Assembly: GCA_024279425.1 (NCBI GenBank)
Contig: JAJRRO010000106.1
Location: 1 to 64,000 of the forward strand
DNA from: Bacteroidota bacterium
GTDB lineage: Bacteria; Bacteroidota; Bacteroidia; Flavobacteriales; Flavobacteriaceae
Length of the DNA: 64,000 bases
Direction of reading: 5' to 3'
Below the pieces are notes generated by a model. It was not told where the DNA came from, did not search any database, and saw nothing but the letters and a program-made list of their open reading frames with translations. Shown here one piece after another: positions 1 through 64,000 of the stretch (its first letter is position 1; the number at the start of each line of letters is the position of its first letter). A program made the translations under genes and the position numbers.

Positions 1-2
1 AG

Positions 3-719
3 GCCTTGAGCTTGGTGGTGAACACTTTGACCCTCGAGGATGGCGGTACTGTAGACCTTGCCCCATATTTGGACAATACCGACGACCAGAACATAGAGAG
101 TCTTGGCGTTGATGTGGGTACCAATGTACTTACGGTGGGCATCGAGGATGGCACAAGCCAAACAGTGGATCTGTCCCATTTGGATGATGCGGGAACTGAC
201 GACCAGAACATTAGTGGCTCTGGCTTATCAGGAACGACATTGACAATAGGAATTGAAGGGGGTAGTAATGAAACGGTTGATTTGGCATCAATAGATACAG
301 ATAACCAAACTGCTTCAGAAGTTAACTCGGATACCCCAGTAGATGTGGATGGCGATGGAAGTACTGAAGCAACAGTAGAAGATGTTATTCAAGATATTGC
401 TCCGATAGTTTCAAAAGCGGCACGAATATTTTATCCGCCTTCAATAGCGATAGATGCCTCTGTAATAGTGAGTAATACGACTATCGATTTATATCAAGAA
501 TATATAGATCAATTTGGGAGTCCAACAATGGCGAGTGCGGGAGCTCCAACTGCGGTGCCTACCTACAGTAAAACGGAATTGTATTATTATGTTACCTACG
601 CAGATTCTGCAGTCTTAAATATTGATAGTATAGGTGCAGATGGCGTTATGCAATATGATGTAGTTGGAACTCCACCTGATTACAACTCACTGATCAATGT
701 GGTTTTTGTAGTAAAATAA
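3..719 (+). CDS. C-terminal part of a repeat-rich surface protein (5' end outside window)
   Basis: The frame is open to the left edge, so the start is missing and 239 codons are visible. Residues 1-110 hold about three copies of a unit built on TDDQNI, then a short linker, then LTVGIEDG or LTIGIEGG and a VDL strand, as seen in long flavobacterial adhesin-like proteins. The last 110 residues are not repetitive and lack an obvious T9SS sorting domain. The gene lies 29 bp upstream of a T9SS cargo gene and its SprF partner, so a cell-surface role is likely. The exact function is unknown. Confidence 0.6.
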   Translation, partial: ALSLVVNTLTLEDGGTVDLAPYLDNTDDQNIESLGVDVGTNVLTVGIEDGTSQTVDLSHLDDAGTDDQNISGSGLSGTTLTIGIEGGSNETVDLASIDTDNQTASEVNSDTPVDVDGDGSTEATVEDVIQDIAPIVSKAARIFYPPSIAIDASVIVSNTTIDLYQEYIDQFGSPTMASAGAPTAVPTYSKTELYYYVTYADSAVLNIDSIGADGVMQYDVVGTPPDYNSLINVVFVVK

Positions 720-748
720 TTTGAACTGAAAAACCAACCCAAATCAAT

Positions 749-2761
749 TTGAAACACTCCATTATATATAAAACATTATTTCTCAGCTTTGTTTTTACTT
801 TGCTGGGAATTACTGTGTCAAATGCACAGTTTTTATTGCAGGCACCCAATAGTACTGATGAAACGAATTACCAATGGTATGAGGCTTCCGATATATCAAC
901 AGTATTGGGAACTGATTTCTTTTACGAAGTTACGACGCCTGGAATTTACTTTGCCACTTACGATGGTACACTTTGTGGGTCTAATGCAACGGGATATTTT
1001 ATTGTAACGAACTGCAGTTCCCCGGATAATGAAGTGACGTTGGATATTAGTGCCAATATTGATTTGGCTTCTGGCGCCACTGTAAGTTGGAATCCCGCTG
1101 TGGCCGGTGACCAGACACAACCCACGGTAACTTCTACTTTGAGTGTGACTAGATACACGGCAACAGTCACGAAAGCTGGAAATAGTTTTGATTTGCCAAA
1201 TTTTACTGTGGTGTGCATAAATCAGGCAGCGGTCTTGGTCGACGATCTAGTTACAACAGATGAAGACATACCGGTTGTGGTGGATATTTTTGCCAATGAT
1301 TCGGATTTACCTACTCCAGGAACCCTAGCAACCACCAACCCATCAAGTGGTGCGGTTTCGATCAATGATAATGGAACACCGAACAATCCCTCAGACGATA
1401 TTGTCACATATACGCCAAATGTAGATTATAACGGACCTGATTCTTTTGATTATACTGTTTGCAACTCCTTAGGAGACTGCAGTATGGCTACCGTAACCAT
1501 AGATGTGTTACCAATAGTTGACGCGATTGATGATTCGGTGGCAACAGAGGAAGATATGCCTATAGTCATAGATATCTTGGCTAATGACAATGATATACCT
1601 GTGTTGGGGACACTTACAAATACTAATCCAACAGATGGCTCCGTAGTGTTCACTAACAATGGCACACCAACTGATCCTTCAGATGATGGTGTCACATATA
1701 CACCGAATAGCGGTTTTGTTGGTACAGATACTTTTACCTATACCCTTTGTGATGACCTTGCAAATTGTAGTACAGCTGCTGTAACGATTGTAGTTACTGA
1801 CGCACTGGACTTGGATAGTGATAATGATGGTATAGTGGATAGTTTCGAAGACCTGGATCTGGATAATGATGGAGATCCATCTACAAACCCAACGGATTCT
1901 GATGGGGATGGGTACGCTGATTATCTTGATATTGATAGTGACAATGATGGCATCCCCGACAACGTAGAAGCACAATCCACTTTTGATTATATACCACCAA
2001 GTTTGCTAGACACTAATTCCAATGGTCTGGATGATGCTTATGAAGTTGGTTCTTTAGGGTTATTCCCAATTGATACTGACGGTGATAATTTGCCTGACTA
2101 CTTGGATGATGATAGCGATAATGATAATGTACCAGATAGAATTGAAGGACATGACTATGATAGGAATGGTATACCGGAGGTCGTTCTTATTGGTTCAGAT
2201 AAGGATGATGATGGCTTGGATGATGGTTATGAAGATGCAGTGGTCATTGATATAGATGTCAACGACAAGATCAATAATCCAATTAATGACTTACCTAATA
2301 CAGATGGAGATAGCGAATCTGATTACAGGGACACCAATGATGATAATGACGCATTGTTGACCATAGATGAGGACCTAAATGGTGATGGTGATTATTCCAA
2401 CGATGATACTGATGGAAATGGTACTCCGGATTACCTACAACCTAATGCTCCGGAAGAAGAGGTTGAAGTATTTAATGTTGTCACTCCAAATGGAGATGGC
2501 GTGCACGATGTTTTGACTATTGGTGGATTACAAAACTACCCCGATAATACCATAAGAATTTATAATAGATGGGGTGTTTTGGTATTTACTACGAAGGCAT
2601 ATGACACCACTGGTAATGTATTTGATGGCACCTCTGAAGGAAGGGTAACCGTTGATAAGGATAATAAACTACCTGTTGGCACCTATTTCTATATCTTAGA
2701 TTATGTAGATGTGACCGATAAGACGGTTACAATGACTGGATATATTTATTTAAACAGATAA
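749..2761 (+). CDS. Gliding-motility-associated protein with T9SS type B sorting domain
   Basis: A 670-residue exported protein. I accept the TTG start because it gives a clean signal peptide ending near TVSNAQ. Two tandem Ig/cadherin-like modules follow (about residues 160-350), each starting DD..TTDED or DS.ATEED and containing the LANDND / FANDSD motif. Residues 350-560 are a run of aspartate-rich thrombospondin type 3-like repeats (DSDNDGI, DTDGDN), expected to bind calcium. The last 90 residues are a type B C-terminal sorting domain ([23 protein letters not shown]). Such proteins are carried over the outer membrane by the type IX system. The stop codon overlaps the next start by 1 base, indicating coupling with the SprF-like partner. 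Confidence 0.88.
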
Positions 2762-3720
2762 TGATGATGACCATTTATCAAAAATATATTGGATTATTTC
2801 CACGGATTATGGCCTTCCTTGGCTTGGCGATCCTATTTTTCAATAGCAACTTACATGCACAGCAAGACGCCCAGTATACCCAATATATGTACAATACAGT
2901 AAGTGTAAACCCAGGCTATGCAGGATCACGAGGTCATTTAAGTATTGCTGCTTTGCACAGATCACAATGGGTGGGTCTGGACGGAGCACCAAAAACACAA
3001 ACATTGAATGTACATTCACCCGTAGGTCATAACGGAATGGGCATGGGAATTTCACTTGTCAGTGATGAAATAGGACCAACCTCAGAAACCTATTTTGATA
3101 TTGATTTTTCATATACGCTAAAAACATCGAAAGAAAGTAAACTGAGTTTTGGATTCAAGGCAAGTGCCCATTTATTGGATATTCGATTTTCCGAGCTGAA
3201 TCAGTTTGCCCCTGACCTGACCTTGCAACAAGATATTGACAACAAGTTTTCCCCTAATTTTGGCGCAGGCATTTATTATCATACCAACAACTATTATGTA
3301 GGTCTTTCAGTGCCTAGGTTTTTGCAAACTTCCCATTTTGAAGAATCCTCATTGTCGACCGCTAGTGAACAAATGAATTTCTACTTGATTACAGGCTATG
3401 TTTTTGACCTTAATTCAAACGTGAAATTTAAGCCAACTATCCTTTCCAAAATAACGCAGGGGGCACCATTACAAGTCGATTTTTCGGCCAATTTTATGTT
3501 GAACGATAAATTTATTCTTGGTGCAGCCTATAGATGGGACGCCGCTTTGAGTGGCATGGTAGGTTTCCAGATCAATGAATCATTTTTAATAGGAATGGCC
3601 TATGATCGGGAAATTACAGAATTGGGTAGCGCGGCATTCAATGATGGCTCTTTTGAGATTATATTCAGATATGATTTCATAAAGACCAAAGGCTACCTCA
3701 AGTCACCAAGATTTTTCTAA
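2761..3720 (+). CDS. PorP/SprF family type IX secretion outer-membrane protein
   Basis: A 319-residue protein with an N-terminal signal segment and the hallmark start of the mature PorP/SprF family (QQDAQYTQYMYNTVSVNPGYAGSR, about residues 34-57, quoted here only to name the motif core QYTQYMYN and NPGYAGS). The remainder alternates in beta-strand fashion and ends in an aromatic residue (PRFF), typical of an outer-membrane barrel. In Flavobacterium, SprF is needed to secrete the type B cargo SprB encoded beside it; by analogy this protein probably serves the upstream gene, with which it overlaps by one base. Three consecutive ATG codons make the exact start uncertain. Confidence 0.88.
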   Translation: MMMTIYQKYIGLFPRIMAFLGLAILFFNSNLHAQQDAQYTQYMYNTVSVNPGYAGSRGHLSIAALHRSQWVGLDGAPKTQTLNVHSPVGHNGMGMGISLVSDEIGPTSETYFDIDFSYTLKTSKESKLSFGFKASAHLLDIRFSELNQFAPDLTLQQDIDNKFSPNFGAGIYYHTNNYYVGLSVPRFLQTSHFEESSLSTASEQMNFYLITGYVFDLNSNVKFKPTILSKITQGAPLQVDFSANFMLNDKFILGAAYRWDAALSGMVGFQINESFLIGMAYDREITELGSAAFNDGSFEIIFRYDFIKTKGYLKSPRFF

Positions 3721-3815
3721 ATCAGTTTTTGTTTTCGTAAGAATCGTACTTTTTCATTTGTATTTTTTATAAGACGCCTACCTATTAAGTTGGGGAAAGG
3801 TCTTATTTTTACAAA

Positions 3816-4352
3816 ATGAAGGAAGAAGAAGTCATCTTGGTGACACCCCAGGACGAACAGATTGGAACAATGCCTAAAATGGAAGCCCATGAAAAGGCGT
3901 TATTGCACAGGGCTTTTTCTATTTTTATTATGAATAAAAATGGAGAGACCATGCTTCAGCAAAGGGCGGCTCATAAATATCATTCTCCTTTATTATGGAC
4001 CAATACGTGCTGTAGTCATCAACGGGAAGGTGAATCCAATATTGAGGCTGGTAAAAGAAGATTGCTAGAGGAAATGGGTTTTAACACTGAGCTGGAAGAA
4101 CTGTTTTCCTTTATTTACAAAGCTCCTTTTGACAACGGACTTACGGAACACGAATTGGACCATGTAATGATTGGGAAATTCAATGGCATTCCAAAAATAA
4201 ACCTCGATGAAGTTGCCGATTTTAAGTGGATGCGACCTTCAGTCATCAAAAGTGAGATTGCTCAGCACCCGGATAAGTACACCGTTTGGTTCAAGATTAT
4301 TTTTGAAAAATTCTTTGACCATTTAACACAAAACCATGTCGATGAAAGTTAA
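3816..4352 (+). CDS. idi: Isopentenyl-diphosphate delta-isomerase, type 1
   Basis: A 178-residue Nudix-fold enzyme that interconverts isopentenyl and dimethylallyl diphosphate for isoprenoid (menaquinone, carotenoid) synthesis in the cytoplasm. The active-site cysteine lies in TNTCCSHQR (C65/C66), the metal-binding glutamates in the Nudix-like helix AGKRRLLEEMGF and in LTEHELDHV, and a conserved tryptophan in DFKWMR. Length fits the bacterial type 1 family (about 170-180). The 3' end overlaps the next gene by 17 bases, so the two are probably co-transcribed. Confidence 0.93.
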   Translation: MKEEEVILVTPQDEQIGTMPKMEAHEKALLHRAFSIFIMNKNGETMLQQRAAHKYHSPLLWTNTCCSHQREGESNIEAGKRRLLEEMGFNTELEELFSFIYKAPFDNGLTEHELDHVMIGKFNGIPKINLDEVADFKWMRPSVIKSEIAQHPDKYTVWFKIIFEKFFDHLTQNHVDES

Positions 4353-4749
4353 GGTAAGTAGAAAGGCCCACTTCAATGCTGCCCATAGGTTGCATCGTGA
4401 GGATTGGGATGATGCCAAAAACAAAGTTGTTTTTGGCCAGTGTAATAACCCGAACTTTCATGGTCATAACTATGATTTGGTAGTTAGTGTTTATGGGGAA
4501 ATTGATCCAGAAACAGGCTTCGTTATGGATATGAAGGTTTTAAAAAAGCTTATCAAAGAAAGAGTTGAAGATATTCTAGATCATAAAAACCTTAATATTG
4601 AGGTTCTAGAGTTCAAAAAACTGAACCCTACTGCCGAAAATATAGCGGTGGTCATATGGAACAAATTACGCCCACATATCAACGCATCTAAAGAACTTGA
4701 AGTGGTACTTTACGAAACGCCACGAAATTTTGTCACGTATTCAGGCTGA
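4336..4749 (+). CDS. 6-pyruvoyl-tetrahydropterin synthase / QueD family protein
   Basis: A 137-residue T-fold enzyme. The zinc ligands are H17 (FNAAHRL) and H42 and H44 (FHGHNY), with the catalytic cysteine C36 in GQCNNPNFHGH. Family members make 6-pyruvoyl-tetrahydropterin or, as QueD, 6-carboxy-tetrahydropterin for queuosine. The spacing of Cys and His is compatible with either and no other queuosine gene is nearby, so the reaction is left open. The ATG at 4342 (third codon) is an equally possible start. The gene overlaps idi and is followed 42 bp later by manA. Confidence 0.88.
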   Translation: MSMKVKVSRKAHFNAAHRLHREDWDDAKNKVVFGQCNNPNFHGHNYDLVVSVYGEIDPETGFVMDMKVLKKLIKERVEDILDHKNLNIEVLEFKKLNPTAENIAVVIWNKLRPHINASKELEVVLYETPRNFVTYSG

Positions 4750-4791
4750 AGTAACAATTGGTGGCATATCAACTAATAATCAAATAGCATA

Positions 4792-5760
4792 ATGAATTTA
4801 TACCCATTAAAGTTTCAACCTATTTTAAAAGAACGTCTATGGGGTGGTACTAAATTAAAGGAAGTTCTAGGAAAACCCAGTATTAGTACTATTACTGGGG
4901 AGAGTTGGGAACTTTCAGCAGTAGAAGGCGATATATCGGTCATAGCCAATGGCGAATTATCAGGTATTTCATTACAGGAGGTTATCGATGATAGGGCGGA
5001 GGAATTATTGGGTAAGAGTATTGTGGATAGGTTTGGAAAGGATTTCCCGATCCTTATTAAGTTCATTGATGCCAAACAGGATTTATCGATTCAACTGCAT
5101 CCCAATGATGAATTGGCAAAGAAAAGGCACAATTCTTTTGGTAAAACAGAAATGTGGTACGTAATGGATGCCGATGAAGGGTCGAATCTTATTGTAGGCT
5201 TTAATAAAAATGTGACCAGGGATGAATATTCAGGAAGTTTGGAGAATGATACGCTTTTGGATTTGTTGAATTATGAACCTGTAAAGGAAGGTGACACTTT
5301 TTTCATAAATACGGGGAAAATCCACGCTATTGGCGCTGGAGTATTGCTTGCGGAAATACAGCAGACATCGGATGTAACCTATCGGGTATTCGATTTTAAT
5401 CGTAGAGATAAAGATGGCAAACTAAGAGAACTTCATACAGAATGGGCCTTAGATGCCATGGACTATGCCAAAAAAGATGATTTTAAGGTATTGTACAATG
5501 TTGGGAATAATGTAGTGGACAAGATGGTCGATTGCCCTTATTTTAAAACGAATTTTATCCATCTTACACAAGATTTGACCCAAGAGGTAGCCCATAGAGA
5601 TTCTTTTACCATTTATATGTGTGTAGGCGGTTCGGCCAAAATAAGTACAGAAACAGGTTCGGCGACTGCCAAAAGGGGAGAAACAGTTCTAATACCTGCG
5701 CGTTCAGAAATAATAAACATTAGTACTACCGGAGCCAAACTATTGGAGGTTACGGTTTAA
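4792..5760 (+). CDS. manA: Mannose-6-phosphate isomerase, class I
   Basis: A 322-residue cupin-fold, zinc-dependent isomerase that interconverts mannose 6-phosphate and fructose 6-phosphate, supplying or recovering GDP-mannose precursors. Diagnostic features are the N-terminal FQPILKERLWGG, the zinc motif in LSIQLHPNDELAKK (QxH), the metal glutamate in GKTEMWYV, and NTGKIHAIGAG, which carries a further histidine ligand. Length matches short bacterial PMI enzymes (about 310-325). It is the last gene of an apparent idi-PTPS-manA run on the plus strand; nothing else in the window uses mannose. Confidence 0.9.
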   Translation: MNLYPLKFQPILKERLWGGTKLKEVLGKPSISTITGESWELSAVEGDISVIANGELSGISLQEVIDDRAEELLGKSIVDRFGKDFPILIKFIDAKQDLSIQLHPNDELAKKRHNSFGKTEMWYVMDADEGSNLIVGFNKNVTRDEYSGSLENDTLLDLLNYEPVKEGDTFFINTGKIHAIGAGVLLAEIQQTSDVTYRVFDFNRRDKDGKLRELHTEWALDAMDYAKKDDFKVLYNVGNNVVDKMVDCPYFKTNFIHLTQDLTQEVAHRDSFTIYMCVGGSAKISTETGSATAKRGETVLIPARSEIINISTTGAKLLEVTV

Positions 5761-5808
5761 GATTTAAAAATATATAGGTTTCTCTAGAGGTTGGGAGTCT
5801 AAAAATAG

Positions 5809-5816
5809 TATTTTTG
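5809..5816 (+). promoter_or_regulatory. Bacteroidetes-type -7 box upstream of the 89-aa gene
   Basis: TATTTTTG matches the Bacteroidetes TAnnTTTG consensus exactly, 17 bases before the ATG at 5834. No TTG at the ideal 19-21 base spacing was found, so only the -7 element is supported. Confidence 0.4.
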
Positions 5817-5833
5817 CAAAAAATATTTCAATA

Positions 5834-6103
5834 ATGGCAAGTATAAGGGATTTAAAAAAAGATATAAACTTTGTTTTGGGAGATATTATTGAGGCTGTCT
5901 ATATCGTAGAAGGCGCCAATAACAAACAAGACTCCAAAGAGGGTGCGCAAATAATTGATGAGGCCATCGAAACTTTTGATGATTTAATCGCGAAAGTGAA
6001 CCAAAGAGATGTTGAGAATAGAAAGGCTCATCTTAACAATATTCGGGTAGAATTGGAAAAGAAAGCTACTGGCTTGGTTGAAAAACTTAATACATTGGGA
6101 TAA
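5834..6103 (+). CDS. Small conserved-looking helical protein of unknown function
   Basis: An 89-residue, charged, almost entirely helical protein without a signal peptide or membrane segment. Two long helices are suggested (residues 5-45 and 48-85), with motifs IRDLKKDINFVLGDIIEAVY and a lysine/glutamate-rich C-terminal coiled coil ending VEKLNTLG. I do not recognise a named domain, although short proteins of this kind are common in Flavobacteriaceae. It has its own -7 box and is followed by a strong terminator, so it is probably a single-gene transcript. Confidence 0.7.
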   Translation: MASIRDLKKDINFVLGDIIEAVYIVEGANNKQDSKEGAQIIDEAIETFDDLIAKVNQRDVENRKAHLNNIRVELEKKATGLVEKLNTLG

Positions 6104-6128
6104 TACCCCAATGGATGTATATAAAAAT

Positions 6129-6157
6129 GCCCTGATACTTTTATCAGGGCGTTTTTT
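6129..6157. terminator. Bidirectional rho-independent terminator
   Basis: A perfect 9-bp stem GCCCTGATA / TATCAGGGC with a 4-base loop is followed by GTTTTTT on the plus strand and preceded by an A-run, giving a U-tail on the minus strand too. It sits between the convergent 89-aa gene and the DUF4369 lipoprotein gene. Confidence 0.85.
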
Positions 6158-6158
6158 A

Positions 6159-6866
6159 TTAGTTGCCTTTCTTCTTAAGTTCTAGAAAGTTGTTTAGTGC
6201 CTTTCCATATTTAGAATTGGCCACCTCTGTCGATAGTGAGTTGTTTACGGAATCCAAATATTTTACATTGGCGTCCGAGACTTCGGTAAGGGCAATGTAC
6301 GGAGCTATATAAGAATCTTTATTGTTCAAGGCAAAGCTCAACGCAAAGGCATAACCTCTTTGAATATTTTTATCACTCAGTCTTTGAATGGAATCTAGTT
6401 GCAAGGAATCCAATGGATTTTCAGTATTCATTGCACTTTGCATTATTTCCAGGTTTTTTTTATTGAACCTGGTCATTATTTTTCTATATTCCTCTAACTT
6501 TTGATGGGTTTTTGAGCCCTCGATTTTAGCGTTTGTATCAAAAGTATTCCAGCTTGTATTAATGGTAATATGCCCAGGCTCGCCAAAAAAGGTAATCCTG
6601 TCATTGATGTCATTATTGTCTTTTTTGTTCAGGTATAAATAAAATATTTCCGGACTTTCCAATTTGGTTTTGAACGAAAAACTCCCATCACCATCAACCT
6701 CTAAAGAATCCAAAGTTATCAAAGTAGAATCAGGCAGGCTTTGAAGGTAAAGCGTACCCTTTTTAAGGCCCTTTACTTTCCCCGAAACAGTCATCATATT
6801 GCTGGCGTCTTCCGAGCAGGAGATTAAAAACATGGCAAATAGGCCAAAAAAGAGAATTTGTTTCAT
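6159..6866 (-). CDS. DUF4369-containing lipoprotein
   Basis: I chose the ATG at 6866 (MKQILFFGLF) because it puts a lipobox (FLISC, cysteine 17) at the end of a good signal sequence; a start 7 codons earlier is possible. The N-terminal half has the DUF4369 beta-sandwich pattern (VSGKVKGLKKGTLYLQ ... DSLEVDGDGSFSF ... ITINTSW). In Bacteroidota this domain is often joined to a thioredoxin-like AhpC/TSA domain. Here the protein (235 residues) ends in a lysine-rich helical region with no CxxC, so the redox domain is absent. It is probably anchored in the cell envelope; function unknown. Confidence 0.78.
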   Translation of the reverse strand: MKQILFFGLFAMFLISCSEDASNMMTVSGKVKGLKKGTLYLQSLPDSTLITLDSLEVDGDGSFSFKTKLESPEIFYLYLNKKDNNDINDRITFFGEPGHITINTSWNTFDTNAKIEGSKTHQKLEEYRKIMTRFNKKNLEIMQSAMNTENPLDSLQLDSIQRLSDKNIQRGYAFALSFALNNKDSYIAPYIALTEVSDANVKYLDSVNNSLSTEVANSKYGKALNNFLELKKKGN

Positions 6867-6970
6867 GCTAATTATTTTGTGGCGCAAATATCAATAATTT
6901 TTTTCAGTTTTCTTGGGCATTATTGATGGATTCCAGAAAGTATTTGCCAGTAAGCCTAATATCCAATGGT

Positions 6971-8284
6971 TTAAACCTTTGAGGCAATTTCCATTAAATA
7001 CGCACAAAGGAGCGCACCGCCGGTGCCAATCACATATCCGAATACGGCCAACAACACCCCAACAGAAGTTAAGGAGGGGTGAAATTCTGCGGCCACCACT
7101 GGTGCTGAGGCAGCTCCGCCCACATTGGCCTGACTCCCAACAGCCAAGAAAAAATAAGGAGCCTTAATTAATTTTGCAACGATAATCAACAATACAGCAT
7201 GTATGAAAATCCATATAAGTCCCACAACGATCAATCCTGGATTATCAAGTATTTTGGTCAAATCCATTTTCATTCCTATTGTAGCCACAAGGATATAGAT
7301 AAATACACCTCCTATTTTGCTGGCTCCTGCACCTTCATAATTTTTGGCCTTGGTGAAAGATAATAAAATACCCAAAAAGGTTGCAATAATGACCATCCAG
7401 AAGAACTTACCTCCAAGAAAGGAGAGGAAACTTTTTGGATTTTGGACGAATTCAAAGCTTTCAATTAAATAGCCACTGAAATAATTTCCTAAAAAATGAG
7501 CAATCCCTACTGCCGTAAAAGCAAAGAAAAGCATCATGACATAATCCTTTATAGAGGGTACCCTTGTGATTTTTTCGGCAAATTCAGATACTGTAATTTT
7601 TAAGGTTTCAATGGCGGAAGTATCGGCTTTAAGCCATTTGTCAATTTTTTTTGTTTTACCCACACCTAAAAGTAAAATAGCCATCCAAATATTGGCTCCT
7701 ATTACATCTACGAGCACCATTTGGCTGAATTTATCGGGATTGTATTTAAAAATCTCAAACATTGCCGCCTGATTGGCCCCACCACCAATCCAGCTACCCG
7801 CAATGGTCGAAAGACCTCTCCATACGGCATCAAAATCGGCCCCACCCACTGTTTCTGGGGAAAAAATGGAAACAATTAAAATGGCCAGCGGCCCTCCAAT
7901 AATAATCCCAACGGTACCTGTTAAGAACATGATCAATGCTTTTGAACCTAAATTAGCTATAGCTTTTAAATCTATACTCAAGGTCATTAATACCAATGCT
8001 GCTGGTAATAAATACCTACTAGCTACAAAATATACCTTGGACTCATGTTCAATAATTTCTCCAGAGGAACTTTCAGAGCTCCATTCGGGAGCTATTAAGC
8101 CTATTGAGGTTAGAATACCCGGCAACAAATAACACATTAATACACCTGGGACAAAAGAATAGAATTTTAGCCAAAACCCCTTTTTAATTGAGGAGGTGTA
8201 AAATACAAAGCCCAAGCAAAGGGCTAAAAGTCCAAAAATAACCGTATCATCGGTAATCAACGGTTGGGTAAGAGGTTCGGTCAT
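6971..8284 (-). CDS. DUF819 family membrane permease-like protein
   Basis: A 437-residue polytopic membrane protein with about 11-12 hydrophobic segments. Family signatures include the glycine-rich stretches GSWIGGGANQAAMFEIF (mid-protein) and VGSQANVGGAASAPVVAAEFHPSL near the C-terminus, which mark DUF819 (YjcL-like) proteins, distantly related to sodium-dependent glutamate and 2-hydroxycarboxylate carriers. The substrate is not known. It is encoded 30 bp downstream of a HAD phosphatase on the same strand, so the two are likely co-transcribed. Confidence 0.85.
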   Translation of the reverse strand: MTEPLTQPLITDDTVIFGLLALCLGFVFYTSSIKKGFWLKFYSFVPGVLMCYLLPGILTSIGLIAPEWSSESSSGEIIEHESKVYFVASRYLLPAALVLMTLSIDLKAIANLGSKALIMFLTGTVGIIIGGPLAILIVSIFSPETVGGADFDAVWRGLSTIAGSWIGGGANQAAMFEIFKYNPDKFSQMVLVDVIGANIWMAILLLGVGKTKKIDKWLKADTSAIETLKITVSEFAEKITRVPSIKDYVMMLFFAFTAVGIAHFLGNYFSGYLIESFEFVQNPKSFLSFLGGKFFWMVIIATFLGILLSFTKAKNYEGAGASKIGGVFIYILVATIGMKMDLTKILDNPGLIVVGLIWIFIHAVLLIIVAKLIKAPYFFLAVGSQANVGGAASAPVVAAEFHPSLTSVGVLLAVFGYVIGTGGALLCAYLMEIASKV

Positions 8285-8314
8285 GGGTCATATGGTTATT
8301 CAACCCAAATATAG

Positions 8315-9118
8315 TTAAATATTGAAATGTTGGTTTAGAAAATGAGCAACACCATCTTCTGTGTTTTTCAAGGTAGTATGATTTGCTATGGTTTTGATTT
8401 CTTCCCTTGCATTGCCAACTGCAACTCCACAATGTGCATACTGTAACATTTCAGAATCGTTATAATTATCGCCAAAAGCGATAATATCATTGAATGAAGC
8501 GTATTCTCCAAGCAACGACTCGATGGCCAAAAGCTTGGAAATGGATTTTGGTGAAATCTCGATCAGGGTGTCATTGGACCGATAAATATTTAAGACTGAA
8601 TTGAATTTGAACCTAAGTTCTGGAAGAATATCATCTATGGTATCTTGGGTTCCCATGAGCATTATTTTATGGGCTCCGATATTTCTTTTACGCCAGTCCT
8701 TTATGGTTTTATAGGTGCTTCTATAAATGGGGGTTGCCTTGGTATGGTTTATCTCCTTATTAACCCGCTCTGTTTGCTCTTCAACGTACCATTCATTTCT
8801 ATAATATAGTCCGAGACTTATGCCGTATTGGTCAGCATGTTGATGAATTTTTTCAACGTATTTTAAATCGATAAGTGTAGATGAAATCTCAACTTCATTA
8901 TCCAAAATTAGGGCACCATTGTAGCAAATAAGAGGTTCGTTCTCAATTCCCAACCTCTTTTGGAGATAGATCATTGCCTTGGGCATTCGTGCCGATACCA
9001 GAATTATTCGGGTTGTTTCCTTGATTTTACCTATTTCTGAAATTGTAAAATCAGAAACATCATTTTTGGTAGACAGCAGGGTGCCATCTAAATCTGAGCA
9101 TAGTATTTTGTAGGTCAT
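8315..9118 (-). CDS. Cof-type HAD-IIB family phosphatase
   Basis: A 267-residue cytoplasmic HAD-superfamily hydrolase. Motif I is CSDLDGTLLS with nucleophile D9 and acid/base D11, motif II is the serine of ILVSARMPK, motif III uses a lysine near SISKLLAIE, and motif IV is AFGDNYNDSEML. A substantial cap domain lies between motifs II and III, as in type IIB (Cof/YidA) enzymes that dephosphorylate sugar phosphates, pyridoxal phosphate or flavin precursors. Substrate cannot be read from sequence. It is separated from the upstream DUF5916 gene by a single base. Confidence 0.9.
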   Translation of the reverse strand: MTYKILCSDLDGTLLSTKNDVSDFTISEIGKIKETTRIILVSARMPKAMIYLQKRLGIENEPLICYNGALILDNEVEISSTLIDLKYVEKIHQHADQYGISLGLYYRNEWYVEEQTERVNKEINHTKATPIYRSTYKTIKDWRKRNIGAHKIMLMGTQDTIDDILPELRFKFNSVLNIYRSNDTLIEISPKSISKLLAIESLLGEYASFNDIIAFGDNYNDSEMLQYAHCGVAVGNAREEIKTIANHTTLKNTEDGVAHFLNQHFNI

Positions 9119-9119
9119 T

Positions 9120-11324
9120 CTAAATATTCAACCAATAGGTTAATTTAAGGTTAATAGATCTGGATCTAGGTGCAAATGAGTCGGCAAAATAATTATCGTT
9201 ATATACTAAATATAAATCAGATAAAGGAGCAAAGCGCCATTGCAACCTTGAGTTTAAACCTAGATTATCCTGCTGGGTACTATACTGTACAAGGGTTGAC
9301 CAAAAAAGTGATTTATTAAAAGTGACATCAATTTTTGGACTTAGAAGCCATAAATCCGCTGTAGCATACGGTGCAGGTAACTCTATCTTATTATAGTCAA
9401 AAAGCAGGGAAAGAAACACTTTGGGTTGAAAGCGATAGGTCATCATACCCATTATGGAGTATTTTTGACCATTAAAAAACCTACCTAAAGAGGATTCAAA
9501 ACTATAAGAAAATATTTTTCTTCGATCGGACCGATATTCAAACTCCAAACTGTTGTAATGATACCCTTGGTTACCCGGTACTGCTATTGCATTATCTTCC
9601 CCAGTGGGTTCAAAATCATCAGTCAGGAAAGTGAATCTGTTTTCAAAGCCTACGCTAACCATTGAAAAATCCTTAAACCTAGCCTCCCAAGAGCTTTTTA
9701 GGGCATAGTCGGTATTTTTTAAACCTGAACTAGGGCTCCAATTGAAATATGGAAGGAATTGGAAACCATGACTGTTCAAGATTCCCTTTTTTGGCCAAAA
9801 CACGCGTTCCATTCTTACAAAGCTTTTTAAAATATCGGTTCTTCTCACAAACCCAAGATCGGAACGGAAATCCTCACCCACATAGACCAATTTTGAATAG
9901 ACATTATAATTTCTTGAATTGAATATCATACTTCCTCCGGCCGAATAATCTTTGTCCCCACCTGTCGGCTGAAATGATTTATGCGCGAAAAATTTACCAT
10001 TCCACATATTGTCTTTTGATAGCAGGTTATAGTCAATACCAAAGACCCTATTGTATTTATCTTCTTCAGCTAAAAAGTCGTAATCTTTTATAGACTGTCT
10101 ATTGATAAAGAACAAGCCGATATTAGATCTTGCAAAAACTTTTTGCTGAAGGGCAAACATCATATTGTTGTTGGAGGCTATTTCATTGTCCTCATCTGCT
10201 TCGGTCTGAATGTTCAAAAACCCCAAACGCAGGTCTTTGTTCAATTTACCACTTAAGCGCACGCCGCCGATTATTTTATTCTCGATGGAATTGTCAGCGG
10301 TATCCTTAGCAATACCGATTCGTCTAGAAAAGAAGGGGTTTGAATCGCGTTGATCACCGAAACTTGCAAATAAATCACTGTTATCAATGAAGAACTGTCT
10401 TTTTTCAGGCAATGATACTTCAAAGCGTGTAAGATTGGTCACCTGGTTATCTACCTCTACTTGTGAGAAATCGGGATTTATGGTAACATCCATATTCATA
10501 GTATTACCAATAGCAATTTTGGCATCACCACCGAACTTCATATTAGTGAATTGATTGCCAGCCTCAAAATCTTTTAGCGATATGGCATTGGTATAAGGAA
10601 TTATAGCTAGTGGCGAGTGAGACCTCCCTAATGGTCTTTCAAAATTCATATCGCCCATGTAGGTCATTCCAAAAAAATTTTGATTTTGAGGAATTTTCAT
10701 CCAGGTACTCGTTTCGTTCGATTGGGTGTCAAATCGATAGCTATTAAAACCCCATTTCGTCTCACCTTCTTTAAATTTGAAAGCAGTCAATGGAATAATC
10801 AATTCCGAAGTATAGTAATCGTCATAAATTTTGGAATCCCCTACCCATTTTGTATCCCAGGAGAGACTAAACCCCCTTATATTGTTTCCTCCACCTGACA
10901 TCAGCGCTTCCCTTCGAACACCAAAGGGATTAATGCCAAATAAAAAGGCATTGGTCCCATCATTGAATGTATCGAACAACATGGTGATGTTATCGCTATT
11001 TCCTGCCCTAAAATCACGTTTTAATGATTGAACCATGTAGTTTTTCCCTATGGTTTTGGCTTTTATGCCAATGTATAGGTTTTTATCATCATACAGTATC
11101 TTGATGTCAGACTGATTGTTGGCTGGAGTTGAATTATTCGGGAAATGTTCCCAAAAATCATGGGCACTCTCTGCCGCCTCCCAAATGGCCTCATCCAATA
11201 CGCCATCTGGGGTTATATTTTCGGTATTTGAGATGTACTTTACTGTGAAACTTTTGTTTAGGTCTTGGGCATATGAGAATATAGTGGAAAGAAGAAGTGC
11301 GAGGGCACTCAGAAATCTCATCAT
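9120..11324 (-). CDS. DUF5916 outer-membrane protein with N-terminal CBM9-like domain
   Basis: I use the double ATG at 11324 because it directly precedes a signal peptide (MMRFLSALALLLSTIFSYAQ). Residues about 35-230 resemble a carbohydrate-binding family 9-like beta-sandwich (TPDGVLDEAIWEAAESAHDF ... YDDKNLYIGIKAK). The rest (about 500 residues) is DUF5916: SQVEVDNQVTNLTRFEV, LPEKRQFFIDNSDLFAS, then many amphipathic strands ending KLTYWLNI, compatible with an outer-membrane barrel. Such genes often accompany peptidase or polysaccharide functions but the role is unproven. About 734 residues, a normal family length. Confidence 0.87.
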   Translation of the reverse strand: MMRFLSALALLLSTIFSYAQDLNKSFTVKYISNTENITPDGVLDEAIWEAAESAHDFWEHFPNNSTPANNQSDIKILYDDKNLYIGIKAKTIGKNYMVQSLKRDFRAGNSDNITMLFDTFNDGTNAFLFGINPFGVRREALMSGGGNNIRGFSLSWDTKWVGDSKIYDDYYTSELIIPLTAFKFKEGETKWGFNSYRFDTQSNETSTWMKIPQNQNFFGMTYMGDMNFERPLGRSHSPLAIIPYTNAISLKDFEAGNQFTNMKFGGDAKIAIGNTMNMDVTINPDFSQVEVDNQVTNLTRFEVSLPEKRQFFIDNSDLFASFGDQRDSNPFFSRRIGIAKDTADNSIENKIIGGVRLSGKLNKDLRLGFLNIQTEADEDNEIASNNNMMFALQQKVFARSNIGLFFINRQSIKDYDFLAEEDKYNRVFGIDYNLLSKDNMWNGKFFAHKSFQPTGGDKDYSAGGSMIFNSRNYNVYSKLVYVGEDFRSDLGFVRRTDILKSFVRMERVFWPKKGILNSHGFQFLPYFNWSPSSGLKNTDYALKSSWEARFKDFSMVSVGFENRFTFLTDDFEPTGEDNAIAVPGNQGYHYNSLEFEYRSDRRKIFSYSFESSLGRFFNGQKYSIMGMMTYRFQPKVFLSLLFDYNKIELPAPYATADLWLLSPKIDVTFNKSLFWSTLVQYSTQQDNLGLNSRLQWRFAPLSDLYLVYNDNYFADSFAPRSRSINLKLTYWLNI

Positions 11325-11513
11325 CTGTGGTCGAATTAGCAAGTCCAAATTTAGGGGTTTATTACGTTAAATAAATCCTAAATGTTTTGGAGCATTTATT
11401 AATATTTCTTCATAGATTATCTAAATTCATTGCACATGAATTAAACATAACCTTAATACATTGTACACGATTCTTATCCACTAATTGTTTATTTTTGAAG
11501 CAAATGAAAGCTA

Positions 11514-12287
11514 ATGAAGAAAATGTTTTTTTTGGTTCTTTTCTCTACGCAGTTATCTTTTGGAAATTCCATTTTATGGTCCAAAACCGGACATAGGGTT
11601 ATTGGGGATGTGGCCCAAGAAGAATTGAATGGGAAGGCTAGGCGGGCCATAAAAGAATTGTTGGATGGACAAAGTCTTGCATCAATTTCCAATTTTGCCG
11701 ATGAGATAAAGGCCGATAGAAGTTTTAGAAAGTTCAGTGCTTGGCATTATGTGAACTTTCCTGCCGATAAGGAATATTCTGATGTTGAACCAAGCCCTTA
11801 TGGCGATTTGGTGACAGGCATCCAGAAATGTATTGAAATTGTAAAAAATAAAAGTAGTTCAAAGACCGACAAGGTTTTTTACCTAAAAATGCTGGTCCAT
11901 TTAATTGGAGATTTACATCAACCGATGCATATAGGACGATTGGAAGATAAAGGAGGTAACGATATACAGCTACAATGGTTTGGCAGAGGTAGTAATTTGC
12001 ACAAAGTATGGGATGTAAATATGATCAATGATTATGGTATGAGTTATTTTGAATTGGCAAATTCGCTTCCAGAATTGAATAAGAAAGAAATAAAGGCTAT
12101 TCAGCAGGGAACCATTCTTAATTGGGTGGAGGAATCACAAGATGTAGCTAATCAACTTTATGAGTCTGTCGAGGTAGGCGAGAAACTTGCGTATAGATAT
12201 AGCTATACATGGTGGGGAACTGTAGAAACACAACTTCAAAAAGGTGGATTGCGCCTTGCCAAGGTGCTCAATGACATCTTCGGATAA
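11514..12287 (+). CDS. S1/P1 family zinc-dependent nuclease
   Basis: A 257-residue exported nuclease that cleaves single-stranded RNA/DNA or 3'-nucleotides, probably in the periplasm or outside the cell for nutrient recovery. After the signal peptide (MKKMFFLVLFSTQLSFGNS) the mature chain begins near the tryptophan (ILWSKTGH) that ligates zinc in this family. The other ligands are visible in WHYVNFP and in the cluster HLIGDLHQPMHIGRLEDKGGND (HxxGDxHQPxH with downstream D). It is flanked by a shared terminator at 12.5 kb and faces the AlkB gene. Confidence 0.92.
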   Translation: MKKMFFLVLFSTQLSFGNSILWSKTGHRVIGDVAQEELNGKARRAIKELLDGQSLASISNFADEIKADRSFRKFSAWHYVNFPADKEYSDVEPSPYGDLVTGIQKCIEIVKNKSSSKTDKVFYLKMLVHLIGDLHQPMHIGRLEDKGGNDIQLQWFGRGSNLHKVWDVNMINDYGMSYFELANSLPELNKKEIKAIQQGTILNWVEESQDVANQLYESVEVGEKLAYRYSYTWWGTVETQLQKGGLRLAKVLNDIFG

Positions 12288-12401
12288 TAACTTTCTTCAT
12301 GGTTTATGCTTAAATAAACACTTTTTATACGGTTGTTTTATGCATTTAATCTTATAAAACCAGAAAATGGTCGAAAACTAATACCTTGGCATGAGATTTG
12401 A

Positions 12402-12488
12402 AGTTATAGTGTTGAAGTTATGCATGAGGACATTGGTGCAGTAACCCAAACGCTAAAGGCAGTGCATGATTTGGTAAAGGGGTATTAA
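12402..12488 (+). pseudogene. Possible remnant of a gene 3' end
   Basis: After an in-frame stop at 12399 a protein-like stretch runs to the TAA at 12486: SYSVEV then MHEDIGAVTQTLKAVHDLV. An overlapping frame reads MRFEVIVLK. It lies directly before a terminator. It could be the decayed end of a lost gene or chance; I cannot name a family. Confidence 0.2.
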
Positions 12489-12517
12489 AAAAAATCGGTT
12501 GTGGGCCGATTTTTTTT
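12487..12517. terminator. Bidirectional terminator between nuclease and AlkB genes
   Basis: A 12-bp stem AAAAAAAATCGG / CCGATTTTTTTT closes a 7-base loop, giving a U-tract on either strand. It serves the convergent genes at 11.5-12.3 kb and 12.5-13.1 kb. Confidence 0.8.
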
Positions 12518-13115
12518 AATTTATAACCCTAAAGGTCAAGTTGATACGTTCTTTAATGGTTTTTGCCGTTTTAGGTAATTGATGATGCCAATAATGTTGC
12601 GTTTCCCCTTTCATCAATAATAAGCTACCATGCTCTAAAAAGATTTTGTGCTTACAGCTTTTATCTTTTTTATGTCGCAAATGAAAGAGCCTTTCCTGAC
12701 CTAGACTAATAGATGCTATTGTTGGATTTTGACCCAGTTCTTTTTCATCATCTGAATGCCAGCCGTTGCTATCTCTTCCATTTCTATACAAATTCAAAAG
12801 ACATGAATTGAATTTGATATTCGTTTCCGTTTCTAATTTATGTTTGATTTCAAGTAGTTCCTTGCCAAATTGGTGAGGATGCATGGTGATGTTAGAATAA
12901 GTGTATGGTTTTGAATTATTATTAAAAAATGCGGTTAGCCTAGGTTGTTGATATACTTTGCCGTAAACTTTGATTTCGTCTTGTTGCCATGGAGCGGTAT
13001 TTCTTAAAAAAGTAAAATATTGAGTCGCCTCTGTAAATTGTAAAAAATCGGGAAAATAAGTAATATCACTATCTGCCAGATTCAGTGGGGTCTTTTTCCG
13101 TATTTGCTGTGACAT
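12516..13115 (-). CDS. AlkB-like alpha-ketoglutarate-dependent dioxygenase
   Basis: A 199-residue non-heme Fe(II)/2-oxoglutarate oxygenase of the AlkB family, which removes alkyl groups from damaged nucleic acid bases by oxidative demethylation. The iron triad is H120 and D122 (NGWHSDDE) with the distal histidine at 177/178 (HYWHHQLPK); the 2-oxoglutarate-binding arginine pair is R190 and R196 (RINLTFR). The substrate lid NLYRNGRDSNGWH is typical. Its start overlaps the upstream AraC-type regulator stop by 1 base, so both are translated from one message. Confidence 0.92.
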   Translation of the reverse strand: MSQQIRKKTPLNLADSDITYFPDFLQFTEATQYFTFLRNTAPWQQDEIKVYGKVYQQPRLTAFFNNNSKPYTYSNITMHPHQFGKELLEIKHKLETETNIKFNSCLLNLYRNGRDSNGWHSDDEKELGQNPTIASISLGQERLFHLRHKKDKSCKHKIFLEHGSLLLMKGETQHYWHHQLPKTAKTIKERINLTFRVIN

Positions 13116-13987
13116 TATTTCAATACAGTTTTTAGCTGTTTTCTATATTCCGATGGGTTTTGACCTGTAAAGGCCTTAAAGGATTTATTAAAATGTGAAA
13201 AATTATTAAATCCACATTCAAAGCAAACTTCTGTAATACTCATATGCTTTTCTGTCAATAATTTGGAGGCATGGACCAATCTCCGTTCATTCACAAACTG
13301 AACGAAGGTTTTATTTGTTATTTTTTTAAAATACCTACAAAACGAAGGTACGGTCATACTTACCATATCCGCTATTATTGCCAATGGAATATCTTCCTGA
13401 AAATTTGATTTCACATAATTAAAAATAGTATTAATACGATCATTATCCTTAATCTCTGTCTCAAGTGAAAACCCTTCAGCATTCAACACCTTGAATTCAT
13501 TAGAAAATGAAAGCTCATTGAGTATGTCTAAAATGGATAATAAACGCTCAAAATCGGTTTGATACTGCAAATACTCCATTTTATCTCCAAGTTTTTTTTT
13601 GGTGCTGCCAGAAAATGCAATACCGCCTTTGGCTACTTCAAATAGATTTTGGATTTTTCTCATTTCAGGGATATCGAAAAAATCGTTTCCTAGGAAATCG
13701 GTTTTCATTTGAACCACTATCTCGCTTTTGTTTCCAGTAAACTTATCGGTAAAACCACAATGGGGGAGATTACTGCCAATTAACATCAAATCTCCATCTG
13801 TATAATAAGAGATATGACTGCCTATTCTTCTTTTTCCTGCTCCACCATTTACATAGACCAATTCAATCTCGGGATGGTAATGCCAAATATGGTCTGTATT
13901 TTTTTGGGACGCATCAAATTTCTGATACGTATACGAATGCCCAAAATTGGGTTCTATAGCTTCAAAGGCTGGTTTATTTTTTAGCAT
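13115..13987 (-). CDS. AraC family transcriptional regulator with cupin sensor
   Basis: A 290-residue regulator. The N-terminal 150 residues form a cupin-like effector domain (HYHPEIELVYVNGG, LMLIGSNLPHCGF). The C-terminal 100 residues carry two helix-turn-helix units: IPLAIIADMVSMTVPSFCRYF and MSITEVCFECGFNNFSHFNK, followed by FKAFTGQNPSEYRK, the AraC signature. Effector unknown; such cupin-type members often sense sugars. Coupling to alkB by 1-base overlap suggests that it could control the alkylation-repair gene, but this is inference. Confidence 0.9.
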   Translation of the reverse strand: MLKNKPAFEAIEPNFGHSYTYQKFDASQKNTDHIWHYHPEIELVYVNGGAGKRRIGSHISYYTDGDLMLIGSNLPHCGFTDKFTGNKSEIVVQMKTDFLGNDFFDIPEMRKIQNLFEVAKGGIAFSGSTKKKLGDKMEYLQYQTDFERLLSILDILNELSFSNEFKVLNAEGFSLETEIKDNDRINTIFNYVKSNFQEDIPLAIIADMVSMTVPSFCRYFKKITNKTFVQFVNERRLVHASKLLTEKHMSITEVCFECGFNNFSHFNKSFKAFTGQNPSEYRKQLKTVLK

Positions 13988-14204
13988 TCATTATTGAATT
14001 ACAATGTAAAGGTAATCTAGGTTCTTTAATCAATTCTCTACAAAATTACCTAAAATATATTCTATATTGTCCCTTAATAACTAATTAGGATATTTATTGG
14101 TTAAAATAGCATATAAATTGGAAAATCGTGATGTAGCAGTGCTTTGATTCTTGCGGTAAGTTTGTCCTGTAAATTAATACTGGATAATACCTAAATATAA
14201 AAAT

Positions 14205-14318
14205 ATGAGAGCAACAATCGGCAGAATGCCAACAGAAGCACGAAAGAATTCATTCTTTTCAGCCTTTAAAGACAGTAAAAGAGTTCGCTGGGCGGCCTAT
14301 AGAACTTACAATCGTTAA
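14205..14318 (+). CDS. Possible 37-residue basic small protein
   Basis: ATG at 14205 opens a 37-codon frame beginning MRATIGRMPTEARKNSFF and ending RVRWAAYRTYNR, with ten Arg/Lys residues and no hydrophobic segment. Twelve bases after its TAA there is a hairpin terminator oriented for the plus strand, although both neighbouring annotated genes lie on the minus strand, so a plus-strand transcript needs a gene here. No family is recognised. Sequence composition looks coding but the length is too short to be sure. Confidence 0.45.
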   Translation: MRATIGRMPTEARKNSFFSAFKDSKRVRWAAYRTYNR

Positions 14319-14329
14319 TCTAAAGAATT

Positions 14330-14360
14330 CCTCGAGGTTTCTACCTCGGGGATTATTTAT
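14330..14360 (+). terminator. Hairpin terminator after the 37-aa ORF
   Basis: CCTCGAGG / CCTCGGGG form an 8-bp stem (one G-T pair) with a 6-base loop, followed by ATTATTTATTTT. On the minus strand the hairpin is followed by a mixed sequence, so it is directional. Confidence 0.55.
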
Positions 14361-14391
14361 TTTGGGGAAAAGGAGCAGAGAGGTTCTTTTT

Positions 14392-15027
14392 TTATTTGAG
14401 GTATTTTTGCATCCTATCCCTTTTGTATTTGGGTAGAGCAGTATTGGAAATAGCCAGCTTAACCATACTCCAATCTTTCTTTTTGGCATATTGTAATTCG
14501 TAAAACTGTTTAATGGTAAGGGTGTTTTTGGATTGTTCCATTAATTCAAGAGCATCACCCTTCTTTACCAGTCCCTCAACTAAAATACGGACATATGTTC
14601 CAGGATGACAATAATCAATAAATTGCCTTAAAATTTCTTGGGTACCAAAACGAACACCTAATTTGTAGCAAGGTTCTCTGGGCTGTGAAACTTGAACCAA
14701 CGCAGATCCGATTTTATAAATATCACCTATGCGGATTTGGGATTCGTGCAACCCTTCAATGGTCAGGTTCTCGCCAAACATGCCCCAATCCCATTCCAAA
14801 TCTGGATATAGTTTTTTCCAATAGGGGTAATGATTCGATGAGAAGAAGTAACAAGCCTTGTGCTCACCTGCATGGTGTTTTCGATCTATTACGGTGTCCT
14901 TGGCTACATCTGTCTTTCCCAAAAACAAGGCTTCATCAATGGGGTATTTAAAGATTCCTGTTTTTTCTTCCCTGCCATTTCGTAAAAAAGAAGTTGGCTT
15001 ACCTATGTTGGTAGATAATACTTTCAT
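14392..15027 (-). CDS. MOSC domain protein (YiiM-like)
   Basis: The ATG at 15027 (MKVLSTNIGKPTSF) is preferred over one 7 codons upstream because family members start this way. The protein (211 residues) has the beta-barrel MOSC core: DRKHHAGEHKACYFF, DWGMFGENLTIEGL, RIGDIYKIGSALVQVSQPREPCYKLGVRFG, with the conserved cysteine in REPCYKL expected to handle sulfur or bind molybdenum cofactor. YiiM-like proteins reduce N-hydroxylated compounds with Moco in Enterobacteria; whether that holds here is not shown. It is encoded downstream of a small membrane protein gene. Confidence 0.87.
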   Translation of the reverse strand: MKVLSTNIGKPTSFLRNGREEKTGIFKYPIDEALFLGKTDVAKDTVIDRKHHAGEHKACYFFSSNHYPYWKKLYPDLEWDWGMFGENLTIEGLHESQIRIGDIYKIGSALVQVSQPREPCYKLGVRFGTQEILRQFIDYCHPGTYVRILVEGLVKKGDALELMEQSKNTLTIKQFYELQYAKKKDWSMVKLAISNTALPKYKRDRMQKYLK

Positions 15028-15097
15028 CCTATAAATATATAAAACCACTACAAAAGTGCAGTGGTCTATCTATGTTAAATCTAAAATGGAATGTTAT

Positions 15098-15448
15098 TTA
15101 TTCTTCAGCATCCAATTTTTTGGTTAAAAAGAAGCCTATTAATAGGCCTGTTCCAGCCATTAGAAATATTGATCCAGGCATTATATCCCAACCTGCGTTA
15201 AGATTGGCTTTTAAAATACCCCCCATGATTATCCCTGCACCAATACCCATGAGCAATAGGGCCAAATTTAAAACAAGCACTTTCCAAACCGGGGCAGTTT
15301 TTTCACGTTTCCCCCTTACAAAAATACTAGCCTCGGCCCCTTTCTCGATAAGGGCCAAACGTTCTTTGTTCCTTGTTGAAAAATGTAGGTAAGCAATACC
15401 GAAAATGACTATAAATAAGCTAATGAAAATAAATACTGATCCTACCAT
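15098..15448 (-). CDS. Small inner-membrane protein, DUF6249-like
   Basis: A 116-residue protein with one N-terminal membrane helix (VFIFISLFIVIFGIAYL), a charged segment (RNKERLALIEKGAEASIFVRGK), then two more helices (VLVLNLALLLMGIGAGIIMG and SIFLMAGTGLLIGFFL). The pattern RLALIEKG between helix 1 and 2 is found in DUF6249-type proteins, often next to ECF sigma factors in Bacteroidota. It is divergent from such a sigma factor here, sharing the 136-bp intergenic promoter region. Confidence 0.65.
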   Translation of the reverse strand: MVGSVFIFISLFIVIFGIAYLHFSTRNKERLALIEKGAEASIFVRGKREKTAPVWKVLVLNLALLLMGIGAGIIMGGILKANLNAGWDIMPGSIFLMAGTGLLIGFFLTKKLDAEE

Positions 15449-15584
15449 GAGATTGTTTTTTTTAATTGATTAATAAACTCGTTCACTGGGTATGACGACA
15501 TATTCTTGATTTGGGTTACAGGCATAATATTTTTTTTATATTTTAATGTAACCATGTTCCTATTAATAGCGTCAAATGTAGCAG

Positions 15585-16169
15585 ATGAGCCTTGAGCAAG
15601 ACCAACCGTATATAAATAGCATTTTAAAAGGAGATATGGGTGCCTTTGGTGTTCTGGTAGAGCGATATGAACATATGGTCTTTACATTGGCTATGCGTAT
15701 GGTGAAAAATAGGGAAGAAGCCGAGGAAATTGCACAGGATACTTTTTTAAAGGTATATAAAGGTCTGGAGGGCTTTAAAGGGGGTTCCAAATTTTCCACA
15801 TGGGTATACAAAATAGCCTATTACAGGAGTTTGGACTATATTAAAAAATTGAGAAAACATCCCGAAACATCACTTATTGAGGGGTATTTGGAACATGATA
15901 TGGAGGTCGATGACCATTTTGTTGACCGCTTGGAGAAGAATGAGAAAAAAATTGTGATAAAGGATGCTTTAAAAAAATTATCTGGTGATGATGGTATTGT
16001 CCTTACGTTACATTATTTTGAGGAACTCTCCTTAAATGAAATAGCCGTTATTATGAATATTAGCGTTAATAATGTGAAAGTCAAATTGTTTAGGGCGAGA
16101 AAGCGCTTGAAACAAGTTTTGTTAAATGTATTAGAACCCGAGATTATTCAAAGCTATGCAAGAAAATAA
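15585..16169 (+). CDS. ECF-type RNA polymerase sigma factor
   Basis: A 194-residue sigma-70 family protein with region 2 (YEHMVFTLAMRMVKNREEAE ... TFLKVYKGLEGFKGGSKFS, with TWVYKIAYYRSLDYIK) and region 4 helix-turn-helix (VLTLHYFEELSLNEIAVIMN ... VNNVKVKLFRARKRLKQVL). It has only these two regions, as in extracytoplasmic-function sigmas. The following gene overlaps it by 14 bases and encodes a membrane protein with a cytosolic N-terminus, the usual place of an anti-sigma partner. Confidence 0.93.
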   Translation: MSLEQDQPYINSILKGDMGAFGVLVERYEHMVFTLAMRMVKNREEAEEIAQDTFLKVYKGLEGFKGGSKFSTWVYKIAYYRSLDYIKKLRKHPETSLIEGYLEHDMEVDDHFVDRLEKNEKKIVIKDALKKLSGDDGIVLTLHYFEELSLNEIAVIMNISVNNVKVKLFRARKRLKQVLLNVLEPEIIQSYARK

Positions 16170-16575
16170 TGAAATTAAGTTTGATGCTTTTGTTCGAAGG
16201 CAGATAAAAGAGGAAGGATTGGAAAGGCCTTCACCGGATTTTACTCAATCAGTACTTTCGAAAATCGAGGGAGAGCATGTGGTCGTTTCTGATAAAGACC
16301 ATAAGCCATTGATATCCAAGACTATATGGCGTGCATTATCAGTACTTCTTATTGGAGGTTTTGTTTTTTTGATTTTTGGTGATTTCGCATCAGATGTTAC
16401 GTGGTTACCTCAAATAACACTACAAAGGATTTTTGAATTAAATTTATTTGGGCGGCTTCCTCAATTAACTGTTTCGGATACATACGTTTATGCCTTTATT
16501 GGCTTGGCACTTTTTATGGGGGTTCAAGTATACCTTCTTAAAAATCATTTTGATAAAAGGTATTTTATGAATTAA
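16156..16575 (+). CDS. Putative anti-sigma-like membrane protein
   Basis: A 139-residue protein with a polar N-terminal domain (residues 1-55, FVRRQIKEEGLERPSPDFT) and two membrane helices (about 59-76, ALSVLLIGGFVFLIFG, and 110-126, AFIGLALFMGVQVYLL). It overlaps the ECF sigma gene by 14 bases, which implies translational coupling and fits regulation of that sigma factor. There is no zinc-binding anti-sigma HxxxCxxC motif, so the anti-sigma role is inference from position only. Confidence 0.65.
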   Translation: MQENNEIKFDAFVRRQIKEEGLERPSPDFTQSVLSKIEGEHVVVSDKDHKPLISKTIWRALSVLLIGGFVFLIFGDFASDVTWLPQITLQRIFELNLFGRLPQLTVSDTYVYAFIGLALFMGVQVYLLKNHFDKRYFMN

Positions 16576-16607
16576 AAGGATTTTCGAATCCGTGGTCGGA
16601 CTAAAAT

Positions 16608-16641
16608 AAAAAACTGCCCCATTTAAATGGGGCAGTTTTTT
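16608..16641. terminator. Strong bidirectional terminator
   Basis: The palindrome AAAAAACTGCCCCATTT / AAATGGGGCAGTTTTTT is perfect over 17 bp per arm. It separates the sigma-factor operon from the convergent htpG gene. Confidence 0.88.
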
Positions 16642-16684
16642 GTCAATTGTACATATTCCTGTCTAAGGAAAGTGGTAAAATAAT

Positions 16685-18574
16685 TTATTTTACCATCTCA
16701 TAACTACGTTTAATAAAATTGGTCAGCTCCTCACCTTTGAGCAAGCCTTTAGATAAACGTGCCAAATCCAAAGATTGATTTATTAGACGCTCTCGTTTTT
16801 TAGACGTTTTGGTGTTCAAAATTTCCCCAACAAGCTCATGATTGGTGTTTACGATCAAATTGTACATTTCTGGCATATTACCCATGCCGAACATTCCGCC
16901 ACCGCCACCGCTTTGTTGCATCTCTTTCATTCTACGCATAAATTCGGGCTCAGTAATAATAAATGGGGATGCATTACTATCCATAGCCTCCATTTGAATA
17001 GTATATCCCTTGTCTGTGATTACTTCCTCTAAATTCGTTTTAAGCTTTTCCTTTTCTTCATCTGACAGTTTCGATATTTGGGTATCTTCTTTTTTAATGA
17101 GATTATCCAAATGGTCTGCATCTACCCTTGCAAATGAAAGTTTCTCTTTTGAAGTTTCAAGCTTTTGCATCAAATGGGATATAATTGGTGAATCCATCAA
17201 CAAAACCTGATAACCTTTGGCTTTGGCCGCCTCAATATAACTGTGCTGCCCTTCTTTGTCCGATGCATAGAGAACCACTAATTTTTCATCCTTGTCAGTT
17301 TGATTGTCCTTTATCTTTTCCTGTAATTCTTCAAAAGTGAAAAACTCACCGTCCACAGTAGGGTAAAGTGCAAATTTGTCAGATTTTTCAAAGAACTTGT
17401 CCTCTGAGAGCATTCCATATTCAATGACGATTTTAATATCATTCCATTTGGATTCAAAATCTTCTCTATTATTTTTAAAGAGTGAACTTAGCTTGTCCGC
17501 AACCTTTCGCGTGATGTAAGATGAGATTTTCTTTACGGCACCATCGGCCTGCAAATACGAACGGGAAACGTTCAGGGGAATGTCTGGAGAATCAATGACC
17601 CCTCTCAGCATAGTTAAAAACTCTGGGACAATTCCTTCTACGTTATCGGTTACAAAAACCTGGTTTTGAAAGAGCTGTATTCTATCTTTCTGCATGTTAA
17701 GGTCGTTGCCCAATTTTGGAAAATATAGAATCCCTGTTAAGTTAAACGGATAATCTACATTCAAATGAATATTGAACAGTGGTTCCTCAAACTGCATAGG
17801 GTAGAGTTCCCTATAAAAACTTTTGTAATCCTCATCTTTAAGTTCAGTGGGCTGTTTGGTCCAAGCCGGGTTGGGGTTGTTTATAATATTATCAACCTCT
17901 TTGGTTGGTGCTGGTTCTTCATCCTTTGCCCCTTCTGGTTTTGGTAGCGTTTCGGTTTTTGTGCCAAATTTAATGGGAATTGGCATGAACTTATTGTACT
18001 TGTTCAGCAACTCACTAATTCGATTCTCTTCAAGGAACTCGGTAGAATCCTCGGCGATATGAAGAATGATTTCGGTGCCGTGATCTTCTTTTTTTCCTTT
18101 TTTTAAAGTAAATTTAGGAGACCCATCACATGACCAATGAATAGCAGGTTCATCTTTATAGCTCTTTGAGATGATTTCTACTTTTTCAGCCACCATAAAG
18201 GAAGAGTAAAATCCTAACCCAAAATGTCCTATGATGCCAGCATCTTTGTCGGCGTCCTTGTATTTATCCAAAAACTCTTCTGCACCAGAGAAAGCTATGT
18301 CATTAATATATTTTTTGACCTCTTCCTCTGTCATACCCAATCCTGGATCAATGATATGGAGTTTTTTACCCTCTTTGTCTACTTTTACTTCAATCATAGG
18401 GTTGTCATATTCAACCTTGGCCTCTCCAATTGAGGTTAAATGGTTGAGTTTTATAGTGGCATCCGTTGCATTCGAAATGAGTTCTCGAAGAAAAATTTCG
18501 TGGTCACTGTAAAGAAACTTTTTTATTAACGGAAATATATTATCTACCGAAACATTAATTTTGCCTGTAGCCAT
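16685..18574 (-). CDS. htpG: Molecular chaperone HtpG (bacterial Hsp90)
   Basis: A 629-residue cytoplasmic, ATP-dependent chaperone, the expected length. The GHKL ATP-binding motifs are HEIFLRELISNATDA (Asn/Asp contacts), DPGLGMTEEEVKKYI and GHFGLGFYSSFMVAEKV. The middle domain includes the catalytic arginine region LNVSRSYLQADGAVKKIS. The C-terminal dimerisation domain follows, with a short glycine-rich segment (SGGGGGMFGMGNMPEMYN). It is monocistronic, with terminator at 16.6 kb and about 280 bp of upstream intergenic DNA. Confidence 0.96.
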   Translation of the reverse strand: MATGKINVSVDNIFPLIKKFLYSDHEIFLRELISNATDATIKLNHLTSIGEAKVEYDNPMIEVKVDKEGKKLHIIDPGLGMTEEEVKKYINDIAFSGAEEFLDKYKDADKDAGIIGHFGLGFYSSFMVAEKVEIISKSYKDEPAIHWSCDGSPKFTLKKGKKEDHGTEIILHIAEDSTEFLEENRISELLNKYNKFMPIPIKFGTKTETLPKPEGAKDEEPAPTKEVDNIINNPNPAWTKQPTELKDEDYKSFYRELYPMQFEEPLFNIHLNVDYPFNLTGILYFPKLGNDLNMQKDRIQLFQNQVFVTDNVEGIVPEFLTMLRGVIDSPDIPLNVSRSYLQADGAVKKISSYITRKVADKLSSLFKNNREDFESKWNDIKIVIEYGMLSEDKFFEKSDKFALYPTVDGEFFTFEELQEKIKDNQTDKDEKLVVLYASDKEGQHSYIEAAKAKGYQVLLMDSPIISHLMQKLETSKEKLSFARVDADHLDNLIKKEDTQISKLSDEEKEKLKTNLEEVITDKGYTIQMEAMDSNASPFIITEPEFMRRMKEMQQSGGGGGMFGMGNMPEMYNLIVNTNHELVGEILNTKTSKKRERLINQSLDLARLSKGLLKGEELTNFIKRSYEMVK

Positions 18575-18857
18575 TGTTTTTTAGTTTTAAATATTAATCA
18601 TTCTGGATGGTCAAAAAAAATACCATAGTCGCATACCGTGACAAACTGGCATTAATTTTTTTTGGGTCTCTAAGAATCGAGGTGAGAAATGACTAGATAT
18701 TGGCCATGAATATAAGTGCTAAGTACACATGAATACCTCGGGCTTTTTCTGGTTATTTTTGTTATCTTAGACATTTGGTTTGCATTTTTTATTCGTTTGA
18801 TTATTCTTGAATCAGATGGAGAATTCAAACTTTCAAAAAATATAAAGAGACTCATAT

Positions 18858-19865
18858 ATGTACAATTCAAAAATAATAGGACTCGGGTATTTTGTTCCGG
18901 AGAATGTGGTTACCAATGACGATTTATCCAAAATAATGGATACTAATGATGAGTGGATTCAGGAACGAACCGGAATTAGGGAACGGCGACATGTAATCAA
19001 GGGAGAGGAGACCACAACTACAATGGGAGTTAAAGCTGCCAAAATTGCTATTGAGCGTGCTGGAATTGATAAGGATGATATTGATTTTATCATTTTTGCA
19101 ACGCTAAGTCCGGATTATTATTTTCCGGGACCAGGTGTTTTAGTGCAACGAGATTTGGGAATTAAGACCATTGGTGCCCTTGATGTTAGAAATCAGTGTT
19201 CTGGGTTCGTCTATGGCCTTTCTGTCGCGGATCAATATATTAAAAGTGGAATGTATAAAAATGTTTTGGTCATAGGTTCCGAAGTACATTCTACTGGTCT
19301 TGATTTTACGACGCGCGGCAGGGGTGTATCGGTAATTTTTGGTGATGGAGCCGGGGCTGCAGTTATGAGCAGGGAAGAAGATACCAAAAAGGGCATACTT
19401 TCAACACATTTGCATTCAGAAGGGCAACATGCTGAAGAATTGGCAGTGATAGCGCCAGGAATGGGAAAAAGATGGGTCACTGATATAATCGAGGAAAATG
19501 ACCCTAATGATGTGTCATACTTACCAGTTATGAACGGACAGTTCGTTTTTAAAAATGCCGTTGTTCGTTTTAGTGAAGTTATTGTTGAAGGCTTACAAGC
19601 GAATGGCTTAGGCAAAGAGGATATAGACTTGCTCGTGCCCCATCAAGCCAATTTAAGGATTTCACAGTTTATACAGAGAAAATTCGAGTTAAGCGATGAC
19701 CAGGTCTTTAACAATATTATGAAATACGGTAATACTACGGCTGCCTCAATACCCATTGCACTGACCGAAGCCTGGGAACAAGGAAGAATAAAAGAGGGCG
19801 ATTTAGTGGTGTTGGCCGCTTTTGGCAGTGGTTTTACCTGGGGCAGTGCCATTATTAGATGGTAA
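18858..19865 (+). CDS. 3-oxoacyl-ACP synthase III family protein (FabH-like)
   Basis: A 335-residue thiolase-fold condensing enzyme. The triad is visible: C114 in DVRNQCSGFVYGLS, the histidine in LLVPHQANLRI, and the asparagine in YGNTTAASIPIAL. FabH enzymes start fatty-acid chains from acyl-CoA and malonyl-ACP; the FabH paralogues of Bacteroidota can also serve other acyl transfers (for example flexirubin or lipid-head pathways). It stands alone, not in a fab cluster, so the primary fabH role is not certain. Confidence 0.85.
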   Translation: MYNSKIIGLGYFVPENVVTNDDLSKIMDTNDEWIQERTGIRERRHVIKGEETTTTMGVKAAKIAIERAGIDKDDIDFIIFATLSPDYYFPGPGVLVQRDLGIKTIGALDVRNQCSGFVYGLSVADQYIKSGMYKNVLVIGSEVHSTGLDFTTRGRGVSVIFGDGAGAAVMSREEDTKKGILSTHLHSEGQHAEELAVIAPGMGKRWVTDIIEENDPNDVSYLPVMNGQFVFKNAVVRFSEVIVEGLQANGLGKEDIDLLVPHQANLRISQFIQRKFELSDDQVFNNIMKYGNTTAASIPIALTEAWEQGRIKEGDLVVLAAFGSGFTWGSAIIRW

Positions 19866-20009
19866 TCGATGGAAAACGGTTTGGTGCACTAAAACCTCAC
19901 TTTATGGATTTTATTGAAAACCAAGGGTTCTTTTTGTGACAAACACAATTTGGAGGAAGGCATGAACATATTTTAATGAACACGATACAGGTATTTTAGA
20001 TAAAAAATA

Positions 20010-20036
20010 AAACCCCGACAAATATTGTCGGGGTTT
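20010..20036. terminator. Terminator hairpin, stronger in minus direction
   Basis: CCCCGACAA / TTGTCGGGG with a 3-base loop, flanked by AAA and TTT. On the plus strand it can end the FabH-like transcript; on the minus strand the tail TTTTATTTTTTA is better, matching the gene remnant ending at 20096. Confidence 0.8.
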
Positions 20037-20095
20037 CTTAATTGCCAAATTGCCAGTTGGAACCAACCAACCATCATTCCAACTAGTTTTGCCAA

Positions 20096-20170
20096 TTAAT
20101 TTTTAGAGTATTCTACACCATGCTTGTTCAATAGGGCTACTCCAATCTTCAATACCTTATCGGTTGTACT
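20096..20170 (-). pseudogene. C-terminal remnant of an unidentified gene
   Basis: Minus-strand reading gives TTDKVLKIGVALLNKHGVEY then SKN and TAA, a protein-like helix-strand pattern, but an in-frame TGA cuts it off 24 codons upstream. It is followed by a terminator 60 bases downstream in the same direction. This looks like the tail of a lost gene; the family is not recognised. Confidence 0.35.
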
Positions 20171-20448
20171 TCAATTCTAAACCTGTCGTGGCGTAAGTAG
20201 GTTACCTACTTTGATTGCACTTGTACTATCTTTTTTTAAGTTTTGTCTGCTTTTGATTGGTTATTTGATGATATATAATGGACGATATGAATAGGAATAT
20301 GTTACTCTTCTTTTCAACTTTAACACATTTTAACGAAAGACTTAAAAGAAAGATGGATAAACACGTGTAAATGTAATGTATTGTAATACAGTTGGTTAAA
20401 TTTATTGTAGAGGAGTTTGCCCTTAAAATCCAGGATATAAAAGCATAA

Positions 20449-20472
20449 AACCCTGGCGTTTCCGCCAGGGTT
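20449..20472. terminator. Terminator hairpin in the large intergenic gap
   Basis: AACCCTGGCG / CGCCAGGGTT with a TTTC loop. The minus-strand side ends GGGTTTTATGCTTTT, a better U-tail than the plus side, so it probably terminates a minus-strand transcript from the 20.5-kb region or read-through from the SLC13 gene. Confidence 0.75.
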
Positions 20473-20510
20473 CCTTTCGCTGATAGGCTATACTAAACAC
20501 TAACCATTAA

Positions 20511-20594
20511 CTATAAACATATAGCTTTATCAACGACCTTTATTTGGTTAACCTCATCGTTATTGAATTCATTTTGGTAATATTCTCCAAACAT
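20511..20594 (-). CDS. Possible 27-residue acidic small protein
   Basis: ATG at 20594 opens a 27-codon frame starting MFGEYYQNEFNNDEVNQ and ending VVDKAICL, 40 bases before a minus-strand terminator. Composition is protein-like (Asn, Asp, Glu-rich, amphipathic end). It may be a genuine small protein, the tail of a lost gene (the frame is open 7 codons further upstream to a stop), or chance. Confidence 0.35.
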   Translation of the reverse strand: MFGEYYQNEFNNDEVNQIKVVDKAICL

Positions 20595-21028
20595 CCATTT
20601 TAAGAAAAAGTTACATCTGCATTAACTATTAATATGTTGATGTTTGGGTTGCTTTAAAACCTAACAAGTTCTACGGTAATTTTATATCAAAAACGTATTT
20701 TGCACAAAGGTTTGTTCTAAAAGCGAAAAATTGCAAGTAGTAAAACTTACAGGGCGCAAATTAATACCAATTTAAATAATTTCCAAAATATACACACAAT
20801 TACTTTGTGTTTAAGTCCAAAAAGACAAACAGCGTACTATTCTGATATTATTAACCTACAATACGTAAGGGTAATATTTGATTAAGGAGCGTAAAACCCT
20901 TCTTTTGTAAACTACTTAAGGAAAAAGACATCAAAGTAGAAGTATCCTGTACCATGGTTTTGTTGGCTACAAATCTGCTTTAGAGACTCTACATTTGGGC
21001 GATTTTGGGTCAAACTTGTAATAGGGGA

Positions 21029-22870
21029 TTAAAAAGGCCATATTAATGGAATTAGAAGCATAGATACTGCAAAAAATAATAACAATAAGGGTAGTCCTAC
21101 CTTAAAATAATCCATAAACTTATATCCGCCTGCAGACATTACCATGGCGTTTGTTGTTGTCCCCATGGGCGTTAAAAAGGCAGTCGAAGCACTTATGGCA
21201 ACGGCAATCATAAAAGGTTCGGGCGAAATATCCAGGGTACTTGCCGATAGTATGGCAATAGGGGCCATTAAAACAGCTGTTGCCGAATTATTTATAGTTT
21301 GACTAAACCCTGTAGTCAAAAGAAAAACACCACCTAATAAAAGAATAGGATGAATTGAACCTAATGAAGTGACCAGACCATTGGCTGCCATTTGGGCTAC
21401 GCCGGTCTTTTGCATTGCTATACCCATAGGAATCATTGCAGCGATCATTACAACACTGGTCCAACTTATTCCTTTATATGCTTTAGTGATAGGTACACAA
21501 CCCGTTATTAGGACTATTCCTGCGCAGATAAGACCTGCAATCGCTCCAGGGACAATTTTAAAAACCAAAAGAAATACCATCAGACCCAATGCACCCAAAG
21601 CGATAAAGGATTTTGGATGAAGGGTGTCGACGTCCTTTGCCATGCCTTCTGGGCTTCCGCATATAACAAGATTTTCATACATATTCTTAAGCGAACCTAT
21701 GCTATTCCATGTTCCCCGAATTAAAAAGGCATCGCCTGCCTTGATTTTTATGGTTTTGTCTTGTAGGGGCTTATTGTTTCTCGAAGCAGCCAATAATTGA
21801 ATGTTGTATTTTTTCAAGTAATCACCCAAATGTATTTTACGCCCTACCAAGATAGATTTTGGGGTAACGATTACTTCCGACATTCCCACCTCTTGGTTGA
21901 TCAGATTGGTTTTTAACTCTTCATTTATTTGATCTATGGGTTGAAGGCCCAATCTAAAGGTTATCATTAATTTGTTGATAGCTTCGGAATCACCTTTGAC
22001 TGTGATAATATCATGATATTGAAATTCGGTTTCATCATCAGGGAATTCAATAAAAGCAGGGGTTTTGAGTTGTAACAGACTTGGGAACCTTCTTTTTAAT
22101 CGAATTATTGAAATATTGTATTTCTGTTCAAAATCCCAGTCCTTGATTTTGGTGCCAATGAGGATGGATGGTGATCTTACCCTCAGTCTAAAATAGTTGT
22201 CATCGACCTTATAGGCCTCAATCCATTTATACAATTCAGATTCTATATTTATGGGTCTGTTTTTGGTTTTGTGGCTGGGAAGCATTTTGTGCCCAAAAAA
22301 TTTAAAATATAAAACAAGTACAATCAATAACGGAATGCCTATTAAACTAAATTCGAAAAAGGAAAAGCCTTCGTAACCGTGTTCAATTAGTGCGTCGCTG
22401 GCTATAATGTTAGGAGGTGTTCCTGTCAAAGTCAGGAGTCCCCCCGTATTGGAGCCAAAGGCAACAGGCATTAAGAGCTTGGATGGCATGGTGCCAATCT
22501 TCCATGCCGAGGACACAGTTACCGGGAGTAAGGTTGCCACAGTGCCTGTATTGCTCACAAAGCCCGATAGGAAACCAGAGCCGAGCGTTAAAATTACAAG
22601 AAGTTTGGATACACTTTTTCTGGACCATTGTATGAATTTTTGACCTGCTAGAGCAGTCCATCCGGTTTGTGATAATCCTTCACCAATAATGAACAACGAC
22701 GCAATCATAATGACAGTAGGATTACTAAATCCGCTCAAGGTTTCTTTTAAATCTAGAATTCCTACCAGAAACAGGCTAAGCATAGAAAGGAGGGCTACAA
22801 CATCAGGAGTGAATTTTCCCCAGACAAAAAGTGCAATGGTTATGACAAGGATAACAAGTAGATAGGTCAT
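21029..22870 (-). CDS. SLC13/DASS family permease with two RCK-C (TrkA-C) domains
   Basis: A 613-residue inner-membrane carrier. It has about 6 hydrophobic segments N-terminally with the family motif GSNTGGLLTLTGTPPNIIAS, a large cytosolic insert (about residues 205-400) containing two TrkA-C-like beta domains (GTKIKDWDFEQKYNISIIRL; VGRKIHLGDYLKKYNIQLLA), then the C-terminal membrane half with INNSATAVLMAPIA and TPMGTTTNAMVMSAGGYKF. DASS carriers move di- or tricarboxylates or sulfate with sodium; members with TrkA-C inserts are often sulfate/citrate type. Substrate is undetermined. Confidence 0.88.
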   Translation of the reverse strand: MTYLLVILVITIALFVWGKFTPDVVALLSMLSLFLVGILDLKETLSGFSNPTVIMIASLFIIGEGLSQTGWTALAGQKFIQWSRKSVSKLLVILTLGSGFLSGFVSNTGTVATLLPVTVSSAWKIGTMPSKLLMPVAFGSNTGGLLTLTGTPPNIIASDALIEHGYEGFSFFEFSLIGIPLLIVLVLYFKFFGHKMLPSHKTKNRPINIESELYKWIEAYKVDDNYFRLRVRSPSILIGTKIKDWDFEQKYNISIIRLKRRFPSLLQLKTPAFIEFPDDETEFQYHDIITVKGDSEAINKLMITFRLGLQPIDQINEELKTNLINQEVGMSEVIVTPKSILVGRKIHLGDYLKKYNIQLLAASRNNKPLQDKTIKIKAGDAFLIRGTWNSIGSLKNMYENLVICGSPEGMAKDVDTLHPKSFIALGALGLMVFLLVFKIVPGAIAGLICAGIVLITGCVPITKAYKGISWTSVVMIAAMIPMGIAMQKTGVAQMAANGLVTSLGSIHPILLLGGVFLLTTGFSQTINNSATAVLMAPIAILSASTLDISPEPFMIAVAISASTAFLTPMGTTTNAMVMSAGGYKFMDYFKVGLPLLLLFFAVSMLLIPLIWPF

Positions 22871-23021
22871 GATGTTTTAAATCTATAAACGTACGGTTTT
22901 AAAACACAAAAGTACAGTATAAAATGATAATTAATACTCTTTGAAGTCCCTAAATATGGGTATTAGTCAAAAAAAGAAAGGTTCTATATTTCTAGGAAAA
23001 ACTATGAAGAATGTTATTGTT

Positions 23022-24485
23022 TTATACTATTTTTTTTCTAATGAGAAATAATCCAATAAATGTGAGTAGCCCGTTCAGAGGTAGCAATTCATATCCGAAG
23101 ACGTACCCTCCTAAATTTTCGGGGGGAAGCTTTCCAAGAATATAACTTATTGTGACCGACAGAATTGCCACTATCCATACATATTTGTCCTTGATTTTGT
23201 GATTTGTGAATATTCCAAAGGCAAACAACCCTAACAAGGGTCCATAGGTATATGACGCTACCTTCAGAAGTCCATCTATTACGTTGGTATCCAATATATG
23301 TTTGAATATGATCACGACAAGTATCAATAATAAACTCATCCCAACATGTGTAACCTTTCGTATTTTCTTTCTATTCTTATTGGGCTTTTTCTCGATTTCC
23401 AAAAAGTCAACGCAAAATGAGGTGGTCAACGATGTCAATGCACTGTCAGCACTGCTATAGGCAGCGGCAATAAGCCCCAACATAAAGGTGATTGCCACTG
23501 TAATCCCAAGCCCACTATTCAGGGCAATTTCAGGAAAAAGAAGGTCAGATTTTGGTTTCCCATCCATTAAGGGAATCCCAATTTGCAATTTTTCTGCATA
23601 GATGAATAGCAATGCCCCCAACAGCATAAAAACAAAAGTCACGACAACCATGACCACACTAAAACTTACCATGTTTTTCTGGGCATCCTTCAAGGTCTTG
23701 CAGGTGAGGTTCTTTTGCATCATGTCTTGATCAAGACCAGTCATGCATATGGTTACAAACATTCCTCCCAGGAATGATTTGACTAGGTGTTTCTTGTCCA
23801 AGAAGTCATCCAAGAACATTATTCTATTATATTGCTTAAGCTCGTTAGAGGCCAAAAATTCTGATAAGCTCCATCCTAACTGCTCCAAAATAAAATAAAT
23901 GGAGAGCCCAACTGAAATGAGCATAAACAGAGTCTGCAAAGTATCTGTCCAAACTATTGTTTTTATTCCCCCTTTAAATGTATACATCCAAATAAGTAAG
24001 ATTGATAAGGCGACGGTCAATTCAAAAGGAACGCTCCAAGCATCAAATACAAACTGTTGCAAGACGATTGCCACTAAAAAGAGTCGAAAGGAGGCACCCA
24101 ATACGCGCGAGACAAAAAATGAAATGGCCCCTACCTTATAACTGATAAACCCAAAACGACCGTCGAGATATTCATAAATGGAAGTAACATTTTGTTTGTA
24201 ATAAATAGGAAGAAGTACATAGGCGGTCACCATATACCCCAAGAGGTAACCGAAAACCACCTGCATATAACTAAATTGGGAATCAGCAACCCATCCTGGA
24301 ACAGAAATAAATGTTACTCCCGACAAGGATGCCCCTACCATTCCAAAAGCAACCAAATACCAGGGTGATTGTTTTCCAGCCTTGAAAAAATCTGCATTAG
24401 AATCGTTTTTTCCTGTGAAATACGATATCAATAAAAGCAGTATAAAATAAGCACCTATTAGAAGCAGAATGTGGGTGGCGGTCAT
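23022..24485 (-). CDS. Sodium:solute symporter (SSS family)
   Basis: I start at the ATG at 24485 ([19 protein letters not shown]), the beginning of the first membrane helix; upstream codons encode an unlikely polar extension that crosses the recR promoter. The 487-residue protein has about 13 hydrophobic segments with the SSS motifs [25 protein letters not shown] and [19 protein letters not shown] (the sodium-site serine/threonines). The substrate (sugar, amino acid, sialic acid, or other) cannot be told. It is divergent from recR, with 58 bp between starts. Confidence 0.9.
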
Positions 24486-24543
24486 AGAAAAAAAATTCAA
24501 GTGCAAAGTACAAAAAGAAAAAATAGTATGTAATTTTGCCTTT

Positions 24544-25164
24544 ATGGATTTTTCATCAAAGCTTTTGGACAATGCCGTTCATGAGATGTCACAGCTACCA
24601 GGTATTGGCAAGCGGACTGCATTGAGATTGGTGCTGCATTTATTAAAGCAACCTAACGAGCAGACCTTAAGATTGTCTTCTGCTCTGGAGAATTTTAGGA
24701 ATACGGTGAAATCTTGTGCCAAATGTCATAATATCTCTGATGATGAACTCTGTGAAATATGCACTAACCCTAAAAGAGATGAAAGCCTGGTTTGTGTGGT
24801 TGAAGATATAAGAGACGTGATGGCCATTGAAAATACAGGGCAATTCAAAGGTCTATACCATGTTTTGGGAGGTAAGATATCTCCAATGGAGGGCATTGGC
24901 CCCCAAGAGCTGACCATTTCGTCTTTGGTGAATAAGGTTAAAGAAGGGAAAATAAAGGAACTTATTTTCGCATTAAGCTCCACGATGGAAGGTGATACTA
25001 CCAATTTTTATATTTTCAAACAACTGGATGGTCTTGATATTACTACCTCTACAATTGCCCGTGGTATACCAATAGGGGATGAATTGGAATATGCTGATGA
25101 GGTTACTTTAGGAAGAAGTATTTTGAACAGAATTCCTTTTGAAGGGTCCTTGAAGGCAAACTAA
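24544..25164 (+). CDS. recR: Recombination protein RecR
   Basis: A 206-residue DNA-binding protein that acts with RecF/RecO to load RecA at gaps. The helix-hairpin-helix is [18 protein letters not shown], the zinc finger uses C58, C61, C70 and C73 ([16 protein letters not shown]), and the Toprim domain includes [14 protein letters not shown] and [16 protein letters not shown]. The ATG at 24544 is chosen for family length; a perfect -7 box (TAATTTTG, 24531-24538) lies only 5 bases before it, implying an extremely short leader. Confidence 0.96.
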
Positions 25165-25246
25165 TATTATAGTAAGTTTAGTAAATGGCCTTTTGATTTA
25201 TTAATTTTGTAAAAATTTTTTCTAAAATAGCATATAAATTAACAAT

Positions 25247-26602
25247 ATGTCAAAGTTTGAATTGAAATTGCCAAGAATGGGAGAGAGCGTAGCGGAGGCA
25301 ACATTGACCGCTTGGTTAAAAGAAGTTGGTGATACTATTGAAATGGACGAGGCTATTTTTGAAATTGCTACGGATAAGGTAGATTCAGAAGTACCCAGTG
25401 AGGTTGACGGCGTATTGTTGGAAAAACTATTTAGCGTAGACGATATTATAAAAGTGGGTGATATCGTTGCTGTAATCGAGATTAACGGCGAAGTCACCAG
25501 ACTCGAAAAGGTAGTGGTTGCTAAAAATAGTGTTGAAGAGGAGGTGTCCGAGGATGTCATTGAAGCTGTTTCCGAAACCATGGTAAAGGGGAAGGAAACT
25601 GCAGTAGGCTCCGCACCTATCGATTATGGCTCTTCTGAACGTTTTTATTCTCCTTTGGTAAAGAACATTGCCAAACAGGAAGATATATCCGTGGTGGAAT
25701 TGGATACAATTCAGGGCACGGGAAAAGAAGGTCGGGTAACAAAGACCGATATTTTATCATACTTAGGAAATAAAGAAGCGTATACAACACATAGTGTTAC
25801 CCCAATTCCTGAAGAACCGGAACCGGTAGTTACAAAACAGCAGCAAGAGCCCATTATTGAAAAACAACAGATTTCCAGGGTATCTGCTTCAGGTGGTGAT
25901 GAGGTCATAGAAATGACTCGAATGGGTAAACTCATTGCCAAGCATATGGTAGATAGTGTTTGCACCTCTGCGCATGTGCAGAGTTTTATAGAGGTAGATG
26001 TTACCAATATTGTCAATTGGAGAAACAAAATGAAAGATTCCTTTCAACAAACTGAAGGGGAGAAATTGACATTCACACCAATTTTTATGGAAGCCATTGC
26101 CAAGGCATTAAAGAAATATCCAATGATGAATATTTCGGTCGATGGTGATACCATAATAAGGAAAAAGAACATTAATATTGGTATGGCGGCAGCCTTGCCC
26201 GATGGTAATTTAATTGTCCCGGTAATTAAGAATGCGGATCAATTAAATTTGGTGGGGATGGCGAAGGTAGTGAATGATCTAGCCCATAGATCTAGAAGTA
26301 ATGAGCTTAAACCTGATGAAGTTCAGGATGGTACCTATACAGTTACCAATGTCGGCACTTTTGGCAGTGTTTTCGGAACACCTATCATTAATCAACCACA
26401 GGTGGGAATACTGGCCCTTGGGGCAATTCGTAAGATTCCATCGGTTATTGAGACCAATGAAGGTGATTTTATCGGTATTCGCAGCAAAATGTACATTTCC
26501 CACAGCTATGACCATAGGGTTGTGAACGGTGCTTTGGGCAGTATGTTCGCCAAAGCAGTAGCCGATTATCTTGAAGCTTGGGATGTAAACCGCGAAATTT
26601 AA
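25247..26602 (+). CDS. 2-oxo acid dehydrogenase E2 (dihydrolipoamide acyltransferase)
   Basis: A 451-residue E2 subunit, probably of a branched-chain or related 2-oxoacid dehydrogenase. The lipoyl domain (residues 1-75) has the lipoylated lysine K44 in EIATDKVDSEVP. A Pro/Glu-rich linker is followed by the E3/E1-binding domain (about 135-170, SPLVKNIAKQEDISVVEL) and the catalytic acyltransferase domain (215-451). The active-site histidine is H423 in YDHRVVNGALG, where the usual HRxxDG reads HRVVNG (Asn427 for Asp). E1 and E3 genes are not adjacent. Confidence 0.92.
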   Translation: MSKFELKLPRMGESVAEATLTAWLKEVGDTIEMDEAIFEIATDKVDSEVPSEVDGVLLEKLFSVDDIIKVGDIVAVIEINGEVTRLEKVVVAKNSVEEEVSEDVIEAVSETMVKGKETAVGSAPIDYGSSERFYSPLVKNIAKQEDISVVELDTIQGTGKEGRVTKTDILSYLGNKEAYTTHSVTPIPEEPEPVVTKQQQEPIIEKQQISRVSASGGDEVIEMTRMGKLIAKHMVDSVCTSAHVQSFIEVDVTNIVNWRNKMKDSFQQTEGEKLTFTPIFMEAIAKALKKYPMMNISVDGDTIIRKKNINIGMAAALPDGNLIVPVIKNADQLNLVGMAKVVNDLAHRSRSNELKPDEVQDGTYTVTNVGTFGSVFGTPIINQPQVGILALGAIRKIPSVIETNEGDFIGIRSKMYISHSYDHRVVNGALGSMFAKAVADYLEAWDVNREI

Positions 26603-26662
26603 CCTCTATTTTGTCATAATCATTGCAAATATTGTCCGTAAACAAGGATTTGTGATTATCCG

Positions 26663-26694
26663 TTGGTTTGAAGTGTTTGTTCCAAGTATCTTTG
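26663..26694 (+). promoter_or_regulatory. Bacteroidetes-type promoter for the beta-barrel gene
   Basis: TTG at 26663-26665 and TATCTTTG at 26687-26694 (an exact TAnnTTTG) are 21 bases apart, within the expected 19-21. The ATG of the next gene follows 36 bases later. Confidence 0.6.
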
Positions 26695-26730
26695 CAACCC
26701 TTGACAAAAACCAAAATTCATCACTTAAAA

Positions 26731-27966
26731 ATGAAATACCTTTTTCTTTCCCCTAGGAAAGTCCATTTTGCTCTTTTCTTAATGTTTTCTACCACTTTGT
26801 TTTCCCAAAATGACCTATTGAAGTTTTATATTGATTGTAGGTGCGATAAAAATTTTGTACGACAGGAGATTTCTTATGTTGATCATGTAAGGGATCAGGC
26901 ACAGGCCAATGTGCAACTATTTATATATGATATAACCAATGGTATGGGAGGGCGGTCGTATACACTTGACTTTAAAGGTGTTGGAAATTTGGGGTCAATT
27001 ACCAAGGAGTTGACCTATGATACTTCCGCCAACATGACGTCGGATGTGGTTAGAAAAGGTTTGGTCAAAAAAATAGCAGCAGGATTATTGCCTTATCTAT
27101 TAGAATCTGGTATGGGAGATCGTATTACATATTCTGTTTCTACAGAGGAAACTCTAGATAAGAAAAATGAGGATGATGACCCTTGGAATAGCTGGATTTT
27201 TGAGATCAATGGGCAGACCAACTTACATAAGGAATCCAGTAGAAGATCATTTGACTATGTGATTGGTTTTGAAACAGATAGGATTACTGAGAAATGGCGT
27301 ATCCGGACTGATCTACAAGTTAATCAAGCCAATAGCCGATTTATCAGGGATGATGAAGAATTTACGAGTAGAAGAGAAAGATACTTTGGATATGGTAGTA
27401 TTGTTCGTAGCCTTTCGGACCATTGGTCTGCCGGTATTTTTGGGGGAGCAAGTTATGACACCTATACAAATTTGGATTTATCCATGAACATTACCCCAGC
27501 TATAGAATACAATATATTTCCATATCGAGAGGTGCTCAAACGCGAAATAGTTTTTGCCTATAAAATTGGGTTTGCTTATAATGATTATATAGAAACTACA
27601 ATTTTTGGAGAAGACATGGAATCGCGCTTTCAACATTCCATGGATGTGCAGGTACGTTTCAGACAGCCATGGGGAAGCGTTTATTCTAGAATACGGGCTT
27701 CCAGTTTTTTGGAGGATTTTACAAAAAACAGGTTTCAGTTTTATAGTTCACTATCCGTTAGATTGATTAAAGGCTTATCAGCCCGCCTTACTTCCAATTT
27801 TGAGCTGATCAGGGATCAGGTCAATCTTCCTGCCGGATCGGCATCCTTGGAAGATGTACTACTGCAACAAAAACAAATTGCTACAGATTTTCAATTGCGA
27901 ACGGGTGTAGGGTTAAGCTATACTTTTGGTTCAGCATTCAACAATATCATCAATACGCGGTTGTAA
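26731..27966 (+). CDS. Predicted outer-membrane beta-barrel protein of unknown family
   Basis: The ATG at 26731 is chosen because a signal peptide follows (KVHFALFLMFSTTLFSQ). The 411-residue protein begins, after cleavage, with NDLLKFYIDCRCDKNFVRQE, containing a CxC pair, then a domain resembling a protein that handles short beta-strand inputs (residues 25-150). Residues about 170-411 show alternating amphipathic strands (VIGFETDRITEKWRIRTDLQ ... RLTSNFELIRDQVNLP ... TGVGLSYTFGSAFN), a porin-like pattern. I do not recognise a named family. Probably a cell-envelope protein. Confidence 0.68.
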   Translation: MKYLFLSPRKVHFALFLMFSTTLFSQNDLLKFYIDCRCDKNFVRQEISYVDHVRDQAQANVQLFIYDITNGMGGRSYTLDFKGVGNLGSITKELTYDTSANMTSDVVRKGLVKKIAAGLLPYLLESGMGDRITYSVSTEETLDKKNEDDDPWNSWIFEINGQTNLHKESSRRSFDYVIGFETDRITEKWRIRTDLQVNQANSRFIRDDEEFTSRRERYFGYGSIVRSLSDHWSAGIFGGASYDTYTNLDLSMNITPAIEYNIFPYREVLKREIVFAYKIGFAYNDYIETTIFGEDMESRFQHSMDVQVRFRQPWGSVYSRIRASSFLEDFTKNRFQFYSSLSVRLIKGLSARLTSNFELIRDQVNLPAGSASLEDVLLQQKQIATDFQLRTGVGLSYTFGSAFNNIINTRL

Positions 27967-27990
27967 TTAGCCTTTTCTATCTTTGATATT

Positions 27991-28150
27991 GAACTCGTTT
28001 AAACTTTTTGGATTATAGTGAAAATTAGGTCCTTTGTGCCCGATTGAAAACTTTTTTAAGTTGCATAGCAGGGCTACGGAAGGAAAAAAAGACAAAAAGC
28101 GGGTGCAAAAGAGAAATTATTTAGCCAATTTAAAAAGTTTAAACGAGTTC
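27991..28150. repeat. 160-bp MITE-like element with perfect 19-bp terminal inverted repeats
   Basis: GAACTCGTTTAAACTTTTT at 27991-28009 is the exact reverse complement of 28132-28150. The two arms enclose 122 bp without an ORF. The trinucleotide ATT flanks both sides (27988-27990 and 28151-28153), which could be a target duplication. The element has no transposase, as expected for a miniature inverted-repeat element mobilised in trans. Confidence 0.6.
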
Positions 28151-28172
28151 ATTAGATAAATATATCAAGAAG

Positions 28173-28280
28173 ATGAAAACACAACTTTTACCTAGTACAA
28201 GTATTAATCATGGCAGTTGGAAAAACACCTTTGAAGAACCAGAAATGTTGCCATGGTTATTTTCCCATATGCTTGAATAA
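28173..28280 (+). pseudogene. Remnant of an alpha/beta hydrolase (dienelactone hydrolase/peptidase-like) C-terminus
   Basis: A 35-codon frame beginning MKTQLLPSTSINHGSWKNTF and ending LPWLFSHMLE. The stretch HGSWKNTFEEPEMLPWLFSH resembles the region of the catalytic histidine and the last helix of predicted peptidases/dienelactone hydrolase-like enzymes (GHxSW...EPELLPWLFS). The rest of the enzyme, about 230 residues, is not present upstream, where the 160-bp repeat element lies. It is therefore a gene scar rather than a functional small gene, though translation cannot be excluded. Confidence 0.5.
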
Positions 28281-28341
28281 AAAGTTGTATTCATTTCATC
28301 AGACCTTTCTATATCCTATATTTGTTCAAACAAAATGAGGT

Positions 28342-29118
28342 ATGGAATTAAAGCTTACAAGGCCAATCTGTTTTTTTGATCTTGAGACGACCGGAACCAA
28401 TGTGGCCAAAGACAGAATCGTCGAGATTTCCATTCTAAAAATATACCCCAACGGAAATAAGGAAAGCAAGACATGGTTGGTGAATCCCGAAATGCAAATT
28501 CCAGATGAGGTCATTGCCATTCACGGGATATCTAACGAAAAGGTGGCCAATGAACCTACTTTCAAGGAGCTTTCCAAAGAAGTGTATGCCATAATCAAGA
28601 ATAGTGATTTGGGAGGATTCAATTCAGATCGTTTCGATATTCCATTACTTGCCGAGGAAATGTTGCGATCCGATATTGATTTTGATATGAAAAATACGGT
28701 TTCAGTCGATGTGCAGACCATTTTCCATAAAATGGAAAAAAGAACCCTGGAAGCAGCTTATAAATTCTATTGCGACAGAGACCTTACCGATGCGCATAGT
28801 GCCGAGGCTGACGCCAATGCCACCTATGAGGTTCTACTTTCCCAGCTAGACCGTTATCCAGAGTTGGAAAATAACATTAAAAAGCTCTCTGAGTTTTCCA
28901 GAAGAAAACAATCTGTGGATTTTGCGGGCTTCATTGCATTGGACGAGGATAAAGAAGAAATATTTGCTTTTGGAAAGCATAAAGGGAAGAAGGTACTTGA
29001 TGTTCTGGATAAGGAGCCCGGCTATTTTGGGTGGATATTGAATGCAGATTTCCCGTTGTATACAAAAAAAGTGCTGACTCAGATAAAATTGAGCAAGTTG
29101 AACAATAAGTTGGGATAA
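28342..29118 (+). CDS. DnaQ-like DEDDh 3'-5' exonuclease with C-terminal FGKHKGK domain
   Basis: A 258-residue protein. The exonuclease core (residues 8-170) has Exo I FFDLETTGTN (D13, E15), Exo II GGFNSDRFDIPLLAEEM, and Exo III DAHSAEADANATYEVL (His and Asp), i.e. the DEDDh type. The last 60 residues (AFGKHKGKKVLDVLDKEPGY) are a short domain common after such exonucleases and related to DUF3820. It degrades 3' ends of DNA or RNA; the exact repair role is unknown. A promoter or terminator was not clear. Confidence 0.9.
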   Translation: MELKLTRPICFFDLETTGTNVAKDRIVEISILKIYPNGNKESKTWLVNPEMQIPDEVIAIHGISNEKVANEPTFKELSKEVYAIIKNSDLGGFNSDRFDIPLLAEEMLRSDIDFDMKNTVSVDVQTIFHKMEKRTLEAAYKFYCDRDLTDAHSAEADANATYEVLLSQLDRYPELENNIKKLSEFSRRKQSVDFAGFIALDEDKEEIFAFGKHKGKKVLDVLDKEPGYFGWILNADFPLYTKKVLTQIKLSKLNNKLG

Positions 29119-29252
29119 ATATGCATCTGGTTGTATTGACAAAAAACAATAAGGTTTTCTCACTAAATAGTATGGTTTGGAAATCAAATATTTTTGAAAA
29201 CTTAACCTTAAAAGTCTTGCGACTGAGCTAGTTATTGAAAGAATCAATTGCC

Positions 29253-29864
29253 ATGAAGATAATTTGTATAGGCAGAAATTACACAGAACATATTAAGGAG
29301 CTAGCCAATGAACGTCCGGAAGAGCCGGTTGTGTTTATAAAGCCAGATTCAGCTGTTTTACCCAAAGAACAGGATTTTTACATCCCCGAATTTACCAAAG
29401 ATGTGCACCATGAAGTCGAGGTGTTGGTCAAGATATGCAAGGTAGGTAAACATATAAATGAACGTTTTGCTCATAAATATTACGACGAGATTAGTCTGGG
29501 ACTTGACTTTACGGCACGGGACCTTCAATCAAAACTGAAGGAAAAGGGCTTGCCGTGGGAAAAAGCGAAAGGTTTTGATGGTGCAGCTGTTATTGGAAAA
29601 TGGCTCCCAAAATCGTATTTTAAAAATTTGAACGATTTAAACTTCTCCTTGCTCAAGAATAATGAAATTGTCCAAAACGGAAATACAGGCCTGATGCTGT
29701 GGAAAATAGATGAGTTGATTACCTATGTCTCCAAATTTTTCACTTTAAAAAAAGGAGATATAATTTTTACAGGAACTCCTGCGGGTGTTGGTCAAATAAC
29801 AACAAATGACTATCTTTCAGGCAGATTGGAAGGACAGGAACTTTTCGCTTTAAACATTAAATAA
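29253..29864 (+). CDS. Fumarylacetoacetate hydrolase family protein
   Basis: The ATG at 29253 (MKIICIGRNYTEHIKEL) is preferred over a TTG 18 bases upstream. The 203-residue protein has the single FAH fold: metal-binding acidic residues in HHEVEVLVKICKVG and GLDFTARDLQSKLKEKGLPW, and the end motif TGTPAGVG. Short FAH proteins include acylpyruvate hydrolases and oxaloacetate decarboxylase-like enzymes; substrate unknown. The stop overlaps the next gene start (TAATG), indicating an operon with the Hpt protein and cinA. Confidence 0.88.
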   Translation: MKIICIGRNYTEHIKELANERPEEPVVFIKPDSAVLPKEQDFYIPEFTKDVHHEVEVLVKICKVGKHINERFAHKYYDEISLGLDFTARDLQSKLKEKGLPWEKAKGFDGAAVIGKWLPKSYFKNLNDLNFSLLKNNEIVQNGNTGLMLWKIDELITYVSKFFTLKKGDIIFTGTPAGVGQITTNDYLSGRLEGQELFALNIK

Positions 29865-30202
29865 TGATATACAACCTTGATAAAATAAATGAGATGGCCG
29901 ATGGGGATGAAGACTTCATAAACTCCGTGATATCGGTTTTTTTAGAAGAAGTACCCTTAGACCTCGAAGGACTGGAAAATGCTTTGGAACAGCAAAACTA
30001 TGAACAAGTATATCAGTTGGCACATAAAATAAAGCCTAATGTTGATCTATTGGGCATGGAACAAACTAGGGCTACAGCACTTCAAATTGAGACATTGGGC
30101 AAAAGTGCGGCTAATATGGGCGAGATAAAGGAGATTTTCCCGATACTAAAAAAGGATATACAGCAGGTGGTATCTGAACTCAAAAAGGACTTTGGTTTAT
30201 AA
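29864..30202 (+). CDS. Histidine phosphotransfer (Hpt) domain protein
   Basis: A 112-residue four-helix-bundle phosphotransfer protein. The phosphorylated histidine is H54 in [15 protein letters not shown]. It has no kinase or receiver domain and no cognate sensor nearby, so its relay partners are elsewhere in the genome. It overlaps the FAH gene by one base upstream and cinA by one base downstream (TAATG at 30200-30204), so all three are translationally coupled. Confidence 0.87.
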
Positions 30203-31023
30203 TGTATGCAGAAATCATTACCATTGGCGATGAAATTCTCATTGGTCAGATAGTTGATACCAATTCTGCATTTATTGCCAAGGAACTTAATAAAATTGGT
30301 ATTTCCGTCTATCAGATAACATCTGTCCAAGATGAAAGGGTTCATATTCTCAAGGCACTTGAAGAAGCTGGTTCCAGAGCCCAAATTGTTATTGTTACAG
30401 GAGGTTTGGGGCCTACCAAGGACGATATTACCAAGCATACCCTTTGTGAATTTTTTGATGATGAACTGATCAACAATGAATTGGTACTTCGACATATTGA
30501 AGAATTGTTCGCCAATTATTTTTCCACACCTATTTCTGAGATCAATAGACAACAGGCCATGGTGCCATCCAAAGCCATAGTACTGCATAACGCAAATGGT
30601 ACTGCTCCCGGCATGTGGATGCAAAAAGATGAGGTTTCCTTCGTGTCACTTCCAGGTGTCCCATTCGAAATGAAAGGTTTAATAGTACATGAAGTTATTC
30701 CCAAGATTATCGAAAAGTATGATAGGCCACATATAATTCATAAGACTTTGGTAACCTACGGCCTCGGAGAAAGTGCCATTGCCGAAAAAATAGAGGATTG
30801 GGAAAACAAACTTCCTACATTTATAAAATTAGCCTATTTGCCAAATCTAGGTAAAGTCAGACTTAGACTTACTGCCAAAGGCCCTGATAGAAAGGTATTG
30901 GCCGATACTGTTGAAGAAGAACTAAAAAAACTACCTTCCTTGATCGGGGACTTTATGTATGGCCTGGAAGATGAGGAGACGCTCGAAGAGTTGGTAGCAA
31001 AATTGTTTACAGCAAAAAAATGA
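30202..31023 (+). CDS. cinA: CinA N-terminal (MoCF-biosynthesis-like) part, reading frame ends at A7-TGA
   Basis: 273 codons covering the competence-damage-associated protein CinA N-terminal half: the MoaB/MogA-like domain ([42 protein letters not shown]) and the middle domain. The frame ends with AKLFTAKK and TGA after a run of seven A (31014-31020). CinA is normally one protein of about 415 residues, and the missing C-terminal domain lies directly downstream in the -1 frame. A -1 ribosomal shift, or one extra A by transcriptional slippage, would restore full-length CinA. Confidence 0.85.
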
Positions 31024-31448
31024 CATTGGCAACAGCAGAGAGCTGTACCGGTGGCAAAATCGCCCAAAAAATAACGGCATTCTCAGGGGCTTCCAAGTAC
31101 TATAAAGGGAGTGTGGTTAGTTATTCAACCGAGATTAAGATTGATGTACTCAATGTTCCTAGAGCGCTTATAGACGAGCATTCGGTAGTAAGTGCAGAAG
31201 TTGCAAAGGCAATGGCGAAAAATGTAAAAAGCTTATTAAAAACAGATTTTGCAATTGCCACTACGGGTAACGCAGGACCCACCAAAGGGGACTCCGATGC
31301 CGAAATAGGAACGGTGTATATCGCCATTGCAACTCCAAATAGTGTTTTTGTAGATAAATTCATGATGGGAAATCACAGGACCAGAATAGTTCAAAAGGCT
31401 GTAAATAAGGCATTTGAGCTTATTCAAAAAGAAATTTCAAAAATCTGA
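31020..31448 (+). CDS. CinA C-terminal domain (nicotinamide-nucleotide amidase) in -1 frame
   Basis: 142 codons beginning [20 protein letters not shown], the canonical start of the CinA C-terminal domain, with catalytic serine in ESCTGG and [20 protein letters not shown]. This domain alone (as in PncC) deamidates nicotinamide mononucleotide. The ATG overlaps the TGA of the preceding frame by ATGA, so translation may restart here by termination-reinitiation, or the two parts may be joined by frameshifting at the A7 run. Standalone PncC proteins exist, so a split enzyme could work. Confidence 0.85.
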
Positions 31449-31456
31449 AGTAGAAT

Positions 31457-31488
31457 TTTGTCCGTCCCACAAAAATGATATAAATTTG
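31457..31488 (+). promoter_or_regulatory. Canonical Bacteroidetes promoter for rpmB operon
   Basis: TTTG at 31457-31460, a 20-base spacer, and TAAATTTG at 31481-31488 match the -33 TTTG / -7 TAnnTTTG consensus exactly. The rpmB ATG lies 30 bases downstream. Confidence 0.75.
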
Positions 31489-31518
31489 CAGCCTGTTTAA
31501 AATGAAAAATTAGGCGCA

Positions 31519-31755
31519 ATGTCAAAAGTCTGTGAAATTACGGGAAAGAGAGCGATGTTCGGAAACAACGTATCATTTTCTATCAATAAAACAAGGAGAA
31601 GGTTCAACGTAAATCTTTCTAAAAAGCGCTTTTATATTCCTGAGGAAGATCGTTGGGTAACGCTTAAAGTATCTGCGAAGGCGTTGAAGATCATTAACAA
31701 AAAAGGTATTTCAGCTGTTTTAAAAGAGGCTAAAGCACAAGGGTTGGTCAAATAA
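31519..31755 (+). CDS. rpmB: 50S ribosomal protein L28
   Basis: A 78-residue basic protein with the L28 start MSKVCEITGKRAMFGNNVSF followed by the conserved RRRFNVNLSKKRFY. It is a component of the large ribosomal subunit. It starts the compact cluster rpmB-rpmG-DUF4295, which is a conserved Bacteroidota arrangement. A good promoter precedes it. Confidence 0.96.
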   Translation: MSKVCEITGKRAMFGNNVSFSINKTRRRFNVNLSKKRFYIPEEDRWVTLKVSAKALKIINKKGISAVLKEAKAQGLVK

Positions 31756-31774
31756 TCCTAAAAAATAGATTACA

Positions 31775-31957
31775 ATGGCAAAAAGAGGGAACAGGGTCCA
31801 GGTTATTTTGGAATGTACAGAGCATAAAGAATCTGGACAACCAGGAACTTCCAGGTATATCACCACAAAAAATAAAAAGAACACTCCGGAAAGGATGGAG
31901 ATAAAGAAATTTAACCCTATCCTTAAGAGAATGACAGTTCATAAAGAAATTAAGTAA
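31775..31957 (+). CDS. rpmG: 50S ribosomal protein L33
   Basis: A 60-residue protein starting [20 protein letters not shown] and containing the L33 core [21 protein letters not shown] (ending [11 protein letters not shown]). It lacks the two CxxC zinc pairs of zinc-binding L33 forms, having a single cysteine, i.e. it is the zinc-independent type. It sits 19 bp after rpmB. Confidence 0.95.
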
Positions 31958-32041
31958 CTAGACATTTTCGCAAAGAGGAAATGTCTAATATTCAAATAAG
32001 ACATTTTACTCTCGTGAAGTTGTTAAACAACCCATTAAGTC

Positions 32042-32191
32042 ATGGCAAAGAAGACGGTAGCAAGTTTACAAACAAGTTCAAAAAGATTAACCAAGGCAAT
32101 TAAAATGGTAAAGTCGCCTAAAAGTGGTGCTTATACATTTCAAGAGTCTGTAATGACACCTGAAGCTGTTAACGCTTGGTTGGCGAAGTAA
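32042..32191 (+). CDS. DUF4295 small protein of the L28/L33 operon
   Basis: A 49-residue, lysine-rich protein (MAKKTVASLQTSSKRLTKAI ... MTPEAVNAWLAK). DUF4295 proteins occur in Bacteroidota directly after rpmG, with the lysine-rich head and the AVNAWL tail seen here; a ribosome-associated role is presumed from this context only. It is followed by a strong terminator and then ftsY. Confidence 0.9.
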   Translation: MAKKTVASLQTSSKRLTKAIKMVKSPKSGAYTFQESVMTPEAVNAWLAK

Positions 32192-32216
32192 GTTATAATT
32201 GATCAAATCAATTTTT

Positions 32217-32248
32217 AAAAGCTCCTTTTGAAAGAAAGGAGCTTTTTT
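32217..32248 (+). terminator. Terminator after the ribosomal cluster
   Basis: GCTCCTTT / AAAGGAGC (8 bp, extended by A-T pairs) with a 6-base loop and a TTTTTT tail. It ends the rpmB-rpmG-DUF4295 transcript before ftsY. Confidence 0.85.
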
Positions 32249-32283
32249 ATTTTCATATCTTTGATGAAAGTTTTTCAGGTAGT

Positions 32284-33246
32284 ATGAGTTTATTTAAAAA
32301 TATATTTTCCTCTCAAAAAAAGGAGACCTTGGACAAGGGGCTCGAGAAGACAAAAACCACCTTTTTTTCCAAGTTAAGCAAGGCCGTGGTAGGCAAATCC
32401 AAAGTCGATGATGATGTATTGGATAATCTGGAAGAGGTTTTGGTATCGTCTGATGTTGGGGTAGATACAACCTTAAGGATTATTGATCGCATTGAGGCCA
32501 GGGTTTCAAAAGACAAGTATATGGGCATTGATGAGCTCAACACCATTTTGCGTGAAGAAATCGCCAGCTTACTTTCTGAAACGCATGTTGGCGAAGAAAC
32601 CGAATATACCATTCCCAAGGATAACAAGCCCTATGTTATGATGGTTGTTGGCGTGAATGGGGTAGGTAAGACAACAACAATCGGTAAATTGGCCTATCAA
32701 TTTAAAAAACAAGGACTTAAAGTGGTTTTAGGAGCGGCAGATACCTTTAGGGCGGCCGCTATAGATCAATTACAGGTTTGGGCAGATAGGGTAGATGTGC
32801 CCATGATAAAACAGAAGATGGGGAGTGATCCCGCTTCGGTGGCTTTTGATACCTTGACTTCGGCCGTGACACAAGGTGCAGATGTTGTGATTATAGATAC
32901 TGCGGGCAGATTGCATAACAAAGTGAATTTAATGAATGAATTGACCAAAGTAAAGCGGGTAATGCAAAAAGTGGTAGATGATACTCCCCATGAAGTTTTA
33001 CTGGTTTTGGATGGTTCAACAGGACAAAATGCCTTTGAGCAAGCAAAGCAATTCACCAAGGCTACCGAAGTTACTTCATTGGCAGTCACAAAATTGGATG
33101 GCACCGCAAAAGGTGGGGTAGTGATCGGGATATCCGATCAATTTCAAATTCCGGTGAAATATATTGGGGTAGGAGAGGGTATTGAAGATTTGCAAGTGTT
33201 CAATAAATATGAATTTGTGGATTCATTTTTTAATACTGAAAATTGA
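32284..33246 (+). CDS. ftsY: Signal recognition particle receptor FtsY
   Basis: A 320-residue SRP GTPase that docks ribosome-nascent-chain-SRP complexes at the inner membrane. N domain residues 1-110, then the G domain with G1 MMVVGVNGVGKTTTIGKLA, DTFRAAAIDQL, G3 DTAGRLHNKVNLMNE, and G4 TKLDGTAKGG. The short N-terminus lacks the long acidic A domain of E. coli, as in other Bacteroidota. Its stop overlaps the start of the decayed DUF2911 gene by 4 bases. Confidence 0.96.
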   Translation: MSLFKNIFSSQKKETLDKGLEKTKTTFFSKLSKAVVGKSKVDDDVLDNLEEVLVSSDVGVDTTLRIIDRIEARVSKDKYMGIDELNTILREEIASLLSETHVGEETEYTIPKDNKPYVMMVVGVNGVGKTTTIGKLAYQFKKQGLKVVLGAADTFRAAAIDQLQVWADRVDVPMIKQKMGSDPASVAFDTLTSAVTQGADVVIIDTAGRLHNKVNLMNELTKVKRVMQKVVDDTPHEVLLVLDGSTGQNAFEQAKQFTKATEVTSLAVTKLDGTAKGGVVIGISDQFQIPVKYIGVGEGIEDLQVFNKYEFVDSFFNTEN

Positions 33247-34101
33247 AAAAGATAGCTTTTATCGGCTGCTTTTTGATAATGGCAATGCTAAAGGCACAAA
33301 TAAAGCACCCCAAAGCAAGTCTCTTTGCAACAATTGTCCAAGAAGTTGGATTAACATCCATACAGGTTGAATACTCAAGGCCAGCCGCTTTGGGTCGCGA
33401 AATTTTCGGCGATTTAGTTCCTTATGGGCGTATTTGGCGTGTTGGCGCCAACGCATCGACAAAGATTACTTTTGATACCGATGTGACCATTTTGGGGAAT
33501 TTACTTCCCAAAGGAACCTATGCGCTTTATGCTTTTCCCGAAGCGGATATTTGAGATGTCGTTTTTCATGACAATACAACGATTTGGGGAGATGGCAGAA
33601 AAGAATACAACCCTAAAGAGGATGCCCTATGCGTTGAGATAACTCCGAAGGAATTAAGATCATTTCAGGAGAATTTCTTGATCACTTTCGATAAAATAAG
33701 TCATAACGCTTTGAGCATGATATGGCGCTGGGAAAATATGGAGATAGAAATGCCGATTGTTGTGGATACGGATAGTGTTATGAAAGCCCAGATTAAGGAA
33801 CAGCTAAAGAATTACCCCACCGCGCAGACCTATTATGAGGCTGCAAGATATTATCAGGAGCAGGGAATAAACTATAAAACTGCTCTGAATTTTCTGAATA
33901 GGGCCATCGAGTTAGAAGGTGACACATACTATTTTCATCGGATAAAACCCTTGGTTGAAGCAGCTTTGATGGATTAAATCTGCTATAAATTCAGTACAAA
34001 AATCGCTTGAATTGGCGGCTGTCCAGGATAAGGATGAGTTTGTCCGTATGAATGAGAAGAACATAATAGCGTGGAAGCGATATCTTGCCATTAAAAAGTA
34101 A
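33243..34101 (+). pseudogene. DUF2911 gene with a nonsense codon and a frameshift
   Basis: The coding trace runs from the signal peptide at 33243 (IAFIGCFLIMAMLKAQIKHP) through YGRIWRVGANASTKITFDT to LYAFPEADI, where a TGA (33552-33554) stands at a position where tryptophan is expected; the same frame then continues DVVFHDNTTIWGDGRKEY and ALCVEITPKELRSFQ. At about 33975 a second lesion (loss of two bases or gain of one) stops this frame, and the C-terminal TPR-like end (KSLELAAVQDKDEFVRMNEK) is found in another frame to the TAA at 34099. DUF2911 proteins are exported, of unknown function. The two lesions argue for a dead gene rather than one sequencing error. Confidence 0.85.
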
Positions 34102-34114
34102 ATTCCATTTAACA

Positions 34115-34144
34115 TTTGTGTTAAGCCACCAAGTTGTATTTTTG
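34115..34144 (+). promoter_or_regulatory. Bacteroidetes promoter for rimO
   Basis: TTTG at 34115-34118 and TATTTTTG at 34137-34144 (exact -7 consensus) are 18 bases apart. The rimO ATG is 38 bases downstream. Confidence 0.6.
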
Positions 34145-34181
34145 CATCCGCCAAATTGTAGATAGGTTTCATTTAAAAGAT

Positions 34182-35483
34182 ATGCGAACAAAGTCACTCA
34201 AAAAAAATAAAATCAACGTGGTAACCTTGGGTTGCTCCAAAAATGTGTATGATTCTGAGGTGCTCATGGGGCAGCTGCGTGCCAATGACAAGGATGTCGT
34301 ACATGAAGAGGAAGGCAATGTTGTGGTAATCAATACCTGTGGATTTATCGCCAATGCCAAGGAAGAAAGTATAAATACTATTTTGGGTTACGTCGAAAAA
34401 AAGGAAGCTGGTCAGGTAGACAAGGTTTTTGTTACCGGTTGTTTGAGTGAACGTTACAAACCAGATTTACAAAAGGAAATCCCAAATGTGGATGAATATT
34501 TTGGGACCAGTGAACTCCCCAATTTATTAAAGGCACTTGGTGCGGATTATAAACATGAGCTAATCGGGGAGCGATTGACCACTACGCCAAAGAACTATGC
34601 TTATCTTAAGATTGCAGAAGGCTGTGATAGACCATGCTCTTTCTGCGCTATTCCGTTGATGCGCGGTAAGCACAAGAGTAAACCCATCGAGGAGTTGGTG
34701 ACCGAAGCAGAAAAATTGGCGGCCAAAGGGGTAAAGGAACTCATACTTATAGCCCAAGACCTTACCTATTATGGCTTGGACTTATATAAAAGGAGGAACT
34801 TGGCCGAATTACTTCAGGAACTTGTAAAAATTGAGGGTATTGATTGGATTCGTCTACATTACGCCTTTCCGACGGGTTTTCCTTTGGATGTGTTGGCCGT
34901 AATGAGGAACGAACCTAAAATTTGTAACTATCTTGATATTCCCTTGCAACACATTTCAGATGATATATTGAAAAGTATGCGCCGCGGCACAACCCAGGAG
35001 AAAACCACAAAGCTTATTGAGGAATTTAGAATTGCTGTGCCCAACATGGCCATTCGTACTACCCTAATCGTTGGTTATCCTGGAGAAACAGAGGAGAATT
35101 TTCAAATCCTGAAAAGATGGGTGAAAGATATGCGTTTTGAACGCTTGGGATGCTTCACCTATAGCCATGAGGAAAACACCTATGCCTATAATCTAGTAAA
35201 CGACGTTCCTGAAGATATCAAACAAGAACGCGCCAACGAAATCATGGAACTTCAATCTCAAATTTCATGGGAGCTGAATCAAGAAAAAATCGATAAGACA
35301 TTTAGATGTATTATAGATCGAAAAGAAGGTAATTATTTTGTGGGTCGAACAGAATTTGATTCGCCTGATGTGGACAATGAGGTGCTTATCGATGCAACAA
35401 AATTCTATCTAAAACAAGGAGAATTCGTCAATATTAAAATTGTTGAAGCTGCAGATTTTGATCTGTATGGGGAACCCGCATAA
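34182..35483 (+). CDS. rimO: Ribosomal protein S12 methylthiotransferase RimO
   Basis: A 433-residue radical SAM enzyme that adds a methylthio group to the aspartate of ribosomal protein S12. The ATG at 34182 precedes a lysine-rich start and the MTTase N-domain (VVTLGCSKNVYDSEVLMGQL, with cysteines for the auxiliary cluster at GCSK, NTCGF and TGCLSER). The radical SAM cluster motif is CDRPCSFC in GCDRPCSFCAIPLMRG. A C-terminal TRAM domain starts at about residue 370. Lengths and motifs are normal. Confidence 0.95.
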   Translation: MRTKSLKKNKINVVTLGCSKNVYDSEVLMGQLRANDKDVVHEEEGNVVVINTCGFIANAKEESINTILGYVEKKEAGQVDKVFVTGCLSERYKPDLQKEIPNVDEYFGTSELPNLLKALGADYKHELIGERLTTTPKNYAYLKIAEGCDRPCSFCAIPLMRGKHKSKPIEELVTEAEKLAAKGVKELILIAQDLTYYGLDLYKRRNLAELLQELVKIEGIDWIRLHYAFPTGFPLDVLAVMRNEPKICNYLDIPLQHISDDILKSMRRGTTQEKTTKLIEEFRIAVPNMAIRTTLIVGYPGETEENFQILKRWVKDMRFERLGCFTYSHEENTYAYNLVNDVPEDIKQERANEIMELQSQISWELNQEKIDKTFRCIIDRKEGNYFVGRTEFDSPDVDNEVLIDATKFYLKQGEFVNIKIVEAADFDLYGEPA

Positions 35484-35664
35484 TTGACTTCAGGGTTTCT
35501 AATTGTTGCCTATCACTTGCAAATTCACTTATTTTTAGCTGATAGCCGATTAAATTATTATTTTTAGGGTGGTTCCCAGCGGTATATAGGAAGGACTTAC
35601 TTTGTTCTTGCTGTATTGGCATTAAAATATTAGTTTTCATCAACCATCCTTTGAATTCAATACT

Positions 35665-36675
35665 ATGAAAAACAGTATCCTATTTTTGATTGTTCCCCTT
35701 ATACTATGCACGGCCTGTTCAGAAAAGGAAAAAAAGTCTGTAGAATCTGATTTTTCCATCGAAATTCTCGATGATGAGGCTCTTGGGTTGCTTGGTGGAC
35801 ATGGCGACATCCAGGAAATTGGCAGCGGATTTAAATGGACAGAGGGACCTTTGTGGATTGAAGATGGAAAATATCTCTTGTTTTCGGACATTCCGAACAA
35901 TAAAATCTTTAAGATCGATGCCAATGGTGAAACTTCAGAATATTTAAATCCTGCTGGTTATACGGGCAGCGTTCCTAGAGGTGGGGAATTAGGGTCAAAT
36001 GGACTACTCTTGAATCAAAAAGGGGAATTGGTGCTTCTTCAGCATGGCGACCGTAGGATTGCAAAAATGACGGCCGCAATCGATGACCCCAAGCCGGTTT
36101 ATGAAAGTATAGTTGACAATTATGAAGGTAAGAAATTCAATAGCCCCAATGATGCCGTATATGACAGTGATGGCAATTTGTATTTTACGGACCCACCTTA
36201 CGGACTTCCAGAGCGGATGGACGACCCGACAAAGGAGTTGGATTTTCAGGGTGTATATTGTTTAAAGACCTCGGGCGAACTTGTTTTGGTAGATACACTT
36301 ACCCGTCCAAATGGCATAGCTTTTTCCCCTGATGGCAACAGATTATTTGTTGCCGTCTCAGACCCCGAGCATGCGGTTTGGTATGCCTACGATGTTATTG
36401 GTCCTGGAGAGGTCAAGAATAAAACCTTATTTTATGATGCCACATCTTTAATAGGGCAAAAAGGCCAGCAAGGATTACCCGATGGAATGAAAATGCATAG
36501 TAAGGGGTATCTTTTTGCAACAGGTCCAGGAGGGGCTTGGGTATTCAATAGTAGTGGTAAGCCCATTGCACGGATACATACTGGTCAAGCAACGTCCAAT
36601 TGCGCCTTTAATGCTGATGAAAGTATCCTTTTTTTAACGGCTGATGACTATGTACTCCAGGTTCGGTTGAATTGA
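35665..36675 (+). CDS. SMP-30/gluconolactonase-like lipoprotein
   Basis: A 336-residue lipoprotein with lipobox LCTACSEK (cysteine 19) after MKNSILFLIVPLI. The mature part is a six-bladed beta-propeller of the SMP-30/LRE family: FKWTEGPLWIEDGKYLLFSD, KKFNSPNDAVYDSDGNLYFT, RPNGIAFSPDGNRLFVAVSD, QGLPDGMKMHSKGYLFATGP. These hydrolyse sugar lactones with a calcium ion. It faces the cytochrome gene, 26 bp away tail to tail, and is near a sugar-phosphate isomerase, so carbohydrate metabolism is likely. Confidence 0.88.
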   Translation: MKNSILFLIVPLILCTACSEKEKKSVESDFSIEILDDEALGLLGGHGDIQEIGSGFKWTEGPLWIEDGKYLLFSDIPNNKIFKIDANGETSEYLNPAGYTGSVPRGGELGSNGLLLNQKGELVLLQHGDRRIAKMTAAIDDPKPVYESIVDNYEGKKFNSPNDAVYDSDGNLYFTDPPYGLPERMDDPTKELDFQGVYCLKTSGELVLVDTLTRPNGIAFSPDGNRLFVAVSDPEHAVWYAYDVIGPGEVKNKTLFYDATSLIGQKGQQGLPDGMKMHSKGYLFATGPGGAWVFNSSGKPIARIHTGQATSNCAFNADESILFLTADDYVLQVRLN

Positions 36676-36701
36676 TCCAGTAGTCGAAATTTAAAATTGA
36701 A

Positions 36702-39671
36702 TTATTTGGATTGTTGTAGGAAGGCCAATAAATCTGCCATTTCTTGATGGTTCATGTTCAGTTCCAATCCCTCGAACATCATTGAAGTGCCGAGTGATAA
36801 AAAATCGGTAATATCGTTTTTATCGAAGGTTCTTTCTTCACCACCCACCATACGCAAACCAATTTTGGTATCGGTTTCATTAAAGATCAAACCAGTAAAA
36901 ATAGAGCCGTCCTTTGCGCGTATCTGATAGTTTAAATATCCGGTATCCACTGCAGCATTGGGGTCAAGAATATCATGCAGCAAAGACTCTTTGCTTTTTC
37001 TGTTAATTTCAGTAAGGTTGGGTCCAACATGTATTCCTAGATTACCATGCCTATGGCATTGGGCGCAAACTGTTTGGAATACTTCTTCCCCTTTTACCGG
37101 GCTTCCCTCTAGGCTCAAAGCAGGACGCATATTTTCTATGGCGTCTTTCCTTGTGACTACGCCAGCGTCTGAGAATAAAACCTCTGCCCGTTGTCTTGTT
37201 TCTTTGTTTTTAGAAAAGAGTAAAACCCTACGTCGTTCCAAATCCAAATTGAATTCACTTAGGTTTACTCGGCCATTTTCCATAGCAGTTAATAATAAAT
37301 CGTGATTATAGGATTTATAAAGAAGGATGTTGGCCGCATGCATTCTGGTTTGGGGACCAAAACCTGACCAAAGTTCAAGAAGTTTGGTGCCAATGGTCCG
37401 GTCATTGGAAGACCTTAATTGCTTTATGGCCTCTATTTGCAGGCCCAATGGTTGTCTATTGTCCAATAGTGAATATAGAAGTACTTTTCTATTACCAAAA
37501 TCGTCAAGACCAATAAGTTGTAATTGGTCCAATCGTTCTTCAGTGGAAAGTGATGTGTCAAAAACCGATTTCATCGCTTTCTTAATTAGACCACCCATTT
37601 TGGATGAGGGTGGAAGTGCCATCGCATATCGCAAGACTGCTGTAGCTTTGATTAAAGTGGGAGAATTATCTTCTTCGATGCCTTCCAAGGATATTGCAAA
37701 TAAATCCTTGGCCTTGTTATCCAATCCTGAATACGAACTATTTTGCCAGCCTCTTGCCAAAGCCTCAATGATTTTGGTCTTTGGGCCAATGGCCATTTTA
37801 TTTTTCTTCAAAGCTCCCAGAAATTGATGTGTTTGCCCAAGGGTACCCTTTTCCCCAATTAATTCGGTAAAGAGCTCAAGAATTTGGAAATGATTTTGGG
37901 TTAGGTTTTGGGAGTTTTGAGCCAGTATATATTTGGTAGATTCAAAAGCATGACTTTGAAGGGCGCTAGCAATCGATTTGATTATCCAAGAATCACTTTC
38001 GGTATCGGATAACATCATCATTAGGGCTTCTCTTATTTCCGCAATATGGTTGGCGAGATCTTTGTCGGGCAAGGTTCCCAATGCAAGGGTAGCCCTCATT
38101 CTTACACGTGCATCCTTATCTTTGGTAAGTGCAATAAGAGGGTTCAAAAAACCACTATCCGACACCAGTCTTTTTTCGGCAATTTTGATTGCATTTTCAC
38201 AAATTTCGGGACTCGTATCTTCAAGACTTGATACTAATATTCTTTTTTCCAGGGCTTCCAATCCGTCCAATGTCCAAAGACTATGTAACCGGGCCAGAGG
38301 ATTGGCCGAATTCTCTAATTGCTGTGCTAGCAAAGGAATAGCCTCCTGCTTGTTCTGGGTAACCAAAAGCCGTTGGGCCGTTGTTCTTGCCCACTGGTTG
38401 TCGCTGCCTAACAAAAGAACCAATTTTTTCAAATCGCCGGGCAAAGGTTGATTTTTACTGCTTTTGTGTCCCTTAGGCGTTATGCGATAGATTCTTCCTT
38501 TTTCCTTCCCCGCATTAAGGTCCATTTTTTTCTCCAATTCATCCGGGATCCATTCAGGATGTTCAATGACCTCCCGATGTATGTCCACTACATATAAAGA
38601 ACCATCAGGGCCCGTAGCCATATTTACGGGTCTAAATGAGCGATCCGAGGAAGCAAGGAACTCGGCCTTATCCCTCTCTCTTTTTGCAGAGAAAGAGCTG
38701 CCATTTTTTGATAGAATATCTAGGTGAACTAGGTTTAAGACACAATCAGCGACCAAAATACTATTGTCAAATGTGTCCGGGAAGGCCCCACCACCATAGT
38801 ACGTAATTCCACATGCCCCAGAAAAATAACCCGATTGCTCGGGATGGTTTACTCTTGTATCCTGTTCCCCAATGGGATAAATTCTAGAAAGGCCATTTTC
38901 GTCGTGATTGGAAATATTTGTCAATGCATGGGAAGGGGATACTGGAATATCTTCAATATAGTGGTCTTCGAACACCAAATGGGAGATGTGCTCCAGATTA
39001 TGCGTTTCATACAAATGACCCCATTTATCAAAGGTGATTTTAAACCCACCTGACGATTCCCCAATACGTTGTAATTTTTGTTTCTCAAGATCAAATCTAA
39101 AATCACCCCCCCTAAGGTCAAGCACCTTTCCAGGGTCAGTTTCAAAATATGGCTTTCCTGAATTTCCACCGTTGGCAGCGTAGATCCAATTGTCGAGTCC
39201 GTAGGTGAGCCCATTAAAATTATGTTGTAGATTACCTGTGCTTAATCCGCCCATGATGATTTTACGTTCGTCTTCCAAACCGTCACCGTTGCTGTCGTTT
39301 ATCCAGAGGAGGTTCGGGGGCGAGGCCACCAAAAACCCTCCCTTATAGGGCAAAAAGGATGAGGCGATTCCCAAGCTATCGGAATAAACCAATCTTTGGT
39401 CATACAGACCATCATCGTTGGTATCCTTAAGTTGGACCAGACGACTATCTGCATCCCTTAGGGGATACCCCGGCATTTCCAATACAAACGTTCGACCATG
39501 TTCATCAAATTTCATTTCTACGGGATCAAATACGATGGGTTCTGAAGCAACAAGCTCCAAATCGAAATCCGGATGTATTTGAAAACCTTCGGGAGGGTTG
39601 ATGGAATTGGTTTGACAATTTAGAAGGAACAACGCTGTGAATACGAATAAGATTGAATTTGGACGGGTCAT
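36702..39671 (-). CDS. PVC-type cytochrome-c lipoprotein with propeller and HEAT repeats
   Basis: A 989-residue exported protein; the ATG at 39671 (MTRPNSILFVFTALFLLNC) gives a lipobox with cysteine 19, whereas the upstream extension is implausible. Residues 30-400 form a propeller-like PVC-type domain (FQIHPDFDLELVASEPIVFD, GPDGSLYVVDIHREVIEHP). Residues 430-830 are HEAT-like repeats (DKDARVRMRATLALGTL). The C-terminus has one heme c motif, CAQCH (in VFQTVCAQCHRHGNLGIHVGP) and a distal axial methionine region. Such proteins are abundant in Planctomycetes and marine Bacteroidota that digest polysaccharides; electron acceptor unknown. Confidence 0.85.
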   Translation of the reverse strand: MTRPNSILFVFTALFLLNCQTNSINPPEGFQIHPDFDLELVASEPIVFDPVEMKFDEHGRTFVLEMPGYPLRDADSRLVQLKDTNDDGLYDQRLVYSDSLGIASSFLPYKGGFLVASPPNLLWINDSNGDGLEDERKIIMGGLSTGNLQHNFNGLTYGLDNWIYAANGGNSGKPYFETDPGKVLDLRGGDFRFDLEKQKLQRIGESSGGFKITFDKWGHLYETHNLEHISHLVFEDHYIEDIPVSPSHALTNISNHDENGLSRIYPIGEQDTRVNHPEQSGYFSGACGITYYGGGAFPDTFDNSILVADCVLNLVHLDILSKNGSSFSAKRERDKAEFLASSDRSFRPVNMATGPDGSLYVVDIHREVIEHPEWIPDELEKKMDLNAGKEKGRIYRITPKGHKSSKNQPLPGDLKKLVLLLGSDNQWARTTAQRLLVTQNKQEAIPLLAQQLENSANPLARLHSLWTLDGLEALEKRILVSSLEDTSPEICENAIKIAEKRLVSDSGFLNPLIALTKDKDARVRMRATLALGTLPDKDLANHIAEIREALMMMLSDTESDSWIIKSIASALQSHAFESTKYILAQNSQNLTQNHFQILELFTELIGEKGTLGQTHQFLGALKKNKMAIGPKTKIIEALARGWQNSSYSGLDNKAKDLFAISLEGIEEDNSPTLIKATAVLRYAMALPPSSKMGGLIKKAMKSVFDTSLSTEERLDQLQLIGLDDFGNRKVLLYSLLDNRQPLGLQIEAIKQLRSSNDRTIGTKLLELWSGFGPQTRMHAANILLYKSYNHDLLLTAMENGRVNLSEFNLDLERRRVLLFSKNKETRQRAEVLFSDAGVVTRKDAIENMRPALSLEGSPVKGEEVFQTVCAQCHRHGNLGIHVGPNLTEINRKSKESLLHDILDPNAAVDTGYLNYQIRAKDGSIFTGLIFNETDTKIGLRMVGGEERTFDKNDITDFLSLGTSMMFEGLELNMNHQEMADLLAFLQQSK

Positions 39672-39856
39672 TTTGGTTGGATGGTATTTTATAGTAAGTG
39701 AACCTTTACAAGGTAACAAATTTGTTTTGGGTTGTACAAATCCCATCACTTTACCAAAGGGGCATATATTAAATTTTTGGAGCCCCATTCTTTTTTAATT
39801 ACATTTAGTGGAACCTATTTGGCACCCTGCCAAATTGTTTTGTAAACCCGAAAATA

Positions 39857-40909
39857 ATGAAATCAGAAAAGAAAGAGATACAGTCCAGACGTCAATTTAT
39901 TGGAAATACATCAGTACTTGCCGCAGGGATGGTACTCGGTGGCTCCTCTCTTTTTGGGGCTCCCTCCATTATCAAATCATATAATAAACCAAATTCGAAG
40001 ATCAATGGGGTGCAAATAGGGTGTATCACCTATTCTTTTAGGAGCATGCAAGATCAAAGTGCTGAAGCCACTTTAAAATATGTCCTGGATTCAGAAATTA
40101 ATGCTATTGAGCTAATGGGAGACCCTGCCGAGATGTTTGCGGGAAAGCCTGCCAATCCCGTGGATCGTCGTGCCTATTATGGTATTATGAGAAAAAAAAG
40201 AGGCGGCACGGAATTATCCGAAGATGAAGAAAAGGAGTTGGCCGATATGAAGGCCCAAAATGATGCTTATAATGTGGATCTTGTAAAATGGAGAACCGGT
40301 GCATCTATGGATAAGTTTGCCAAGCTCAAAAAAATGTACAAATCCGCTGGAGTTGATATATACGGATTTAAACCAAGTGCATTTGGAACAAGGAACACCG
40401 ATGCTGAGATAGATTATGGTCTAAGGGCAGCAAAAGCTCTCGGTGCCAGTCACGTTACCTTGGAACTTCCGGGGGATCATGCCCACACCCTTAAGCTGGG
40501 TACTATGGCCGCTAAGCATGGCATGCATGTAGCCTATCACGGGCATGAGCAGCAAACCCCGACTTGGTGGGATACAGCACTGGGACAATCAAAACACAAT
40601 ATGATGAATTTGGATTTGGGCCATTATATTGCAGCAGGTAATACGGATGCCCAAGAACTCATATCTTCCAAACACAGACGTATCTCAAGTATGCATTTGA
40701 AGGATAGGCAGAATCCCGCAAATGGAAAAAAGAACCAGCCTTTTGGCCAGGGGGATACGCCTATTGTTGATGTACTTCAATTGATGCGCGATGAAAGCTT
40801 CAAATTTCCGGCTTCAATAGAGCTCGAATATGATATACCCGAAGGTTCCAATGCGGTTCAGGAAGTGGCCAAATGTTTGGAATATTGTAGAAAAACATTG
40901 TCATCCTAA
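39857..40909 (+). CDS. Sugar phosphate isomerase/epimerase-like TIM-barrel protein, Tat signal
   Basis: A 350-residue AP-endonuclease-2-type TIM barrel. The N-terminus has a twin-arginine signal (QSRRQFIGNTSVLAAGMVLGG), so it is exported folded. Barrel motifs: IGCITYSFRSM at the start, INAIELMGDPAEM, MHVAYHGHEQQTP, NLDLGHYIAAGN, SMHLKDRQNP and SIELEYDIPEG, which include the metal-binding His/Glu/Asp set of sugar isomerases. Substrate unknown. It is divergent from the cytochrome gene and 57 bp-plus apart, and probably belongs to the same carbohydrate function. Confidence 0.87.
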   Translation: MKSEKKEIQSRRQFIGNTSVLAAGMVLGGSSLFGAPSIIKSYNKPNSKINGVQIGCITYSFRSMQDQSAEATLKYVLDSEINAIELMGDPAEMFAGKPANPVDRRAYYGIMRKKRGGTELSEDEEKELADMKAQNDAYNVDLVKWRTGASMDKFAKLKKMYKSAGVDIYGFKPSAFGTRNTDAEIDYGLRAAKALGASHVTLELPGDHAHTLKLGTMAAKHGMHVAYHGHEQQTPTWWDTALGQSKHNMMNLDLGHYIAAGNTDAQELISSKHRRISSMHLKDRQNPANGKKNQPFGQGDTPIVDVLQLMRDESFKFPASIELEYDIPEGSNAVQEVAKCLEYCRKTLSS

Positions 40910-41060
40910 GTCGTTTGAAAGCTTTTTGATCAGCAAAAAGATAGCTGTGTGATAGGTCTGTAGTGTGGTGGAAATTGTCTGTTGTGTCTAGGTGTAAATA
41001 ACAAGGGAACTTAAATACCCGCTTCCTAGCCTTTTCTGTGTTTTATTCAAAGTGTTTGTC

Positions 41061-41378
41061 ATGTCAACCAAGAATCAATGTAAAAACTGCGAAAAACCTT
41101 TTAATAAGTCGTTTGACTTTTGCCCTTTTTGTGGTCAAGAAACTGCGGATAATCTCACTTTTGGGGTATTGTTCAGTAACACCATCAGTAATTATTTTTC
41201 GATTGACGCGTGCTTTTTCAAAAGTTTTATTCCCCTTATGTCCAAGCCTGGGGTATTGGCCAGGCGTTTTGTTGATGGGAAGCGACTTTCTTATTTGCAT
41301 CCGGCGCAATTTTATCTTTTTATTTCAGTGGTATTCTTTTTTACCCATTGTTATTATTCATTTTGTTCTTTAATTTAG
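41061..41378 (+). pseudogene. DUF3667 gene truncated by the 41.3-kb island boundary
   Basis: Residues from MSTKNQCKNCEKPFNKSFD carry the two CxxC pairs (CKNC, CPFC) of the N-terminal zinc ribbon of DUF3667 membrane proteins and the conserved GVLARRFVDGKRLSYLHPAQFYLF, then the frame runs into foreign sequence (about 41340) and stops after 105 codons. The family normally has about 250-350 residues with more membrane helices after this point. No matching C-terminal half is seen at the right edge of the island, so it was deleted or lies elsewhere. Confidence 0.75.
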
Positions 41379-41646
41379 AAATTAAAATTACAGCAAAGCT
41401 TCCACCAAAACACGAAACAATAGAATTAATAATAAATAAATTATGATTGACATTTCCCAATTGCATTATTGATTTAGGGTCAAAACCTAATCTTCCGAAT
41501 GATTTAATTAAAAAAATACTACCAAATACACCAGCAATGGTATTTCCTATAATACCAAAGGAATATTTTTTAAAAATGTATCCTGTAATATTAGCTCCAA
41601 CTATGCCGATTAAAATACTAATAAGAGAAATTAAAGTATCTGTCAT
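41341..41646 (-). CDS. Small membrane protein, GlsB/YeaQ-like
   Basis: A 101-residue protein with three or four hydrophobic segments (LISLISILIGIVGANITGYI; FGIIGNTIAGVFGSIFLIK; NLFIINSIVSCFGGSFAVIL) and the motif GNTIAGVFGS, reminiscent of transglycosylase-associated (GlsB) proteins. Its stop codon lies at the island boundary, inside the truncated DUF3667 frame. It is the last gene of an apparent cydA-cydB-orf101 operon, 12 bp after cydB. Function unknown. Confidence 0.55.
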   Translation of the reverse strand: MTDTLISLISILIGIVGANITGYIFKKYSFGIIGNTIAGVFGSIFLIKSFGRLGFDPKSIMQLGNVNHNLFIINSIVSCFGGSFAVILISKLKNKMNNNNG

Positions 41647-41658
41647 ATCTATTGAATT

Positions 41659-42732
41659 TTAATGGCCGTAATCCATTTTATCTATTTTACCTCCCATTAA
41701 TCTTTTTTGGATTATCATATACACAAAAAGAAGAATAAAACCAACAATTCCCCAATTTAGAGCTACCGATAAACCATATTCTGTTGTAGCGGTATTGTAT
41801 ATGGTTAGCGATTCGTTTATAGTATTTGTAGAAGGTAAAATTACAGGAAACATTGATGCCAAAGAAGATGTTATTCCTCCAAGGATTAACAAAGTAGAAA
41901 AAATAAAAGCGTGAATTTCTTTTTTTAATTTTTTGATAAAAAATAAGCCTATTAATCCCGTAAAATAAATAATTGGAAATATAATTAAATAGGATTTATC
42001 AATAAAATTATCTAGCGAATTTGAGTTTACAACTTGCCAAATACCTAAAGAAAAAAGTGTTAATATAGCAAGTATAATATTTAGCTTGAAAACTACTTTT
42101 TTTAATCGATGGTTAATTGTTGAGTTAGTTTTTAAAACAATCCAATTTGCTCCGTGAATAGCTAATGTAACCATTGTAATTAATCCTATAATAATAGTAA
42201 ACCAATCGATGACACCTGGATGTTCGGTTAGTGGACTAAAACTGCTATTCCATAAGGGGAGGAAAAAATAATGGCCTTCATAACTAGAAACCCCATTCTC
42301 TACACCTCCCAAGTTTACTCCTCTTACAATATTTCCTAAGGCAATACCAAAAAATAGTGCCAATAATAAACTAGAAATACCGAATGCTTTGTCCCACATA
42401 TCTTTCCACATTTGATAGTTGAACTGACTTCTAAATTCTAGACTAATTGCTCTAAAAACAATTAACCATAACACAATGATTAGTGGTAGATAAAAACCAC
42501 TAAAAACAGATGCATAAAATGTAGGGAAAGCCATAAAAAGCATTCCTCCGGCTGCTACCAACCAGACTTCATTAGAATCCCAAAATAATCCTGCGGATTT
42601 TGCAATTACCTCTTTATCTTTATCTTTTTTAGCTAAAAATAAATGTATGATTCCAACACCAAAATCATATCCATCTAAGATGAAAAACATAACTAAAACA
42701 ACAGATACTATTATAAACCAAAATATTTCCAT
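41659..42732 (-). CDS. cydB: Cytochrome d ubiquinol oxidase subunit II
   Basis: A 357-residue inner-membrane protein with about 8-9 helices. It starts MEIFWFIIVSVVLVMFFILDGYDFGVG, with the canonical CydB N-terminal motif DGYDFGVG, and has the conserved RAISLEFR and WDSNEVWLV segments. With CydA it forms bd oxidase, which reduces oxygen with quinol at high affinity. It is encoded 3 bp after cydA. Base composition is more AT-rich than in flanking chromosomal genes, matching the island. Confidence 0.93.
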   Translation of the reverse strand: MEIFWFIIVSVVLVMFFILDGYDFGVGIIHLFLAKKDKDKEVIAKSAGLFWDSNEVWLVAAGGMLFMAFPTFYASVFSGFYLPLIIVLWLIVFRAISLEFRSQFNYQMWKDMWDKAFGISSLLLALFFGIALGNIVRGVNLGGVENGVSSYEGHYFFLPLWNSSFSPLTEHPGVIDWFTIIIGLITMVTLAIHGANWIVLKTNSTINHRLKKVVFKLNIILAILTLFSLGIWQVVNSNSLDNFIDKSYLIIFPIIYFTGLIGLFFIKKLKKEIHAFIFSTLLILGGITSSLASMFPVILPSTNTINESLTIYNTATTEYGLSVALNWGIVGFILLFVYMIIQKRLMGGKIDKMDYGH

Positions 42733-42735
42733 AAT

Positions 42736-44067
42736 TTAATGTGATTGAGGTCTTGGACCTTGGTGAATAGTTTTACCAACTAATACTAAAAACAACAAAC
42801 CGAGTAGCATATACAACCCTACAAATCCTAATAGAGTAAATAGAGTATTACCTGAAGAAACTGTTGGTGAAACTCCTTCACTTGTTTTTAATAAGCCATA
42901 AACTAAATAAGGTTGTCTGCCTAATTCAGCAACATACCAACCTGTTATATTTGCAATGTATGGAAATGGAAATAAGAACATTATTGTCCACAGTAAAGGT
43001 TTAAAGTTGAATAATTTGTTTTTCCATAAAAAGAATACTGCCAAGAACATAACGCCTATAAAGATAGTGCCCAAACCAACCATAATATGATAGGCATAAT
43101 AGAGTGCTGGAATATTATCTGGTAATTCTTCTTTTTTAAATTGATCCATTCCTGGAATTTGTTTACCCCATTCTTGGTAAGTTAAAAAACTTAATATGTT
43201 TGGTACAGCAATTTTATTGTCTAATTTTTTCTCAACCATATTAGGCTGTCCAATTAATATAATTTCAGCTCCAGCTTCTTCAGTTTCAAAAATTCCTTCC
43301 ATTGCTGCAAATGATGCTGGCTGGTATTTCGCGACATTTTTGGCATTCCAGTCTCCCGTAGGAAATGCTAAAAGGACACTTGAAACTAAACCGAAAATCA
43401 CACCAGTTTTTAAAAACAATTTACCATATTCTACATTTTTATTTCTCAATATATAGAAAGCTCCAACACTTGCCACAACAAACGAAGATGTTACCATTGC
43501 TGCAACTTGGTTGTGTAAAAAGGCAGGTAACAACCAAGGATTAGAGAATAGAGCTGAAAAGTTATCCAACACAAAATTACCATTTTCTAAAATTTCATAA
43601 CCAACAGGGTGTTGCATCCAAGCATTTGTAGCCAAGATAAACCAACCACTTGCCCAAGACCCCAAAAACACTAAAAATCCTGTTAAGAAATGTAGTTTTT
43701 GACTCATTAATTTTTCGCCAAAAATAAATAGTGCCAAAAAGGAGGATTCTAAAAAGAACGAAAACATACCTTCCATAGCTAAAGTTTGTCCTATAATGCT
43801 CCCTGTTAGTTCTGAAAATTTAGCCCAATTCGTACCAAATTGAAATTCCATTGGAATTCCTGTAACAACTCCCATAGTAAAGTTAATAGCAAAAATTTTC
43901 ATAAAAAATTTAGCGGCATCATTATATTTTTCAATATTTTTTCTTAGATATTTCCATTTAAAATAGACAATCAATAAAGATAAGCCCATTGTTAATTGAG
44001 GGAATATGTAGTGAAATGTGATAGTGAATGCAAATTGCAGTCTATCGTAAAAAATTATATCTTCCAT
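42736..44067 (-). CDS. cydA: Cytochrome d ubiquinol oxidase subunit I
   Basis: A 443-residue membrane subunit that binds the hemes and oxidises quinol. H19 (FTITFHYIFPQLTMG) is the heme ligand of helix I; the quinol loop begins GDWNAKNVAKYQPASFAAMEG, close to the canonical motif, and is short (about 90 residues before helix 7), giving a total length below the 520 of the long-loop type. With cydB it forms one operon in the accessory island, with no cydX or cydDC genes nearby. It probably confers growth at low oxygen. Confidence 0.94.
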   Translation of the reverse strand: MEDIIFYDRLQFAFTITFHYIFPQLTMGLSLLIVYFKWKYLRKNIEKYNDAAKFFMKIFAINFTMGVVTGIPMEFQFGTNWAKFSELTGSIIGQTLAMEGMFSFFLESSFLALFIFGEKLMSQKLHFLTGFLVFLGSWASGWFILATNAWMQHPVGYEILENGNFVLDNFSALFSNPWLLPAFLHNQVAAMVTSSFVVASVGAFYILRNKNVEYGKLFLKTGVIFGLVSSVLLAFPTGDWNAKNVAKYQPASFAAMEGIFETEEAGAEIILIGQPNMVEKKLDNKIAVPNILSFLTYQEWGKQIPGMDQFKKEELPDNIPALYYAYHIMVGLGTIFIGVMFLAVFFLWKNKLFNFKPLLWTIMFLFPFPYIANITGWYVAELGRQPYLVYGLLKTSEGVSPTVSSGNTLFTLLGFVGLYMLLGLLFLVLVGKTIHQGPRPQSH

Positions 44068-44095
44068 TCTCTCTGTTTTTTTTAATGCGCGCTGA

Positions 44096-44452
44096 CTACA
44101 GCACTAAACGTAGTGCTGTGATTTCTACGGAAATATAGTTAAATCGGACAACTATCGTTGGTAAAACTGACTTGTACTTATGTTTTGGATTCCCGACTAT
44201 AGGTTGCCAAGAAGGCTCGCAGCGGCCGTATCTTGTCGATTTCGCGGTATTGGGAGTATAAATTGCAGTGCCAAATTATTTTTAGTGGCCGTTCTTGTCA
44301 GTTAGGGCTCGATGCCCATCTGCGGTGATCACTAATGTTTAAGGCAGCAGTTGTAATTTGGTTTAGCGCTGTGGTTCGAGTCGATTTACTTTAAGACCGG
44401 GAGTGCGTGGTACGAAGGGATTAAAGTTCACTGCAGGTGAATTGACTCGAAC
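44096..44452. repeat. 357-bp direct repeat, copy 1 (structured, non-coding)
   Basis: This block matches 49059-49416 in the same orientation with about 17 differences and one indel (about 95% identical). It starts CTACAGCACTAAACG and ends GACTCGAAC. It contains hairpins: ACAGCACTA/TAGTGCTGT near the 5' end, and a large terminal one GTTCGAGTC...GACTCGAAC. Neither copy contains an ORF of note. The copy lies between cydA and site A. Confidence 0.9.
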
Positions 44453-44620
44453 GGTTTTGTATAAAAATAGTAGCTTCTTGGCTCACGTGCGATACGGAAG
44501 CATCAGCGTGCGAATCAGCTAAGGCAAGCCTTACTATTTTTTTAGATTAAAGATATAATAATTTGTAGAAGTTCAAGCCTTCCTGGGGTTAAGCTATTTT
44601 TTTTATACTTTGTTGTATGT
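44448..44620. other. attC-like recombination site A
   Basis: Outer AAC (44450-44452) pairs with GTT (44612-44614). Arm 1 is GTATAAAAA plus TAGCTT (44459-44476, bulge TAG) after a 6-base spacer GGTTTT; arm 2 is AAGCTA plus TTTTTTTTATAC (44591-44608), then a 3-base spacer. The 6/3 asymmetry is the same as in site C. The site overlaps the end of repeat copy 1 and lies 3' of it, before the DUF302 gene. Confidence 0.5.
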
Positions 44621-44706
44621 AGGCTTTTTTCAATTTCTGATATATTTGGCACAAATTCATACCTATGAAATATTTCAACCGAAATAATTAATAAATGGAT
44701 TAATAT

Positions 44707-45096
44707 CTATATATTTTCAATGACTCTTTTCAACTTTTCTCTTATTTGAACCGCAATATCTCCTAAAGATTTATTTTCTACTGAAACCATTGAAGATAAA
44801 GGGTCTACAGCAGAAATTTCAATATCACCAGGTTCCTTTTCTTGAATTATAACATTGCAAGGAAGCATCGTGCCTATTTTATCTTCAGCTTGTAATGCTT
44901 TGTAGGCAAATGGAGCATTGCAAGCGCCCAAAATTTTATAGTTATAGAAATTTACATTTAATTTTTTCTTCAAAGTTGATTTTATATCAATTTCTGTAAG
45001 AACGCCAAATCCTTCTTTTTGAAGTTCTTTAATTGTTTTTTCAATTGCTGCATCAAATGTTGCGTTGCTCATGGTAGTTTTAAAGTAATAATCCAT
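44707..45096 (-). CDS. DUF302 domain protein
   Basis: The ATG at 45096 (MDYYFKTTMSNATFDAAIEK) fits the family start better than one 10 codons upstream. The 129-residue cytoplasmic protein has the DUF302 core: LQKEGFGVLTEIDIKSTLKK, YKILGACNAPFAYKALQAED and IGTMLPCNVIIQE, with two conserved cysteines. DUF302 proteins are widespread in bacteria and some are tied to redox or metal stress, but no reaction is established. It is a likely cassette between sites A and B, AT-rich and on the minus strand. Confidence 0.85.
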   Translation of the reverse strand: MDYYFKTTMSNATFDAAIEKTIKELQKEGFGVLTEIDIKSTLKKKLNVNFYNYKILGACNAPFAYKALQAEDKIGTMLPCNVIIQEKEPGDIEISAVDPLSSMVSVENKSLGDIAVQIREKLKRVIENI

Positions 45097-45161
45097 CTTT
45101 TCATTTAATTTTATAAAATAGTTCATAAATATTCTTTGCCTAAACTGTTTTCAGCTTGCAT

Positions 45162-45180
45162 ACAACGGTCCTGTGTATGG
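45162..45180. other. attC-like site B, left half
   Basis: ACAAC (45162-45166), then GGTCCT (6 bases), then an arm GTGTATGG, the same AAC-GGTYYY-arm plan as sites A and C. Its mate would be an ACAC arm, 3 bases, and GTT. That arrangement (ACAC-AAT-GTTAGC) occurs at 46654-46666, beyond the IS110 element. Confidence 0.4.
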
Positions 45181-45332
45181 TTAGTTGCGGGAAATCAGTT
45201 ATGATCTTCCGCCGTGGCGCTAAGATAATAATTGTGAGTGAATTTCCGGTGAGGCAATTCCGCCGTAATTAATTATAGCATCGATGAAAAAGCGGTAAGT
45301 CCGGTATCTTTAAATAGCAAAAACTTAAAGAT

Positions 45333-46402
45333 ATGGAAACCCGAATTACTGCTTGCCCTAAGTTATACATAGGGATCGACATTCATAAACGGAGTTGGAA
45401 GGTACATTGTGGCACCCAGCTGTTCGCCGGCAAGTCCTTTAGCATGTCCCCTGATCGGGAACGATTGCTTGCATATGTTGCCAAACATTTCGCGTGCCAT
45501 GAGGTAAGTGTTGCCTATGAGGCTGGATGTTGTGGTCATTATGCGCACCGTTGTTTCGAGAGCTACGGTTGGCGTTCTTTGGTAGTGAACCCTGCGGACA
45601 TCCATCGTAAGGGGAAGAAGCGCCATACCAAGACCGACAGGATAGATGCCCAATTGATCAGCAGGGAGCTCAAAGATGGGCGTTTGGATAGTATTGTGGT
45701 CCCGGAGGTTGAACGCGAGGAATTGCGCAGCCTGTTCAGGAGGAGCAACGACCTGGTGAAGGGCTTTAGAAGGATAAAGAGCTACATCAAGATGCAGTTC
45801 TGTATTTCGGGATCAAGGAGCCTGAGGAGTTGGACAACGACCATTGGAGCCATGCCTACCGTAAATGGTTGGACGATATGGTGTTCATTCACTCGACTGC
45901 CAAGGCGACCTTGGAGAGCAGAATGCGTTTTTTCCGTTTCGTGGACCAAGATCTAAGGGACGTTTCCACACAGCTTAGGAGGTATTGCAAGACCCATTAT
46001 AAGAAAGACTACATGTTGCTACGAAGTATATCCGGTATCGGTGGCATGGTTGCCTGTGGTATCATCTGTGAGCTGGAGAATTTGAGGCGATTCAACAACG
46101 TAAAACATTTGGCGGGCTATGTTGGCCTTGCCCCTGGGGTGTACCAAAGTGGGCGCACCCATAAAACGATTGGCATGACCATGCGGGCGCACCGATTGAT
46201 ACGGAGCTATTTCGTGGAGGCGGCCTGGCAGGCGATACGCGCGGATCCCGTGATGCAGGCGTACTATCGAAAGCACTTGGGCAAGAACGTAAAGAGCATC
46301 ATCATCAAAGTGGCCAGAAAGCTGTTGAGCAAGACCTTGGCGGTGATAAAGACGGGGATACCCTATAAGATAGGGAGTAATAGAATAGAAAAACAACAAT
46401 AA
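45333..46402 (+). mobile_element. IS110 family insertion sequence (core; ends not resolved)
   Basis: A complete-looking but frameshifted IS110 transposase gene spans this interval. IS110 members lack clear terminal inverted repeats, so the boundaries in the flanking non-coding DNA (perhaps 45.19-45.33 and 46.40-46.65 kb) cannot be drawn. It lies between two halves of attC-like site B. Some IS1111/IS110 elements are known to insert in integron attC sites, which would fit. Confidence 0.75.
45333..46402 (+). pseudogene. IS110 transposase with a -1 frameshift
   Basis: The first frame encodes the DEDD RuvC-like nuclease: D16 (YIGIDIHKRSW), E63 (YEAGCCGH), D102 and D105 (KTDRIDAQL), to about KSYIKMQF. 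Near 45800 one base is missing (CAGTTCTGTATTTC should carry one more base), so the second part is in the -1 frame, giving GIKEPEELDNDHWSHAYRKW and the Tnp_20 domain (LLRSISGIGGMVACGIICEL, HLAGYVGLAPG). About 350 residues in all, the family length. A base error or a real inactivating deletion are both possible; programmed shifting is not usual in this family. Confidence 0.85.
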
Positions 46403-46653
46403 CAAAGCTCACAAAGAAGTATTCAAGACCTGTACCACAAAACAACTTGGGTGATGTGTTTGGCACAATCACATATTTATAGCAAGTGGCCAGGTCTATT
46501 ATAACTTACGATCATACAGATGCGGGCGACGATCCGAAAAAAAGACCAATCACACATAGGATGCGGAGCAAGTTATACCAAAACAAGAAAAAGTGGTTTA
46601 AGTAAAAAAACAAAATATTAACTTTGAAGAGCTGGATTAGGTCTTTTCATAGG

Positions 46654-46666
46654 ACACAATGTTAGC
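46654..46666. other. attC-like site B, right half
   Basis: ACAC-AAT-GTTAGC reads as arm end, 3-base spacer and GTT. It pairs with GTGT of the left half (45173-45176) and with its AAC. Only the innermost 4 bases of the arm are well matched, so this pairing is the weakest of the three. Confidence 0.3.
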
Positions 46667-46764
46667 AAAAGTTTTTTGGCCAATTAAATTAATGAAAAAT
46701 CAATTAATCGCATTATCCCCATGCTTAAGTTGTATATTAATGTCCATACCAATACATAACTATT

Positions 46765-47253
46765 ATGAGAAAAAACATTAGATTATTTGGATTTTTAGCA
46801 TTTACGGCTTTAATTCTTTCCGCCTGTGCAGCTACAGAAAAAGAGGAAGTCCTTGATATGGAAAAGGTTAGGGTCGAAATACAAGCAATGGAAGATGTTT
46901 ATGCCGCAGGTGAAAAAGCGAAAGATGCTGATGCGGTGGCTGCGTATTACAGCGACGACGCCATAAGTTATGGCAGAAACAAACAACCTCTTTCAGGTAA
47001 GGCAGCCATCAGAGACAATATTGCAAATAATATTGCAAAAGATACAACTGAAAATTATAATGTATATAAGGTTGTAGACCCATTTGCTGAAGGTAATACT
47101 GCGGCTGAGATTGGTTCCTGGACCGAATTCGATTCTTCTGGTAACGAAAAGGAGAATGGAAATTACATGTCCTATTTCCAGAAACGAGATGGAAAATATA
47201 TATGTGTTCGAGATATGAGTACGACTACATCTCCTGTTAAGTCAGGTATGTAA
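46765..47253 (+). CDS. DUF4440/SnoaL-like (NTF2-fold) lipoprotein
   Basis: A 162-residue lipoprotein; MRKNIRLFGFLAFTALILSAC gives a lipobox with cysteine 21 (the motif core is LSAC). The mature domain has the SnoaL-like NTF2 fold pattern: VYAAGEKAKDADAVAAYYSD (core AVAAYYSDDA) and GRNKQPLSGKAAIRDNI, GSWTEFDSSGNE, GNYMSYFQKRDGKY. NTF2-fold lipoproteins of this type are found in many Bacteroidota; function unknown. It lies in the island between site B and site C and is on the plus strand. Confidence 0.82.
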   Translation: MRKNIRLFGFLAFTALILSACAATEKEEVLDMEKVRVEIQAMEDVYAAGEKAKDADAVAAYYSDDAISYGRNKQPLSGKAAIRDNIANNIAKDTTENYNVYKVVDPFAEGNTAAEIGSWTEFDSSGNEKENGNYMSYFQKRDGKYICVRDMSTTTSPVKSGM

Positions 47254-47288
47254 GCTAAAAAATAGCGCAATACATTGAATAAATTTTT

Positions 47289-47354
47289 GCTAACGGTCTC
47301 GCATATGAGTAGGATGTGGCGATAGCAAGTCTTATCTCATATGCATTGTTATGT
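47289..47354. other. attC-like recombination site C
   Basis: GCTAAC (47289-47294), 6 bases GGTCTC, arm GCATATGAG (47301-47309), loop of 26 bases, arm CTCATATGC (47336-47344), 3 bases ATT, GTTATGT (47348-47354). The arm pair is a perfect 9-bp inverted repeat and AAC...GTT closes the outside. At 66 bp it has the size of a compact integron attC. It separates the DUF4440 gene from the adenosine deaminase-like gene. Confidence 0.55.
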
Positions 47355-47384
47355 GGGGAAATATCATTTCGCATCTTAATTTTA

Positions 47385-48926
47385 TCAAGGATATCTACAA
47401 TTAAAATTTTTAGACCTTGGTTGCCAGTTTCGTTCGAAATTTAATATTTCTTGATCCAAGTTTTCAAGAAGAATTCGTCGTGTTTCTGGAGGAACAAAAC
47501 TATACTTTAAACTATTTCTTGCTAGTTGCTTTATTTCTTCCCAGCTAAGCTCAAAGGAAGTTGCAGCAATGCAAAATTCATTACTCATATCAGTTTGAAA
47601 AATACCTGCATTATCCGTATTCAATGTGACAGGGTCATTTGACTGTTCACCATTTTCCGTTTTAGGTACTGCACAACTTTTCTTATTGAAAAGTAATGGA
47701 AAAGGATGATCTTCAAGTTTATTCACAACCCCAAGTAAAACGTTGCTTGTCAAGTTAATTTCAATAGGTGTTCCTTTTCGACAAATCAGATCCCAGGATT
47801 CCATATCATTAACCAAATTCACACCATGTCCGATTCGCTGTGCTCCCAAATTAACTGCCTCAGAAACGTGATCATACCATCCTGGACGATTACTTTCTCC
47901 TGCATGAATAGTCATATTAACATCCCCAAATTCAGCTCGAAGGCTTCCTAACAGATAGTCCATACCTGGTTTGGTAGATAATTCCTGTTCCGGTAATCCT
48001 ACAAAATCAATTCCAATAACAAGATTATTAAAGCGAGATAGTGTTGCTAGGTAATATGCCTGTCTCAAACGGGAATGTAAATATCCTTGCTGCTTTCTTA
48101 AATAACAATCTTTGGTGCACTTAACAGGTTCAAGATCTGTAATTCCACCTGGACTAAGAGGATCACTCCTTTTAATTTGTGCTATAAATTTTGTAATAAC
48201 TTGGGATTGGTTGGAAGAAATAAACTCATTGTTTTGCTCATCAATAGCACTAGAAATATTATCAAGTAAAGTTTCAATTTTAACAGGCTGACCTTTACTA
48301 TCTGATCTGCCATATGGTGACAACTTTAATTCGAGATAAGATATATTATGCGAAGATGCATCTTTCATTGCTTGCTTTACGAGTTTGGGAATCAGATCAG
48401 CATTATCAGTTAAGTCATCTAAAGCACTAAATATATCTCCGAAAGATTTATAGGAATGTTCCTCAGTAGATTTGACATCATTTTGATCAATTATTACGGC
48501 TGATTCCAATTTCTGTTTCTTATCATCAGTAAGATTTTTTAGTAAAAAACAGTTGCTCGGATCACGCAAGCATTTTTGTTGAAGCCTTGTTGGTCTTTTA
48601 GGCTTATCTCTAACATTAAATGGCAAAACAAAACCTATTGTGTCTTTATCGATTACGACTCTGTAATTGTGCTTCACTGCAATTTTAAATAAGTCATCAA
48701 AGTGTATAGCACCTGATAGATGAGAATGGAGTTCTCCTCCTTTTGGCATGTCCTTTAAAAGTTCTGTAATTATCGTAGGATCAGTATTTCTCCATTCATT
48801 AAAACTCTCATCTGTGATGACTTGCGAATATAATGGGATATATGTGAGTAGAAATATTGATGATATTACTGATAAAAATTGTCTAATAAATTGCAATATT
48901 CTAGGTTTTGAAATTGAATTATACAT
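47385..48926 (-). CDS. Exported adenosine deaminase-like metallohydrolase
   Basis: A 513-residue amidohydrolase-fold protein with a signal segment (FLSVISSIFLLTYIPLYSQ). Zinc and substrate motifs: HxH with H67 and H69 (GGELHSHLSGA), MTIHAGESNRPGW (His and Glu), GAQRIGHGVNL (His), and LNTDNAGIF (Asp). In classical adenosine deaminase the last motif is TDDP; here the second Asp is Asn, and DP is AG. Two inserted loops (residues 90-200 and 215-260) lengthen it to the size of extracellular ADGF-like enzymes. It likely deaminates a nucleoside outside the cytoplasm, but activity is unproven. Confidence 0.82.
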   Translation of the reverse strand: MYNSISKPRILQFIRQFLSVISSIFLLTYIPLYSQVITDESFNEWRNTDPTIITELLKDMPKGGELHSHLSGAIHFDDLFKIAVKHNYRVVIDKDTIGFVLPFNVRDKPKRPTRLQQKCLRDPSNCFLLKNLTDDKKQKLESAVIIDQNDVKSTEEHSYKSFGDIFSALDDLTDNADLIPKLVKQAMKDASSHNISYLELKLSPYGRSDSKGQPVKIETLLDNISSAIDEQNNEFISSNQSQVITKFIAQIKRSDPLSPGGITDLEPVKCTKDCYLRKQQGYLHSRLRQAYYLATLSRFNNLVIGIDFVGLPEQELSTKPGMDYLLGSLRAEFGDVNMTIHAGESNRPGWYDHVSEAVNLGAQRIGHGVNLVNDMESWDLICRKGTPIEINLTSNVLLGVVNKLEDHPFPLLFNKKSCAVPKTENGEQSNDPVTLNTDNAGIFQTDMSNEFCIAATSFELSWEEIKQLARNSLKYSFVPPETRRILLENLDQEILNFERNWQPRSKNFNCRYP

Positions 48927-49058
48927 TATTCTTTCTGTTTAGTGATACATAAGACAATAATTTTGGAAATAATATTATTTGAGTTCTAACAGCTTTTCAT
49001 TTTTTAAATTCATTAAATTATTAGTCATTTTGTTGTCATATTCTTTTATCCAACATAA

Positions 49059-49416
49059 CTACAGTGCTAAACGTAGTGCTGTGATTTCTACGGGAATATA
49101 GTGAAATCGGACAACTATCGTTGGGGAAACTGACTTGTACTTATGTTATGGATTCCCGACGATAGGTTGCCAAGAAGGCTGCGCAGCGGCCGTATCTTGT
49201 CGATTTCGCGGTATTGGGAGTATAAATTGCAGTGCCAAATTACTTTTAGTGGCCGTTCTTGTCAGTTAGGACTCGATGCGAATCTGCGGTGATTACTAAT
49301 GTTTAAGGCAGCAGTTGTAATTTGGTTTAGCGCTGTAGTTCGAGTCGATTTACTTTAAGACCGGGAGTGCGTGGTACGAAGGGATTAAAGTTCACCGCAG
49401 GTGAATTGACTCGAAC
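49059..49416. repeat. 358-bp direct repeat, copy 2, with attC-like fold D
   Basis: The second copy of the 44.1-kb repeat, same orientation. AACTACAGTGCTAAAC (49057-49072) pairs over 16 bp with GTTTAGCGCTGTAGTT (49325-49340), with one G-T pair; inside, CCAAATTAC (49235-49243) pairs with GTAATTTGG (49317-49325). A second hairpin GTTCGAGTCGATT/AATTGACTCGAAC closes the 3' end. Copy 1 versus copy 2 changes such as ACAGCAC versus ACAGTGC keep the stem as G-U pairs. It marks the right side of the island. Confidence 0.9.
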
Positions 49417-49439
49417 TAGTTATATCAGTACTAAATATA

Positions 49440-49471
49440 CTGTTATCCCCTTACGTATTTCCGGATAACAG
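49440..49471 (-). terminator. Weak hairpin terminator for the M14 peptidase gene
   Basis: CTGTTATCC / GGATAACAG, a perfect 9-bp stem with a 14-base loop, lies 70 bases downstream of the minus-strand M14 stop. The tail on that strand (TATATTTAG) has few U residues, so efficiency is uncertain. Confidence 0.35.
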
Positions 49472-49541
49472 GACATTTTGTTCTGGTTTTTGGTTTTGTT
49501 AATTTAATTCTTCAACGATTCTATTTGCCGCACTATAAAGA

Positions 49542-51995
49542 TTAATGCACCATAAACAGGGCATTGGCAAAGAAGAGCTTCCCGTTTTCCCAGAACCCTC
49601 TAAAAAGAGGATTATCTACCATATAAACCACCTGTCCTTCACCATGCTCTTCTACTCCAAAGACCAAGGTGTTCACTATTTTTTTCTGGGCCTCACTACC
49701 TGCAAAGCCGGCCATAGGCTTGTTTTGACCACTTTCCAAATAGGCGACTGATCCAGTATCCAGGTATTCATAGGCGTCAGAATTCAATTTTAAAGAAAAA
49801 TAGGTATTGGGATATCCATAGGCCAAGGGGTGCGTATTGTCCACCTTGGTTTTGAAAATGGCTCCTGAAATTGCCTTTTTAATGGATGCCCGTTGGGATT
49901 CATCAAAGCCCTGCAGGTTTTTGGTGGAATCCTTCGCTGTTTCCTTGGCTTTTATTCCAAAACCCTTTGTGCCCGTAAGTCCTTTTATTGAACCGCCCAT
50001 GGCTATTAGTTTTCCACCATCGAAAACCCAATCTTTAAGCGCACCCAATTTATCCGCGTCAAGGAATTTTTTATAGCCTTTACCATCTGGCAGAATGAGT
50101 ACATCATATGCAGAGAAATCAACCTCACCCATATAATCAGAGTCTATGACCGTTATGGGGTATTTTAAGTGTTGTTCTAAAAAATACCAGATTTCACCAA
50201 ATCTTAAAGTTGAGGTTGGCTTGCCAGAAAGGATGGCGATTTTTTGATTGGGAATCATTTGTACATGGCGCGAACCAAAATCTTTTCCACTATCAACAAA
50301 CCCTGTTGAAGTGGCAGTCAATGAAATAGTATGCGTGTTGGCAATCTTGTTCAACATTGCTAAAAAAGAAGGATTGTTTTTGTTATCCCCCTTGGTAATG
50401 ATCAGACTGCCCCTGTCATACGTTTTGCCATTCAAGGAGAATGGTTTGTGGGAATGCCTTACTTTGATTTTGTTTTGCAATAGTTCCGCTAAAAATTTGG
50501 CATCCTTTAAACTGTTCCATTCCGTCAAAAAAGCATAGGCATTTTTATCAAGTGTTGACGAGGAAACCGTCTGCCTTTCGTAGGGTACACTTGAAACTCG
50601 GCTTTGGGATGCCAAGGCATCCAAGCCGTAGGCATAGGGTAGGGACCATGCCGTAATGTCATAAGTAACGGAATCACTGAGTTTTGCATTGGGTTCGAAC
50701 AATACTTTTACCAATGTACTTTTGGTCTGATCTGTTGATATCACCAAACTATTTTTCGAACTTTTTATACTTCCCATTTTACCAGTATTGTACTTGAATC
50801 CTTTTAAAGTGGCCGATTTGCCACTGCCGTATTTAATTTCGTGCTGGTCCAAAAGCTGGGTCAAAGCCTCTATATGGTCAGCATCACCATTCAAGACATA
50901 ACTTTTGTACTTGTAGTTTTTGTTTCTGTAAAATTTCTTGAATTCCGCATTCAGTTTTACCGCGTTCTTGCCAGATATCTCCACCGTGGACAAACTGGTG
51001 GTTTTATGATGGTCAATACGATCATTCAGTGTTAAGGTATCACCGATATTGGTAATGATGCCCAATCCTGCCCTTCCGCCACCCCCTTGTTCATAGGTCA
51101 TGCCAATACTTCCGTTGTACATAGGGTAGGTATCCCCATAACTGGGATACAATAAATCAAAAAATTCTTTGGTAAAATAAAACCAACCGTTGGCATCAAA
51201 ATACTTGGCGTGGTTTTTACCTATGGTCCTTTGGAAATCTAGTTGAAATGGAGTAATGACCTCATGGTAAGGCTCCGAAGCAGGAGCAAAATAGTAGGGG
51301 CTATCCACACCTTGTTCATGAAAATCAACATGCACATGGGGCATCCATTTGTTATAGACCTTAAGTCGATATTTGCTTTCAACCTGGGTCAACCAGGCCC
51401 AATCGCGATTTAAATCGAACATATAGTGGTTACTTCTACCGCTCCACCACCCTTCATGGTGCTCCTTGCTGTTTGGGTCCACATTGTTGGGAAAGTTTTT
51501 ATGCTGATTGTACCAATTTACATAACGGTCACGACCGTCAGGATTAATACAGGGATCCATAATGACCACCGTATTTTCTAAATAGTCACTTTTACGGGTC
51601 AATAGCTCATATATGGTCTGCATTGAGGCTTCTGTACCAACACTTTCGTTGCCATGTACATTATAACTCAGCCAAACGATGGCCTTAGTGGCATTACTTT
51701 CACCGGTTGTGCTTTGCAAATGTTCTGTGCGAATACTTCCCAGATTTTCCATATTATCTACGGAAGAAACATAGGCAAGTAGTAATGGTCTGCGTTCGTT
51801 GGTCTTACCATATTCATGAAGCTGCACACGGTCGGATGCATTTTGAGCCAGATATTCATAATAATCTACTACTTGGTGGTGTCTTGTAAACCGGGACCCC
51901 AATTCATATCCTAAAAACTGCGAGGGTGATTTTAGATCTTGGGCTTTGACTGATAAAATGAGAAATAGGGTAATCAAGGGGAGAAATCGCTTCAT
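49542..51995 (-). CDS. Exported M14 family zinc carboxypeptidase
   Basis: An 817-residue peptidase with a signal peptide (MKRFLPLITLFLILSVKAQ). The zinc site is H114 and E117 in NVHGNESVGTEA plus the later histidine in WMPHVHVDFHEQGVDSPYYF, and substrate-binding arginine in MDPCINPDGRDRYVNWYN. The catalytic M14 domain occupies residues 20-350; the remaining 450 residues are accessory, including ThuA-like strands (ISGKNAVKL, IAILSGKPTSTLRFGE). Likely periplasmic or secreted, digesting peptides. It lies outside the island, next to its right edge. Confidence 0.88.
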   Translation of the reverse strand: MKRFLPLITLFLILSVKAQDLKSPSQFLGYELGSRFTRHHQVVDYYEYLAQNASDRVQLHEYGKTNERRPLLLAYVSSVDNMENLGSIRTEHLQSTTGESNATKAIVWLSYNVHGNESVGTEASMQTIYELLTRKSDYLENTVVIMDPCINPDGRDRYVNWYNQHKNFPNNVDPNSKEHHEGWWSGRSNHYMFDLNRDWAWLTQVESKYRLKVYNKWMPHVHVDFHEQGVDSPYYFAPASEPYHEVITPFQLDFQRTIGKNHAKYFDANGWFYFTKEFFDLLYPSYGDTYPMYNGSIGMTYEQGGGGRAGLGIITNIGDTLTLNDRIDHHKTTSLSTVEISGKNAVKLNAEFKKFYRNKNYKYKSYVLNGDADHIEALTQLLDQHEIKYGSGKSATLKGFKYNTGKMGSIKSSKNSLVISTDQTKSTLVKVLFEPNAKLSDSVTYDITAWSLPYAYGLDALASQSRVSSVPYERQTVSSSTLDKNAYAFLTEWNSLKDAKFLAELLQNKIKVRHSHKPFSLNGKTYDRGSLIITKGDNKNNPSFLAMLNKIANTHTISLTATSTGFVDSGKDFGSRHVQMIPNQKIAILSGKPTSTLRFGEIWYFLEQHLKYPITVIDSDYMGEVDFSAYDVLILPDGKGYKKFLDADKLGALKDWVFDGGKLIAMGGSIKGLTGTKGFGIKAKETAKDSTKNLQGFDESQRASIKKAISGAIFKTKVDNTHPLAYGYPNTYFSLKLNSDAYEYLDTGSVAYLESGQNKPMAGFAGSEAQKKIVNTLVFGVEEHGEGQVVYMVDNPLFRGFWENGKLFFANALFMVH

Positions 51996-52165
51996 ATTCG
52001 ATGCATTGAATTGTGGCTGTCTAAATTAATCATAAATAGTGAGAATTCCCCTCAACTTTCTACTAGAAGCAGCCTTTGACGGTCAACAGCTAGAAGTAAT
52101 TAACGTATTTTTAGGAACAAGAAAAACCAAGAGTTATATATTTACCTTTGATTTTTAAAGTTTGT

Positions 52166-53767
52166 ATGGATATTGATTGTTTACCCTTTAGGAAAACCGG
52201 ATATTTTTCCGATTTGATTTGTGATTACTTAGATGGCAAGGAAACCTTGCAACCTTTTTATAACCGCCTCCCAAAACTCGAAAATTTTAAGGAGCAGATT
52301 GCCGAAAAGGCAACTAATTATCCGGAAGAAAATAGGGACGTACTCTATGATGTCCTCCATGAACAGTATAAGGGGATAACCGTTTCGAGCAAGACTAGGA
52401 CAAATCTCATACAACTAAAAGAACCCATTACCTTTACCGTGGTCACAGGTCACCAGCTTAACCTGTTTACAGGCCCATTGTACTTTTTGTATAAGATCAT
52501 TTCCACAATAAACCTCACCACCCAATTAAAAAAAACATATCCGAGGTTCAATTTTGTACCCGTATTTTGGATGGCCACGGAAGACCATGACTTTGAGGAG
52601 ATCAATTACTTCAATTTTAATACTAAGAAACTGCATTGGAATAAAGATGCTTCAGGGGCGGTAGGTCATTTGAACACCGATGGACTTCAGGAGGTTTATG
52701 AGGCTTTTGCCAATGAATTGACCAGTAGCGGTAATGCCGAGACCTTAAAGTCGCTTTTTAAAGCGGCCTATTTCGAACACGATAACTTGGCCGATGCAAC
52801 TCGGTTTTTGGCCAATGAGCTCTTTGGGGAATATGGACTTGTTATTGTGGATGGTGATCATACGACATTTAAAAGAGTATTGGTTCCCTATGCCAAGAAA
52901 GATATTTTTGAGAATATGGCCTTTACCAAGGTCTCAGAGACAGTTGCCAAGATTCAGGAACTGCCTGAGGCTTATAATATACAAGTCAATCCGAGAGAAA
53001 TCAATTATTTTTATTTGAAGGAAGGGCTTCGCGAAAGAATTGTTGCCAAGGGAGATAAATTTCATGTAAACAATACTGAAATCGAATTCTCAAAGGATGA
53101 ATTATTGGCGGAACTTGAAAATTATCCCGAACGTTTTTCTCCAAACGTAATTGCACGTCCCTTATACCAAGAGATAATCTTACCGAACCTCTGTTATATT
53201 GGTGGGGGAGGGGAGTTGGCCTATTGGTTGGAACTTAAAGCTTCTTTTGAAGCCATGGGCATTGCATTCCCGATTTTATTACCTAGAAATTCGGCATTGG
53301 TGGTTTCTGAAAAGCAGCGAAAGAAATTGGGAAAAATGAATCTTTCGGTGGCAGATCTTTTTCTAGGACAAAGTAGTTTTATCAATAAGAAGATCCGCGA
53401 AATCTCAAATATCGATATTGATTTCTCCGTTCAGAAAAACCATCTGTGTGAACAGTTCAAAGCTATGTACGACCTTGCAGAACAAACCGATAAATCATTT
53501 TTGGGGGCAGTAAAGGCGCAAGAGGTAAAGCAGATCAAAGGTTTGGACGCTTTGGAAAAACGACTTCTAAAAGCCCAAAAGAGAAAGCTGAAAGATCATG
53601 TGCGACGCATGACCGAACTCCAAAACGAACTATTTCCGAATCAATCGCTACAAGAACGAAATTTGAATTTTTCAGAGCTGTATTTGGAATACGGTGAAGC
53701 ATTGATACCCATGTTGATGAATGATCTGCAACCCCTTAAAATAGATTTTTCTGTTCTAGGGGTTTAG
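52166..53767 (+). CDS. bshC: Bacillithiol biosynthesis cysteine-adding enzyme BshC
   Basis: The ATG at 52166 (MDIDCLPFRKTGYFSDLICD) fits the family better than the TTG 6 codons earlier. The 533-residue protein has BshC features: VTGHQLNLFTGPLYFLYKI, a Rossmann-like core (VPVFWMATEDHDFEEIN) and a coiled-coil region (LDALEKRLLKAQKRKLKDHV). It ligates cysteine to glucosaminyl-malate to finish bacillithiol, a low-molecular-weight thiol used by many Bacteroidota. bshA and bshB are not in the window. Confidence 0.94.
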   Translation: MDIDCLPFRKTGYFSDLICDYLDGKETLQPFYNRLPKLENFKEQIAEKATNYPEENRDVLYDVLHEQYKGITVSSKTRTNLIQLKEPITFTVVTGHQLNLFTGPLYFLYKIISTINLTTQLKKTYPRFNFVPVFWMATEDHDFEEINYFNFNTKKLHWNKDASGAVGHLNTDGLQEVYEAFANELTSSGNAETLKSLFKAAYFEHDNLADATRFLANELFGEYGLVIVDGDHTTFKRVLVPYAKKDIFENMAFTKVSETVAKIQELPEAYNIQVNPREINYFYLKEGLRERIVAKGDKFHVNNTEIEFSKDELLAELENYPERFSPNVIARPLYQEIILPNLCYIGGGGELAYWLELKASFEAMGIAFPILLPRNSALVVSEKQRKKLGKMNLSVADLFLGQSSFINKKIREISNIDIDFSVQKNHLCEQFKAMYDLAEQTDKSFLGAVKAQEVKQIKGLDALEKRLLKAQKRKLKDHVRRMTELQNELFPNQSLQERNLNFSELYLEYGEALIPMLMNDLQPLKIDFSVLGV

Positions 53768-53826
53768 CCCAACTTTCTTCTCTATTTTCATGGCCAATCG
53801 TTTATTTTTGTATAAACTTTTCGTCG

Positions 53827-55197
53827 ATGCACAATATTGATATAGAATTGGTAGAAATGACCCTGGATGTCATGAAATACGCCATTAATAGAATCACCAA
53901 AACCTCACTTGAATTAGGGCAACCCAAAAAAGAGGAAGAACTCCGGAAATTGGTAGGGGAAACAATTACTGCTAAGGGTATTGGAGGGGAAAAGGCATTT
54001 CATTTATTTAAGGATGTTTTGGTAAAGGCAACTGTTCCTATAGATCACCCAAGGCATTTGGCCTTTGTTCCTGCGGCACCGACTAGGGCGGCAATCATGT
54101 TCGACCTTGTTACGTCTGCCTCAAGCATTCATGGAGCCTATTGGATGGAAGGTGCCGGGGGGATATTTTGTGAGAATGAAGCTATGAAATGGTTGGTTTC
54201 CCTTACCGGGTTGCCTTCTGAGGCCTTTGGTGTTTTTACCAGTGGGGGTACAGCGGCCAATCTCTCCGCCATGGTGACCGCTAGGGAGTATTGGCGTAGA
54301 AATCCCGATAATTTGAATGAGAAGGCCCTGATGATTACATCTGCAGGCGCGCATTCCTCCATAAAGGCCATGGCGAAGGTCATTGATGCCGATGTATGGC
54401 TGGTCGAAACGGAGGATTCAATGTCGGCAGAAGATTTAAAACGTAAAATAGGCCAATTGAATGGGCACCAGAGGAAGCGACTTTTTGCCGTTGTAGCCAC
54501 AGGAGGAACGACCAATGCGGGAATCATTGATGATTTGGATGGAATAGCTCAAGTTTGTGAACAGGAAAAGCTTTGGTTTCATGTAGATGCGGCATATGGG
54601 GGAGGAGCATTGGCAGCGGATTCTGTCCGTCATTTATTCAAGGGCATTGAGAGGGCGGACAGTATTACCATTGATCCCCATAAATGGTTGTTTTCACCCT
54701 ATGATTGTGGTGCGGTTATTTACAAAAACCCGAAATTGGCCAAAGCTGCACACGCACAGGAAGGATCCTACCTTGAGATTTTCAAGGATGAAGGCGCCCA
54801 AGGGTTTAATCCGGCCGATTATCAAATACAACTAACAAGAAGGGTGAGGGGACTTCCACTTTGGTTTTCACTGGCCATGCATGGTACGGATCGATATAAA
54901 TGGGCGGTTGAAATGGGTATAAAACTTGCAAATTTGGCAGGTAAGCTCATTGAAGAAAATACTGATTTGGAATTGATTAGGGAACCGAGCCTATCTTGTG
55001 TGTTATTCCGCAGAAAAGGTTGGTCCCCAGATGACTATAGAAATTGGACCTATAAAAACCATACCGATGGTTTGGCCTTGGTAACCCCGACTAAATGGAT
55101 CGTGAACAATACGGCTGAAACGGTTGCCCGGTTTTGTTTTATTAATCCAGATACCACAAAAGAGGATATTACTGTTATTTTAGATACAATGAAGTAA
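53827..55197 (+). CDS. PLP-dependent decarboxylase (group II, aromatic-amino-acid/glutamate decarboxylase-like)
   Basis: A 456-residue fold type I enzyme. The PLP lysine is in ITIDPHKWLFSPYDCGAVIY; the PLP phosphate-binding GVFTSGGTAANLSAM and the Asp/Ala segment WFHVDAAYGGGALAAD are present. Sequences of this type are annotated as pyridoxal-dependent decarboxylases (aromatic-L-amino-acid or glutamate type). The substrate is undetermined; there is no accompanying transporter. It is 59 bp downstream of bshC. Confidence 0.88.
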   Translation: MHNIDIELVEMTLDVMKYAINRITKTSLELGQPKKEEELRKLVGETITAKGIGGEKAFHLFKDVLVKATVPIDHPRHLAFVPAAPTRAAIMFDLVTSASSIHGAYWMEGAGGIFCENEAMKWLVSLTGLPSEAFGVFTSGGTAANLSAMVTAREYWRRNPDNLNEKALMITSAGAHSSIKAMAKVIDADVWLVETEDSMSAEDLKRKIGQLNGHQRKRLFAVVATGGTTNAGIIDDLDGIAQVCEQEKLWFHVDAAYGGGALAADSVRHLFKGIERADSITIDPHKWLFSPYDCGAVIYKNPKLAKAAHAQEGSYLEIFKDEGAQGFNPADYQIQLTRRVRGLPLWFSLAMHGTDRYKWAVEMGIKLANLAGKLIEENTDLELIREPSLSCVLFRRKGWSPDDYRNWTYKNHTDGLALVTPTKWIVNNTAETVARFCFINPDTTKEDITVILDTMK

Positions 55198-55205
55198 AAG
55201 TATGA

Positions 55206-55751
55206 TCAAGGTACCAGAAATTCACTGGACCAACCTTTTTCATGCTTAGAAAACTTGATTTTAGTATGCCCTGCAGTATTGAGTTTTAAATATTCAATTC
55301 TGAAGGGATTTATCTCCACAATTGAGAAATAATCGCCTTCTTTTAGGTATTCCAATGAATCAGGACTTTCCAAAGGACTTCCCGGAGCTTCCTTGGTTAT
55401 ATAGTCCTTTCTTGATTCTGCCCCTATATTCTCCCAAGATTTTTGAATCCGAAACTGGTCTGCGTTGATTCGGGCAATTCCTTCTATTCTAAGTTGTAAA
55501 AGCTTTTGCGGATGGTAGAACAACAGGCTTACCCTATTATTCTCTTTGATATGCAGCACTTTTTTTGAACGCTTATCCGTGAAAAAGGTCAATTTTAAAT
55601 CTTGGGAAACATTACGTAAGGCGATAAGCCTTAATCTGGCGAACTTATCAACCCCAAGGGTAGCCATTGCAAAATATCGGAAAGGATGCCCCTGTTCATA
55701 CGCTCCTTTATGCAATTCCTCTTTTATTTCATCAAAGAATTCAGTAGTCAT
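55206..55751 (-). CDS. Pyridoxamine 5'-phosphate oxidase family flavoprotein
   Basis: The ATG at 55751 (MTTEFFDEIKEELHKGAYEQ) is chosen over one 4 codons upstream; either is plausible. A 181-residue split-barrel flavin-binding protein with KLTFFTDKRSKKVLHIKENN and RVSLLFYHPQKLLQLRIEGI. It resembles PNPOx-type proteins but is not PdxH itself (the PdxH C-terminal signature is missing), and may be a heme or flavin oxidoreductase. It is convergent with the decarboxylase, 8 bp apart. Confidence 0.78.
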   Translation of the reverse strand: MTTEFFDEIKEELHKGAYEQGHPFRYFAMATLGVDKFARLRLIALRNVSQDLKLTFFTDKRSKKVLHIKENNRVSLLFYHPQKLLQLRIEGIARINADQFRIQKSWENIGAESRKDYITKEAPGSPLESPDSLEYLKEGDYFSIVEINPFRIEYLKLNTAGHTKIKFSKHEKGWSSEFLVP

Positions 55752-56007
55752 TTTTCTTGTCATTTGTAGCTATAAAGATAATCAAAACCACAGGTAAAAT
55801 ACCAGTTACATGAACTGGATTTGAAAATTTTTACATAAAAAATAATGCATTACAATAGGGGTTTAGAGAAAAAGATGAATTTTTTTAGAAAATAGGTAGG
55901 GTATTTTAGTATATGGTTGTTATATATACAAATTGCTATGAATTAGAAAATTGAGATTTAGTTATTAATTAGTTCATGTGTTTAGGTTGGTTTTTTGATT
56001 TTGATTT

Positions 56008-56038
56008 AAAAAGCCTCGATGTAGGGTCGAGGCTTTTT
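56008..56038. terminator. Bidirectional terminator, first of a tandem pair
   Basis: AAAAAGCCTCGA / TCGAGGCTTTTT is a perfect 12-bp stem with a TGTAGGG loop and CTTTTTT after it. It has good U-tails on both strands. Confidence 0.8.
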
Positions 56039-56140
56039 CTTTTTTGAAACTATTTTTAAGGAATTACTTATTTATACGTCTAAAGCAATGCAAGCTAAAA
56101 ATGCTATGAAAAAAAAAGGTTAGTTTGATTTTTTTGATTA

Positions 56141-56168
56141 AAAAGCTCGGGGTAGTTCTCGAGCTTTT
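56141..56168. terminator. Bidirectional terminator, second of a tandem pair
   Basis: AAAAGCTCGgg / ctCGAGCTTTT forms a 9-11-bp stem with a short loop, then CTTTTT. The preceding 30 bases resemble those of the first terminator. Confidence 0.75.
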
Positions 56169-56475
56169 CTTTTTAGTAACATGTAATAATCGTCTATTCT
56201 CCACAATTGGCAGGAACATAATCCGCTATTGTTTTTCTGTCGATTAACCAATCTAGCCTAGCGTATTGGCACTTCTTACAGGAATCTCAAAATAATCCTC
56301 CTCCTACTCTCCTATTTGGGATAGGATATCAGCAATTATAGAAACAAAGAAGCCTTGAAAAAAACAAAGGTCTTTTGGTTTTAGTTGAAAAATTAACGGG
56401 CCTTCAAATAAACCTGATGTTTCAGCCAGGGTTATTGAATTGTTTCAAAAAGGCATGAAATTTTAGAAATGGTAT

Positions 56476-56856
56476 CTATACCCACTTTAAAAAGAAGTCC
56501 ATTACGGCTTCCTTGAATTCATAATGTAATTTTATGTAGTGTTTCAGGTCATCGTACAAGGATCTTTTCTCGTATTGCAACTGGCCATCCACATTTTTAT
56601 AATGATCGGCACTGTGAAGATTTCCCAATTTGGCGCGACAGCGATGTAATAGTTTGCGGATAGCATCCCTTTCGATCATTATCCGGTTTTGAAAGCTTTC
56701 CAGTTCCAATGAAGATTTTCCTATGGGCTCTCTACTGGTAATTTCCTCTAATTTTTGTTGAAACAATTCCAACTCGGACATATGAAACTTAAGTTCCCTT
56801 TTCCAAATTTCAAGGTTAAAGGTAAGGTCACTTGAATATACTGCTTCTGTTTGCAT
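56476..56856 (-). CDS. Hypothetical coiled-coil protein
   Basis: A 126-residue protein with no signal peptide. It is charged and helical, with a long predicted coiled coil (MSELELFQQKLEEITSREPI, LELESFQNRIMIERDAIRKL) and an aromatic-rich end (LHYEFKEAVMDFFLKW). No domain is recognised. Its 3' side faces the tandem terminators and its 5' side the 390-bp guaA promoter region. Confidence 0.65.
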   Translation of the reverse strand: MQTEAVYSSDLTFNLEIWKRELKFHMSELELFQQKLEEITSREPIGKSSLELESFQNRIMIERDAIRKLLHRCRAKLGNLHSADHYKNVDGQLQYEKRSLYDDLKHYIKLHYEFKEAVMDFFLKWV

Positions 56857-57246
56857 ATTATATGGTTTTACGTTTTACATTAATTTTTGATCGGTTGAAT
56901 CCTTAATAAGATATAGGTATGGCCTTTAGTGTGGTAAAGGTCTTTTCAGGGTATGTTTACCCGGTGTCCAAAAATGTAAATGGGTGAATTGACACGTGGT
57001 TCTAAATTGTTGCAATTGTCTTATAAAAATAAGGTTTTTCCAATAAAAACCCTTGAAAATAATGAAGAAATATAGATGTCATTTGTAACTAATCCTAACA
57101 TTTTCAATTTCGTTTTGATTGTTGTTTGGAAATTTGACTTTTTGTTTGGATCGTTATATTCTTTTGTTGTTTATAAGTTTTTCATTTGTTGGAAAAATAT
57201 CCTTTGAAGATCCTTTTTCCAATTTTTCATTTTACTATTTTTGCCC
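56857..57246. other. Intergenic region between the hypothetical gene and guaA
   Basis: About 390 bp, AT-rich, with no ORF or clear hairpin. It must carry promoters for both divergent genes; the only recognised element is the guaA -7 box at its right end. Confidence 0.5.
57236..57243 (+). promoter_or_regulatory. -7 box directly before guaA
   Basis: TATTTTTG (exact TAnnTTTG) ends 3 bases before the guaA ATG at 57247. If used, the message would be leaderless or nearly so. No TTG at 19-21 bases upstream was found, so the assignment is tentative. Confidence 0.35.
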
Positions 57247-58779
57247 ATGCAAAACAACGTCCTAATACTTGATTTTGGTTCCCAGTACACACAACTTATC
57301 GCTAGAAGGGTTCGGGAACTGAATATTTTCTGTGAAATTAAACCTTACAACAAAGTGCCTCAAGATATGTCGGTTTATAAAGCCGTTATACTTTCGGGTT
57401 CGCCATACTCGGTTCGTGCCGAAGATGCCCCGCATCCTGATCTGTCTCAAATAAAAGGCAAAATCCCTTTGTTGGGTGTTTGTTATGGAGCTCAATATTT
57501 GGCACATTTCCACGGAGGTAAGGTAGCTCCATCAAATACGCGCGAATATGGTAGGGCCAGATTGGCCTCCATAAAGAATGATGAGCCTTTCTTTTATGAA
57601 ATAACCGATGGATCTCAGGTTTGGATGAGCCATAGTGATACTATTAAAGAATTGCCTAAAAATGCTGTGGTTTTGGCAAGTACGGGAGATGTGAAGAATG
57701 CTGCCTACAGAATAGATGGCGAACAGACCTATGCCATTCAATTTCACCCCGAAGTATACCATACGACCCAAGGTAAACTAATATTAGAGAACTTTTTGGT
57801 GCATATTGCCGGTATTGAACAATCATGGACACCCGATGCGTTCGTAGATACTACCGTGGCAGGATTAAAAAAGACGGTTGGGAATGATAAAGTCATCTTA
57901 GGTTTATCGGGCGGTGTCGATTCAACGGTTGCCGCCGTATTATTGCACAAGGCAATTGGGAACCACCTGCATTGCATTTTTGTAAATAACGGATTGCTTC
58001 GTAAAAATGAGTTTCAGGATGTCTTGGATCAGTACGAACATATGGGACTTAATGTTAAAGGAGTTGATGCTTCGGCACGCTTTTTGGATGCCTTGGCTGG
58101 AGAAAGTGACCCCGAGAAAAAACGAAAGATCATTGGAAAGGTGTTTATCGATGTTTTCAATGATGAGGCGCATATGGTAGAAGATGCCAAATGGTTGGCG
58201 CAAGGTACAATTTATCCCGATGTTATAGAATCGGTTTCTGTAACGGGAGGACCATCGGCAACGATTAAAAGTCACCATAATGTTGGTGGATTGCCCGACT
58301 ACATGAAATTAAAAGTGGTAGAGCCTTTGAAAATGTTGTTTAAGGATGAAGTACGAAGGGTAGGTGCCAGTATGAAGATAGATGACGAACGGTTGGGTAG
58401 ACATCCTTTTCCAGGACCAGGCTTGGCCATTCGAATTTTGGGCGATATTACCCGTGAAAAGGTAGCCATATTACAAGAAGTTGATTCTATTTTCATCAAT
58501 GGATTAAGGGAATGGGGACTTTATGATCAAGTTTGGCAGGCCGGAGCCATGCTTTTACCCGTACATAGTGTAGGGGTAATGGGAGATGAAAGGACCTATG
58601 AAAAATGTGTAGCTTTACGTGCTGTGGAAAGTACTGATGGTATGACAGCTGATTGGGTTGATTTGCCTTATGAGTTCTTGCAGAAAACCTCTAATGAGAT
58701 AATAAACAAGGTGCCAGGTGTGAACAGGGTTGTTTATGATATTAGTTCCAAACCACCGGCAACCATAGAATGGGAATAA
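57247..58779 (+). CDS. guaA: GMP synthase (glutamine-hydrolysing)
   Basis: A 510-residue cytoplasmic enzyme converting XMP to GMP with glutamine and ATP. Glutamine amidotransferase domain residues 1-195 with nucleophile C79 ([14 protein letters not shown]) and [12 protein letters not shown]-PPase domain with P-loop [16 protein letters not shown]-terminal dimerisation domain with [19 protein letters not shown] and [15 protein letters not shown]. Length is canonical. The ATG at 57247 is chosen over a TTG 6 bases upstream. It is followed 2 bp later by the LysM gene. Confidence 0.97.
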
Positions 58780-58781
58780 TT

Positions 58782-60977
58782 ATGAGCCAGCTTATCAAGA
58801 ATTTTGTTGTTTTACTTCTTTTTACCCTAGTTGGGTGTAAGGCAGTTGCCCAAAAATTTACCACCCATTCAGTGAAAGAAGGGGAAACTTTGGAAACCAT
58901 TGCCAAACAATACAAAGTTACGCCCTATAATATTTTAACGTATAACAAGGAAATCAAAGGAAGGGAAGATATAAAGCCCAATACGATTTTGGTTATTCCC
59001 ACCGGAGCCAATGTTTCAGAAATTGTAAAAGATTCCAAAGTCAAAAAGACCAATCAAGTTTCGAAAATAGAAGATGACCAAGATCTAGATGAACCCATTG
59101 GTTTTTCGACACATAGGGTGCGTAAAAAAGAGACGCTGTTCGGTATTTCGAAGCGTTATCACATTACCGAAAACGATATTAAGAAATACAATCCCGATTT
59201 GTATTCAATGTTCCTTAAAAAGGGAATGAGGCTCAAGATTCCTAAATATAGTAGAGAAAGACCTGATCCGAACGCCTTGGATGAAAATGACCTTGAAACC
59301 TATACGGTTGAACCCAAAGAAACCCGATGGAGTATTGCCCATAAATACGGTATTACCATAGACAGTATGTTGGTCCTGAACCCAGAACTATCCAAGACAA
59401 CTAATTATTTGGCAGCAGGACAAGAACTTAGAATGCCAAAGCCGCTGGGGAGTTCCCTTGAAAACCAGGAAACACAATTGTATATTTCGTATACCGTTCC
59501 TCCTAAAATGAATTTCTACCGTTTGGAAAAGGAGTACAATGTAAAGTCCGACGAGATTGTTCGTCTCAATCCTGAGATAGTAGAACGTGGAGGCCTAAAA
59601 GAGGGAATGGTTATTCGTCTCCCTGAGAAAAAGACCGATCCAGGGGAAATCAATACCGAAAACTATATTTTTTATGAAGTAAAACCCAAGCAGACCGAGT
59701 TTTCATTGACTCGAAAATTGGGGATATCCTATGTGGATTTATTGGAATTGAATCCAGATCTAAAGGATGGGTTAAAAGCAGGAATGGTACTTAAGTTACC
59801 GAAAGATCAAACAGGTGATTTTGAGGTTAGAAATGCTTTGGTGCTTGACAAATTGATTTTGTTGGATAGTATAAACCCCATCAATAAACCAAGCTTAATG
59901 TTCCTATTGCCCTTTCGTTTGAACCGCTTGGATTTAAGAGACAAGGAATCAGTAAAAGAAACGATTGGGAATAAGAATTACTTAAAATATAGTCTTGGGC
60001 TATATTCTGGGGCATTGATAGCAATAGATTCCATCGCCAAGCTGGGTATTTCTGTCGATGTTAAAACCTTTGATAACCAATTGGATCAACTGAGGACCAA
60101 AGAAATCTTAATGCACGAAAATTTACATAATGTAAGCGCCATTGTAGGTCCATTAGATCTCCCATCCTTAAAGGAAGTGGCCGTACAGGCATTACAATAT
60201 CAAGTGCCAGTAATTGCCCCAATTCCGACCAAAAGTGATTTGAGCTTGAGTAATGTGTTTTTTTCCTATACTTCGGATCACGTATTAAGAGAGCGAATGT
60301 TGAAATATATCGAGGGCAAGGTTACGGATCAAAACATCATAATAATTGCCGATGAGAAAAGTAGTGCAGTTAGGGATACTATCTCGGAGCGATTTCCTTT
60401 GGCCAAAGTCCTTAAAGTTCAGGAAGAAGAAAAGAATATTGGGATAGACCGTGAGATACTTGCAACAATGTTGTCTGAGGAATTTGATAACTGGGTGTTT
60501 GTTGAAACAGGGAACTTTAAACTAATATCGAGTGTGGTGTCCATTTTAAACGCTTTTGAGGACTCTTATCTTGATCTTGAAACCAGCACCAAAAAATTAA
60601 AGGTGAAAATGTTGACCACGAACAAGAATAGGGATTTTGATAATGATATTATTTCCAGTACACATTTATCGAATCTTAATTTCACCTACCCATCGGTATA
60701 TCGGGAAGTTGGCAATAGCTCTTTTGTAAATGCGTATCGCAGGAGATTTGGCGATGTCCCTGACCGTTATGCTGTTCGCGGTTTTGATCTTACATATGAC
60801 CTGCTTTTAAAGCTGGCCTTTAAAAACAATTTAATGGAGGTTTCTCAAATCATTGGTGAAACCGAGTACACTGGGAATAAATTTTCCTATGAAAAGGATA
60901 GGACTTCGGGATACTTCAATCAGGCATCTTATATCATGACAATCGATGATCTTCGGATTGTGGAATTAAAAGATTAA
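58782..60977 (+). CDS. LysM-repeat protein fused to a periplasmic-binding-protein-like domain
   Basis: A 731-residue exported protein; LLLFTLVGCKAVAQ reads as a lipobox or a signal-peptidase-I site. Residues 27-350 hold five LysM modules, each about 45-50 residues (HSVKEGETLETIAKQYKVTP, HRVRKKETLFGISKRYHITE, YTVEPKETRWSIAHKYGITI, and two more), expected to bind peptidoglycan. Residues 375-731 resemble a type 1 periplasmic-binding fold (SLGLYSGALIAIDSIAKLGI, VSAIVGPLDLPSLKEVAVQA). Ligand unknown; possibly a cell-wall-anchored sensor. It follows guaA by 2 bp, then the OsmC gene by 2 bp. Confidence 0.85.
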   Translation: MSQLIKNFVVLLLFTLVGCKAVAQKFTTHSVKEGETLETIAKQYKVTPYNILTYNKEIKGREDIKPNTILVIPTGANVSEIVKDSKVKKTNQVSKIEDDQDLDEPIGFSTHRVRKKETLFGISKRYHITENDIKKYNPDLYSMFLKKGMRLKIPKYSRERPDPNALDENDLETYTVEPKETRWSIAHKYGITIDSMLVLNPELSKTTNYLAAGQELRMPKPLGSSLENQETQLYISYTVPPKMNFYRLEKEYNVKSDEIVRLNPEIVERGGLKEGMVIRLPEKKTDPGEINTENYIFYEVKPKQTEFSLTRKLGISYVDLLELNPDLKDGLKAGMVLKLPKDQTGDFEVRNALVLDKLILLDSINPINKPSLMFLLPFRLNRLDLRDKESVKETIGNKNYLKYSLGLYSGALIAIDSIAKLGISVDVKTFDNQLDQLRTKEILMHENLHNVSAIVGPLDLPSLKEVAVQALQYQVPVIAPIPTKSDLSLSNVFFSYTSDHVLRERMLKYIEGKVTDQNIIIIADEKSSAVRDTISERFPLAKVLKVQEEEKNIGIDREILATMLSEEFDNWVFVETGNFKLISSVVSILNAFEDSYLDLETSTKKLKVKMLTTNKNRDFDNDIISSTHLSNLNFTYPSVYREVGNSSFVNAYRRRFGDVPDRYAVRGFDLTYDLLLKLAFKNNLMEVSQIIGETEYTGNKFSYEKDRTSGYFNQASYIMTIDDLRIVELKD

Positions 60978-60979
60978 AT

Positions 60980-61384
60980 ATGATATCAAAGGTCATCTAT
61001 ACCGGTAATTTACGAACCTCATGTGAACACCTTGGATCAGGAGATACATTCATTACTGATGCGCCGTTAGACAATAATGGATTGGGGCAAGCATTTTCAC
61101 CCACCGATACCGTTGCTACAGGTTTGGCAAGTTGCATGATTACGACGATGGGTATTAAGGCTAAGGGACTTGAAGTTGATTTGACCAATGCTGTAGCTGA
61201 GGTTACCAAACATATGAAAGCCAATCCTCGACGAATCTCAAAAATTGAAGTGAGGCTTAGTCTACCTTCAAATGTTTCTGATAAGAACCGTAAAATCTTG
61301 GAGCATACAGCGAATACCTGCCCGGTTCTTTATAGTTTGCATTCGGATATAGAAAAAGCAATCTCCTACCATTGGGTCCTTTAA
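60980..61384 (+). CDS. OsmC family peroxidase-like protein
   Basis: A 134-residue thiol-dependent peroxidase fold. The two reactive cysteines are in TGLASCMITTMGIKA and NTCPVLYSLHSDIEKAI. OsmC/Ohr proteins reduce organic hydroperoxides, a role that fits oxidative stress defence, but the exact subgroup (OsmC or Ohr-like YhfA) is not clear. It overlaps the following gene by 13 bp and follows the LysM gene by 2 bp, so it is in the same operon. Confidence 0.9.
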   Translation: MISKVIYTGNLRTSCEHLGSGDTFITDAPLDNNGLGQAFSPTDTVATGLASCMITTMGIKAKGLEVDLTNAVAEVTKHMKANPRRISKIEVRLSLPSNVSDKNRKILEHTANTCPVLYSLHSDIEKAISYHWVL

Positions 61385-61902
61385 AATACATCTTGGTATT
61401 TGGCATAGCTACTACCTTGAATTTTGCTGCAGTACAGGAGGAGGAAGCCATTGAATGGATTACTGAAAGCAAATTGACCTGGAAAGATTTCAGGGGGAAG
61501 ACGCCAAGTAATGTTAGGGCAGCTGCAACGACAGCAAGTGGAATTAGCTATGAGTTTTCAACTCGTTTTGAGGGTGACGAAATGATGGTGGACTATACCG
61601 TGCTCACTTTTTTCTATCCAATCAAATCTTGGTATAAGCCCAAAATATGTAATGATTTGACCTTAATTCACGAACAATTACATTTTGATATTTCAGAGCT
61701 TTTTGCAAGAAGAATGCGCAAGCAGATGAATTCAATGGTTTTTACTAATAATGTAAAGGCCGAGGTGAAAAAAATCTACAAGAAAATTCTGAATGAACTC
61801 AGTGATTTTCAGAACTTATATGACAACCAGACTAATTTTTCACGTGACAAGGAACAACAGTTGCTCTGGAACAAAAAAATAAGGGAGGCATTAAAAAAAT
61901 AA
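61372..61902 (+). CDS. DUF922 zinc-dependent protease-like protein
   Basis: A 176-residue exported protein beginning with a signal segment (TTG start, MGPLKYILVFGIATTLNFAA). The HExxH zincin motif is HEQLHFD in NDLTLIHEQLHFDISELFAR, typical of DUF922 predicted secreted Zn-proteases, preceded by LTWKDFRGKTP. The TTG start overlaps OsmC; an alternative later start would remove the signal peptide. Substrate is unknown. Confidence 0.82.
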   Translation: MGPLKYILVFGIATTLNFAAVQEEEAIEWITESKLTWKDFRGKTPSNVRAAATTASGISYEFSTRFEGDEMMVDYTVLTFFYPIKSWYKPKICNDLTLIHEQLHFDISELFARRMRKQMNSMVFTNNVKAEVKKIYKKILNELSDFQNLYDNQTNFSRDKEQQLLWNKKIREALKK

Positions 61903-61903
61903 A

Positions 61904-62034
61904 GAGGGTGTCTAAAAAGTACAGGAATCATGGTATTGTCAGGTTGAGCGCAGTCGAAACCTATTGATTTTTAAATAGATCAAGTTCTCGACTCCGCTCG
62001 AACTGACAGAAAGGGTTGCTTTTTAGACACCCTC
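61904..62034. repeat. 131-bp palindromic repeat element between convergent genes
   Basis: GAGGGTGTCTAAAAAG at 61904-61919 is the exact reverse complement of 62019-62034. Inside, TGTCAGGTTGAGCGCAGTCGA (start 61937) and TCTCGACTCCGCTCGAACTGACA (to 62008) form a second imperfect inverted pair, with the TGTCA...TGACA end typical of dispersed flavobacterial palindromes. It probably acts as a shared transcription stop for the DUF922 gene and the minus-strand isomerase gene. Confidence 0.75.
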
Positions 62035-62054
62035 ATACACAATTTCCGGGTTAT

Positions 62055-62924
62055 TTAGACATCACATATAGTGACTCCCAGCTTTAGTGCAGCGATTTTA
62101 TCTTCCCATGTGGGTATGAATTCTTGTGCCACATGGCCCTCGTATCCCGTTTCTAAAATAGCTTTCATAATCGCTGGATAAAACAACTCCTGGGTTTCAT
62201 CAATCTCATGTCTACCTGGATTGCCCCCAGTATGATAGTGGCCAAAATACTGATGATGTTTCTTGATCGTCCGGATAATATCGCCTTCCATGATCTGCAT
62301 ATGATAAATGTCGTACAGCAATTTAAAATTATCAGAACCTAATTGTTTGCATAGCTCAACACCCCACTCGGAGAGGTCACACATATAATCAGCATGGTCA
62401 ACTTTTGAATTGAGTAGTTCCATTTGAATGATCACTCCATGTTTCTCTGCGATGGGTATTATCTGTTTCAAGCCTTCAACACAGTTTTTGAGTCCAACAA
62501 TATCATCCATTCCATTTCGATTTCCGCTAAAGCAAATAAGATTGGTGTAGCCAGCTTCTGCCACTTTGGGAATGACTTGGGCATAATCCTTTATTAAATC
62601 CTCATGATATTTGGGCTCGTTCCATCCTTTTTCGATGCCCATTCCGGCACCCCAACACATAGAGGCATGTATATTGTATTTTTTCATCAAAGGCCAATCT
62701 TCCGGCCCCGTTAAATCCATTGCCTTTATTCCCAACTCGTTAAGGTTTTTTAGGAATTCTTCCATGGGTATCTTACCGTAACACCAGCGGCATACACTGT
62801 GATTGATGTTATTGTTTAGCTTCATATGGTTTTCAATTGTGGATTCAGATGCATTTGCCGTATTGCCAGCGAGCAATCCAACAGAGGCAACTGCCGAAGT
62901 GCCAATAAAGGTTCTTCGTTTCAT
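62055..62924 (-). CDS. Hydroxypyruvate-isomerase/sugar-phosphate-isomerase-like TIM-barrel protein
   Basis: The ATG at 62924 (MKRRTFIGTSAVASVGLLAG) begins a Tat-like signal (KRRTFIG), so the protein is exported; the long upstream extension is unlikely. The mature TIM barrel has NHSVCRWCYGKIPMEEFLKN, KAMDLTGPEDWPL, IIQMELLNSKVDHADYMCD, LLYDIYHMQIMEGDI and GHYHTGGNPGRHEI, with the Glu/His/Asp metal ligands of this family. It is a hydroxypyruvate isomerase-like sugar isomerase; the substrate is unknown. Confidence 0.87.
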   Translation of the reverse strand: MKRRTFIGTSAVASVGLLAGNTANASESTIENHMKLNNNINHSVCRWCYGKIPMEEFLKNLNELGIKAMDLTGPEDWPLMKKYNIHASMCWGAGMGIEKGWNEPKYHEDLIKDYAQVIPKVAEAGYTNLICFSGNRNGMDDIVGLKNCVEGLKQIIPIAEKHGVIIQMELLNSKVDHADYMCDLSEWGVELCKQLGSDNFKLLYDIYHMQIMEGDIIRTIKKHHQYFGHYHTGGNPGRHEIDETQELFYPAIMKAILETGYEGHVAQEFIPTWEDKIAALKLGVTICDV

Positions 62925-62980
62925 ATAGTTTTTACTTATCAATTTAAAAGTTATTAAAGATAATTTTTTTAGATTTAAAA

Positions 62981-63223
62981 ATGGAAATATATCCCGATAA
63001 GAAAAAGTTGATTGAACTGGCACATTATAAAATGCCCATAGGTAAATTCAAGAATCGCTATTTGATCGATTTGCCAGAGCCGTATTTGGTATGGTTTCAA
63101 CAAAAGGGATTTCCAGAGGGTAAGCTAGGAATGCTGCTAAAGTCAATGTTAGAGATAAAAATTAATGGCTTAGAACCGTTAATAAGAAAGATTCAAAGAG
63201 AATTTCCAAAGGAATCCCTGTGA
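62981..63223 (+). CDS. DUF3820 family small protein
   Basis: An 80-residue cytoplasmic protein with the DUF3820 core: LAHYKMPIGKFKNRYLIDLP, EPYLVWFQQKGFPEGKLG, ending LIRKIQREFPKESL. Short DUF3820 proteins occur across bacteria, with a presumed nucleic-acid link because the same domain is fused to DnaQ-like exonucleases (as in the gene at 28.3 kb here). It is divergent from the TIM-barrel gene and lies 54 bp upstream of pyrG. Confidence 0.88.
   Translation: MEIYPDKKKLIELAHYKMPIGKFKNRYLIDLPEPYLVWFQQKGFPEGKLGMLLKSMLEIKINGLEPLIRKIQREFPKESL

Positions 63224-64000
<777 letters not shown>

Follow-up and report, generated by a model that had tools for sequence, protein, structure and literature searches.

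A cassette array at an attI-like site in a Flavobacteriaceae genome points to an integron-like system of Bacteroidota without IntI

Introduction

Which recombination system assembled an 8-kb array of gene cassettes inside a chromosomal gene of a flavobacterium? The array lies in a 64,000-nucleotide stretch of contig JAJRRO010000106.1, referred to here as the window. In classical integrons, cassettes are promoterless and the platform supplies the promoter Pc, recombination proceeds via the folded bottom strand, and the attC consensus consists of R'' (RYYYAAC) and R' (GTTRRRY). The first-pass annotation of the window had proposed an integron-like cassette array lacking a visible integrase, which, if real, would be a CALIN. 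The IntegronFinder 2 default defines a CALIN by at least two attC sites with no integrase nearby (PMC9024848). The IntI additional domain is treated as defining for integron integrases (PMC9668308), and integron recombination is described as depending on it, the domain being called necessary or essential (PMC9668308, PMC8138268). Integrons are already on record for the phylum Bacteroidota (PMC8618304, PMC9668308), and beyond In0 the IntegronFinder 2 paper names one complete integron in Bacteroidetes proper, that of Salinibacter ruber (PMC9024848).

Results

A cassette array interrupts a DUF3667 gene

The block spans approximately positions 41344-49413, and the platform is flanked by a DUF3667 gene (PF12412) and an M14 peptidase gene. 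The proposed interruption of the DUF3667 gene was borne out by a sister genome, G150, which carries a full-length gene of 349 aa at the same place, collinear with the window up to position 41343. Here the gene breaks at about this point, leaving a 5' remnant on the plus strand (41052-41343; PF12412, 1.5e-15). The sequence abutting the remnant and forming the left edge of the block (41344-41352, minus strand; ...CCC-ATT-GTT), delimited by the comparison with G150, is presumably the end of a truncated site.

A Pfam search of the window ORFs agreed with the cargo list of the first-pass annotation. From the left edge, the minus strand carries orf101 (41341-41646), an ORF that matched no Pfam family, cydB (cytochrome bd oxidase subunit II, 41659-42732; PF02322, 4.8e-77) and cydA (subunit I, 42736-44067; PF01654, 2e-145). 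These genes are followed by a non-coding cassette with a long stem, c5 (44094-44449, minus strand), with GAC in place of AAC at its left border; by c4 (44450-45163, minus strand) with a DUF302 gene at 44707-45126 (PF03625); by c3 (45164-47291) with a DUF4440/SnoaL-like gene on the plus strand (46765-47253; PF14534, PF12680); and by c2 (47292-49056, minus strand) with an adenosine deaminase-like gene at 47385-48926 (PF00962). The last unit, c1 (49057-49413, minus strand), is a second copy of the c5 non-coding cassette in direct repeat.

Five of the six units have ends that are complementary at 6 or 7 of 7 bases (7/7 for c3, 6/7 for c1, c2, c4 and c5). The exception is the cyd unit, which matches at only 2/7 and stops at the truncated site; the large respiratory cassette proposed earlier therefore finds no support here. 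The non-coding unit of about 356 bp, present twice in the window, has 10 further matches in the same genome, several of them partial, and the c1 region (49041-49430) folds with -139 kcal/mol. We dropped an earlier reading of this unit as a fourth attC site, site D, in favor of a complete short cassette. Thus, the structured sites described between the cargo genes comprise sites A, B and C, whereas the large fourth one is one copy of this unit. The duplication of the non-coding cassette, an insertion sequence within site B and an attI-like site had been overlooked in the first-pass annotation.

Sites A, B and C share an attC-like architecture

We searched the window with R1, a covariance model trained on 42 sites, none of them from the window's own genome. 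R1 recovered all three sites: site A of the DUF302 cassette (44450-44614; 49.2 bits, E = 8.9e-9), site B of the DUF4440 cassette (45164-46663, split into 45164-45277 and 46655-46663; 47.2 bits, E = 2.5e-8) and site C of the adenosine deaminase cassette (47292-47350; 39.1 bits, E = 1.5e-6), all on the minus strand. For site B, the match starts in the left part and extends into the inserted DNA. R1 replaced a simple site finder because the latter missed 8 of 15 model hits at locus L074 and 3 of 14 at L075. A search against Rfam yielded no family approaching its gathering score.

The plan AAC-6 nt-arm...arm-3 nt-GTT is seen in A and C and likewise in the split site B, and the previously noted 6/3 asymmetry of the spacers is supported. 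The suggested AAC-GGTYYY motif turned out to be typical rather than fixed, GGT following AAC in 259 of 460 sites. Compensatory changes were found in 15 of 21 stem pairs. When single strands were folded, one strand was favored in 40 of 42 sites with RNA parameters and in 38 of 42 with DNA parameters (a set that does not include site B), the difference between strands being smaller with the latter. The stems also conserve fixed G.U pairs, which correspond to G.T wobbles in DNA. As such wobbles favor folding of one strand, the substrate is probably a single-strand hairpin, by analogy with classical integrons.

An IS110 element targets the sites

Site B is split by an IS110-family element on the plus strand (approximately 45278-46654; PF01548, PF02371), the transposase of which is frameshifted and lies in two frames (ORFs 45333-45956 and 45830-46402). 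Its presence within the block could suggest a genomic island moved by IS110 or another transposon, with the sites as passengers. However, the block is bordered by the attI-like site and the truncated site, not by IS ends, and of seven related IS110 copies that we inspected, all but L356 have their end at this very position in other attC-like sites, which indicates that the element targets the sites. We therefore consider the island reading extremely unlikely; the IS110 insertion into site B would be later than the formation of the platform. A comparable case is that of the IS1111-attC insertion sequences (PMC11187229), which, like the window element, belong to the IS110/IS1111 family and insert into one end of cassette sites, in a fixed position. 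Subterminal inverted repeats are described in that paper as an IS1111 feature. The window element differs from the IS1111-attC group in that it targets a Bacteroidota-type site.

Cassette ends are complementary and cargo changes at the predicted crossover

Because the hairpins are strong, intergenic and present in many copies, they could also be dispersed repeats or terminators of the REP type, trailing single genes. However, complementarity links the ends of the segments between sites, not the two sides of a single site: among 359 pairs of neighboring sites, the two ends of a cassette agree in 6.26 of 7 bases, with 221 perfect pairs, as compared to 2.77 for the same site and 2.49 at random. 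The observed end-match sum of 2248 exceeds the maximum of 998 reached in 5000 permutations. Moreover, cargo switches at the predicted breakpoints. In 147 homologous segments, many of which are paralogous cassettes of a single genome (G014) and hence not independent, 75 left ends fall no more than 3 bp from the predicted crossover, compared with 22 of 2940 random positions. The breakpoint is thus as predicted in about half of the segments; for 14 of the left and 42 of the right ends, the distance to any crossover exceeds 130 bp, which counts against this model. Well-covered cassettes read toward their own site in 247 of 251 cases, and the ORF starts at a median of 25 nt after GTT. Single-ORF cassettes of one orientation that are exchanged at their sites, as in integrons, are therefore what these data describe.

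The array begins at an attI-like site

The right border of the block is formed by an attI-like site on the minus strand (49414-49470; AACTAGTTATAT...GGATAA), at which the second copy of the non-coding cassette starts. No recombinase lies beside it, but its boxes and their spacing (49, as compared to 47-49 at sites adjoining recombinases) are those of recombinase-adjacent attI sites. In the DNA collected for comparison, the attI pattern matches only recombinase-adjacent places and the window site. In G150, the orthologous attI precedes a different cassette with ends matching at 6/7. Using complementarity to the first cassette to predict the attI border, we found such a border at 34 of 38 and 17 of 18 recombinase loci with a site within 4 kb. 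Of these 51 borders, 44 lie 27-206 bp from the recombinase; array loci thus have attI beside the recombinase, as integrons do.

The recombinases beside the arrays lack the IntI domain

In agreement with the first-pass annotation, the tyrosine-recombinase motif was absent from all ORFs of at least 150 aa in the 64-kb window, the scan ending short of the contig remainder (64-89.6 kb). By R1, the window thus holds three sites, which are not of the canonical attC kind, together with an attI-like site and no recombinase motif. Elsewhere in the same genome, which has 40 R1 hits, a recombinase gene of the array group, frameshifted in the draft, lies on contig C82 beside two of them; its relative at L081 goes with an attI type other than that of the window, which we count against a direct link.

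At loci centered on a recombinase, sites were present in 28 of 40 cases, as compared to 1 of 20 control regions (398 kb; one site at E up to 1). Conversely, sites are missing from 12 of these 40 loci and from 57 of 80 named ones, and three of five loci outside the family chosen by R1 (L207, L222 and L224) contained no recombinase ORF in the stretch examined. Where a site lies within 4 kb, the nearest one points away from the recombinase in 38/38 and 18/18 loci. This orientation with respect to one recombinase type, 56 of 56, is not what scattered repeats would show, and together with the end complementarity leaves the REP-like reading a probability close to negligible. The recombinase gene is mostly inverted, its 3' end facing the array (33/38 and 17/18). 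The orientation and attI counts took only recombinases with an Arg I-Arg II spacing of 92-93, skipping others such as L297 (spacing 97, one site at the locus).

This spacing was found in 32 of 32 array recombinases, as compared to 134 in 10 of 11 IntI proteins (the eleventh, L197, is without the motif) and 97-102 in XerC/D (n = 14). Accordingly, the IntI-specific domain of about 42 residues is absent from all 32, whereas most carry an extra N-terminal region. The best NCBIfam match was NF040815 for 9 of 10 recombinases tested (131-220.5 bits at a cut-off of 220, one being above), and the best PDB match of the L075 recombinase was XerA (5hxy). In a tree that did not include archaeal XerA, the XerC and XerD proteins encoded by these genomes formed a clade separate from the array recombinases.

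These data bear on whether the block is an ordinary CALIN, left behind by a canonical IntI integron with attC sites that are simply unusual in this phylum. The logic is the same, with attC-like hairpins, attI and one-directional cassettes, and genuine IntI was detected in 84 of 296 genomes of the phylum, some of which, such as G216, have both IntI and R1 sites. However, no genome of 149 from the family passed the TIGR02249 (IntI) cut-off, R1 sites were absent from 15 of 15 IntI-centered stretches (4.3-19.9 kb each), the site-adjacent recombinases have no IntI domain, and R' fits GTTRRRY in only 22 of 359 sites, the chance level of 1 in 16. We thus regard a canonical CALIN as improbable. What remains of the initial proposal is the integron-like array with attC-like 6/3 sites. 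Since the sites are tied to a non-IntI recombinase and an attI-like site is present, the locus is better named an integron-like platform without an integrase alongside. R1-type sites were detected in 35 of 37 genomes of the same family and, at a stricter setting, in 128 of 296 of the phylum.

Discussion

Our analysis indicates that the block is very probably a cassette array at an attI-like site, belonging to an IntI-independent integron-like system of Bacteroidota. At the level of sequence, comparison establishes where cassettes end and break, how the sites are built, where attI lies and that the sites are associated with the recombinase. In the mechanism we propose, each cassette would comprise one gene, or none, presumably without a promoter, plus an attC-like hairpin site. 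Complementary 7-mers would sit outside AAC and GTT at both cassette ends, and a full site would thereby form in the circular cassette. A tyrosine recombinase of the array type, related to IntI and archaeal XerA, would then recombine the hairpin sites and an attI located near its gene, swapping cassettes at G|TT.

The system resembles integrons in its one-ORF cassettes of one direction, hairpin sites that fold better on one strand, crossover at AAC/GTT with complementary cassette ends, and an attI by a tyrosine recombinase from which the sites point away. It differs in a recombinase that is without the IntI additional domain, mostly extended at the N-terminus and mostly encoded in inverted orientation, 3' end toward the array, and in spacers of 3 and 6 nt with free 7-mers as R boxes past AAC/GTT. 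By their NF040815 and XerA matches, the recombinases resemble the XerA or 'integron-like' group (PMC8138268), but in the accessible part of that paper, group members that have no insertion are not linked to cassette arrays. A search of the open-access literature, with few subscription papers and no bioRxiv in its scope, turned up no description of arrays of this kind.

We lean toward the broader view that a second kind of integron exists across Bacteroidota, in which folded single-strand cassettes would be shuffled by a recombinase without the IntI domain, using free 7-bp R arms. If so, these cassette-specific arms would replace the conserved R boxes, and the system would represent either a separate invention or a relic of the stage that gave rise to IntI; its arrays may also have broken many assemblies unnoticed. 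A system following integron logic without the IntI domain would make the claim that this domain is essential testable and would offer a natural comparison for the evolution of folded single-strand recombination. Given how widespread the sites are in family and phylum, much of the gene exchange in Bacteroidota may use an overlooked platform.

Attachment-site-like hairpins in the block and its relatives

The AT-rich block at 41344-49413 carries cydA-cydB-orf101, DUF302, DUF4440 and an adenosine deaminase-like gene, as listed in the first-pass annotation, which had read it as a cassette array without a visible integrase; overlooked were an IS110-family transposase, a pair of ~356-bp direct repeats and an attI-like right edge. 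The common plan AAC-6 nt-arm...arm-3 nt-GTT, proposed at that stage for the hairpin sites A (44450-44614), B (split, with its left part from 45164 and its right end at 46655-46663) and C (47292-47350), holds for all three. The evidence is comparative throughout. The pattern AACGGTYYYGTRTATG... was present in 82 of 149 Flavobacteriaceae genomes as compared to 7 of 149 for the reversed control pattern, and its matches often followed one another on the same strand across kilobases, with tyrosine-recombinase matches close by. A covariance model of attC-like sites (R1), built from 42 non-redundant sites to which the window's genome contributed none, recovered A, B and C in the window, where no other match had an E-value below 1. 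R1 sites occurred in 44 of 60 relatives, comprising 35 of 37 family genomes (12 of them from the same genus, own genome included) and 9 of 23 genomes of the order outside the family. A phylum-wide sample searched at a stricter setting gave 128 positives among 296 genomes, including 24 of the 30 family genomes, the six negatives representing one genus. With E no higher than 0.01, R1 matched the window's own genome 40 times, several of these matches being on small contigs. Several of its array contigs measure merely 3-11 kb and recombinase matches often lie close to contig ends, so short-read assemblies may be broken by these arrays.

The sites are strand-asymmetric. On the strand reading AACGGT..., 42 sites share 21 consensus pairs, 15 of them with changes on both sides, and two positions of the stem hold a G.U pair in 35 and 39 of the 42 sites; on the opposite strand those positions are unpaired and 13 consensus pairs exist in total. 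The AACGGT strand folds more stably in 40 of 42 sites with RNA parameters and in 38 with DNA parameters, and is also the more stable one in window sites A and C and in the long-stem unit.

Cassette ends and breakpoints

Across 64 of the scanned loci, R1 yielded 470 sites, reduced to 463 by removing the 7 from L127, a locus overlapping with L081; L179 and L094 also overlap, and two sites of genome G032 enter the count twice for that reason. AAC and GTT were both in place in 434 of the 463. When the 7 bases after GTT were compared with the 7 before the next AAC in 359 neighbouring pairs less than 2.5 kb apart, complementarity averaged 6.26 of 7 and was perfect in 221 pairs, as predicted for a cassette closing into a circle. 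The two sides of one site gave 2.77 of 7 (n=434) and random pairings 2.49, and the observed sum of 2248 matches compares with a maximum of 998 in 5000 permutations. The eighth position of the pairing was G.U in 84%. Cassette interiors had a median length of 667 bp, and an ORF of 60 aa was absent from 52 of the 359. The longest ORF was directed towards the co-travelling site in 289 of 307 cassettes, and in 247 of the 251 in which it covers at least 55%.

In genome G101, a unit of site plus GTT-side segment is present twice with differing left neighbours; the GTT-side segment therefore carries the stem along, and crossover occurs at the AAC side. Array loci were compared with each other by blast, giving 147 matches of at least 85% identity and at least 300 bp, many of them, as paralogous cassettes of G014, not independent of one another. 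Of the 147 left ends, 75 lay no more than 3 bp from the predicted crossover vs 22 of 2940 random positions. The remaining left ends fell at 4-10 bp (25), 11-30 bp (25), 31-130 bp (8) or beyond (14), and the right ends within 30 bp (93), at 31-130 bp (12) or beyond (42). The termini of a 990-bp stretch common to two genera (L077, L085; 86%) lie 3 and 13 bp away from crossovers.

Recombinases and attI borders beside the arrays

Recombinase-centred loci were taken in score order (40), after 12 preselected for nearness to pattern sites, one of which (G104) recurred among the 40 as L127. Sites were found in 28 of the 40, 152 in total, as compared to 1 site in 20 arbitrary regions of family genomes. 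In the scanned loci, 38 of 48 recombinase ORFs with an Arg I-Arg II spacing of 92-93 had a site within 4 kb, and the nearest site was directed away from the recombinase in 38 of 38; these take in the 12 preselected and two R1-picked loci (L208, L223), neither direction nor attI having been a selection criterion, and loci without an ORF matching the motif (with sites: L101, L102) were left out of the direction count. A second set, 80 named GTDB loci retrieved by means of a recombinase alignment, had sites in 23, with 73 of 76 sites on the expected strand. These 23 are all labelled Bacteroidota, including Seonamhaeicola aphaedonensis, Winogradskyella ursingii, Zunongwangia mangrovi and Flavobacterium aciduliphilum; the 57 of 80 loci with no R1 sites include all those labelled as other phyla. 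Here, 18 of 54 newly counted recombinases of the same spacing had a site within 4 kb, directed away in 18 of 18; the two sets overlap, and L282 (Algibacter onchidii), taken as the same locus as L085 of G145, was counted once. The recombinase gene is inverted, its 3' end facing the array, in 33 of 38 first-set and 17 of 18 second-set loci. L208 and L223 (genomes G216 and G349), which lie outside the class, have R1 sites beside recombinases that are shorter (306 aa and 330 aa) and oriented in the classical, divergent way, and G216 has an additional genuine IntI on a separate contig.

The complementary 7-mer of the first cassette was expected at an attI border beside the recombinase. Borders matching at 6 or more of the 7 bases were present in 34 of 38 first-set and 17 of 18 second-set loci, 44 of the 51 at 27-206 bp from the recombinase gene, six farther away and one within the ORF. 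One attI type reads AACTNGTTATAT, about 36 nt, GGATAA, with a box distance of 47-49; in the loci compared, its pattern matched beside recombinases only, and in the window at 49414. An own-genome recombinase beside two sites (L088, G000:C82:1653-2603, minus) is frameshifted in the draft assembly, which may reflect real loss or a draft error. L081, a relative of this C82 recombinase, is paired with an attI type other than the window's.

None of 10 tested recombinases reached the cut-off for IntI, the integrase of classical integrons (265 bits; best 211), and the top match for 9 of them was NF040815 (XerA-type), one of them just exceeding the NF040815 cut-off. In the PDB, L075 matched XerA 5hxy best, IntI 2a3v ranking third with part of it unaligned. 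The first and second catalytic Arg are 92-93 residues apart in 32 of 32 array recombinases, vs 134 in 10 of 11 IntI (the eleventh lacks the motif) and 97-102 in 14 XerC/D. XerC/D and IntI are separate single clades in an unrooted 57-row tree, which places the array recombinases on the IntI side of the branch leading to Xer, either beside IntI or with IntI nested among them. Genuine IntI above cut-off occurs in 84 of the 296 phylum genomes; one genome with a match (G215) is in the class and none belongs to the family. No R1 sites were found in 15 stretches (4.3-19.9 kb) around genuine IntI genes. Two of five R1-chosen loci outside the family (L208, L223) have a short-spacing recombinase beside the sites, and in the other three (L207, L222, L224) the fetched stretch holds no recombinase ORF.

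Layout and probable insertion of the block

Taken from the attI-like site along the minus strand, the window's units are c1 (49413-49057; long-stemmed, non-coding, first after attI), c2 (49056-47292; adenosine deaminase), c3 (47291-45164; DUF4440, gene reversed), c4 (45163-44450; DUF302) and c5 (44449-44094; second copy of the non-coding cassette). End matches are 7/7 for c3 and 6/7 for the other four; mismatched pairings among the window units score 0-3 of 7, the two non-coding copies excepted. The cydAB-orf101 unit, which extends beyond c5 to a truncated site at 41344-41352, matches at 2/7 and thus fails the complementary-end test. The ~356-bp non-coding cassette (44094-44449 and 49057-49413) has a stem of about 280 nt and 10 other own-genome matches (L003-L012), several partial and many bordered by AAC-TACAG; it may represent a second type of cassette site, a long one.

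In genomes G154, G032 and G155, the distance between the M14 peptidase gene and a match to the 5' part of DUF3667 is ~0.8 kb. This gap fits the remaining DUF3667 and no block-like DNA, so the block was probably inserted between the two genes and the 3' part of DUF3667 lost. One contig of the sister genome G150 is collinear with the window up to 41343 and a second one from 49414; on the second, this attI precedes a different cassette of about 782 bp (end match 6/7); the variable junction sought in relatives is thus found. Neither of the two genes left of DUF3667 (about 36700-40900) has a blastn match at the corresponding position of G154, G032 or G155. Elsewhere, G032 carries a relative of the second gene; the window region is perhaps another insertion adjoining the block.

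The IS110-family element (about 45278-46654, transposase in two frames) is inserted into site B, a few bases ahead of the GTT. Six of seven inspected relatives (L353, L354, L355, L359, L360, L361) end at the same position in other cassette sites, L356 being different, and the left part of the target site is also visible in three. Such site-ending elements were found in several members of the genus. Their placement parallels that of IS1111 elements, which PMC11187229 describes as targeting attC.
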